A stretch of 34,448 nt of DNA from a virus. The stretch is from IMG/VR virus record IMGVR_UViG_3300042542_001135, positions 1-34,448 of that record. One strand, 5' to 3'. The notes under the pieces are model-generated. The model did no database searches, was not told where the DNA came from, and worked only from the letters and a program-made list of their open reading frames with translations. Below are positions 1-34,448 of the stretch, in pieces. The first letter of the stretch is position 1, and the number at the start of each line of letters is the position of its first letter. Made by a program: the position numbers and the translations under genes.

Positions 1-575
1 AGTTCCATACCCCATACAGTCTTAGGCTTACCGCCACGATAACTTTGAGTATGATGAGTCAGACCCATTCGATGCGTGTGACCACACACTACAGACATAC
101 CGCTACGCTTGGCTAGACCAAGGGCTGTGGCACCTGCTGTAGGTTGTACGTTACCCTCATCACCATGCATGAGCAACCAGCCTGGGGCTAGTTCATAAGG
201 GTCTGTATGATACTTAATCTCTAGTTCTTTCAAGCCAAGAAAGTTCTCAAGTTGTAATTCTGGTAGCCCGAGTAGACCTGGGGCTCGCATTGCAACTGTG
301 TTAAACAATCTGTCTGTGTGATTACTACGAACCATATGCTCAACAGTTAAGTCATACAGAACTTGGCGAGTAAGGTCTCTATCCCGTCCGATAGAGCGCT
401 CAAACTCTAGTTCAGTACCTTTACTCCACTTACTAATAGTCTGCATATCCATCTCATCACCACAGGATACAACAGTATCTGGTTGGTACGCCTTGATAAA
501 TCTAGCCACAGCCTTAGTGGCTTCTACATCGTGGTACGGTACTTGAAGGTCGGAGATGCAAACTATAGTTTTCAT
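1..575 (-). CDS. Calcineurin-like metallophosphoesterase, 3' end cut by window
   Basis: I translated this frame by hand: it is open from an ATG at 575 to the window edge, giving 191 residues. It shows the ordered metallophosphoesterase motifs: an N-terminal SDLQVPYHD (metal-binding Asp, His), GDEMD (GDxxD), SNHTDR (GNH[D/E]-like), MHGDEG and GHTHR. These ligands hold a dinuclear metal centre that hydrolyses phosphoesters; phage relatives are usually annotated as DNA-processing phosphoesterases or nucleases, but the substrate cannot be read from sequence. The start overlaps the stop of the upstream HNH gene by ATGA, so the two are probably translationally coupled. The first motif has DLQ where many family members have DxH, which weakens any claim of a strong two-metal nuclease. 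The C-terminus is outside the window. Confidence 0.85.
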   Translation of the reverse strand, partial: MKTIVCISDLQVPYHDVEATKAVARFIKAYQPDTVVSCGDEMDMQTISKWSKGTELEFERSIGRDRDLTRQVLYDLTVEHMVRSNHTDRLFNTVAMRAPGLLGLPELQLENFLGLKELEIKYHTDPYELAPGWLLMHGDEGNVQPTAGATALGLAKRSGMSVVCGHTHRMGLTHHTQSYRGGKPKTVWGME

Positions 576-892
576 TTCTTTTTTGCTGCTTTCTTGATGA
601 TTTTCTTGGCAGTCTTTTTGACTGCACGACGTTTGTTTTCTTTGCCAACATTCTTTGAGTGACTCATTGTTTGTAGGTTGTCGATGCCGTCTTTGCCTGC
701 TCGTCCTCCGTTGTCTTTATGGTCAACGTCAGTATCGCGAGCCAGGCTCTTGCCAGTAGCCCGCTCATAGTCAAGTCGTGCTTTGTTGGTCGAAGTAGTT
801 TCAGTTGTGCCATCTTTCTTTTTGCGCTTGATGACATAGATTGGTCTCCCACCGTTTGCTTTACTTCCCTTGTATGGTCCAAAGATTTTCAT
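572..892 (-). CDS. HNH endonuclease with lysine-rich C-terminus
   Basis: 106 residues. Residues 55-81 carry the HNH core: DVDHKDN (D57-H58), then NLQTM around N72 and HSKN at 78-81, the usual H-N-H spacing of a beta-beta-alpha metal nuclease. The cysteine pairs often seen in larger HNH proteins are missing. The last 20 residues are almost all Lys/Ala and probably bind DNA non-specifically. ATGA overlaps join it to the genes on both sides. It could be a free-standing homing-type nuclease or a phage DNA-processing nuclease; being embedded in a coupled operon rather than interrupting a gene argues for a resident function. The family call is firm; the biological role is inferred. Confidence 0.85.
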   Translation of the reverse strand: MKIFGPYKGSKANGGRPIYVIKRKKKDGTTETTSTNKARLDYERATGKSLARDTDVDHKDNGGRAGKDGIDNLQTMSHSKNVGKENKRRAVKKTAKKIIKKAAKKK

Positions 893-1191
893 TCGTTATC
901 CCATTGCCCTCTCATTACTAGCAATCCAATGATTGCATAGTTTGCCATATCCTTAAACGAGTCCTCGAGTGACTCATGTTGTGGGTTAGCCTTGGTATCA
1001 ACTAGGTTGTTGATGCGTGCTAACTTGTCATGCATTCGTACTCGTAGTCCATTGATAGCACCGCCAGGTGCCTGTGATATATTCTTTGGACCGTAGTCTT
1101 GGTGCTTGCTGATGAGGAGTTGAGACAACTCATAGACTGTGTTACTTAAATGAGTTTCCAAGTGCAACTCTTTTACTACCCCTTGATTCAC
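889..1191 (-). CDS. Nmad1/DUF1599-like protein
   Basis: 100 residues, mostly helical. The pattern LLISKHQDYG near residue 25, GLRVRMHDKLARINNL at 49-63 and ESLEDSFKDMANYAIIGL at 73-90 matches the DUF1599 family (nucleotide modification associated domain 1), a MazG-like all-alpha fold. Conserved acidic residues (D55, E73, E76, D77, D81) could bind metal and a nucleotide. Family members occur in phage early operons and have been proposed to act in nucleotide or modified-base metabolism; the substrate here is unknown. It starts at GTG overlapping the previous stop as GTGA, and its own stop overlaps the HNH start as ATGA. No thymidylate synthase or base-modification enzyme is visible in the window. 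Confidence 0.7.
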   Translation of the reverse strand: MNQGVVKELHLETHLSNTVYELSQLLISKHQDYGPKNISQAPGGAINGLRVRMHDKLARINNLVDTKANPQHESLEDSFKDMANYAIIGLLVMRGQWDNE

Positions 1192-1526
1192 TTATCCTCC
1201 TCTAGTAGTTCTTTTAATTCATCATCTATATCTACCATGTGTTGTTTAATGATTGCTTCTTCTACTAAATCTTTCATCTGGGCAACATCCGTCTGTGCTG
1301 CATACAGCGTAGCGTATGTCATCTCAGTAATATCTTTAACAAGTGCTGCATCTTCTGCATTCTTGTATAGTTCCTCTAGTAAAGAGCCGAGCAGTAGCGA
1401 GTAACCGTTGGGCAGTTTAAGTATGGGGTCAAAGACTTCTTCTTCTTCATCCATAAGATGATTGACTGCATCGAAGATGTTATCGAATTCTGTGCCACAT
1501 ATCTTACACTGCGGAATTTCAATCAA
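1188..1526 (-). CDS. Small acidic protein with N-terminal zinc-finger motif
   Basis: 112 residues, function not recognised. Residues 7-23 (CKICG to a His about 12 residues on) look like a single C2H2-type finger with CxxC and one clear His. The rest is helical and very acidic, with runs of Glu at 27-31 and at the C-terminus. The only sensible start that keeps the finger is TTG at 1526, overlapping the primase stop by 8 bases, so initiation probably depends on translation of the primase. It lies directly after the TOPRIM gene, so a replication-accessory role is plausible but not shown. Confidence 0.6.
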   Translation of the reverse strand: MIEIPQCKICGTEFDNIFDAVNHLMDEEEEVFDPILKLPNGYSLLLGSLLEELYKNAEDAALVKDITEMTYATLYAAQTDVAQMKDLVEEAIIKQHMVDIDDELKELLEEDK

Positions 1527-2145
1527 CGTTTAACCCCATCTTTTCTCTAATGAATTGTGCTCCGTGTCTAATATACGCAGAGTTAACATCTTCTCCATCT
1601 CCAAATGTGACCGTAGTAACAGGGAGTTCTCTGGAGAGACTCGCTGCAAACTCTCTACCTGGGGCATCGCCATCGGCAAAGACGAAGACTCTTTCGAAAT
1701 CTGCAAGCAATCTTGTATAGTGCTTCTTCCAAGAGTTCGCTCCAGGAACGCCAACACAGGGAATGCCGACAAGTTTAGACATTGTGAGTGTGTCAAGTTC
1801 CCCCTCGCAGACACCAATCCAATCTCCAGCAACCTCGATGTCAAGTACATTGTACATGCGAGTATCAACACCAACCATACCCATATACTTCGGTTCAACG
1901 GCAGGGTTAAGAGAGCGAAAGCGCAGGTCAACAACGCCAGTCTTTGTAATGTACGGTATACTAAGCCGACCCGTGTACTGTTCATGTCCAGGTTCAGGCT
2001 CCTCTACTACGCCTAATCGCGCCAGACGCGCTACTTCCTTTGTTATTCCCCTGCTTGCTAGGTAATCTTCCGCCTGAGAGATGCTTCCCGCGTACTTGCT
2101 GGTTGCTCTCCCCAGTAATTCCTTCTGCGATAGACTTTGCTTCAC
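1519..2145 (-). CDS. DNA primase, TOPRIM catalytic part
   Basis: From GTG at 2145 this gives 208 residues. The C-terminal half is a TOPRIM domain: CEGELD (catalytic Glu and Asp near residues 114-118) and FADGDAPG (DxD at 158-160), which bind Mg2+ in DnaG-type primases making RNA primers. The N-terminal half, with RGITKEVARLARLG, resembles the RNA-polymerase-like subdomain before TOPRIM. I chose GTG 2145 because GAGGTG lies 8 bases upstream; in-frame GTG 2154 and TTG 2172 are alternatives with poorer ribosome sites. It overlaps the zinc-finger gene upstream in a +1 frame by about 150 bases. The two together make one DnaG-like primase, an arrangement also known in some actinobacteriophages. Confidence 0.85.
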   Translation of the reverse strand: MKQSLSQKELLGRATSKYAGSISQAEDYLASRGITKEVARLARLGVVEEPEPGHEQYTGRLSIPYITKTGVVDLRFRSLNPAVEPKYMGMVGVDTRMYNVLDIEVAGDWIGVCEGELDTLTMSKLVGIPCVGVPGANSWKKHYTRLLADFERVFVFADGDAPGREFAASLSRELPVTTVTFGDGEDVNSAYIRHGAQFIREKMGLNVD

Positions 2146-2368
2146 GTATATCACACCTCTCTTGCTTAGCAATTATCTGAATACTGTTGCCTTGCATACC
2201 ACACGCGAAGCAATTGAATATGTTCTGTCGTGTATTAAAACTTGCACTTGCATGACTATCATTATGGAACGGACATTTAATATTTACTTGACCAGATGCA
2301 CGGTTGATGTTGGCACCGTAGTGCTTCAACACCGCCACTATGTCTGGTAAATCATCTACCAAATACAT
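1994..2368 (-). CDS. DNA primase, CHC2 zinc-finger part
   Basis: 124 residues. Residues 28-60 hold a CHC2-type zinc finger (C32, H35, C53, C56 in CPFH and CFACG) as at the N-terminus of DnaG primases, where it recognises template DNA. Similarity to primases seems to stop near residue 83; the last 40 or so residues are the out-of-frame reading of the DNA that encodes the start of the TOPRIM protein. So either a short finger protein works in trans with the TOPRIM chain, or a +1 shift fuses them. A GGGG run (CTGGGGA) lies in the overlap just where homology would need to switch frames. The start ATG lies inside the end of the resolvase gene. Confidence 0.8.
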   Translation of the reverse strand: MYLVDDLPDIVAVLKHYGANINRASGQVNIKCPFHNDSHASASFNTRQNIFNCFACGMQGNSIQIIAKQERCDIREAKSIAEGITGESNQQVRGKHLSGGRLPSKQGNNKGSSASGAIRRSRGA

Positions 2369-2720
2369 CGCCCAACCTTAATACTAGATACGAATCTTCT
2401 ATCGTTCTACCTCTTGCTTTGATGAGTACGGCGGGTAAAACTTGTGAATGTTCGATTCCCCTCGCTTCGGCGTAATGCTTTGACTCGAGTTGGGCTTCTC
2501 TGGTCCATCCACTGAGGTCAATGGCGTTGCCTGCCCCTGGTGCCTTACATTCGATAACGCCAATGCTACCAAGGAAGTCTGCGCGGACAACAACATCGCC
2601 CTCATCTCTTGCACCTGTTCTAGCAAGTCGCTCAGAATCGTATCCATTTGCTCGAAACCAGTCTCTAATGTCCGTTTCATATGTTGCTCCTCTAGCCTTG
2701 TGTGATTTGCGTGTTGTCAT
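2352..2720 (-). CDS. Hjc-like PD-(D/E)XK nuclease (Holliday junction resolvase-like)
   Basis: 122 residues. The pattern is an N-terminal basic stretch, E15 in ATYETDIRDWF, the GD at 41-42 and ECK at 57-59. This E...GD...ExK signature is that of PD-(D/E)XK nucleases, and the short length with the G-A-x-x-E start is closest to archaeal Hjc-type resolvases. Such enzymes cut branched DNA during recombination and before packaging. It could instead be a VRR-type or restriction-like nuclease. The start overlaps the preceding zinc-ribbon gene as ATGA and its 3' end overlaps the primase start by 17 bases, so it sits in a coupled replication operon. Confidence 0.75.
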   Translation of the reverse strand: MTTRKSHKARGATYETDIRDWFRANGYDSERLARTGARDEGDVVVRADFLGSIGVIECKAPGAGNAIDLSGWTREAQLESKHYAEARGIEHSQVLPAVLIKARGRTIEDSYLVLRLGDVFGR

Positions 2721-2842
2721 CCTATATCCTTCTCATATCCACATCGAGTACAAATTACAATCCAATAACTTCTCTGAGGGTCTTTAACATGCCACAGATA
2801 TCTCTTATTGAATCGACATATTAAATGTTTTAATAATCTCAT
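2717..2842 (-). CDS. 41-residue zinc-ribbon-like protein
   Basis: This small gene fills the only gap between the ATPase and the resolvase. It starts at ATG 2842, overlapping the ATPase stop as ATGA, and ends in a TGA that overlaps the resolvase ATG, again as ATGA. Perfect 4-base overlaps on both sides are strong evidence of a real coupled gene. The 41-residue product is basic at the N-terminus, then has WHVKDP and a C-terminal CTRCGYEKD; C9, H18, C31 and C34 could bind a zinc ion. Similar mini zinc-ribbon proteins are common in actinophage early operons; their function is unknown. Confidence 0.75.
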   Translation of the reverse strand: MRLLKHLICRFNKRYLWHVKDPQRSYWIVICTRCGYEKDIG

Positions 2843-3621
2843 ACATTCTCTGGAATATCATCAATGTACATGTACTCTGGATTAAATGCTAACCAAGTCA
2901 TGAGCGTACCGCTTGCATCTGCTCTTCCGTAGCGATTCTTGACTGATGCCACGCCCATCGATGTGCCAACGGTCCCAAGCGTGCATATAAGCGCAGGTAG
3001 TTGGGATACTTTTCCTTGGATAGCACTTCTTGGTTGACAAGGATTTCCAGGAACTGCTTCCGAAGTGTGATGTAATACCACAACCGCAGCGTTAGTGTCT
3101 CTCGCAAGGAACTTCAACTCCTTCATAATTGCACGCATGGAAGCGAATTCTTCGCCCCCGTCTGTTGCAACATCCATAAGGTTGTCCAAGACAATGAGGT
3201 GAGGACTACATCCCCATAGTTCCTCAAAGGCTTGGACTTCCTCATCGATGTCTTCTAAGGTTGGTGATGATTCGAAGGACCAGACTATATGGTTTCCTTT
3301 TTGGAGGACTGCTTTAGTCCAACCAACATCAGTATTAAGTTTCTGCTCTACGTCTGTCTGACTCTTCCCCGATATCATAGATGCCAGACGCATCGCCATA
3401 GTGTGCGCATTAGTATCCGCAGATATGTATAGAGTTGGAACATTGGTCTTGAGTGCTAGCGCTAAGGCTAGTGTAGACTTACCTGCTCCAGGGGCTCCTG
3501 CAAACATAGAAACTTCTGAACGACGAATGATAATCTTATTCGCTTCGAATGCTCTGAACGAACTAGGTAAAGGTTCCCCTCCAATAGAGGCACGTCCTAC
3601 TGAGCGTACTAGTGTTCTCAT
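2839..3621 (-). CDS. RecA/DnaB-like ATPase, probable replicative helicase
   Basis: 260 residues. Walker A is GAPGAGKST at 42-50, Walker B is LIVLDN at 142-147, and VVVLHHTSE near 181-189 fits the conserved strand and His sensor of the RecA/DnaB/RepA superfamily. At 260 residues it is only the ATPase core, lacking the N-terminal primase-interaction domain of full DnaB, and is close to hexameric RepA-type or phage DnaB-like core helicases. Placement beside the primase supports unwinding at the replication fork. A recombination ATPase is the main alternative. It ends in an ATGA overlap with the mini zinc-ribbon gene. Confidence 0.85.
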   Translation of the reverse strand: MRTLVRSVGRASIGGEPLPSSFRAFEANKIIIRRSEVSMFAGAPGAGKSTLALALALKTNVPTLYISADTNAHTMAMRLASMISGKSQTDVEQKLNTDVGWTKAVLQKGNHIVWSFESSPTLEDIDEEVQAFEELWGCSPHLIVLDNLMDVATDGGEEFASMRAIMKELKFLARDTNAAVVVLHHTSEAVPGNPCQPRSAIQGKVSQLPALICTLGTVGTSMGVASVKNRYGRADASGTLMTWLAFNPEYMYIDDIPENV

Positions 3622-3665
3622 TGGTACCCTTCCCTAGTTAATTCAAAATGGAAACTCTTCTGGTA

Positions 3666-4073
3666 TTAGTTGACTGGCTTGCACTGGTCCACGCCCTGAG
3701 GCATTGGACAGACCCACATCGCGTAAGGATTTCCCGTCTTGCTGGAAATTCCCGACTTGTACTTGCGAGGTCCGTGTTGGCACGTCGGTCCACCCTGTAC
3801 GGGGGTTGTTGGAGCCATAGCGGACGGAGCCGATGCCTGGGGTGGTGCGAAGTTCGTGGATTGCTCTGTGCCTACCGTTGTAGGCGGTGTTACCAAAGGG
3901 GCTGTAGCAAACGCAGCCTTAATCAGTAATTGAACTGCTGCAATCTGAGTTGAGTAATCTCCAGTACCTTCAAGTAATACAGATAGTTCATCTGCACTTT
4001 GTGCGCGGACGTTAATCATAGGACCGTTTGGTATCGTATATGATACTTGTAACTTCCAGTCTTCGTTGGCCAT
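3666..4073 (-). CDS. Protein with Pro-rich linker and C-terminal zinc-binding motif
   Basis: 135 residues, three parts: an N-terminal beta-rich segment (1-60), a Pro/Ala/Thr-rich flexible linker (62-95), and a C-terminal motif with C98, H100, C122 and C131 (TCQHG, WVCPMP, DQCKP) that looks like a single zinc-binding knuckle. Related C-terminal motifs occur in actinophage early proteins next to Cas4-like nucleases and helicases. A DNA-binding or recombination-mediator role is plausible from its place between nuclease and helicase genes, but no known family is certain. The ATG directly follows the stop of the nuclease gene. Confidence 0.65.
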   Translation of the reverse strand: MANEDWKLQVSYTIPNGPMINVRAQSADELSVLLEGTGDYSTQIAAVQLLIKAAFATAPLVTPPTTVGTEQSTNFAPPQASAPSAMAPTTPVQGGPTCQHGPRKYKSGISSKTGNPYAMWVCPMPQGVDQCKPVN

Positions 4074-4688
4074 TTATTTATCCTTCTTAATAGAGAATTG
4101 ACAGTACTCGGTTAAACCGCACATGTACTGGCAACTGTTTGTGTTGGGTAAGAATATAGCAGCCTTGCGGGCAGCGTCGAATTGCGTGATTAGGTATTCC
4201 ATCTTCTCGTACGTGTACTCAGAGAGGTCTACCATCTCGGATATGTTATTACCGCGAGACATGTAGTAGGTACCCCACTTGACCTCTATGCCGAAGGTCT
4301 GTTCAAGACCCAGTTTGTAGAAGCCAAGTTGCAAACTGCTGGTTGGTGTATTCTGTGATGTCTTTAAGTCGACAATGACCAGTTCTCCATTGACCTCAAA
4401 CACACGGTCAATAATCATCTTGACTGGTACGTCATTGACGACAGGGGTTAGGGCAAGTTCGATGCCTGGGTTGCCATCTGGTGCTGTCCAGATTTTCCAA
4501 TCAGGGTTAGTCTTGCGCCATGCGATGTAGCCTTCGACCCAACGGGGTCCTGATGCTTGCCAGAAGGTTTGGTCTTCCTTGTTAGGGTTAGCCTTAGTGG
4601 CACGACCACCAACGCGAGCATTGGTTAGGTCGGTATCACCCTTGCAGAGGTCCCAAGCGGTACCCCATAGTGCATTGGCTGTACTCAC
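4074..4688 (-). CDS. Cas4/RecB-like exonuclease, catalytic part
   Basis: 204 residues from a GTG start. PVKMIIDRVF supplies the first catalytic Asp and LVIVDLKTS the D-x-K of a PD-(D/E)XK nuclease, followed by a QLGFYKLGL helix typical of Cas4/AddB-type enzymes. Near the C-terminus CQYMC and a further Cys six residues on are three of the four cysteines expected for a 4Fe-4S cluster. The fourth cysteine and the motif-I His are on the separate upstream protein. The GTG start has AAGGAG 5 bases upstream and overlaps the previous stop (ATGTGA). Members of this family resect DNA ends for recombination. Confidence 0.85.
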   Translation of the reverse strand: MSTANALWGTAWDLCKGDTDLTNARVGGRATKANPNKEDQTFWQASGPRWVEGYIAWRKTNPDWKIWTAPDGNPGIELALTPVVNDVPVKMIIDRVFEVNGELVIVDLKTSQNTPTSSLQLGFYKLGLEQTFGIEVKWGTYYMSRGNNISEMVDLSEYTYEKMEYLITQFDAARKAAIFLPNTNSCQYMCGLTEYCQFSIKKDK

Positions 4689-4876
4689 ATGTTCTCCTTG
4701 TCGTAGTTCTCACACGCTAGGTGGAATGCTGAGCCTCCAACGGACCAGACGGATGGGGCTTCTTCCTTGTTGAGGAGTCTGCCGAGGTAGTACTGGTACC
4801 CACAGGTTAGGTAGGTTGTAAACGCAGAGTAGGACATATGCTCTGGTAGTGTATATTCTTCTAGTTTGATTGACAT
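4685..4876 (-). CDS. Cas4/RecB-like exonuclease, N-terminal part
   Basis: 63 residues from ATG 4876. It is the front of a Cas4/RecB-type nuclease: MSYSAFTTYLTCGYQYYLGRL holds the first Fe-S cysteine (C25) and SVGGSAFHLACEN holds the motif-I His (H52). The domain then continues in a different frame in the next gene; joined, the two total about 267 residues, a normal family length. I prefer ATG 4876 to TTG 4906 because a TATAGT box lies at 4889-4884, 7 bases before the ATG, suggesting a leaderless transcript; the extra N-terminal residues from TTG look unrelated. A genuine split, a programmed frameshift or a sequencing indel are all possible. Confidence 0.8.
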   Translation of the reverse strand: MSIKLEEYTLPEHMSYSAFTTYLTCGYQYYLGRLLNKEEAPSVWSVGGSAFHLACENYDKENM

Positions 4877-4912
4877 AGGTAGAACTATACACCTGGGTGA
4901 CGGCAACGTCGC
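4877..4912 (-). promoter_or_regulatory. Candidate leaderless promoter of the leftward early operon
   Basis: On the minus strand TATAGT (4889-4884) is a good -10 box and lies 7 bases before ATG 4876, so transcription would start at or next to the A of the start codon. Leaderless starts of this geometry are common in actinobacteria. No convincing -35 is seen at 16-18 bases, and there is no clear ribosome site before this ATG. Confidence 0.35.
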
Positions 4913-4935
4913 CTTCCCACGGTTGGTTATGGTGT

Positions 4936-4990
4936 GTGTATAATTTATATATAAAGAAAATATATAAAGGCCTTCGGCCTTATATATAGT
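4936..4990. promoter_or_regulatory. AT-rich control region with TATAAT box and GGCC hairpin
   Basis: A perfect TATAAT (4939-4944) on the plus strand could serve the gene at 5022, though no good -35 is visible. It is followed by a stem AAGGCC-TTC-GGCCTT (4967-4981) set in TATATA tracts. Read on the minus strand the hairpin is followed by a T-rich run, so it could also be a back-up terminator that keeps late transcription out of the early operon. Confidence 0.4.
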
Positions 4991-5021
4991 ATATTAACTA
5001 TAACAATATCTAAGGAGTACT

Positions 5022-5174
5022 ATGTCGACATTTCTAGAAACATTCTTAGCATCACTAGCGGGTATTGCAACCTTCTACCTAGCAGAGGCTGTATACTACG
5101 ATATCAAGGCTCGTATCAGGGGAAGGCAGTACACGCTTTACCTGGAAGAACTTGAAGAGGAACTTGAGCAGTAA
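5022..5174 (+). CDS. 50-residue putative membrane protein, lone plus-strand gene
   Basis: ATG 5022 has AAGGAG at 5012-5017, an ideal ribosome site, and runs to TAA at 5172-5174. The product starts with a hydrophobic segment (about residues 4-25: TFLETFLASLAGIATFYLAE), then a basic turn (KARIRGR) and an acidic, helical tail ending in several Glu. It looks like a single-pass small membrane protein. It is transcribed against both neighbouring operons and has its own terminator just downstream, which together with the ribosome site supports a real gene. Function unknown; an early host-takeover, superinfection-exclusion or accessory lysis protein are possibilities only. Confidence 0.6.
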   Translation: MSTFLETFLASLAGIATFYLAEAVYYDIKARIRGRQYTLYLEELEEELEQ

Positions 5175-5190
5175 CCTTTAGAAACGACAA

Positions 5191-5235
5191 AAGACCCCCT
5201 CGCCCTAGTATAATCACTAAGGTAAGGGGGTTTCT
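5191..5235. terminator. Bidirectional intrinsic terminator
   Basis: CCCCCT (5195-5200) pairs with AGGGGG (5225-5230), with inner CC/GG and TAGT/ACTA pairs. A T-rich run follows on the plus strand (TTTCTT) and another on the minus strand (TCTTTT). It lies between the convergent ends of the plus-strand 50-residue gene and the 27-kb late operon. Confidence 0.8.
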
Positions 5236-5268
5236 TGTCTTAAAAGGGCCTTGGGAGGCTTTAAATGG

Positions 5269-5460
5269 CTACTCTGAGCCTTTTCCGTACGCTGCTTCTG
5301 TAGGGTCTAACGCCTTTAGAATAGGTGCAGCGACTGATGCGATGGCAGCCATAAGTAGGTTCTTAGGGTTGGATTCACCAGCAAGGTATAGAGCAAGCAC
5401 TGCAGCAATTGCAGCACGGAGGTACGTACCAGCGATTGCGACTAGTTTTTCTGTATTCAT
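5269..5460 (-). CDS. Small membrane protein, probable holin
   Basis: 63 residues with two hydrophobic stretches, roughly 5-27 and 34-50, and a charged C-terminus. It is the last gene of the late operon, directly after the endolysin-like peptidase, which is where holins commonly sit. Holins form the membrane lesions that time lysis. There are no catalytic motifs, so the call rests on size, hydrophobicity and place. The gene two upstream (68 residues) also has a membrane segment, so this phage may use a holin and antiholin pair. Confidence 0.6.
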   Translation of the reverse strand: MNTEKLVAIAGTYLRAAIAAVLALYLAGESNPKNLLMAAIASVAAPILKALDPTEAAYGKGSE

Positions 5461-5469
5461 AAGTCCTCC

Positions 5470-5982
5470 TTAGGACTGTGTAGGAGTTGACGCATGGACC
5501 TTGCAGCATGTGCATACAGCAGTCTTATACGTTTTCTTACTAGGTGATGGGATGAGCGCGGCTCTAACCTGATTGATTACCTTAGGTTGATTTAACCACC
5601 AGAACCAAGGGCTTGTATCCTTACCCATATCATCGTTGATAGAAATATGTAGGTGTCTATTGTGCTTGTTGCTACCGTCGTAATTACGGTCTCCTTCGGA
5701 TGCACGTTCGGCTGACCAAATCTTTCCCTTGAAAATTAGGTACTTGACTCGCTTATCTTCCTTTAACTTCTGGAAAATTTCTACGCAATCAATACCACGC
5801 TTAGGGTCATGCGTTAGGTCTACTGCATAACCTGTGTTATGGTCTGAATTGGGGTTCTGCGATTGATGTGCTTTCGACGGAAGAAGTCCATCGGACACTT
5901 TCAAACGAGATGGAACTATCGCTGTGGCCTGTCGTAGGACAGCAAGAGCGGCAGGTGTGGCTTTCTTGGCTACAGGTTTCAT
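5470..5982 (-). CDS. Endolysin, M15-type zinc peptidase
   Basis: 170 residues. The motif SDHNTGYAVDL (H48, D55) and the later HNRHLHIS (H110, H112) are the zinc-ligand pattern of M15/VanY-like peptidases (SxHxxGxAxD then HxH), which cut peptide bonds in peptidoglycan stem peptides. A basic N-terminus and a Cys-rich tail (CTCCKVH, about 157-163) flank the domain; no separate cell-wall-binding domain is obvious. It lies between two small membrane proteins, forming a lysis cassette, and overlaps the upstream gene by 4 bases. A tail-associated wall hydrolase is less likely from position. No signal peptide is seen, so release should need a holin. Confidence 0.8.
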   Translation of the reverse strand: MKPVAKKATPAALAVLRQATAIVPSRLKVSDGLLPSKAHQSQNPNSDHNTGYAVDLTHDPKRGIDCVEIFQKLKEDKRVKYLIFKGKIWSAERASEGDRNYDGSNKHNRHLHISINDDMGKDTSPWFWWLNQPKVINQVRAALIPSPSKKTYKTAVCTCCKVHASTPTQS

Positions 5983-6185
5983 TCATTCTTCCCTCTTTGT
6001 AACATCATCTGGTAGAGGATTTCTACCTTTTCTTCTAATCTAATGACCGAGTCTTTAAGACTTGCGCCTGAATTGGGCTTGAGTTCATACAGGTAATGCT
6101 TGACTAACCATCTAACAGAACCTGCAAAAGCGGATACGATTGCTATGATTGCTACGATTAGTCCAGCCCAGTTTGCTGCAGTCAT
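5979..6185 (-). CDS. Holin-like protein, one membrane segment plus coiled coil
   Basis: 68 residues. Residues 4-28 (about NWAGLIVAIIAIVSAFAGSVRWLV) form one strong transmembrane helix with a tilted amphipathic end; residues 45-63 (IRLEEKVEILYQMM) form a short coiled coil. This layout resembles small phage holins or XhlA-like membrane-anchored lysis helpers. It overlaps the tail gene upstream by one base and the endolysin downstream by 4 bases, so the three should be co-translated. Which of the two membrane proteins flanking the endolysin is the pore-former cannot be decided from sequence. Confidence 0.55.
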   Translation of the reverse strand: MTAANWAGLIVAIIAIVSAFAGSVRWLVKHYLYELKPNSGASLKDSVIRLEEKVEILYQMMLQRGKNE

Positions 6186-8158
6186 TATACGGTCCTTATT
6201 GTTATTTCTAGGACTCCACCGAAACCGTCGAAGCGCTTATCGGGAGGAGTCATGCGGGTGAATGTAACTTGCTCGATTACTGCCTGACGAGATTCGCCAG
6301 TTGTCAGGTCCTGCCATGTAAGCACATCGCCTGTTTCTTCAATATCTTCTAGTCGCTGGATACGCTCAAATGCTTTACCATCATATCCAACTACAGTATT
6401 AAATCTATCTGTCTCAACATCAAAGCAGTATACGGGGAAGCGTACAACGCGCTGACGTGGAGTAGCAATGGTTGCCTTAGCCTGGTATCCCTTAAAAATA
6501 GGACCCTTGCTTGCGGTAGTTCCATCGCGGAATAGAATAAATTTATAGGCAACATACTCTTGAGCAGTTGCAGGGCTGGATGTTCCAACCTCAACAGGTG
6601 TAATTGATGAATCGTAAGAGATGTGGTCGTACTCAACATCGTCTTTATCCACGGTTTCAAGAGTCATAGAACCAAAAGCAAAGTCGCCACGACCCAGTAG
6701 ACGCTTGAAGTTCTTAGGCTCAAGTGTACCATATCGAATGTTACCTGTTGTAATGTACCCAGTTGTTGCTAGGTCTGTAGCAGATTGAATAACAATACCG
6801 TTACTACCAGATGTAGTAAAGGCTATCTGATTTGTACTTCCAATAAAGTCAACACTAGTTGCGTATCCAGATACTCCATCAAGGTATGCATCTGTAGCGT
6901 AAGCAAAGCGTAGAGTTTCTAGTTCGTTAGCAAGGTTAATTCTATATAGGCCAGCATACCCGTCGATGCTTCCAGTTACCCACACGAATGTATCTCTAAA
7001 AGCAAAGTCAAGTCCAGTATTTTCTGCTTCAATAATCAAAGGACCGTAGGTTAAATCTCCAGTAGTATCTGATATTAGTGCTACGCGTACACCCTTGTTT
7101 GTTCCAATTGTCAAGTATCCTAAATAGTATTCAATCTTATTTACATACTCACCAATAGGTAGTTGTGCTGCAATTATTCCTGATGTAAGAACAGGCATAG
7201 AACCATTGGACGCTAAGGTAAACTTATAGATTGCCGATGTTGTTCCAGCGTATCCAGCAGCGTAGATAGCAGAGCCACCTTCTGAAATAGAAGTCCATTT
7301 CCAAGAAGCGTTAGGATGTGTATAGACAGGGGTTGGTAGCGTGTGAGTTGTTCCCTTAGTATTAGTCAACTCGTAAACAGATGCACCAATGCAAGCAACA
7401 AGACGCTGCTTAACCCAACCTAGTACCACAGAGTCATTACCAGTGTTGTAGTAACGAGAGTACCCAGCAGTTGGAGTTGAGATTGGACCTGTGTAGATAT
7501 GGTCGTTGTCAGCAATAAAAAGATTAGTGCCATCTGTTGCGACAGCAAGGATGGCAGTATCTAATGGTTGTGCTATACCAGTTACATCTGTGTAGGTAAC
7601 AGCGGTTCCACTAGCAGTGTAGTTGTTAATAGTTGTGCCTGTTGGTGTCCAGCCAAGTATCTTGTCTGTTGAACCATCCACAATAGATATAATCTTATAG
7701 ATACCGCTAGTTACGCCAGTCATGTTTGCCGTTTGCTTAAGTAATGTAACCTGACCCTTTGTCCAGACATCTAAGCCTCTACTTTCGCGGAAGCGGTAAT
7801 GACCGTTTTCATCAGTAGTTGCTGGGTCAAAGAAATTAATGCCTTGTCCAGAGTGAAATGACATCTGTGAACGAATCCACCAGCCAGTTAGAGATTGCTC
7901 TCCTGGCTCTGTGCCATTGTCAAACTGGTCTTTACGAAAGGGCGCGGTCTGTCGGATGTAAGGTCGTGAGTCATTGATTGCATAGATGAATGGAAGTCCA
8001 CCCAGTGCTACATCGTAGGCTACATCTGTATTCTGCCAGGTGCTAGTAGATGAGACGATACCAATATCAGCAACACCACGTGCAACTGTTGAAATACCAC
8101 TGCCGTCAAAGGAATCATAAACTCCACTATCACCTTCGGTAATGTCTCTACTAGCCAC
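6185..8158 (-). CDS. Tail protein, beta-propeller-like (nozzle or tail-hub candidate)
   Basis: 657 residues, beta-rich throughout, with repeated blade-like units of the form [aromatic]-x-A-x-x-x-x-x-x-LFIAD, SAIYAAGYAG, FVWVTGSIDGYAGLYRI and so on between residues 190 and 480, consistent with a propeller. The C-terminal part, from about residue 500, is a separate beta domain. In podoviruses the tail nozzle (T7 gp12-like) is a propeller-containing protein of 600-800 residues, so I infer a nozzle or distal tail protein. A host-binding or wall-interacting appendage is the alternative. It is the last structural gene before lysis, immediately after the fibre-tip cassette. Confidence 0.6.
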   Translation of the reverse strand: MASRDITEGDSGVYDSFDGSGISTVARGVADIGIVSSTSTWQNTDVAYDVALGGLPFIYAINDSRPYIRQTAPFRKDQFDNGTEPGEQSLTGWWIRSQMSFHSGQGINFFDPATTDENGHYRFRESRGLDVWTKGQVTLLKQTANMTGVTSGIYKIISIVDGSTDKILGWTPTGTTINNYTASGTAVTYTDVTGIAQPLDTAILAVATDGTNLFIADNDHIYTGPISTPTAGYSRYYNTGNDSVVLGWVKQRLVACIGASVYELTNTKGTTHTLPTPVYTHPNASWKWTSISEGGSAIYAAGYAGTTSAIYKFTLASNGSMPVLTSGIIAAQLPIGEYVNKIEYYLGYLTIGTNKGVRVALISDTTGDLTYGPLIIEAENTGLDFAFRDTFVWVTGSIDGYAGLYRINLANELETLRFAYATDAYLDGVSGYATSVDFIGSTNQIAFTTSGSNGIVIQSATDLATTGYITTGNIRYGTLEPKNFKRLLGRGDFAFGSMTLETVDKDDVEYDHISYDSSITPVEVGTSSPATAQEYVAYKFILFRDGTTASKGPIFKGYQAKATIATPRQRVVRFPVYCFDVETDRFNTVVGYDGKAFERIQRLEDIEETGDVLTWQDLTTGESRQAVIEQVTFTRMTPPDKRFDGFGGVLEITIRTV

Positions 8159-8220
8159 CGTATCTCCTTAAGTCATAAAAAATTAGTTGAGCAGTTTGTA
8201 TCCTTGCTCAGGGATAAGCG

Positions 8221-8430
8221 TTACGAAAGTAGAAGTGTTGCTTCTTCGGCAGTGATACCAAGACGAGCAAGTAAGGCAGCCTTTTTATCTTTTAACAATG
8301 CTGCCGCATTACTTTCGGCTTCATCTTTAGCCTTGCTGGCTTGCCTTTGAGCAAGTTCAGCCTCGGTCATCTCACAATCGATTATTTCGTTTGTTTCTAA
8401 ATTGTGGATGCGTACTGTTGGATTTGTCAT
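8221..8430 (-). CDS. Small coiled-coil protein paired with fibre gene (copy B)
   Basis: 69 residues. A short N-terminal beta part (TVRIHNLETNEIIDCEMT) is followed by an Ala/Lys/Glu-rich helix and a terminal LARLGITAEEATLLL. This is the same plan as the 74-residue protein at 9247-9471, whose ending is LAALGLTAEEIAALS. Small proteins of this plan commonly follow tail-fibre genes and are thought to act as fibre-assembly chaperones or minor structural components. It overlaps the stop of the fibre gene at 8430 by one base. Chaperone function is inferred from position. Confidence 0.6.
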   Translation of the reverse strand: MTNPTVRIHNLETNEIIDCEMTEAELAQRQASKAKDEAESNAAALLKDKKAALLARLGITAEEATLLLS

Positions 8431-9236
8431 TATTTCACTCCGTATATTCTAACTGTGCCACCTGTAAAAGTTGCACCTGGATTATTAACCGAAATACTTG
8501 TAATTGCACTATTAGCATTATTCGCACTAGAGGCGTTATTTATTACTACCTGATTATCTATTGCAATATAGGTTCCGTACCATTGAAAGATTTTTCTTGT
8601 ATTAGTCAAAGCATAATTGGGAATTACCATAGCCCAAGCATTGTTCGCACTGTTATAATTAAGATTATATGTTGTCGTTAATCGTATTTCACCGTTTTGA
8701 GAACTTTTTATAGAGGAAGTAGAGTCAACCAGTTCTAGCCCAATATCATCACAATCAGTAAGACCATTTGGTAAAAATCTAAGAGTGCCGTTGCCGTTGT
8801 CAGTTACCCTAGTTATAGTAATAAAAAGATTGACATAATCTTGTGAAATACCAGAAATAGTTACACCAGCACCGCTTAAAGTAGTAGTGCTTAGTAGTGT
8901 CATACCGCCACCGCTCGCAGGAGTAGCCCACGCTGGAACACCACCAGCCACGTTTAACACCTGACCAGTAGTACCAATACCTAGGCGAGCAGGTGTATTA
9001 GCAGCAGATGCATAGATAATATCACCAGTAGTACTGGTTAAAGTATTGTTAATAACCGAAGAAATTACTGGGTTAGTCAATGTTTTATTAGTAAGAGTTT
9101 CAGTGCCAGTCAAACTTGCTTTAGCATCCATCTGAGTCTGGATAGCAGAGGTAACTCCATCTACAAATGCCAGTTCAGTTGCTGATACAGCCGATAATGC
9201 TGTTGAAGCATTGGCTAGGTCACGGGCTTTAGTCAT
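8430..9236 (-). CDS. Tail fibre protein with YGVK-type tip (copy 4)
   Basis: 268 residues. The N-terminal half is a fibre shaft: LANASTALSAVSATEL, TLTNKTLTNPVIS and GDIIYASAANTPARLGIGTTGQVL, motifs widespread in phage fibres. The C-terminal half (about 110-268) is a beta domain ending in TVRIYGVK, related to the ends of the three genes upstream (LYGIK). It thus joins a shaft segment to the same tip module, whereas two of the others are nearly all tip. Probable role: binding host surface polysaccharide. It is followed at once by a small coiled-coil protein, like copy 3. Confidence 0.7.
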   Translation of the reverse strand: MTKARDLANASTALSAVSATELAFVDGVTSAIQTQMDAKASLTGTETLTNKTLTNPVISSVINNTLTSTTGDIIYASAANTPARLGIGTTGQVLNVAGGVPAWATPASGGGMTLLSTTTLSGAGVTISGISQDYVNLFITITRVTDNGNGTLRFLPNGLTDCDDIGLELVDSTSSIKSSQNGEIRLTTTYNLNYNSANNAWAMVIPNYALTNTRKIFQWYGTYIAIDNQVVINNASSANNANSAITSISVNNPGATFTGGTVRIYGVK

Positions 9237-9246
9237 TCAGTTATCC

Positions 9247-9471
9247 TTACTTAGATAGTGCAGCAATTTCCTCGGCTGTTAAGCCAAGGGCTGCTAACTT
9301 AGATTCAGCAGATGCTTTAGCCTCAGCCTTGGTTGCTGCCTCTGCTTCTGCCGCTAGGCGGTCTGCTTCTGCCTGTGCTGCTGCTGCTTCATTGGCTGCG
9401 ATTTCATCGGCTGTCAAAGGGCGCTCTGTGACCTCGCCTGTAGTGCAGTTGATTTCGATTGCTGTTGTCAT
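9247..9471 (-). CDS. Small coiled-coil protein paired with fibre gene (copy A)
   Basis: 74 residues: an N-terminal beta segment (IEINCTTGEVTERPLT), then a long Ala/Glu helix (about 27-60) and a conserved LAALGLTAEEIAAL end. It is paralogous in plan to the 69-residue gene at 8221-8430. Such proteins typically follow fibre genes in tailed phages, often annotated as tail-fibre assembly or virion proteins. It lies directly after fibre copy 3 and before copy 4, so the cassette reads fibre, helper, fibre, helper. Function is inferred from this pairing. Confidence 0.6.
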   Translation of the reverse strand: MTTAIEINCTTGEVTERPLTADEIAANEAAAAQAEADRLAAEAEAATKAEAKASAESKLAALGLTAEEIAALSK

Positions 9472-9480
9472 TATTGCTCC

Positions 9481-9999
9481 TTAACTAGATTTGATGCCGT
9501 ATAGATAGAAAGATGAACCTGAGACAAAGTCGTTAGCGGACAAGGCAAAAGCAATTGAAGTAATAGCCGCTGTACCTTCCCATAAATTTGTTGCTGTATT
9601 TATATTAGCCGCTGTTGCATTAGTTTCCTGTGCTGAAATAAAACTAGATGGTTTCTTGCTACTTGTTAAATAACTTGGAATATAAAATTCCCAAGAACTA
9701 AAAGCGTTTGCTGTCATAGTGCTTACTGTGTTTGCATAAGCACCTGCACCAGAGTCGTTTCCAGAAACTGTATCACTTGATACTGCTGAGCCATTACCTC
9801 TTAAATTTACGTAACTGTAATCAGTGCCACCACTAGATGCATTGTACCTAAACTGTAGTGAAACTGGTGTTGAGGCACTAACTCTAGTTGAACCTCTTAC
9901 TACTAAATCTGTATAAGTAGCAGGAATACTGGAAAAAGTAACAGATGCAGCATTTGCGGTAAGTACATTAGATGAAATAAGTGTGTATGTTTTAGCCAT
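9481..9999 (-). CDS. Fibre-tip protein, YGIK family (copy 3)
   Basis: 172 residues. The start YTLISSNVLTANAASVTF-SSIPATYTDLVV and the end FYLYGIKSS match copies 1 and 2 closely in pattern. Between them is a beta-sandwich-like stretch with FRYNASSGGTDYSYV in the place of RFNGDTGANYSA in copy 2. There is no shaft, so it presumably trimerises on another fibre or is a decoration-type adhesin. The start codon overlaps the end of copy 2 by one base. Inferred role: receptor binding. The family is common in uncultured phages and poorly characterised. Confidence 0.65.
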   Translation of the reverse strand: MAKTYTLISSNVLTANAASVTFSSIPATYTDLVVRGSTRVSASTPVSLQFRYNASSGGTDYSYVNLRGNGSAVSSDTVSGNDSGAGAYANTVSTMTANAFSSWEFYIPSYLTSSKKPSSFISAQETNATAANINTATNLWEGTAAITSIAFALSANDFVSGSSFYLYGIKSS

Positions 10000-10526
10000 T
10001 ATGCTGCCTTAATTCCGTAAAGGGTGGCGGTTGTGCCAACGCCAAAATCACGAGTCAGGCTACTGTATAAAGCAACAGAAGTAATAGCAGATGTTGAACG
10101 CCATAAAATTACATTTCTATGAACTTCACCTGTGGCTGCGGTATTCATATCTACATTGCCTCTACCAAGCGCAGTTTTATAAGTGCTTCCAGCATAAGAA
10201 AAAACATCTATTTCGTTGAGTGAATAGTAGGCTCCTGAACCAGCAACCGACCAAGAAATATATCCTATTCTTGCACTTGTTAAACTGGTATCGCTACTCG
10301 ATGAAGCAGTTGTTCCATCACCTTTTATAAAGGTCGCTGAATAATTTGCTCCAGTATCACCATTAAAACGCATATATAAATAAGACCTATCAGGGGATGT
10401 ATATTCAATAAATCCAGTCAAAATAACTTTCAAGTCTGTATAAGTGGCAGGAATACTGCTAAAGGTTATTGTGTTTGCCGCAGTACCTAAAGTAGTGGTA
10501 GCGATTGGCTCGTATGTAATTGCCAT
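9999..10526 (-). CDS. Fibre-tip protein, YGIK family (copy 2)
   Basis: 175 residues. It has the family start (ATTTLGTAANTITF, SSIPATYTDLKV), the central MRFNGDTGANYSA motif and the ending TATLYGIKAA. The similarity to copies 1 and 3 over the full length indicates tandem duplication followed by divergence, with the middle (about residues 60-150) least alike, as expected if it contacts variable receptors. It follows copy 1 with no gap. Inferred role: host-surface recognition. Confidence 0.65.
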   Translation of the reverse strand: MAITYEPIATTTLGTAANTITFSSIPATYTDLKVILTGFIEYTSPDRSYLYMRFNGDTGANYSATFIKGDGTTASSSSDTSLTSARIGYISWSVAGSGAYYSLNEIDVFSYAGSTYKTALGRGNVDMNTAATGEVHRNVILWRSTSAITSVALYSSLTRDFGVGTTATLYGIKAA

Positions 10527-11078
10527 TTATGCCCCCTTAATTCCGTAAAGTGCAACCGTTGCACCTGTTGACCAGTTGGTTGCTCCACTTGTATAAACTC
10601 TTATTGAGTTAATTGCAGTAGTGTCTAACCACAAACAACTTGATAAACCCACATCATTTTGAGAAGCAGAATTTCGGTCATTTCCAAAAAAACTACGCAA
10701 AGTTTTATATTTAGTTGTTGAGGCATAATCAATAAAATCAATAATTATTACTTCAGGGTGTGTAGAACTACCGCCATAGTTTCCAAGGTCAATATTATAA
10801 AATGTGTTAAGTGACCCACCAGCCGCTACAGCACCAGCACTTCCATATACGCCGTGATATCTGTAATTAGACCCAGTATCTCCATTTAATTCTAAATAAG
10901 GATTTTCACCATTTGCACTAAGACCGTGATAACGAATCTGCAAATGCTTATAGGTGGCTGGGATAGATGAGAATGTTGCAGTATTTACACCAGATAGAGA
11001 TGCAGTAGCAATAGACTCAAAAGCACCTGTGACTGGCGTTGGAAATGCGGCTATTAAACCGCCTAGTACACCACTCAT
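10527..11078 (-). CDS. Fibre-tip protein, YGIK family (copy 1)
   Basis: 183 residues from ATG 11078, which overlaps the stop of the long fibre as TAATG; an upstream TTG at 11108 is less likely. The N-terminus MSGVLGGLIAAFPTP is a short hydrophobic leader of a kind seen in many uncultured-phage tip proteins, probably an assembly peptide rather than a secretion signal. The rest matches the family: SSIPATYKHLQI, LELNGDTGSNYRY and the end VALYGIKGA. It follows the long fibre directly, so it probably caps that fibre. Function inferred. Confidence 0.65.
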   Translation of the reverse strand: MSGVLGGLIAAFPTPVTGAFESIATASLSGVNTATFSSIPATYKHLQIRYHGLSANGENPYLELNGDTGSNYRYHGVYGSAGAVAAGGSLNTFYNIDLGNYGGSSTHPEVIIIDFIDYASTTKYKTLRSFFGNDRNSASQNDVGLSSCLWLDTTAINSIRVYTSGATNWSTGATVALYGIKGA

Positions 11079-13711
11079 TAAGTCAATCCGTTTCCACTGA
11101 TAATCCAAGTAGTTGATGCAATCTTAACTGCAGTAGCCATACCAAATGCAGCCAGTGTACGAGAACCTGTAGTTCCTGGACCAGCCAAATACATTGTGTC
11201 AGTTGTAATAGCAATGGTTACTGTTGCTCCAGAACCTGCAACAAAAGTAATTGTTGTACCAACTGGCAATGCTAAGTTAGCATTTGAATCAATTGTAAGT
11301 GTACGAGTTGCGGTTGAGTAAATGTGCTTACCAGCATCTGCTGCTGCAATAGTAGCAGCACCAGTAGTTGTAGCATTTTGAGGTAGACCCATATAACCAA
11401 GTCCACTTGCTGCAGTCGCTGTAGTTCCAGCAGTTACTGTTGAGTCAGTAGCAACCAATGTTTTAGATGTAGGAATAGTTGTTGAGTTAATTGTTAAGCC
11501 AGCAACGTTAGTTACTGTTGCACCTGATGTAATAGATGTTGAACCTAGAGTTGGTGCTGAGTAACCAGCAGCAGGTGTTACCCAAGATAATCCTGTGCCT
11601 GCCGTTGAGTCAGCCTGTAGATACTGTCCGTTAGTTCCAACGCCGAGTCTGCCTACTGTGTCAGCAGCAGTACCTACAATTAGGTCGCCCTTAGCGTCCA
11701 TAACTGTGTTAGGGATTGCTGTAGCCAAATCAAATGCTGTAAAGGTAATAATCTCAAGGATGTCAGAAGCAGCAAGAGCGGCAAGAGAAGTAATGCTTGT
11801 TCCGTTAGATGCTGTGTAATCTGTAGTACGAACTAGAAGTACACCATTGAGGTATACCTGCTCATAACCTGCAAGATAAGAAAGAGTTAAGCCATTAGCA
11901 TCTGCACCAGATACTGATGTTTCTCCGCCAGCAGCAACAAACTTGTAACGATAGATTGCTGCAGTTGATGAGATAGAACCCCAAGCAGAACCTGACCAAG
12001 CAAACATTGTATTAGATACTGAGTTCCAATAAAGAGCACCAGTAATAAGTGCGTTACCATCATTGTCTACAGATGGTGCAGTTGACTTAGCACCTAGGTA
12101 GCGGTCATCAAAGTTGTCATAAGTTGTGGCAGCAGCAGCAGCACTTGCTGCAGCAGCAGTAGCAGAACCAGCAACACCATCAACATAAAGTTTAGTTGCA
12201 GCGTGTAAGTCAATTGTAGGAGCACCTGATAGAACAAGAGCACCTGTCATAGTTGAACCAGCCTTGAGTACCATAGCATCAAAGACTGAACCACCTGCTT
12301 GGATTGCTGTTGCAATCTCACCAAGTGTATCTAGTGTGCCAGGGGCTGAGTTAACAAGATTTGCTACAGCAGTATCTACATAAGCAGTAGTTGCAGCATC
12401 TGTAGTGTTGGCAGTAGGTGTACCAAGTCCTGTAATCTTTTGTGCATTAAGTGCAACTGATGCAGTAGGTGCAGCCATCTGGTCTAAACGAGATGTGCGT
12501 ACCTGTGTATCAAAGTCTGAGACAGTTGCTGCTAGTTGGGTGCCAGTATGGTTAGCGCGAGCATAAGGGTCAGAGACTAACTTTGCTGCAGTAATAGTTC
12601 CATCTGCAATATCTCCAGCAACAATAGTTCCATTGACAATATCAGCAGAAGTAATAGTTCCATTAAGGTTTAACTTACTGTAAGCAATAGCAGCAGAGGC
12701 ATTAACATCTGCGTTAAGGATAGTTCCATCAAGCAACATTGTGCTAGTTACTGTGCCAGTATCACCAGCAGTAATTGCTGTGCCTGAAATCTTTGTCTTA
12801 TCAATTGCTGCTGCAGCGTTAACATCAGCGTTAACAATTGCTCCAGTACCAATAACCGTGGTTAGGCTTACGTTGCCAGTGCCATCAAAGGTAACCCCAC
12901 TTGCTTCTACATCCCCAGTTAATTGGAATGTACGAGCAGTCGCAAGGGCTGTAGCAGTAGCAGCATTGCCTGTCGCAGAGCCAGCAGAACCGCTTACGTT
13001 ACCTGTTACGTTACCTGTTACGTCACCAGTAATATTACCTGTGAATGTACCCGCAATAGCACCTGTACCAGTAATGGTTGGGCTAGAAATTGTTGGGCTT
13101 GTGCCAAAGACTGCAGCACCCGTACCTGTTTCATCTGTCAGCGCACCACGAAGGTTTGTGCTGGATGGAGTAGCAAGGAATGTGGCTACACCAGTACCAA
13201 GACCAGCCAAGTTTGCTGTAGGAAAACCAGTAGTATTAGTTAGAGTTCCAGATGCTGGTGTACCTAGGGCTGGAGTAGTAAGAGTAGGGCTAGTTAAAGT
13301 TTTACCAGTAAGAGTCTGTGAGCCTGTAAGTGTTACTAGGGCTGCAGTATCCGTAATACCGTGTACGACAGTTGTATCTTCAATATGGTCATTGGCCTCT
13401 TGGTAGTCACGACCAATTGCCATATGTCGAACCACTGCACCTGCTGAGTGAGCAGAGCCTGTACCAGGAGTTGGACCATCTACACCGCGAGTAATGTTTA
13501 AAGTGTTACCAGTTGAGTAAACCGTAACATCTACAATTTCTTCAAGCGCTGTATCTGGGTCAATAACAACCGTGTATGTCTGTGTGCCAGTTAGTGTTTT
13601 GCCACCCATAATAGATGAGCCATTGACAACAGCCATAGTGCTTGCTGTTGATGTAATTGGCGAACTCAGCGTTGTTTGCTGAGAACGTGATGAGTATTTT
13701 CTGACTGTCAT
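11078..13711 (-). CDS. Long tail fibre
   Basis: 877 residues, Thr/Ala/Gly-rich and highly repetitive. The N-terminal 120 residues form a beta domain with VDVTVYSTGNTLNITRGVDG, likely the virion-attachment part. Then come classic fibre motifs: SPTLTTPALGTPASGTLTNTTG, short GNVTGN repeats near residues 225-250, and INADVNASAAIAYSKLNL-type repeats to about residue 400. A middle region has LYVDGVAGSATAAAASAAAA, and the C-terminus has QNATTTGAATIAAADAGKHI, typical of fibre ends. Low-complexity DNA makes long antisense frames here, which are not genes. Role: host attachment. Confidence 0.8.
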   Translation of the reverse strand: MTVRKYSSRSQQTTLSSPITSTASTMAVVNGSSIMGGKTLTGTQTYTVVIDPDTALEEIVDVTVYSTGNTLNITRGVDGPTPGTGSAHSAGAVVRHMAIGRDYQEANDHIEDTTVVHGITDTAALVTLTGSQTLTGKTLTSPTLTTPALGTPASGTLTNTTGFPTANLAGLGTGVATFLATPSSTNLRGALTDETGTGAAVFGTSPTISSPTITGTGAIAGTFTGNITGDVTGNVTGNVSGSAGSATGNAATATALATARTFQLTGDVEASGVTFDGTGNVSLTTVIGTGAIVNADVNAAAAIDKTKISGTAITAGDTGTVTSTMLLDGTILNADVNASAAIAYSKLNLNGTITSADIVNGTIVAGDIADGTITAAKLVSDPYARANHTGTQLAATVSDFDTQVRTSRLDQMAAPTASVALNAQKITGLGTPTANTTDAATTAYVDTAVANLVNSAPGTLDTLGEIATAIQAGGSVFDAMVLKAGSTMTGALVLSGAPTIDLHAATKLYVDGVAGSATAAAASAAAAATTYDNFDDRYLGAKSTAPSVDNDGNALITGALYWNSVSNTMFAWSGSAWGSISSTAAIYRYKFVAAGGETSVSGADANGLTLSYLAGYEQVYLNGVLLVRTTDYTASNGTSITSLAALAASDILEIITFTAFDLATAIPNTVMDAKGDLIVGTAADTVGRLGVGTNGQYLQADSTAGTGLSWVTPAAGYSAPTLGSTSITSGATVTNVAGLTINSTTIPTSKTLVATDSTVTAGTTATAASGLGYMGLPQNATTTGAATIAAADAGKHIYSTATRTLTIDSNANLALPVGTTITFVAGSGATVTIAITTDTMYLAGPGTTGSRTLAAFGMATAVKIASTTWIISGNGLT

Positions 13712-13719
13712 TTAGGTTC

Positions 13720-14661
13720 CTATCGGCGGGAGTAATGAACTTTTGGAGGATAATTCTGTTGCTGCGCTTTTGTTTCTTCACTAAGGCGTTGCTGGTAAAG
13801 AGCGTACAGTTGCTTTGTTGCACTTTGTGAAGCACCGTAAGGGCGCTTAGAGTCTGTCTCGTCAGCCTGTGGGCTAACCTGAGAAGCACGTGCTGGGTCT
13901 AAGTATGTTAATAGGCGATACGATGCTCCAAGGACTGCAACATCTTTTGTTGATTCTGGCAAGCCAGTTTGTGTTGAGTAGTCTTGTGCAGTATTGCTTG
14001 TGAATGGTGTTGGGTCTGTAGCATATGTAACCTTCACTGTACGACCAGAGATTGGTGACTCACCAAGTGTAACTGTCTGTACTATGTCAGTGCCAGTTGT
14101 ATACCCAAATGCTTCTGGGTTTGCTGTTGCATCAAGGTCATAGCGACGAATTGGTACCCACTCTTTAGATGGCCCAATTGACTGCCAAGCAATCGTAATA
14201 ATATTTTTAATGTTAAGATTAGAAAAAGCATAGGTTGAGGTTGCAGCATTGAAAGTAAAGGTTGTTGTCTTTACAGAAAAGATGCTTGAACCTAATGAAC
14301 TAATTGTATCATTGATAGCACGCTTGACTGAAAAACGCGGGAATGTTGGGCTGATTGTAACTTTCTTATCAGCAAGGTGCGTAGCAGCGGTTGAGCCTAA
14401 GTACCCACGCCCATACGGAGCAACGGTTGCTGTGTTTGCAATACGGTCATATGAATCAACCCAGAGTAACTCTTCATCAATCTCAACAATACCCTTACCT
14501 ACAGATTCCGTAGAACCTAGGGATAGGATGAGTGGCGAAGCGCTGGATGATGTTGTTGTAGTTACTGCGTCTTTAAGATAGGTTGCTCGGTCCTGTTGAA
14601 AGGTGTAACCTGCAAGGTTGATGAGGACTTCATCAATCATATTCTCTAAAGTAGTTGTCAT
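13720..14661 (-). CDS. Connector/adaptor-like virion protein
   Basis: 313 residues. An N-terminal helix (LENMIDEVLINLAG), a central beta part with EELLWVDSYD and GRGYLGSTAATH (the ELLWV-x8-15-RGxxGT pattern seen in many virion proteins), then INDTISSLGSSIF and a C-terminal helical VLGASYRLLTYLDPARASQ. Helix-beta-helix plans with such a C-terminus are typical of podovirus head-to-tail adaptors that bind under the portal. Position fits: it follows the capsid cluster and precedes the fibres. The adaptor call is inference; a base protein for fibre attachment is the alternative. Confidence 0.55.
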   Translation of the reverse strand: MTTTLENMIDEVLINLAGYTFQQDRATYLKDAVTTTTSSSASPLILSLGSTESVGKGIVEIDEELLWVDSYDRIANTATVAPYGRGYLGSTAATHLADKKVTISPTFPRFSVKRAINDTISSLGSSIFSVKTTTFTFNAATSTYAFSNLNIKNIITIAWQSIGPSKEWVPIRRYDLDATANPEAFGYTTGTDIVQTVTLGESPISGRTVKVTYATDPTPFTSNTAQDYSTQTGLPESTKDVAVLGASYRLLTYLDPARASQVSPQADETDSKRPYGASQSATKQLYALYQQRLSEETKAQQQNYPPKVHYSRR

Positions 14662-14912
14662 GCGTTGATGCTCCTTAGGGCAGCAGGGGCTGCTAGTCCA
14701 GTACTTCCAGCAAGTTCATTGCAGATACCGTCGATGTCCTTAAACTTATCACGTGTGCGTGATGATGATGCTTTGATGTTAAGCGCTCCAACTGTTGCTA
14801 GACCAGTTGTACCAGCCCAAGCATTTGCTGCACCTTGCTCATCAAGACCAGTAGTTCCAGCAAGCCTATTAAGTTCTGCTGTTAGGCTACTGCCCGCGGT
14901 ACCTATTGCCAT
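14658..14912 (-). CDS. Small Gly/Ala-rich virion-module protein
   Basis: 84 residues. It contains an internal repeat: LNRLAGTTGL-DEQGAANAWAG and again NELAGSTGL-AAPAALRSI, with TTGLATVGALN between. Proteins with LDxQGAANAWAGT...VGALN are frequent in structural modules of uncultured phages, with unknown role. The stop overlaps the start of the connector-like gene by 4 bases, and the start lies 3 bases after the glycosyltransferase stop. A minor structural or assembly role is likely but unproven. Confidence 0.6.
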   Translation of the reverse strand: MAIGTAGSSLTAELNRLAGTTGLDEQGAANAWAGTTGLATVGALNIKASSSRTRDKFKDIDGICNELAGSTGLAAPAALRSINA

Positions 14913-14915
14913 TGT

Positions 14916-15662
14916 TTAACCCTTCTTAGGTTTAATTAATCCTTGCTGAGGTAGAATCAAGTTAGACTTTTTCTCTTCTTTTACTCCACCAAAAAATGCT
15001 TTATAGTAATGCTCATCAAATGAGAATCGTTTCATGTGAGGAACTACCGCACCTGTATGACAGTAGACTGGAATATCGGCCTTGCCAACTAGAGCAAAGA
15101 AGTAGATATCTTCACCCATGAATGACTTGCCAGTTCCAATTTCATTAAAGATAGCAATCTCGTTGCCGACTGCTTCAATAATCTTGTCAACTACATTTCG
15201 GTGCATAAGAACAAATCCCATACCCGCTGCCTCAACTTTAATAAGTTCATTCTCTGGCATTGGGTGAACTCGCTTGATACCAACCACACCATCTTCTGCT
15301 TCTGCAAAGTTAAAGATAGTTGGCATTGGAATCATTAAAGGTTCTTCTGGTGTGTCTGTCGTAAAGTAAACTCCAGTAAGGATAGGGCGTTCTGCCACAT
15401 CCTTGTTGTCCCATAGGAGTCTAAACTTTTCTGGACTTATAACAACATCTGAATCAACCCAGAGTAGCCACTCTGAGGTGTTGTTCTCATACCAGTAACG
15501 AATTATTTTTTCACGCTGTCTAGCAATCTGGTTGCCTTGACTTCTCAAGGTGGAGGTAAAGTTGATACCAGATTTAAGCATAACGTCTGTAACGCCTTGC
15601 ATAAACTTGCCGTCAACCATACCATTGTCACACCATGCGATTGATACTGTTTCTTGTGCCAT
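14916..15662 (-). CDS. Glycosyltransferase-like protein (GT-A fold)
   Basis: 248 residues from ATG 15662, chosen over GTG 15671 because AAAGGTGGGG lies just upstream. WLLWVDSDVVI contains the DxD motif (D70, D72) that binds a metal and nucleotide-sugar; later GEDIYFF (about 182-188) and CHTGAVVPH supply the acidic and His residues typical of GT2-type enzymes. Phages carry such enzymes in structural modules, where they may glycosylate virion proteins, or host wall sugars or DNA. Being between capsid-associated genes and fibre genes favours a virion target. The family call is good; the acceptor is unknown. Confidence 0.7.
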   Translation of the reverse strand: MAQETVSIAWCDNGMVDGKFMQGVTDVMLKSGINFTSTLRSQGNQIARQREKIIRYWYENNTSEWLLWVDSDVVISPEKFRLLWDNKDVAERPILTGVYFTTDTPEEPLMIPMPTIFNFAEAEDGVVGIKRVHPMPENELIKVEAAGMGFVLMHRNVVDKIIEAVGNEIAIFNEIGTGKSFMGEDIYFFALVGKADIPVYCHTGAVVPHMKRFSFDEHYYKAFFGGVKEEKKSNLILPQQGLIKPKKG

Positions 15663-15680
15663 TGTCCCCACCTTTGTTAG

Positions 15681-16424
15681 TTACTTCTTTGTTGTCTTTG
15701 TTGTCTTAGTTGCTGCTTTCTTTGCAGCATCTGCAGTAGGTGCCTTGATACCCTTGGCCTTTGCTGCTGCCATCATTGCATCGTACTGTGTCTGCGATAC
15801 TGGCTTTCCAGCCTTTGCTGCCATTCTTCCAGATGCAGAGAAAGCCTTGTTAGTTAAAGTCTCGCCTGTACCAAATACTGCTTTACCAACGCGTGACTTG
15901 GCTGCTGCACCAACTGCTGGTGACAACTTGGCTGCTAAGCCTGCTGCCTTGCCCTTTGATGTAACCATCGCACCAACTGCTGCTGCTCCGTAAAGTCCTG
16001 CAACTGCCTTACCAAAGTTAGAGTTACTTTTTGTACCTGGCTTAGTTGTTGGCTTTGTAGTTGGCTTAGTTGCTGGCTTAGGGGCTGGCTTTGTTACACC
16101 AGCACGTGCTGCATCTGCAGTCTTTGCAACTGGGGCATACTTTGTCTTAGCGGCTTCAAGACGCTTTGCGCCATACATACGGCGTACACCTTCTTGGAAC
16201 TCACGTGCCATTCCGCCAGATGTCTTGCCGTTCTTTCCAGCAAGTTTTAGGGCTTCCGTCATACCCAATTTCTTAATACTATCGATTGTCTTCTGAGACA
16301 CCTTACCGACTAGTGCATCTCCTGATAAACCTTTTCCTCCGCCTTTAGTTAATTTTCCTGCTGGGCGTGTTGGAAGTTTCTTTGTCATTGCTGCCTTACG
16401 AGCCTCATCTGCTGTTTTTGCCAT
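15681..16424 (-). CDS. Basic Lys/Ala/Pro-rich virion-module protein
   Basis: 247 residues from ATG 16424, which overlaps the upstream stop as TAATG and has AAGGTG 8 bases before it; longer starts lie in the upstream gene. The N-terminal third contains a helical MAREFQEGVRRMYG segment; residues 115-140 are a KP-T repeat (PATKPTTKPTTKPGTK); a Gly/Ala-rich hydrophobic stretch follows (VAGLYGAAAVGAMV); the C-terminus is KKAATKTTKTTKK. It resembles histone H1-like linker proteins in composition. It may bind packaged DNA or be a minor head protein. No enzyme motif is seen. Confidence 0.55.
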   Translation of the reverse strand: MAKTADEARKAAMTKKLPTRPAGKLTKGGGKGLSGDALVGKVSQKTIDSIKKLGMTEALKLAGKNGKTSGGMAREFQEGVRRMYGAKRLEAAKTKYAPVAKTADAARAGVTKPAPKPATKPTTKPTTKPGTKSNSNFGKAVAGLYGAAAVGAMVTSKGKAAGLAAKLSPAVGAAAKSRVGKAVFGTGETLTNKAFSASGRMAAKAGKPVSQTQYDAMMAAAKAKGIKAPTADAAKKAATKTTKTTKK

Positions 16425-16702
16425 TACCATTTCACCTTGTCTGCCCAATATGCGGCACTTAGTTTTCCCTTGGATATATTACTTGCATGTCTTGCTTTGA
16501 AAGACTTCCTTCGTGCTGCATAGGATGCAGACTCTCCTGCTTTTTTAGGTGAGCCAGAAACGCCTTGTTGTCCAAAACGTATGGTCTTTACCTGGCTACC
16601 TACCTTAGCCACAACAACGTGTGACTTAGTAGGGTGGCTTGGAGTTTTCTTAGGTTTATTAAAGCCTGCTACTCCAGCCCGTGTTAATCTTGAGTCTTTC
16701 AT
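16424..16702 (-). CDS. Conserved basic phage protein (DUF5872-like)
   Basis: 92 residues, strongly basic. The pattern AGVAGFNKPKKTPSHPTKSH, KTIRFGQQGVSGSPKKAGES, RRKSFKARHASNISKGKLSAAYWADKVKW is one I recognise from many marine and freshwater phages, where it is a conserved short protein of unknown function usually listed as DUF5872. High conservation with many Lys, Arg and aromatic residues suggests nucleic-acid binding. It sits in a run of small basic genes after the capsid gene, joined by a TAATG overlap to the next gene. Role unknown. Confidence 0.65.
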   Translation of the reverse strand: MKDSRLTRAGVAGFNKPKKTPSHPTKSHVVVAKVGSQVKTIRFGQQGVSGSPKKAGESASYAARRKSFKARHASNISKGKLSAAYWADKVKW

Positions 16703-17044
16703 TTACTTCTTCTTTGCCTTGATTTGCTTTCCAGTCTTGTCATCATAACGACGACCTAGAACAAGAGCGCCAGCGAGTTGGCCAATCTGCTCTTTAACTG
16801 CTGATGAACCAATCTTGTTGCCAATCTTGCGATTGTACTTCTCTTCGTAGTCAGACTGTAACGCCTTGTCAACTGCGTTGCTTGCACGACCTGCGGTCTG
16901 CTTTGCCTCACGCATAAGGTTTTCTAGGTAGGACATCTTACGTGGTGCTGGGGCTGCAAATCCAAAGTCTTTTGCAACTTTTGCCGCCATAGTGTCAGCC
17001 TTCTTCTTCGCTACCTTAGTAGTAGTGTACTTCTCGCGTGCCAT
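16703..17044 (-). CDS. Small basic helical protein, unknown
   Basis: 113 residues, function not recognised. Basic N-terminus (KVAKKKADTMAAKVAKDFGF), a helical middle (SYLENLMREAKQTAGRASNAVDKAL) and a C-terminal LAGALVLGRRYDDKTGKQIKAKKK. It abuts the DUF5872-like gene with no gap and lies in a run of small Lys-rich proteins, so it is likely a minor virion or DNA-binding protein. Good conservation of operon spacing supports it being real. Confidence 0.55.
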   Translation of the reverse strand: MAREKYTTTKVAKKKADTMAAKVAKDFGFAAPAPRKMSYLENLMREAKQTAGRASNAVDKALQSDYEEKYNRKIGNKIGSSAVKEQIGQLAGALVLGRRYDDKTGKQIKAKKK

Positions 17045-17046
17045 GG

Positions 17047-17187
17047 TTACATGCCCTTCTTGCGGACTACTGCTGTTTTCTTTGCTACGCGCTTAGCAAC
17101 CTTCTTGACAGGAGCCTTTGCTCCAGCCTTGCCCATGCCGTATCCTGCTTGTCCCTTTTTCTTGCCACATCCACATTTAATGCACAT
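17047..17187 (-). CDS. 46-residue basic protein with CxxCxC motif
   Basis: This gene is below common length cut-offs but fills the gap exactly. ATG 17187 overlaps the upstream stop as TAATG and the frame runs to TAA at 17047-17049. The product begins MCIKCGCGKKKGQ, three cysteines that might bind metal, followed by a Gly-rich turn and a Lys/Ala/Val tail (APVKKVAKRVAKKTAVVRKK). Composition suggests nucleic-acid binding. Function unknown. Confidence 0.6.
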   Translation of the reverse strand: MCIKCGCGKKKGQAGYGMGKAGAKAPVKKVAKRVAKKTAVVRKKGM

Positions 17188-17501
17188 TATATTTGTCCAA
17201 TCTCTTTCATTACTTCGGCGGTTTTTTTGTTAATCTGATGTGCTTTAGGCATTGTCTCTGAGTTGTAGGCTTTACCTAATGTTACTGATGCAGCGTATGC
17301 TGCTTCAACGTGAGCACGTGATGTGCCTCCTGGTTGAATTCCTTGAGCCTTGGCATCTCGATATGCTTTTAGTTCTGAGGTCCATTTCTTATCTGAAATG
17401 TCTCTTGTTGCATCTCCTGTACCAAGTTCAAGAGTAGATGCCTTGCATCCGAAGCAGCCTTCTACATAGTTGGCGTGCGTTTGTATTTGATGTAGTCCCA
17501 T
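17187..17501 (-). CDS. Conserved small protein with HxxYVEGCFGCK motif
   Basis: 104 residues. HANYVEGCFGCKASTL places two cysteines (C16, C19 region) that may bind metal; then WTSELKAYRDAKAQGIQPGGTSRAHVEAAYAAS, a pattern I recognise from other actinophage-like structural modules, where its role is unknown. It is encoded second after the major capsid gene. The start follows the preceding stop by 9 bases with a purine-rich site. A minor capsid, head-completion or assembly factor are possible. Confidence 0.6.
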   Translation of the reverse strand: MGLHQIQTHANYVEGCFGCKASTLELGTGDATRDISDKKWTSELKAYRDAKAQGIQPGGTSRAHVEAAYAASVTLGKAYNSETMPKAHQINKKTAEVMKEIGQI

Positions 17502-17509
17502 TTCATCTC

Positions 17510-17779
17510 CTACTGTGCTGTAAAGTTTGCTTCTGTAATGTCAACGCCACCAGCGATAAGCGCTGCTTTAGTTGCGTCATTTACTGTATGATTGTAACCA
17601 CCACGATAGACCTCATCATAAGTAGCCAGGTCTTCATCTGTTGCGTAACGAGTTTGGTAGTATTCACCATCACTCTTAACAATAGTAATACCTTTGCGCA
17701 AATTGGCAAAGTAAAACAACCTGTGTCCACCTGATGGACCTTCTAGTACATATGGTGTCGTGAATGTCCAGTTTGCCAT
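17510..17779 (-). CDS. Small protein after the capsid gene
   Basis: 89 residues, beta-rich: WTFTTPYVLEGPSGGHRLFYFANLRKGITIVKSDGEYYQTRY, then an acidic helical end. It is the first gene after the major capsid gene, from which a hairpin separates it. AAGGAG lies just before the ATG. Size and place fit a head-decoration or head-completion protein, but there is no recognised domain. Confidence 0.55.
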   Translation of the reverse strand: MANWTFTTPYVLEGPSGGHRLFYFANLRKGITIVKSDGEYYQTRYATDEDLATYDEVYRGGYNHTVNDATKAALIAGGVDITEANFTAQ

Positions 17780-17807
17780 GATTCTCCTTATAATGGATTT
17801 ACTGCTA

Positions 17808-17831
17808 AGCAGGGAGATTGCTCCCCCTGCT
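17808..17831 (-). terminator. Hairpin directly after the major capsid gene
   Basis: AGCAGGGAG and CTCCC...TGCT flank a 4-base loop with a CC bulge. There is no T-run after it, so it is more likely a partial terminator or an mRNA-stabilising or processing stem that protects the abundant capsid message than a full terminator. Confidence 0.5.
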
Positions 17832-17845
17832 CAACCGTCAATCAA

Positions 17846-18799
17846 TTACGCGATTGATGAACCTGATTCGATTCGGTATAGTGCTTCTTCGCGGTAGCGA
17901 GCAAAGCCGAGTACGCCGTACCAACCCATTGGGCGGTGACGCATCAACTTGTCGACAACTGGTCCAATAACTACATGTGGCTCTTCTGCAACTGCTTCTG
18001 CAAGCGCTTGCTGTCCAGCGATGATTGTGCGGTACACCTTTGCAGATGAAGCACCGTCTGTTGTGTTGTATAGACGTGGTGACTCTACGAAGTATGCACC
18101 TTCGTATGTACCAATCTCGCCTGCCCAGATGCGGTCCTGTGAAGAACCGTATTGGTTAGGAAGTAGCCATCCAGCAGAACCTGTCTCAGCACGAAGGTCG
18201 TGTGAAACTTCTGGGTGTAGGCCAGCCCAGTATAGTGAACCCTTACGGGCTACTGCCTTACCTGCACGCAACTTCGCAACAGCCTTGCGGATGTTAGCAG
18301 AAGATAGTGTTGCAGCAGCAGTTACTGTTGCTGTTGATGTTGCTGTTGAACCTGAGTAGATTACGTTTGTTCCGCCGCGCAATGTTGTCATTGCTACTGC
18401 GTCGATTGAATCTGCAAGGTTGAATGCGATGATGTTAGCAATTGCTGGGTCTACATCAGCGAGGCTGAATAGTTCCAAAGCACGTGTTACAAGAACAGAG
18501 TTACCGTACTCGTTAAGAGTAATAGTAACAGATGTTGGTGTAGACATTGCTACTGCATCTGGGTCAACTGTCTCTGTTAGAGCAGTTGTTGCTGCTGATA
18601 GGTCTACATAACGTTGTAGAACTACTGTTGAGCCTGGGATTGCTTGCTTAGCGGGACGCTTGTCTGCGACTGAACGAATTAGGGGTTCAGAACGGAGAGC
18701 AAACTCAAGAAGGCGGTCATACGCCTTCTGTACTAAACCAGCGCTACCAGCGGTTCCGCCTAAAGAGGCGGAGTCTGTTGATACGTAGGCGTTAGCCAT
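17846..18799 (-). CDS. Major capsid protein (N4-gp56-like)
   Basis: 317 residues. The segment WAGLHPEVSHDLRAE...GWLLPNQYGSSQDRIWAGEIGTYEGAYFVESPRL (about residues 190-245) is the hallmark of N4-gp56-family major capsid proteins with the HK97 fold, as is the N-terminal helix KAYDRLLEFALRSEPLIRSVADKR followed by GSTVVLQRY. It assembles into the icosahedral shell around the scaffold. It follows the scaffold gene in the operon and is followed by a hairpin, both usual for this gene. No long cleavable propeptide is evident at the N-terminus, which matters for whether a protease is needed. Confidence 0.88.
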   Translation of the reverse strand: MANAYVSTDSASLGGTAGSAGLVQKAYDRLLEFALRSEPLIRSVADKRPAKQAIPGSTVVLQRYVDLSAATTALTETVDPDAVAMSTPTSVTITLNEYGNSVLVTRALELFSLADVDPAIANIIAFNLADSIDAVAMTTLRGGTNVIYSGSTATSTATVTAAATLSSANIRKAVAKLRAGKAVARKGSLYWAGLHPEVSHDLRAETGSAGWLLPNQYGSSQDRIWAGEIGTYEGAYFVESPRLYNTTDGASSAKVYRTIIAGQQALAEAVAEEPHVVIGPVVDKLMRHRPMGWYGVLGFARYREEALYRIESGSSIA

Positions 18800-18831
18800 G
18801 TTTTAACTCCAATTGTTAGGAATAACTATGA

Positions 18832-19314
18832 TTAGTTTTGTGAACCGTAAATCATATTGATAATCTCTTCTGCGGATTGCGCATTGTCAATTCTCATTGA
18901 TAAATCTTCGGCTCGGTCAGGTGTTGTTGCACCCTGCGTAACCAAATCTTGCTGACGTAATGTAGCACGATTTTGGTTATTTACTTCGGGTGCATCCTGG
19001 CGAACTTCTAATCCAAACAAGTCTGCATTATCATCGAGCCAGTTATTCACTGACTCCTCGTTAATATCATCCAAGTCCTTTAGGACTAGTCGTAGTGCTT
19101 TAGGATTGACACCTTTCTTTTCTAGGGTTTCTTTGACGATTCTCTCACGTTGTCCTTTAGACAAAGTCTCGAGTTGCTCTGTGAGGTCCTTAATACGCTT
19201 TTCGTCTGCACGCTTGGCTTTACGCAACTTCTTTAAGAGGTCGCTTCCGTCCATCTGTGTTTCTGTATCGGTATCTAGTTCGTCGTCTTCGTCATCCCAG
19301 TAGTTGTTGCTCAT
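18832..19314 (-). CDS. Capsid scaffold protein
   Basis: 160 residues from ATG 19314, chosen because GAAGGGTGG lies just upstream and the longer frame begins in the leader. Very acidic N-terminus (DDEDDELDTDTET), a coiled coil (LLKKLRKAKRADEKRIKDLTEQLETLSKGQRE, about 24-56), and a C-terminal helix (AEEIINMIYG) that may contact capsid subunits. This is the standard plan of a scaffold, and the gene directly precedes the capsid gene. The scaffold is expected to leave or be degraded as the head matures. Confidence 0.8.
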   Translation of the reverse strand: MSNNYWDDEDDELDTDTETQMDGSDLLKKLRKAKRADEKRIKDLTEQLETLSKGQRERIVKETLEKKGVNPKALRLVLKDLDDINEESVNNWLDDNADLFGLEVRQDAPEVNNQNRATLRQQDLVTQGATTPDRAEDLSMRIDNAQSAEEIINMIYGSQN

Positions 19315-19343
19315 AGCAACCCACCCTTCTATTCGTTGTAGTC

Positions 19344-19385
19344 GCAAGCCTCAGTGACTAGTCGGGGAACTAGGCTGGCTCTTGC
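19344..19385 (-). promoter_or_regulatory. Stem-loop in the scaffold-capsid leader
   Basis: In the 120-base gap before the scaffold, CTAGT (19358-19362) pairs with ACTAG (19369-19373) and GCAAG (19344-19348) with CTTGC (19381-19385), giving a two-tier stem with internal loops. It is the largest gap inside the late operon and precedes the most highly needed structural genes. No clear promoter was found. Confidence 0.35.
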
Positions 19386-19434
19386 TATCGGTCTAATACG
19401 CTGACGGGGCCGATGGGTCCGTTCAGGATTCTAT

Positions 19435-20979
19435 TTAGATTAAGCCTTGGGCTCTATCTTTTGATGAAAGTCTTCCAGAAGAGCCACTAAATCTATTGGC
19501 TTCTTCTTCTCTAATCCTTCTAAGTTTTTCTGCTGCAGCGGCATTTGCTTGGAATGTAGATGCAATTGCTTCCTGCTGAGTAAGGTCAATACCGCTCATA
19601 CGACCTAGTGACTGTCCACGTTCTAGTTGCTTGACGGTTGCAAAGTTAGTAAGTGATGCGCCGTAATCAAAACCTCCAGCAGCAATATCTTCACTGGTTA
19701 GGTCACTAATTGTTACACCCTGTGTCTTTGCTGCAGACTGTACGCTAATTGACTTAACCTTCTTGGTTAGTTCAGCAGCACCCTTCTCGCCAGTAAGCAT
19801 TGCCTTAGCAATAGATGTTCTATCTGCTCCTGGGAAGTATGCCTGTAGGTCTGCCTTAAGAGCAGATGGGGCGTTGTCAATTCTATCAAATGTATCTGTA
19901 ATTAGGTTGGTTACCTCAAGGACTGATTTACCTAGTCCAATGATTCCACCTAGGAAGTTTTGGTTAGCAAGTTCGCCCATACCAGCAGCACGGAGTACAT
20001 CACCCATAGCAGATTCTGATTTAAAGTATTCTGCAATAGTTGGCACTTCGATTGCTTCGCCAGCAGCAAGTCTATCTGTTAGAGCATAGATTCCATTGAA
20101 ACGGTCTGTAAAAGGCTTGAGGTCTTTATTGTAACGTATATCTTGTAAAGATAGGTTAATTGCCTCGGCTATTGTTGAACCACTATTGGTAAATTTTAAT
20201 GCACTAGTGTACAGTGCGTTGACCCAAGGTTGGCTTGCTTCTTTAGCGCCAAACAATAGTGCAAGTGTATTCTTAAAAGTATCTAGTGCTAATGTTTTTG
20301 TCCCGTCAGCGGCTATGCCACCTGAACCTGGAACTACAGTAGTATCTACCCAGCCTTTGTTTGCATCAAATACCCACGTACCAGCACCTGTTGGCTTTGT
20401 TGGCATCTTGTATGTTTTTGTTGCAGCATCGTAGACATAAGCAGGAGGAGTTCCTACTGGTCTTGCTGGGTCAACAACTGGTGCTACGTATCCAGGGTCT
20501 CCAGGCTTTAATACAGTCTTGGGTGCTACATAGCCTGGGTCTCCAGGCTTTAGTGTAGTAGTGCTAGCCTTAAGTCCAGAACCAGAGGTAAGATTTCCTT
20601 GCGCGTCATAAACATTGCCCGAAGTTGTTGTACGAGATTCAGGAATAGGTACACCCATTGGGAATACTTCTTTGTAGGTTCCAACTCCACCTGCACCAGT
20701 ACGCACGAATTCAATTGTTGCTCCTGCTGCAGCACCTTCTTGAGTAAGTTCAGGCTTAGTCTGTGCTTTATAGCCAGCAGTAATACGAGCATTGGCTTCT
20801 GTTGCAGTTTCACCTGGTAGGCGATTAGCGCGGTCAGTTGATTTACCACCTGCTGCTACAACGGCTGCAGTCGCAGCATCAATTGCTGCTTGCTTATCTG
20901 CAGCAGTCTTTGCTGCCGTTTCTGCGGCTTTTGCTGCTGCTGCTAAACGTACTTCATTCCTTGCGTCTGCGGATGCCAT
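19435..20979 (-). CDS. Putative internal/ejection protein with KPGDPGYVAP repeats
   Basis: 514 residues. The N-terminal 70 residues are an Ala/Lys helix (EVRLAAAAKAAETAAKTAADKQAAIDAATAAV). A middle section has two KPGDPGYVAP repeats (about 145-170) and a Pro-rich linker. The C-terminal half is helical, with LFGAKEASQPWVNALYTSALKF and AAAAEKLRRIREEEANRF. No enzyme domain is recognised. It is the third of three overlapping large genes between the protease-like gene and the scaffold; I infer virion-internal proteins ejected with the DNA, as in other podoviruses. Confidence 0.5.
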   Translation of the reverse strand: MASADARNEVRLAAAAKAAETAAKTAADKQAAIDAATAAVVAAGGKSTDRANRLPGETATEANARITAGYKAQTKPELTQEGAAAGATIEFVRTGAGGVGTYKEVFPMGVPIPESRTTTSGNVYDAQGNLTSGSGLKASTTTLKPGDPGYVAPKTVLKPGDPGYVAPVVDPARPVGTPPAYVYDAATKTYKMPTKPTGAGTWVFDANKGWVDTTVVPGSGGIAADGTKTLALDTFKNTLALLFGAKEASQPWVNALYTSALKFTNSGSTIAEAINLSLQDIRYNKDLKPFTDRFNGIYALTDRLAAGEAIEVPTIAEYFKSESAMGDVLRAAGMGELANQNFLGGIIGLGKSVLEVTNLITDTFDRIDNAPSALKADLQAYFPGADRTSIAKAMLTGEKGAAELTKKVKSISVQSAAKTQGVTISDLTSEDIAAGGFDYGASLTNFATVKQLERGQSLGRMSGIDLTQQEAIASTFQANAAAAEKLRRIREEEANRFSGSSGRLSSKDRAQGLI

Positions 20980-21968
20980 TATACTCCAAATCCAAACGCT
21001 CTAGCAAATTCAGTTGCAGAGTCGCGTGCGTTATTATTCGCTTCTTCGGTTAACTGGTACTTAGGGTCATTTTTTGCCTTAAGCAATAAATCGTAATATG
21101 ATGGTGGTGTACCCTTGCCATCTGCACCAGCAAAGTTTGTGTAGGACATTACAATAGGATTGACCTTCCAGTCAATATCTTTCTCTTCCATCTGCCAAGT
21201 TTTTGCAAGCATCTTAACAATAGGAGAAGCAATGTCGTAAGTAGTTAGAGTTGGGTCTTTAGCAAATCGGTCTGCAAACTGCGGATATTCCTTTATTGCA
21301 ATCTTCTGCAAAGAAACAGTGTAATCGGCAAGTGTCATGTCGCCTTTAGCAATTGCCTTAGCAGCAGCCTTTGCGTCTTTGTCAGAAACGCCAAAGATAT
21401 TAAACTGGTCAACCAAGCCACGTACTTGGGCTAGAACTCCGAGAGACTTGGCTCCTAGGGTTGCTTCGTTATTGAAGTCAACCTTCTTCCATACCCAGTT
21501 AGATGTAAACTCACCAGCATCAAAGAAAGATGGATACTCTGTTTTAGCAGTAGATGATATTGTTCTATCAACCGCACCAGGAGTAGTTCCTCCAGGGGTG
21601 ACTTTCTCGGCAGTAGATGTAACTACCTTTTCAATTTGTTTATTCTGCTCAGTATCAAACTCTTTCATGAACTGTTCTACATCTGCAGTTGTAAATTTAA
21701 CAGTGTAACCTGCTTGTTTAGCAGCCAATTTCATGATAGCGAGAGCAGTGTTCTTTGTTAACTTAGTCTTGCTGGTTGAAGTATTTGTACCAGAACGTGG
21801 GTTATTAGTCTCACCGCTACTTGCCATAACAGCATTGATAATTGCTGCTATGCCAGGAGAAAGTTCTTGAGCGTCTGCTAGTGGTGTTGTAGAAGCCGCT
21901 TTATTGGTTCCGTTGCCACCGTCAATATCGATGTTATCTTCGACACCATCTTTATCTCTGTCTGCCAT
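20979..21968 (-). CDS. Putative internal protein with N-terminal Ca2+-binding-like motif
   Basis: 329 residues. The first residues, DRDKDGVEDNIDIDGG, form a DxDxDG loop like those of EF-hand or thrombospondin type-3 repeats, suggesting a Ca2+ site. A Thr/Ser-rich linker follows, then a helical region (KTWQMEEKDIDWKV, ADYTVSLQKIAIKEYPQFADRF) similar in style to subunits packed inside heads. TAATG overlaps join it to genes on both sides. Role inferred as an ejection or core protein. Confidence 0.5.
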   Translation of the reverse strand: MADRDKDGVEDNIDIDGGNGTNKAASTTPLADAQELSPGIAAIINAVMASSGETNNPRSGTNTSTSKTKLTKNTALAIMKLAAKQAGYTVKFTTADVEQFMKEFDTEQNKQIEKVVTSTAEKVTPGGTTPGAVDRTISSTAKTEYPSFFDAGEFTSNWVWKKVDFNNEATLGAKSLGVLAQVRGLVDQFNIFGVSDKDAKAAAKAIAKGDMTLADYTVSLQKIAIKEYPQFADRFAKDPTLTTYDIASPIVKMLAKTWQMEEKDIDWKVNPIVMSYTNFAGADGKGTPPSYYDLLLKAKNDPKYQLTEEANNNARDSATEFARAFGFGV

Positions 21969-24900
21969 TAGTTAGCCGCCTTTAGTGAGTCATTATCAAA
22001 GTATCGTGTAATAATTGTCTTCAAGTTACCATCCCACTGACTAGCATTTTGCTCTGTCCACATGTTGTATGCTTCTCTAAGCATAGCCTTGCGTGGGTCA
22101 TAGTCTGGTAGCGATTGGTATGCCATAGAAAACATTGAACGAGCATTTAGGAATTCTTGAGTATCCTGCCAAAGTTGGCTCTTGCCATTCTTTGACATGA
22201 ACTGCTTGTCATTAACAATCTCAGTTAATGCGCGAGCATACTTGTAAGAAGTGTCGCCACTCTGTGCAAGTTGGTACTGGTCGTACCATGCCTGGCTTTG
22301 GTCCTTAAATGTTGTAACAGCAAGGTTATCTAGTACTGCCTTGAGTTCTGGGTGAGCACGTAGTGTCTTACCATCAGTAATCTTAGCCTCTAGAGCAGCC
22401 TTAGTAGCCATATAGGTGTTCCAAGTACGCTGCTTGATGCGCTCTGTTTCAATCTCCTGTGGACTCATCTTGAGTTCATTGAGATTCTTACTTGTTCCTG
22501 GCAATACTGCACTTGGGTTAGCAAGAAGTGTAAGGATGTTGTTTGACTGCTTTGCTGGGTCATAATCTAAATCAGCAGTTAGCAAGCCAACTAGTCCAAT
22601 TTCACCTGGCTCAATGTTAGCAAGTCGTCCAACCAAAGCATCATTATCTTCAAATATGCGTGCATACGCTTCGCTTGTTGCAGGGATATTAAGGTTCTTA
22701 GATGAACCAGTAAATGTCACTCTGTCAAGCATGAACTGTGGCCCAAGTAGAGATAGCATCTCTTCTCCTGCAGCATCACGTGCATCTTGATTAGCCATAC
22801 CCTGTGCAATGTACTTTTCCTGTAACTTATAGTACAGATTTGAAGTAAGTGACATTGGTGCATTGTCAATCTTGTACGGAATACCTGCATATGGTGATGC
22901 AAATGTAGAGAAGAACTTAGCGCGGAATAGACCCTTTACTTGCTTCTCAATGTCAGCATCAGATGGCATTTCCTTTTGGATTCCCATTTCAACCAACATT
23001 GCGTTGTAGTTGTAAATAGACTTCCAAGAACTTAGGTAATCTCTTTGTCCGCTCTGACCAAATATCTTACTTGCAAGTTCTCTCTGCCAGTCTGGGCCAG
23101 AGTTAACTAGGTTCTTAACCCAAGGTGGGGTGTAAGCATCTCTTACAGATGTTGGTGGACCGTATGGGAAGATAACCTTGTACCAGTTAGTTCCGCCAAT
23201 TGTCATTAGGTCTTCAACTTCTGCCTCTGACTTGTGAAATTTCTGCATTATCTGACCTACTGAAATGCCTGTAACGAATGACGGTCCTGGACGGTTAAGA
23301 AGGAAGCCTAGAGACTGTGCGCTAAGTTTAACGCCTTCTCCGCGTGCTCCTAAACCACCAAATAAGTCTTTAGTTCCAGGTACAACCAAGTGAGACATCT
23401 TGTTGATATCATCAGTTGGGTTACCATATTCGTCTACACCAAATGTTGTATATGAACGTCCATAGTTAGACACTAGTGCTGCTGCACGTGTTGGGTTCTT
23501 TGCAGCAAGACGACCATAGCGCAAGAATGCGTTAGCATTTGCACCTGGAAACGCCATGATTCCACGTAGTGAATTAATAAGACGGTTAGGGTTGTTGATA
23601 GTGTAGAGAGTCTTTTCCATCTCTTGCAAAGCCTCACGGCCTGCTGCTTGACGTAGAGCATTGTACTGACCAGTTGTCATCTCGACACCTTGGTCCATTA
23701 AGTACTGTGCTCGTCGTGCAACATTCTCGGTTGCTAACTTGTCAAACAAGGAACCACGAATAGGGTTTTCAACGCTTGCGAGTTTACTCATTACCCTAGT
23801 CATCATTTTGTTGTAGCCTTGGGCTGCAGTTGTGACACCGCTTACACCAAATGTTAATGCTTCGTAGTTGTGATTAGATGGGATAATATCATACAACTCG
23901 TCAAGGTATGGAGCAAGCAACTTCTCTAGTTGCTGTGACTTTACCTCACCCTTAAGAATCGCTGCGCGAGCCTCGTAAGATGGGTACATACGCTTAACAA
24001 GTGCAACCTTTTCAGTAAGATAAGAAACTGCTTGCTTCTCATCAACAACATCAAATGCCTTGAGGTATGCTGTTCCTTCTGCAGTCTTGCCCCACTTTAG
24101 AATATTCTCTACTGGGGTTTCTGCAAAGATTAAGTCCATCAGAGGCTCACCACGGTATTGACGGTTAGCAATATCTGCTAACTCTTCAAAGTAGTTCTCG
24201 TCTCCAACGCCAATCTTTGACATAGGAATCTTGCGCTTAATTGCAGCAACGCCTGATGCTACAGACATTTCTCCTAAGAAGTTAATCTGCTGTGTTCTAG
24301 CGTTCTGTGTTTCTGCGCGTACCGCTGCAGTAAAGTTGTTTGCACTTCCATCAGCCTGTTCTTCAATGAAAGAATCAATGTGATGCTGAGTTCCGTTAAG
24401 AACAATAGTGTTCTTTTCCTTTGAGTAGTAACGCTCTTTAAACTTTGCGCTCTTACCAAATACATCTGCTTGCTTAATTCTGGCTTCGCCAAGTGCTTTG
24501 ATAGCGTTATCAATGCTAACATATGCCTGTTGAACAGCATCATCTGCAGCCTGGATTACCTTTTTGTTGGTTGCCATCTTGCTAACTATGTCCTTGTAGT
24601 TAGCGATTGCTGCCTTAGCCTTCTTGACTTCTGCAGTCTTCTTAGTAATACCTGGATTAGCATCAAGGTATGCAAGTCTGCGCTCTAGTGTTGCCATGCT
24701 TGGTACAGCCTCTGTGACTCCATAAGGAACCATTGCATCGCGCAAGTCTAGTTCTATACCATCAACAACCTCTTGAATAGCCTTTAGTTCTTTTCTTGCA
24801 GCAGATAAATGCTGTGACTTTGTGGCAGGAGATGCATTCTTAAGAAGGTCATTGACAGTTGTTTCTGCATAGTTCTTGGCAGCAATTGCTTGCTGCAGCA

Positions 24901-27022
24901 TCTGGGACCTGTCTGATACGTTACTAACAACAGCATTATATTCTGCCTTATTAGTAACTCTTTTTTTAATGTTATCTACAGACCAGTTGTAAAAGTTCTT
25001 TGTTGCTCTTTTGCCGCCTGCTAAAATGATTTCGTTTCTTACGAAAGCAATACCTTGTGATAAGCCAACGCTGATGATTGGCTCAAACAATGACTGCTTA
25101 AATGCGTATGATGGGCGAGCAAGTACGTCGAATGTCCATACTTTGTTAAGTTCACCAAAGATGTCTCTTCCAGCACGATTTAACTGTCTGCCAGTTTTAG
25201 TAAATCCCTTTGCCGCTTCAATGTCTAATTGGGTCTCAATATCATCCCAAGGCGTGAAGCGATAAGATTCAGCAAACTGACGCAATGTCTGAGGCTGAAC
25301 AAGTGTAACATTTCCATCGTATCCAATGCCGAATCCGTTTTCTTTAACAGACTGCATTCCTTTGCTTACGTTCATTTGAAATTTTGCCACGTAGTTATTA
25401 ATTGCTACTTCATCATAGATGCCAGCCTTGTATGCAAGCATACGACCAACCTGAGCATCAATAGACTTGAGTGCTTCTACCTGTGCAATTGAACCCTTGC
25501 CGAGTGTGTTCATGTATTCGTTTTCTAAACGAGCACGAACAACTGAAACCTTTTCGTATAGTCCAGGCTGTATCTCAACTTTAGCAGCACCATCTCTAAA
25601 CATCTTCATGTTGTTGAGGAAGCCAGTAAGTTCTACGCGTGCCTGCATTGGGCGCATACCTGATAGGGATACGAATCCAGCAGGTAATGATTCTGTTGCA
25701 CGACCACCAAGTCGTACACCCTTCATTACTAATCCACCAGCAGTTGTTCCAATTGTAGTCTCAAGGAATCCTGAAATCTTTTCATATTCTCTACCACGAA
25801 TTGCAGACTTTGCTCCACGGATTGCTCCTTGGCCCTTGATTAGCGCAGATGCACCAACAATAGGCTCGATAGGCATGAAATCTTTGCCACCAAAAGTGAT
25901 GTCACCCTTTTCATTAAAGAATGCATCTCTAATCTTTGTAAACTGTGGGTCGTTATTAATGGCGTCATCAAATGCTTTCTTTAAACGCAAAGCAGAGACA
26001 CCTGTTGGCATAGGCAATTCGCCATTTTGAATAGCCTTAGTGCGTATTTGTGACTTAACATCAGCCATATCAAATAGTTTATCGCTTGATGTAGCGGCTA
26101 AGCGCTCTAGTGCAGCAAGGTTGCCCTTGTCACCAAGAAGAATGTCTTTAACAACGTTTGCATCTGTTGTTTCACGAATGATTGGAATCAACTTCTCATT
26201 GGTGCTGTATTTCATGACTAGGTCTTCAATGATACCCCAGTCTTTGCTACCAGCAAGCAACAATACGTGGCTTCCTGAGATAGTCTGAGCACCCTGAGCA
26301 CCGTTTGTGTTGGCATATAGTATACCAGCATCCATGTCTGATGCCAAAGAGTCGACACTCTTACCCTTGGTGTACAGTCCTGCAGGCTTTGCAACGGCTT
26401 TTACACCAGCGCCAGCAAGTTTACCAGCAACGCCGATACCCTTGTTACCTACAAGTAGGTCACCAATACCAGTGTACCAGCGACCAACTGCGTTATCAAC
26501 AAAGTTCTTCTTGATACTCTCGTCTTCCCATAGGTTGACGTTACTTAGGTTAATCTTACCAGTAGAAAGAACTAGTTGAGACAAAGGACTAATGATTGGG
26601 ACTAAAGTTGACTTAGTAAGTGCCTGCATTGCAGAAACTTTTTCACTACGATTGTAGGCTCTCTTGATATCCTCAAACTGGAAACCCTCTTCAAACTGAC
26701 CCTTTTGGTAAAGGGGAGAGTTTACATCAGTTAGCAAAGCAAATGTAGATATTGGACGAGAAATAAGCGGTGAGTAAATCTTCTCATTAAACTTAACAGC
26801 ACCCTTAAGAAGAAAGTCTGCTGTAGACTTAGTTGCAGCCTTGGCTAGTCTTCCTGGTGCGGTAGACTCAATTGACTTGTTTACGCTATCAAGAGCATTT
26901 CTTACATTTGTAGTAAATTCTTGTTCTCTCTTTTGTTCATCTGCATTGAGATAAGAACCGCCACCTGTGAGTTTTTTAAGAACGGAACCTGTGGTAGATA
27001 GAAATGAATTCCATGAAGACAT
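21968..27022 (-). CDS. Giant virion protein (1684 residues), putative ejection protein
   Basis: At about 5 kb this is the largest gene in the window. It is almost all helix with long coiled coils (about residues 730-860: AIAAKNYAETTVNDLL, ARKELKAIQEVVDGIELDL, KAKAAIANYKDIVSK). Hydrophobic segments occur near 190-220 and 420-440. A late segment LRGIMAFPGANANAFLRYGRLAAKNP (about 1190-1215) and AYTPPWVKNLVN are distinctive. I see no lysozyme, transglycosylase, RNA polymerase or MuF signature. Very large proteins in phages without a tape measure are usually stored in the head and ejected to build a conduit for DNA. That role is an inference; a tape measure is ruled against by the absence of tail-tube genes. 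Confidence 0.55.
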   Translation of the reverse strand: MSSWNSFLSTTGSVLKKLTGGGSYLNADEQKREQEFTTNVRNALDSVNKSIESTAPGRLAKAATKSTADFLLKGAVKFNEKIYSPLISRPISTFALLTDVNSPLYQKGQFEEGFQFEDIKRAYNRSEKVSAMQALTKSTLVPIISPLSQLVLSTGKINLSNVNLWEDESIKKNFVDNAVGRWYTGIGDLLVGNKGIGVAGKLAGAGVKAVAKPAGLYTKGKSVDSLASDMDAGILYANTNGAQGAQTISGSHVLLLAGSKDWGIIEDLVMKYSTNEKLIPIIRETTDANVVKDILLGDKGNLAALERLAATSSDKLFDMADVKSQIRTKAIQNGELPMPTGVSALRLKKAFDDAINNDPQFTKIRDAFFNEKGDITFGGKDFMPIEPIVGASALIKGQGAIRGAKSAIRGREYEKISGFLETTIGTTAGGLVMKGVRLGGRATESLPAGFVSLSGMRPMQARVELTGFLNNMKMFRDGAAKVEIQPGLYEKVSVVRARLENEYMNTLGKGSIAQVEALKSIDAQVGRMLAYKAGIYDEVAINNYVAKFQMNVSKGMQSVKENGFGIGYDGNVTLVQPQTLRQFAESYRFTPWDDIETQLDIEAAKGFTKTGRQLNRAGRDIFGELNKVWTFDVLARPSYAFKQSLFEPIISVGLSQGIAFVRNEIILAGGKRATKNFYNWSVDNIKKRVTNKAEYNAVVSNVSDRSQMLQQAIAAKNYAETTVNDLLKNASPATKSQHLSAARKELKAIQEVVDGIELDLRDAMVPYGVTEAVPSMATLERRLAYLDANPGITKKTAEVKKAKAAIANYKDIVSKMATNKKVIQAADDAVQQAYVSIDNAIKALGEARIKQADVFGKSAKFKERYYSKEKNTIVLNGTQHHIDSFIEEQADGSANNFTAAVRAETQNARTQQINFLGEMSVASGVAAIKRKIPMSKIGVGDENYFEELADIANRQYRGEPLMDLIFAETPVENILKWGKTAEGTAYLKAFDVVDEKQAVSYLTEKVALVKRMYPSYEARAAILKGEVKSQQLEKLLAPYLDELYDIIPSNHNYEALTFGVSGVTTAAQGYNKMMTRVMSKLASVENPIRGSLFDKLATENVARRAQYLMDQGVEMTTGQYNALRQAAGREALQEMEKTLYTINNPNRLINSLRGIMAFPGANANAFLRYGRLAAKNPTRAAALVSNYGRSYTTFGVDEYGNPTDDINKMSHLVVPGTKDLFGGLGARGEGVKLSAQSLGFLLNRPGPSFVTGISVGQIMQKFHKSEAEVEDLMTIGGTNWYKVIFPYGPPTSVRDAYTPPWVKNLVNSGPDWQRELASKIFGQSGQRDYLSSWKSIYNYNAMLVEMGIQKEMPSDADIEKQVKGLFRAKFFSTFASPYAGIPYKIDNAPMSLTSNLYYKLQEKYIAQGMANQDARDAAGEEMLSLLGPQFMLDRVTFTGSSKNLNIPATSEAYARIFEDNDALVGRLANIEPGEIGLVGLLTADLDYDPAKQSNNILTLLANPSAVLPGTSKNLNELKMSPQEIETERIKQRTWNTYMATKAALEAKITDGKTLRAHPELKAVLDNLAVTTFKDQSQAWYDQYQLAQSGDTSYKYARALTEIVNDKQFMSKNGKSQLWQDTQEFLNARSMFSMAYQSLPDYDPRKAMLREAYNMWTEQNASQWDGNLKTIITRYFDNDSLKAAN

Positions 27023-27031
27023 TCTTACCCC

Positions 27032-27259
27032 CTAAAAGTTTCGTTTAATATAATTTTTTTCGGTTCCGCCTTTTACATCTTCCTCAGTAATCCCAATAAT
27101 AAAAGAGTCGCGCTCTTCTGGAGACTTCCATGGAATCATTGCAAGTTCAATTGCTATGGCTGCATTTTGGTAGCCAAGCGAATTGGCAAACTTATCAACA
27201 TTGTCAAAGAAACTTCCAGGTGTGAATGTAACATCATCCATTTGGAGTGCTTCTGGCAT
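27032..27259 (-). CDS. Small acidic virion-module protein
   Basis: 75 residues, unrecognised. It reads TFTPGSFFDNVDKFANSLGYQNAAIAIELAMIPWKSPEERDSFIIGITEEDVKG. Its start overlaps the end of the 161-residue gene by 26 bases and its stop is 9 bases before the giant gene. An adaptor or chaperone for loading the giant protein is possible but speculative. Confidence 0.5.
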   Translation of the reverse strand: MPEALQMDDVTFTPGSFFDNVDKFANSLGYQNAAIAIELAMIPWKSPEERDSFIIGITEEDVKGGTEKNYIKRNF

Positions 27260-27719
27260 TTTGAATAAGATAGTTCACAAAACGCTTGTATGAATCTGGA
27301 GCATTTGGAGACTGAGCAGCAAGGCTCAAGTCTGGAAGATATGTCATTGCAATCTGTACATTCTCATCTTGACGAGCATCATTCTTAAACATGTTTGGTA
27401 GTGCTTCTGAACCAGGACCAGGACCAAAGTCTACACCAGCAGTAATTGGTTCTGATGGGTTATTGGTTGGGTCCATTAGTGTGCCTAGCGGTTCCATACT
27501 TACTCCGCCATAGGCTGCTTCTTGTGAAGGCGCTGACGCCTTGACTGATGCTACTGCTGCATTTCCTGCAACTCGAGAGTTGTTCAATGCGCTGTTCTCA
27601 CCATAAGCAAAACCTGTGTAGTTACCGCTCTGTCCTGCTCCGCCTGTGCCTGAAACATTAGCAGGATTGTATTGTGGACCGCCGTTAGCCCCACCACGAT
27701 TCTCTGGTGCAGTTGTCAT
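27234..27719 (-). CDS. Gly/Asn-rich virion-module protein
   Basis: 161 residues. The first 75 are Gly/Asn/Ala-rich and probably disordered (GGANGGPQYNPANVSG, GGAGQSGNYTGFAYG). A compact C-terminal part has MTYLPDLSLAAQSPNAPDSYKRFVNYLIQNA. It lies directly after the Ntn-hydrolase gene. A flexible linker or assembly protein for the head is plausible; no family recognised. Confidence 0.5.
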   Translation of the reverse strand: MTTAPENRGGANGGPQYNPANVSGTGGAGQSGNYTGFAYGENSALNNSRVAGNAAVASVKASAPSQEAAYGGVSMEPLGTLMDPTNNPSEPITAGVDFGPGPGSEALPNMFKNDARQDENVQIAMTYLPDLSLAAQSPNAPDSYKRFVNYLIQNARSTPNG

Positions 27720-27727
27720 TGTTCCTC

Positions 27728-28294
27728 CTACTTAAATTGTGTAAATATATGAATTGGTTCTGAGCACATATTGTCATATTGAATTGCAATAGCAATTGCT
27801 TTACGAACCATTGTTTCTGCTTGTTTAATAGTAGTTACTTTTTCCACACCCAACGCTGCCAATGCGCCGAGGGCAACATCGCCACCACTACCCATAACGT
27901 ATACATTACGAACATCGGTATCCCAAGAGTAATCCTCAGAAACCGAGAAAACTTGCCCCTTGACTGAGATGAGGAATCCCCCATCGATTTGTGCAACATC
28001 GCCGTCCTCTTTCATATCTATACCTGCATCAACAAAGTTCTTTCGCATTGCTGGAATAAACTTCTGTGTCATGAAAGTATTTAAGTCTTCTTGCAGAGTT
28101 GGCTTAGGTTGTTTGTAACCATAATGCAACACGTTACTAGCACGTGATGAACCACAGCCAGCAATTAGAATCCCATTATTATCTACAATCTTAGGAGTCT
28201 TTGCTATTTGAAAACGTCCATGCTCATCACTAAGACGTGAATCACATCCTAGTACCGACCAACCGTCACCTTGTATCGCTACCAGAGTTGTCAT
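27728..28294 (-). CDS. Proteasome-beta/HslV-like Ntn hydrolase
   Basis: 188 residues. It starts MTTLVAIQGD, so removal of Met would expose a Thr nucleophile exactly as in HslV and 20S beta subunits (TTIVxV / TTTVGI). Counting Thr as residue 1, an Asp is at 17 (CDSRLS), the canonical position, and a Lys near 33-34 (TPKI) fits the catalytic Lys. GILIAGCGSSRAS and VYVMGSGGDVALGAL match the two conserved Gly-rich strands, and IHIFTQ matches the final strand. It has no propeptide, like HslV. It lies two bases after the portal gene, where prohead proteases usually are. Inferred role: head-maturation protease or scaffold degradation. No ATPase partner (HslU) is encoded nearby. Confidence 0.8.
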   Translation of the reverse strand: MTTLVAIQGDGWSVLGCDSRLSDEHGRFQIAKTPKIVDNNGILIAGCGSSRASNVLHYGYKQPKPTLQEDLNTFMTQKFIPAMRKNFVDAGIDMKEDGDVAQIDGGFLISVKGQVFSVSEDYSWDTDVRNVYVMGSGGDVALGALAALGVEKVTTIKQAETMVRKAIAIAIQYDNMCSEPIHIFTQFK

Positions 28295-28295
28295 T

Positions 28296-30068
28296 TTATC
28301 CCTTAGTTGTTACTCGTCCCGAAGCCTTGCCACTACCACTTAGAGTAGATAGAATTGTTTGTAAATCTGGGGCTGGTGCTGCAGGAGTTATACCTGCATC
28401 CATTGGAGAGCCTCCTACTGGAGCCGCGCCTGGAGCAGGGGACGGCTGCTCAACAGGAGAAGTTGCCGCCCCAGCAGGAGGAACTTGTTGCTGTGGAGCA
28501 AATACTTCTGCAATAGCATCTTCAAGAGTCTGACCCTTTTGACGTGCAGCAATTACTCCCGCAATCTTAGTTACGATAGATGCTGGGTCTCCGCCTTGCG
28601 TAGCCATCTGCGGGATGGCCTGAGCCATTGCAGTAATACCACTAAGAAGTGATGAACGCATGTTTTCGATTTCAATCTTTTCAAGTTCTTGTGTAACATT
28701 GACTGTGAATGGTAATTCACGCATAGCCATGTCCTTGGAGATTAATCCTCCACCAAGAGCCTGTAACATAAAGATAAGTCCCTGTGCTGGGTTAAGACCC
28801 GCAAGCATTCCATAACGGACGTCTGCAGAGTAATCACCCTTAATGTCTTTAGTTGGTCGGTATGTGATTTCGTAAGGTGAACCAGAATCTACACCACGAA
28901 TTGTCTTTTCTTCTGCGAAGATTTTCTCATCTACTTCAAAGCAGAGAGAGACAACATCACGTAGAGCAGATGCAAAGATTGCCTGTGCTGATTTAACCTG
29001 TGTATCAAAGGCACCCATAAGTGCCTGTACGCCTTGACCAGTAACGATGCTTGCATCGATGTTACCAGAACGTCCTTCTGGGTAACGAGTACCTGAGCGA
29101 AGTTCTTGGTTAAGTAGTTGTGCTTCCGTAAATGCGCCTTGTGGAATGTTTAATTCGACACGACGAACGCCAGCAGGGTTGGAGGTACGGATAACCGCAT
29201 CTCCACCCAACTGGAGTTCTTGAACGTCTTGAGGTAGTACAATTGGTGCTTGAACACTTTTCTCTGCTGCTTCCATTGCCAGTAAGGCGAAACGGTTGCG
29301 GAGAAGTTGAATACCGAGTACGTCGTCGAATTGTCCACGCATTTCACCATCAATAGATGGCTTACGCGCCACGACAACCATCATCTTGCCCATTGGATTC
29401 AATGCGCGAGATAAAACTAAATTACCCTTTTTAGGTAAGTAAATTACTGATTGGTCCTTGTCATAGTAACGAACCATCTCAACCTGCGCATGCAGGTCTT
29501 GTGTGTATCCGTCGCGACCAAGGATTTGAGTTTCATACTCTGGGAACTGTGCGACAAGTTCTCCAAGAGTCATCATGTAACGTTTTGCAAATGCCACACA
29601 GCGTCCGTAGCGGTCAAATTCTGGGTAAGCCCCGATTGGATTTTCTACGCGGATACGTGGCAACTTGCTTTCTTCGTCCAATTCAATCATGAACGGAACG
29701 AAACCATATGTTAGATACCAGTCTGCGCCTGAGTACATCTGTACTGATAGGTCAGAGTGGGAGAAGTAGTTAGCAGCAATACGGGTACGCTTGTCAGCAA
29801 AGTTACGTGCCTTGTCGCTAACAGAGTTAGCAGCAGAGCAGTTAATTGCTGGAAGTGGTGCCATAACCTCTGAGAGGTCACGTGCTACTACGTCGATAAA
29901 GTTTGCAACTACGTTAGCATCTACACCCTCTGGGAAGAACTCAGGGTAGACAGATGCAATCTGTCCCTTACGAACTGCGAGTACGCTTAGATTACGAGCA
30001 TCTCGTTCGTGGTTACGGTAGCGCAACGCTTCAACGCGTGCTGCTACTTGTTCCATTGATAATGCCAT
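28296..30068 (-). CDS. Portal protein
   Basis: 590 residues. Helical N-terminus, then a core with SGADWYLTYGFVPFMIELDEESKLPRIRVENPIGAYPEFDRYGRCVAFAKRYMMT (about 115-165), typical of phage portals, and a long helical ENMRSSLLSGITAMAQAI region near 470-490, consistent with the stem or crown. The C-terminal 100 residues are Pro/Ala/Gln-rich. It forms the dodecameric ring through which the terminase pumps DNA. Its place after terminase and before the protease-like gene is standard. Start ATG 30068. Confidence 0.85.
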   Translation of the reverse strand: MALSMEQVAARVEALRYRNHERDARNLSVLAVRKGQIASVYPEFFPEGVDANVVANFIDVVARDLSEVMAPLPAINCSAANSVSDKARNFADKRTRIAANYFSHSDLSVQMYSGADWYLTYGFVPFMIELDEESKLPRIRVENPIGAYPEFDRYGRCVAFAKRYMMTLGELVAQFPEYETQILGRDGYTQDLHAQVEMVRYYDKDQSVIYLPKKGNLVLSRALNPMGKMMVVVARKPSIDGEMRGQFDDVLGIQLLRNRFALLAMEAAEKSVQAPIVLPQDVQELQLGGDAVIRTSNPAGVRRVELNIPQGAFTEAQLLNQELRSGTRYPEGRSGNIDASIVTGQGVQALMGAFDTQVKSAQAIFASALRDVVSLCFEVDEKIFAEEKTIRGVDSGSPYEITYRPTKDIKGDYSADVRYGMLAGLNPAQGLIFMLQALGGGLISKDMAMRELPFTVNVTQELEKIEIENMRSSLLSGITAMAQAIPQMATQGGDPASIVTKIAGVIAARQKGQTLEDAIAEVFAPQQQVPPAGAATSPVEQPSPAPGAAPVGGSPMDAGITPAAPAPDLQTILSTLSGSGKASGRVTTKG

Positions 30069-30095
30069 TGTTATCCTAACGATTGATTAAAAAAA

Positions 30096-30476
30096 TTAAT
30101 TAGATGTCATCTTACGGTAAGCAACTTTTTTAATGCTGTTACCTTTTGCACTGTCAACCTTAACTAGGTTAGGCATGCCTTTAAGTTGATTATAAGAAGG
30201 TGGATTAATCTTCTTTGGTTTTACAACTGCTGGCTTTGGGTTAGTGTTAATCTTAATAGCACCTGTATTTGTCTTTTTTGGTGAAACAAGTTTTGCTACC
30301 TTTACTTGACCCTTAAGTTTCTTTGGAGCAACTGCTACCGCTGCCTTTGCTGAATTTGCGCGAGCACGTGTTGCAACTGTTTGAGCGGCTTTTTTTGCGG
30401 CTGCTTGTGCTAACTTCTTTGCTGCAAGACGAGATGCAATTGCTGCCGCTCCTGCTGCTATAATTGGTACTGGCAT
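30096..30476 (-). CDS. Basic Ala/Lys-rich histone-like protein
   Basis: 126 residues. N-terminal IIAAGAAAIASRLAAKKLAQAAAKKAAQTVATRARA forms an amphipathic Ala/Lys helix, followed by Lys/Pro-rich segments (PKKLKGQVKVAKLVSPKK, NPKPAVVKPKKINPP). No cysteines and no enzyme motif. It is encoded between terminase and portal. Composition suggests DNA binding or head-internal localisation. Function unknown. Confidence 0.5.
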   Translation of the reverse strand: MPVPIIAAGAAAIASRLAAKKLAQAAAKKAAQTVATRARANSAKAAVAVAPKKLKGQVKVAKLVSPKKTNTGAIKINTNPKPAVVKPKKINPPSYNQLKGMPNLVKVDSAKGNSIKKVAYRKMTSN

Positions 30477-30485
30477 TTGGATTCC

Positions 30486-32351
30486 TTATCCGTATGTTTG
30501 GGACCATTGGTCCGCAAATGCTTCGTCTAAATTTACTGCTTGTCGTCTGGATGCTTGTGCTTGAGTTGTCCATCTGTTCTGCATCCATCTAGATGCACTG
30601 CTGCTCTGTTGCATCATCTCGCGTATGCGGATAATAGCAAACCAAAGAGCCATAACGCAGTCTGTTGGGTTTTTAGTATCTGGCTTCCAGGTAATGAGTT
30701 CTTGTACGAGGGTCTTCAGACCTTCAGAACCTTCATTGCTTGGTAGTTCGATAATGTTGTTATCTTGGAATCTACCATCTCGGGTATTGCCAAATAACAT
30801 AGACATAGACGCAACACCAAAAGACGTGTCCCATTTATTCTTGCCAGTAAAGTGTGAGTTGAGTTGGCATCCATAAGATGCTAGATATGCTCTTAAGTCG
30901 TCATCTAAGGCATACGCCTTCTGGTGTGCGTTAATTTCAATGCGCAGTTCTTGTGGACGGTACTTCTCAACCCATTCCTCAATCAAAGATTGAATCTTTG
31001 CGGGACTTGGGTCAGTCATGTTGATACAGTCCAGAACGTAGATACGTCCATCTGCCCTGTTATATGTAACAGCAACGGCTCCTGTAGCACCTGCCATAGC
31101 AGGGTCAAGGCCAATAATAGTATAACCCTCAATATGCTGAGGATGTCCTGGGGTGTTAGGCTTTAGAGGTCCTCTTTTTCGCATTCCGTTGACGGAACCT
31201 GCGATACAGGTAGGCGAGAAGATTGAGTCCTCTTGGACGTCTTCTTGCTGGTAGACCATAGCCCATACAGACGGAGCGACCTCAGAGCGACGCTTAAAGA
31301 GCGAGGGTCCATCCCATTTGGGGTATAATCCATTTTCAAGTACGTCGTCCAAATCGTTTTCTTGTTGGTCTGTTTCAGGCCAAAGTGTTTTCCAGTTAGC
31401 AGGTTTATCATCAAACTGCAATACGGCTGGCATAGCACAGTAAGTAAAGGGGGTCTTGCCACCAGTCCACTGTGAACCATCACGAATCATCTTGTAGAGG
31501 TCTACAGAGGATACTCGGGTACCTACAATGATAAGTTTACCGTGTCGTCCCAGACGGGTAATTACTTCTTTTTGAAGCCACTCAATCTGCTTTTCCCACT
31601 CATGAGCGTTTGAACCCATCACCACGTCATCAAGGATAATCAGGTCGGCACGTGCTCCGTAAATCTGTGACCCAAAGCCCAGAGCCTGGACAGTAGGGTC
31701 TTTTTCGCCAGAGTCTCGCCCTGTTCCCAGGTAAATCATATCAGCAGACCATTGTGTAGCATCTGCCTTATATCCACCGTTAGGGCCAAAGGCCGTCTGT
31801 AGTTTCATGTAGCCAGGGTGGGAAAGACGCGTCTTAATAGCGCCTAGGAACTTGCGAGCCATACCCTGTGTTTTAGAGACGATAATCACTCGGGTGTTAG
31901 GGTTGGTCACAATCTGGTGTGTTACGTAGTTAGTTGTAATCGTAGTCGACTTGGCGTGCTCGGGTGGCACGTTAATCAAGACACGATTAGGGTCTCCAGC
32001 CTCGTAGGTCATACCCGCAGGTAGCCAACGTGGGACATTACCCTCAATAAGGTCAATCCAGTTTAACTGGTGATTAAATAGTTTAGAGCCAAGGAAGGTC
32101 TCTGAGAACTCAGCAAAGGGCATATCCTTAAGTTCGGATAAGTCCTGCTTGATGCCCTTGCCTGCAAGGCGGGCTTTATCTGCCTTCTCCTTGAAGTCGG
32201 CATCTGCCATAGACCATTGGCGAAAGGCGGTATCTTGACGGTCAACGGCGGCCATAGCGGCGGTGACGGTAGCCCCTTGTTCTAGAAGAGCCAGTACTTT
32301 AGCCTGGGCTTCATCCTTACCATAGGTCTGTTTTCCAGCCTTGCGTCCCAT
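30486..32351 (-). CDS. Terminase large subunit with N-terminal helix-turn-helix
   Basis: 621 residues. The ATPase has a deviant Walker A PPEHAKST (129-136), Walker B LIILDD (237-242) and the VGTR coupling motif (about 277-280). The nuclease begins with GLDPAMAG (D416), then LRIEIN and a late Asp in NPTDCVMALWF. Residues 14-62 (VLALLEQGATVTAAMAAVDRQDTAFRQWSMADADF) look like a helix-turn-helix of the kind in small terminases and transposase-like proteins. No separate small terminase gene is seen in this window, so this domain may take over DNA recognition. It cuts concatemers and pumps DNA into the procapsid. Start ATG 32351, first gene of the late operon. Confidence 0.9.
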   Translation of the reverse strand: MGRKAGKQTYGKDEAQAKVLALLEQGATVTAAMAAVDRQDTAFRQWSMADADFKEKADKARLAGKGIKQDLSELKDMPFAEFSETFLGSKLFNHQLNWIDLIEGNVPRWLPAGMTYEAGDPNRVLINVPPEHAKSTTITTNYVTHQIVTNPNTRVIIVSKTQGMARKFLGAIKTRLSHPGYMKLQTAFGPNGGYKADATQWSADMIYLGTGRDSGEKDPTVQALGFGSQIYGARADLIILDDVVMGSNAHEWEKQIEWLQKEVITRLGRHGKLIIVGTRVSSVDLYKMIRDGSQWTGGKTPFTYCAMPAVLQFDDKPANWKTLWPETDQQENDLDDVLENGLYPKWDGPSLFKRRSEVAPSVWAMVYQQEDVQEDSIFSPTCIAGSVNGMRKRGPLKPNTPGHPQHIEGYTIIGLDPAMAGATGAVAVTYNRADGRIYVLDCINMTDPSPAKIQSLIEEWVEKYRPQELRIEINAHQKAYALDDDLRAYLASYGCQLNSHFTGKNKWDTSFGVASMSMLFGNTRDGRFQDNNIIELPSNEGSEGLKTLVQELITWKPDTKNPTDCVMALWFAIIRIREMMQQSSSASRWMQNRWTTQAQASRRQAVNLDEAFADQWSQTYG

Positions 32352-32451
32352 AATATGTCCCGTCTAATAACGCCGATTTAACGCATCCTGTTAGCGGACA
32401 TAACTGTGGCATTTTGATAAAAAAAATTTAAAATTATATATATAGGAGGAG

Positions 32452-32476
32452 CGGAGTCTTAAACGGAGCGACTCCG
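32452..32476 (-). promoter_or_regulatory. Stem-loop in the terminase leader
   Basis: CGGAGTC (32452-32458) pairs perfectly with GACTCCG (32470-32476) across an 11-base loop. It lies about 100 bases upstream of the terminase start and would be in its mRNA leader. No T-run follows on the minus strand. Confidence 0.4.
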
Positions 32477-32500
32477 TAAGAATTAATCTATATACTATAG

Positions 32501-32524
32501 AAGACCCGTTCAAACGGGTCTTTT
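32501..32524. terminator. Candidate intrinsic terminator or attenuator
   Basis: AAGACCCGT pairs with ACGGGTCTT around a TCAA loop and is followed by TTTT on the plus strand. On the minus strand the T-tract is weak (TTCTAT), so there it may act as an attenuator of the late operon. It could isolate the divergent units from each other. Confidence 0.55.
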
Positions 32525-32558
32525 CCGACTGGGTTGGGAAAGTATTTTCCCGAACCCT

Positions 32559-32592
32559 TATATACTAAGCGTACGATGTGACGTACGTCACA
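32559..32592 (-). promoter_or_regulatory. Perfect Crp/GlxR-like operator with adjacent -10-like boxes
   Basis: TGTGACGTACGTCACA (32577-32592) is a perfect 16-base palindrome and fits both the Crp consensus TGTGA-N6-TCACA and the actinobacterial GlxR form with TA at its centre. On the minus strand TAGTAT (32567-32562) and overlapping TATATA just downstream are -10-like, which would place the palindrome over or just upstream of the -35 zone of a late promoter. Identity of the binding protein is inferred. Confidence 0.55.
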
Positions 32593-32926
32593 CTCTCCGA
32601 GGAGTACTTTAGGTACTCTGAGGGGGGTATTAAATATAACAGAAAATTATTATTGGAGTATATATACATAATACATCGCGGTTTTAATAAACCACGGGTC
32701 AAAGATAGCCTTTTGCAAGGCTTATGCGCTTGTTATTGTGTGTGCTTTGTTATTTGTAATGAGCAACTATCCACACACTCATTCTATAAATAGATTATGG
32801 GGGGATAATAAATAAATAATAAATAGATAGGGCTATCGCCTTTCATGTCTGCCATGTCTGCAGACTTATACCATGCCCAACCCCCAACCCTTTACCATTC
32901 TGCCCTGCGTGTCTGGTCAATCTTTG

Positions 32927-32957
32927 GCTCACGCGCCACGCTCCACGCTCACGCGCC
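32927..32957. repeat. Two direct repeats of GCTCACGCGCC
   Basis: The 11-base unit occurs at 32927-32937 and 32947-32957, spaced 20 bases start to start, about two helical turns. The copies are immediately left of the first right-end palindrome and could place two protein molecules on one face of the DNA. Confidence 0.5.
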
Positions 32958-32962
32958 CAGAT

Positions 32963-32978
32963 GGTCGGCCAGCCGACC
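32963..32978. repeat. Right-end palindrome, copy 1
   Basis: GGTCGGCCAGCCGACC, 7-base arms around CA. It lies about 106 bases upstream of the ATG at 33084 and near the candidate promoter for that gene. Confidence 0.85.
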
Positions 32979-33002
32979 GCCAAACCACGCTCAAAAAAAA
33001 GG

Positions 33003-33032
33003 TTGGTTTCAATGGTGCTTAAATCGTATTTA
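33003..33032 (+). promoter_or_regulatory. Weak candidate promoter for the gene at 33084
   Basis: TTGGTT (33003-33008), an 18-base spacer and TATTTA (33027-33032) give a poor-to-fair sigma70-type match about 52 bases before the ATG. It lies just downstream of palindrome copy 1. Confidence 0.3.
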
Positions 33033-33083
33033 TGCCTTAGACTGGTACCACTGGCACAAGCCAGCCCAACGAAAGGTTCAATC

Positions 33084-33683
33084 ATGACAAAAGCAAAAGC
33101 ACCAAAGGCAAAAGTGAACACGACTATCCCTGCCGTAAATACTGCATGGCGTTTATTCTGCAAGGCCACTACTAACAATGAGAAGGCAAACCGTACCGCC
33201 GTTTTAACTCTTGCAGATGTAATCGAAAGTCAGACCGCCAGCATCAACAGCATCAAAGCCAGCATCACCGACACAGCAACGGTTTCACCATTGCTAACTG
33301 CAACACAGGTTCGCACCCTGCCAACCTTCAAGGCACTAGAAAAGAAGCATGCAGAGTTTCGCGCTCTACCGTTAAAGAAGGCTCTCACTTTCGCTGCAAA
33401 GGCTTATGACCTTTTGGGCAAGGGTGAAGCAGAAAAGCACTCATTCACAGATGCGGTTAAACTGGTTGATGATGCTCAGGCAGAGAAAACCCGCAAGGCA
33501 AAAGCACCAAAGGCACCAAAGGCATCAAAGAAGGATGCAAGCCTGTTTCAATCACTAGAAGCGGTTTATGCGCTTGTTAGTGAGATTGACCCAAGCGCGA
33601 TAGGGGATAAGGAGATAGACCTATTGAACGACATCCTCGGCACTATCGAAAGCAAGATGCGCGAGGAAGTAGAAGCAGCATAG
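33084..33683 (+). CDS. Lys/Ala-rich protein, first gene of the rightward operon
   Basis: 199 residues from ATG 33084, chosen because GAAAGG lies 7 bases upstream; an in-frame ATG at 32961 is upstream of the likely promoter and codes through the palindrome. The N-terminus (MTKAKAPKAKVN) and a middle segment (KTRKAKAPKAPKASKKD, about 138-154) are AKAPKA repeats like histone tails. Between them is a helical domain with TLADVIESQTASINSIKASI and FKALEKKHAEFRALPLKKAL. The C-terminus is helical and acidic. DNA binding is plausible; the domain is not recognised. The stop codon TAG merges with palindrome copy 2, and a terminator follows. Confidence 0.7.
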   Translation: MTKAKAPKAKVNTTIPAVNTAWRLFCKATTNNEKANRTAVLTLADVIESQTASINSIKASITDTATVSPLLTATQVRTLPTFKALEKKHAEFRALPLKKALTFAAKAYDLLGKGEAEKHSFTDAVKLVDDAQAEKTRKAKAPKAPKASKKDASLFQSLEAVYALVSEIDPSAIGDKEIDLLNDILGTIESKMREEVEAA

Positions 33684-33696
33684 TCGGCTAGCCGAC
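33683..33696. repeat. Right-end palindrome, copy 2
   Basis: GTCGGCTAGCCGAC, a perfect 14-base palindrome with TA at the centre instead of CA. Its first base is the last base of the TAG stop codon of the preceding gene. Confidence 0.85.
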
Positions 33697-33701
33697 CAAA
33701 G

Positions 33702-33732
33702 CCCTCACCCCGTAAGGGGTGGGGGTTTTTTG
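33702..33732 (+). terminator. Strong rho-independent terminator
   Basis: CCCTCACCCC pairs with GGGGTGGGGG over 10 bases with a GTAA tetraloop, followed by TTTTTT. It ends the transcript of the gene at 33084-33683. Confidence 0.88.
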
Positions 33733-33748
33733 CTGTCCAAAAATCGGC

Positions 33749-33837
33749 CAACACAAACCAACACAAACTTTCTGAATGAACGATGAAAGCAACCGACCTA
33801 CCACAAGAACCGACCCCAAAAAAAATCCAACACAAAC
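33749..33837. repeat. Three CAACACAAAC direct repeats
   Basis: Copies lie at 33749-33758, 33759-33768 (perfect tandem, 10-base period) and 33828-33837. They are interleaved with ACCGACC half-palindromes. The order suggests iteron-like protein binding sites. Confidence 0.7.
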
Positions 33838-33876
33838 CCACGCCAGAATGATGAGTGCCACCGACCTTTGGCGCCA

Positions 33877-33890
33877 GTCGGCCAGCCGAC
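33877..33890. repeat. Right-end palindrome, copy 3
   Basis: GTCGGCCAGCCGAC. It ends 23 bases before the -35 box of the promoter at 33914, so it is an upstream operator candidate. Confidence 0.85.
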
Positions 33891-33913
33891 CAGCATCCGA
33901 TGAATAACATGGG

Positions 33914-33942
33914 TTGCATGAATAATGTTTAGGACCTATACT
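33914..33942 (+). promoter_or_regulatory. Sigma70-type promoter of the 34024 operon
   Basis: TTGCAT (33914-33919), a spacer of exactly 17 bases and TATACT (33937-33942) make a near-consensus promoter. Transcription should start near 33949, giving a leader of about 75 bases that contains an AGGG/CCCT stem and palindrome copy 4. It is the best promoter in the window and is bracketed by palindromes. Confidence 0.7.
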
Positions 33943-33988
33943 AGAGTTATTGGCAGGGGCTATGCCCTCTGTCAATGAGAACCCAAAC

Positions 33989-34004
33989 GGTCGGCCAGCC
34001 GACC
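33989..34004. repeat. Right-end palindrome, copy 4
   Basis: GGTCGGCCAGCCGACC. It lies about 40 bases downstream of the inferred start of transcription and 20 bases before the ATG at 34024. It could act on DNA as a roadblock operator or in RNA as a 6-base stem with a CCAG loop beside the ribosome site. Confidence 0.85.
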
Positions 34005-34023
34005 ACTAACGAAAGGAACGGCA

Positions 34024-34155
34024 ATGAATGTACAAGAGTTCGTAGAGAGTATGCAGGTGAAGGTGAACATCATGAACGAGCAGAAGCGTGAGCGCGAACT
34101 GTATGAGCGTGGAGTTAAGGCTATGGCTGAGGCTTCCAATAAGGAGTCAATGTGA
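34024..34155 (+). CDS. 43-residue helical protein
   Basis: ATG 34024 follows AACGAAAGG by 7 bases, the same ribosome-site block and spacing as the gene at 33084. The product is a single charged helix (EFVESMQVKVNIMNEQKRERELYERGVKAMAEASNK). Its end, with AAGGAG and ATGTGA, launches the next gene. Function unknown; first gene of an early-type mini-operon of small proteins. Confidence 0.6.
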   Translation: MNVQEFVESMQVKVNIMNEQKRERELYERGVKAMAEASNKESM

Positions 34156-34289
34156 ATACATACATTTTTAATGTAATGAACACTTACGAAGTAGAGGCAA
34201 CAAGTGAGGCTGCTGCAAGAGAGTTATTGGGTAGTGATGATGCCATACTGCGTGATAGTGACATTTTATTAGTAGAGGTTTCACAATGA
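34152..34289 (+). CDS. 45-residue protein, GTG start
   Basis: GTG 34152 has AAGGAG at 34141-34146, 5 bases upstream, and overlaps the previous stop within ATGTGA. The product (YIFNVMNTYEVEATSEAAARELLGSDDAILRDSDILLVEVSQ) has a beta-alpha-beta outline. Many small phage proteins have a similar YxVxAxSxxEA start, but no function is known. It ends in an ATGA overlap with the next gene. Confidence 0.6.
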   Translation: MNTYIFNVMNTYEVEATSEAAARELLGSDDAILRDSDILLVEVSQ

Positions 34290-34448
34290 GCCACACAGAT
34301 AACACCGCGCAAAAATTCGACACAAATTTCCCTGCATGGCTCGCGCTCAAACTTTGGATTGAGCATGTAGACCCTGAAATCAAGAAGTCGGCCAGCCGAC
34401 CATCACAGAAGCGCAAATGGCGCAGAGAGATTGAAATGGAGTTAGGCG
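34286..34448 (+). CDS. Start of an unknown basic protein, 3' end cut by window
   Basis: ATG 34286 overlaps the previous stop (ATGA). The visible 54 residues have FPAWLALKLWIEHVDPEIKK and a basic end (SASRPSQKRKWRREIEMELG). The bases of palindrome copy 5 encode SASRP inside it. Function unknown. Confidence 0.5.
   Translation, partial: MSHTDNTAQKFDTNFPAWLALKLWIEHVDPEIKKSASRPSQKRKWRREIEMELG
34387..34400. repeat. Right-end palindrome, copy 5 (inside a gene)
   Basis: GTCGGCCAGCCGAC, identical to copies 1, 3 and 4 but within a coding region about 100 bases after its start codon. Retention inside a gene suggests that the DNA site itself is selected. Confidence 0.85.

Follow-up and report, generated by a model that had tools for sequence, protein, structure and literature searches.

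Phage-borne proteasome homologues are known from a survey by Fuchs, Alva and Lupas (2021; PMC8665760), which had neither an informative genomic context nor a function for them. One of these, PPH, is a group I homologue of about 140 aa that is devoid of helix H2. Another, AAH, was not recorded in the survey from any Actinobacteria-specific phage. Propeptides occur only in the proteasome beta and HslV subunits, and an acidic loop after H2 is linked with BPH, an enzyme that apparently needs no unfoldase (PMC8665760). In the literature we searched, HslV-like genes of phages are discussed only in this survey and in a report of a jumbo-phage genome.

The gene considered here belongs to IMG/VR record IMGVR_UViG_3300042542_001135, all 34,448 nucleotides of which were analysed (the window). 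The nearest public phage records are those of Caudovirales sp. ct2KA10 (OX376640/OX376641; portal 80-81% and capsid ~80% identical), which are the Planktophila phages LanE43AprE7 and LanE43AprF5; the host used for their isolation was strain LanE-43 of 'Ca. Planktophila', order 'Ca. Nanopelagicales' (PMC10202952). Hence, the window very likely comes from a phage of freshwater Actinobacteria, and its clade consists of viruses with short tails that infect abundant lake bacteria. A search for the portal in bacterial genome contigs, made to find the host, gave no match. The annotation of the two isolates lists some genes for host-protein degradation, and the main text of that report leaves the gene studied here unnamed (PMC10202952). 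All 17 long related records that were checked (about 37-42 kb) carry WhiB, and none was found in the window itself, a 34-kb record.

Fold, catalytic residues and class of the protein

The original prediction had proposed a proteasome/HslV-type threonine peptidase at this locus. The open reading frame is real and lies on the minus strand (Table 1), and the assignment is borne out by family profiles, the structural model and residue conservation. The protein, a proteasome-like Ntn hydrolase, matches Pfam PF00227 (Proteasome) above the family cut-off (E=1.8e-6) and PHROG 1040, 'peptidase HslV family' (E=1.5e-22). When a profile of 72 homologues from the same genomic slot was compared with the PDB, BPH (5ovs/5ovt/5ovu) was the best match (E=1.5e-10, ~20% identity), followed by HslV (1e-8) and then by 20S beta. 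The AlphaFold2 model (pLDDT 92.6, pTM 0.89) has the Ntn fold and resembles BPH, HslV and 20S beta. HslV and BPH are its top Foldseek matches, and VIA-align superimposes it with Z scores of 19-20 on 20S beta, BPH and Anbu (~19.5 for BPH), placing T2 on residue 1 of BPH.

The N-terminus reads MTT as described, and counting from Thr2 as residue 1 the conserved Asp is residue 17 (D18), while the Lys expected near 33-34 is residue 34 (K35). These residues are kept in the family. Among the distinct homologues listed, which extend to ~25% identity, T2 is present in 194 of 195 (a Ser replaces it in one), D18 and K35 in all 195, and G48, which corresponds to Gly47 of the oxyanion hole, in 193. The gene is under strong purifying selection, with a median dN/dS of 0.06-0.13 within types, and conservation and dN/dS together place it far beyond chance. 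The fold and the N-terminal Thr, Asp, Lys and Gly put the protein among the proteasome-like Ntn hydrolases of the PF00227 superfamily. Judged from sequence and model, the predicted Ntn fold and intact catalytic site are almost certain, and the near-invariance of the catalytic residues makes it likely that the protein is an active threonine peptidase.

Within the superfamily, the protein would be classed by its sequence and model as a phage-borne homologue of a group I-like (BPH/HslV-like) kind. It is not HslV (ClpQ), as it scores 17.5 bits with the NCBIfam HslV model against a cut-off of 157.75. A 20S proteasome beta subunit was ruled out in the same way (TIGR03634, 18.9 versus 224 bits), and the Ntn profile matches nothing else in the window that could be an alpha partner. 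PPH was ruled out too, the Ntn protein being 188 aa long with both model helices (50-59 and 71-89) present before the loop. In most of the Ntn types found in the slot, that loop, which follows the second helix, is acidic. As the original prediction had stated, no hslU is encoded in the window; furthermore, none of the 18 records of the clade contains an AAA_2 ATPase (PF07724; HslU/ClpX-type), and the same search was positive in 14/14 control genomes. PADLOC reported no defence-family match. On the Ntn tree, the slot proteins fall into three groups with the Ntn proteins of other phages between them, and the AU test does not reject a single origin (p=0.25). The description of the enzyme as borrowed from cellular degradation is correct only in a broad sense, since its branch of the proteasome homologues is one already known from phages.

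Genomic surroundings and capsid maturation

The gene adjoins that of the portal protein, as had been noted, although the distance between the portal stop codon and the Ntn ATG is one base rather than two. It is also true that the gene lies upstream of scaffold and capsid, but they are not its immediate neighbours: five genes (~8.4 kb) intervene, and the order downstream is 161-aa, 75-aa, 1684-aa, 329-aa, 514-aa, scaffold-like and capsid. The linkage to the portal recurs in other phages, as a homologous portal gene directly precedes the Ntn gene in 159 of the 160 IMG/VR loci that were retrieved with the Ntn gene as query, among the matches listed. The contigs are metagenomic, many of them fragments, and the matches listed are weighted to close relatives. 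The spacing is 1-3 or 13-18 nt in 276/278 loci. The two large gaps are one of 173 bp and one of ~450 bp, the latter in locus L230 (7323-7773).

Table 1. Features of the window and, for p80 and p84, of related loci (L numbers)
Feature	Coordinates	Strand	Remarks
Large terminase subunit TerL	30486..32351	minus	PHROG 38
Portal protein	28296..30068	minus	PHROG 104, homologues
One base separating the portal stop from the Ntn start codon	28295..28295	minus	Tight coupling to late structural operon
Proteasome-like Ntn hydrolase	27728..28294	minus	188 aa, ATG start; catalytic T2, D18, K35; oxyanion G48
161-aa protein	27234..27719	minus	3' flank of the exchangeable slot; PHROG 8200
75-aa protein	27032..27259	minus	Homologue in an Ntn-less relative
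1684-aa protein	21968..27022	minus	One of several interchangeable large-protein types; PHROG 10618
Putative scaffold	18832..19314	minus	PHROG 7813; ATG start (MSNNYW...) adopted from homologues
Major capsid protein (MCP)	17846..18799	minus	PHROG 1357; N4-gp56 family (TIGR04387); no delta domain
p80	L208 7787-8005, L226 7791-8057, L249 3642-3902, L267 3242-3502 and others		Replaces Ntn in the slot
p84, 84 aa	L091 8033-8284; L092 16334-16585		Overlaps the Ntn stop codon

Some features of the surrounding genes are of note in their own right. The TTG start of the scaffold-like frame (18832-19347) is probably wrong, as the aligned homologues begin at the ATG at 19314; the gene of Streptomyces phage Dennebes at this position is annotated 'scaffolding protein'. 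Between portal and scaffold, the ~1600-1760-aa gene falls into some ten types, which are unrelated or hardly related to one another, in phages whose portals are ~80% identical; one of these types is that of Streptomyces phages. The capsid proteins of L091, L092 and L316/L317 have ~400 aa versus 317 aa, independently of whether the locus carries Ntn or p80, which suggests an insertion inside the protein that may be a decoration domain. At the other end of the window, 4074-4688 and 4685-4906 lie in overlapping frames and both match the PD-(D/E)XK nuclease PF12705 (profile positions 120-247 and 1-50), so that the exonuclease gene may be split or frameshifted here.

The usual prohead protease is indeed missing, neither the Peptidase_S78 nor the ClpP-type family being found in the window and the 17 related records. 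The proposal that the Ntn protein takes its place as the capsid-maturation protease was not supported, however, as relatives that share the TerL, portal, scaffold and capsid genes have a small helical protein in its stead. Among the matches listed, the Ntn gene is present in 108 and absent from 16 of the 124 assessable loci that were fetched by the portal alone. The Ntn profile found no match in 13 whole Ntn-less records, and a failure of the search was ruled out by positive controls, which did match in a similar search. The Ntn-less phages are 59-77% identical to the window in TerL, 79-82% in the portal, 69-73% in the scaffold and 73-76% in the MCP; these levels are similar to those of the Ntn-bearing LanE43AprE7 (scaffold 69%, MCP 78%). 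The termini of scaffold and MCP are equal with and without the Ntn gene. The colinear Streptomyces podophages of the Beephvirinae (portal ~43-45%, MCP ~53-57% identical) give no Ntn match and have small unrelated genes after the portal gene. As the head module occurs without the Ntn gene and shows neither a delta domain nor protease-specific termini, the protein would not be classed with the prohead maturation proteases, and it is very probably not a required head protease.

An exchangeable slot behind the portal gene

In 261 freshwater loci with enough sequence, the slot contains either Ntn only (245) or the small gene p80 only (16), and in no case both or neither; these loci are not independent and represent 198 distinct portals with Ntn and 11 with p80. 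The three loci that have neither gene are Streptomyces phages. The replacement is exact in loci L267 and L263. Their DNA has 94% identity along a 3.2-kb stretch that ends 19 nt after the portal gene, and 91% along 5.2 kb downstream. Between these flanks, one locus has Ntn and p84 and the other has p80 only, of ~85 aa. The same replacement is found at lower identity in L249/L159 and L258/L248. Mapped on the portal tree, the slot (Ntn group or p80) has switched state 20 times or more, with no fewer than four separate origins of p80, and portals that are up to 96% identical are accompanied by Ntn proteins with 28-33% identity. That the Ntn type might be tied to that of the large (1.6-kaa) protein was considered and rejected, as the two reassort freely. 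On these comparisons, the Ntn gene is an exchangeable, selectively maintained cassette between the portal and the 161-aa gene.

The p80 protein has ~73-89 aa and is unrelated to Ntn. It has a basic start, two predicted helices and an acidic end, and its model, of low confidence (pLDDT 68), consists of two helices with disordered charged tails, which does not look like a protease. No match to p80 was found in public phage records, and its only matches, to PHROG 8955 (function unannotated) and 20731, are weak. The other small protein, p84, follows the Ntn gene in 64/64 loci of types B and D and in 0/171 of types A, C and E. It is possibly a partner or an inhibitor of the Ntn peptidase.

Proposed role and relation to known systems

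The explanation that we favour overall, with moderate confidence, is that the Ntn protein is a catalytically competent accessory threonine peptidase, which is made late, has host or infection-modulating targets and is not the maturation protease. A Met preceding Thr is normally removed, and the nucleophile is thereby freed. With Met1 gone, Thr2 would be the nucleophile and a propeptide would not be needed. Translation would be coupled to that of the portal, late in infection. By analogy with BPH, the subunits probably assemble into a ring that is independent of ATP, and peptides would be hydrolysed without a dedicated ATPase. The enzyme may then act late on host or infection-modulating proteins, in counter-defence, host takeover or exclusion. 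The combination of conserved head proteins with a diversified, replaceable protease suggests a changing partner, which we take to be on the host side, and the chances of a host-directed accessory role appear to be about even. The same observations can be read differently, as a slot that is always filled could mean a morphogenetic step with p80 as the alternative, co-transcription with structural genes also suits a virion or assembly role, the host direction is read from the pattern of diversity and exchange only, and this exchange may in part be a general mosaicism of the portal-scaffold region.

A further-reaching account would make the slot a dedicated effector locus, in which hyperdiverse proteases, some with p84, and p80 are swapped under host-driven selection and the protease is a late or virion-delivered weapon against host proteins or defences. 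If true, this would be a case of a proteasome homologue used as a weapon, but we consider it unlikely. It is also unlikely that the protein is a degradative core which relies on an unfoldase of the host (ClpX/ClpC, or the actinobacterial ARC/Mpa) and so breaks down specific host proteins during infection. A proteasome beta-like fold, the lack of a phage ATPase and the isolation of relatives on an actinobacterium (PMC10202952) would fit such an arrangement. However, HslV is unrecorded from Actinobacteria (PMC8665760), which makes an HslU ring in the host improbable, the loop after H2 has in most types the acidic character associated with the ATPase-free BPH (PMC8665760), and no docking motif was identified in Ntn.

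It seems quite unlikely that Ntn and p80 serve one and the same non-essential or redundant morphogenetic step, such as the trimming of an ejection protein. The slot is never empty in the freshwater loci and is tightly coupled to the portal, but the Ntn type is not matched to the type of large protein, the same large-protein region (91% DNA identity) goes with either Ntn or p80, and the Streptomyces relatives have neither. A non-peptidase activity in vivo, as in a connectase-like ligase or an amidohydrolase, or an inactive structural ring is decidedly unlikely. Connectase, a ligase, does belong to the same family (PMC8665760), but the near-invariant triad and the oxyanion glycine argue against a pseudoenzyme, and the model is without the S3/S4 helical insertion typical of connectase. 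Finally, that Ntn cleaves scaffold, capsid or portal in place of an S78/U35-type enzyme is highly improbable, for although the gene immediately follows that of the portal within the late operon of a genome without an S78 or ClpP-type protease, it is absent from relatives with closely similar scaffold, MCP and portal (~80% identity) and from the Beephvirinae with their ~55% identical MCP, it is replaced exactly in the L267/L263 pair, and the capsid is of the N4-gp56 type with no cleavable extension that tracks the presence of Ntn.

The annotation as a capsid-maturation protease, tempting but unsupported, is thus removed. The clade is large, its Ntn gene has a constant position and is extremely diverse, one natural replacement is exact, and two members are in culture (LanE43AprE7 and F5), which makes the function testable. 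The Ntn protein resembles the HK97-type prohead proteases (Peptidase_S78) only in where its gene lies, between portal and capsid, whereas fold and chemistry differ and close relatives with the same head proteins manage without it.

The Ntn family itself is not new, PHROG 1040, PPH and AAH having been known earlier (Fuchs et al. 2021). Single genes of the PHROG 1040 type occur in Actinomycetia phage DSL-LC01, Psychrobacter phage D'Alembert, Tenacibaculum phage pT24, Vibrio phage VpV262 and Arthrobacter phage Pitbull. They belong to the same family by profile, with ~25-38% identity in tblastn for most, and these phages are likewise without HslU. In contrast to the window, their gene sits among early or accessory genes rather than after that of the portal, and an exchange slot was not seen. 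A fixed portal-adjacent slot with alternative occupants in freshwater actinophages appears to be undescribed in the literature searched. With AAH and PPH, the Ntn protein shares being phage-borne, of group I and without a propeptide or a known ATPase partner (PMC8665760), and it extends the proteasome homologues to phages of freshwater Actinobacteria.
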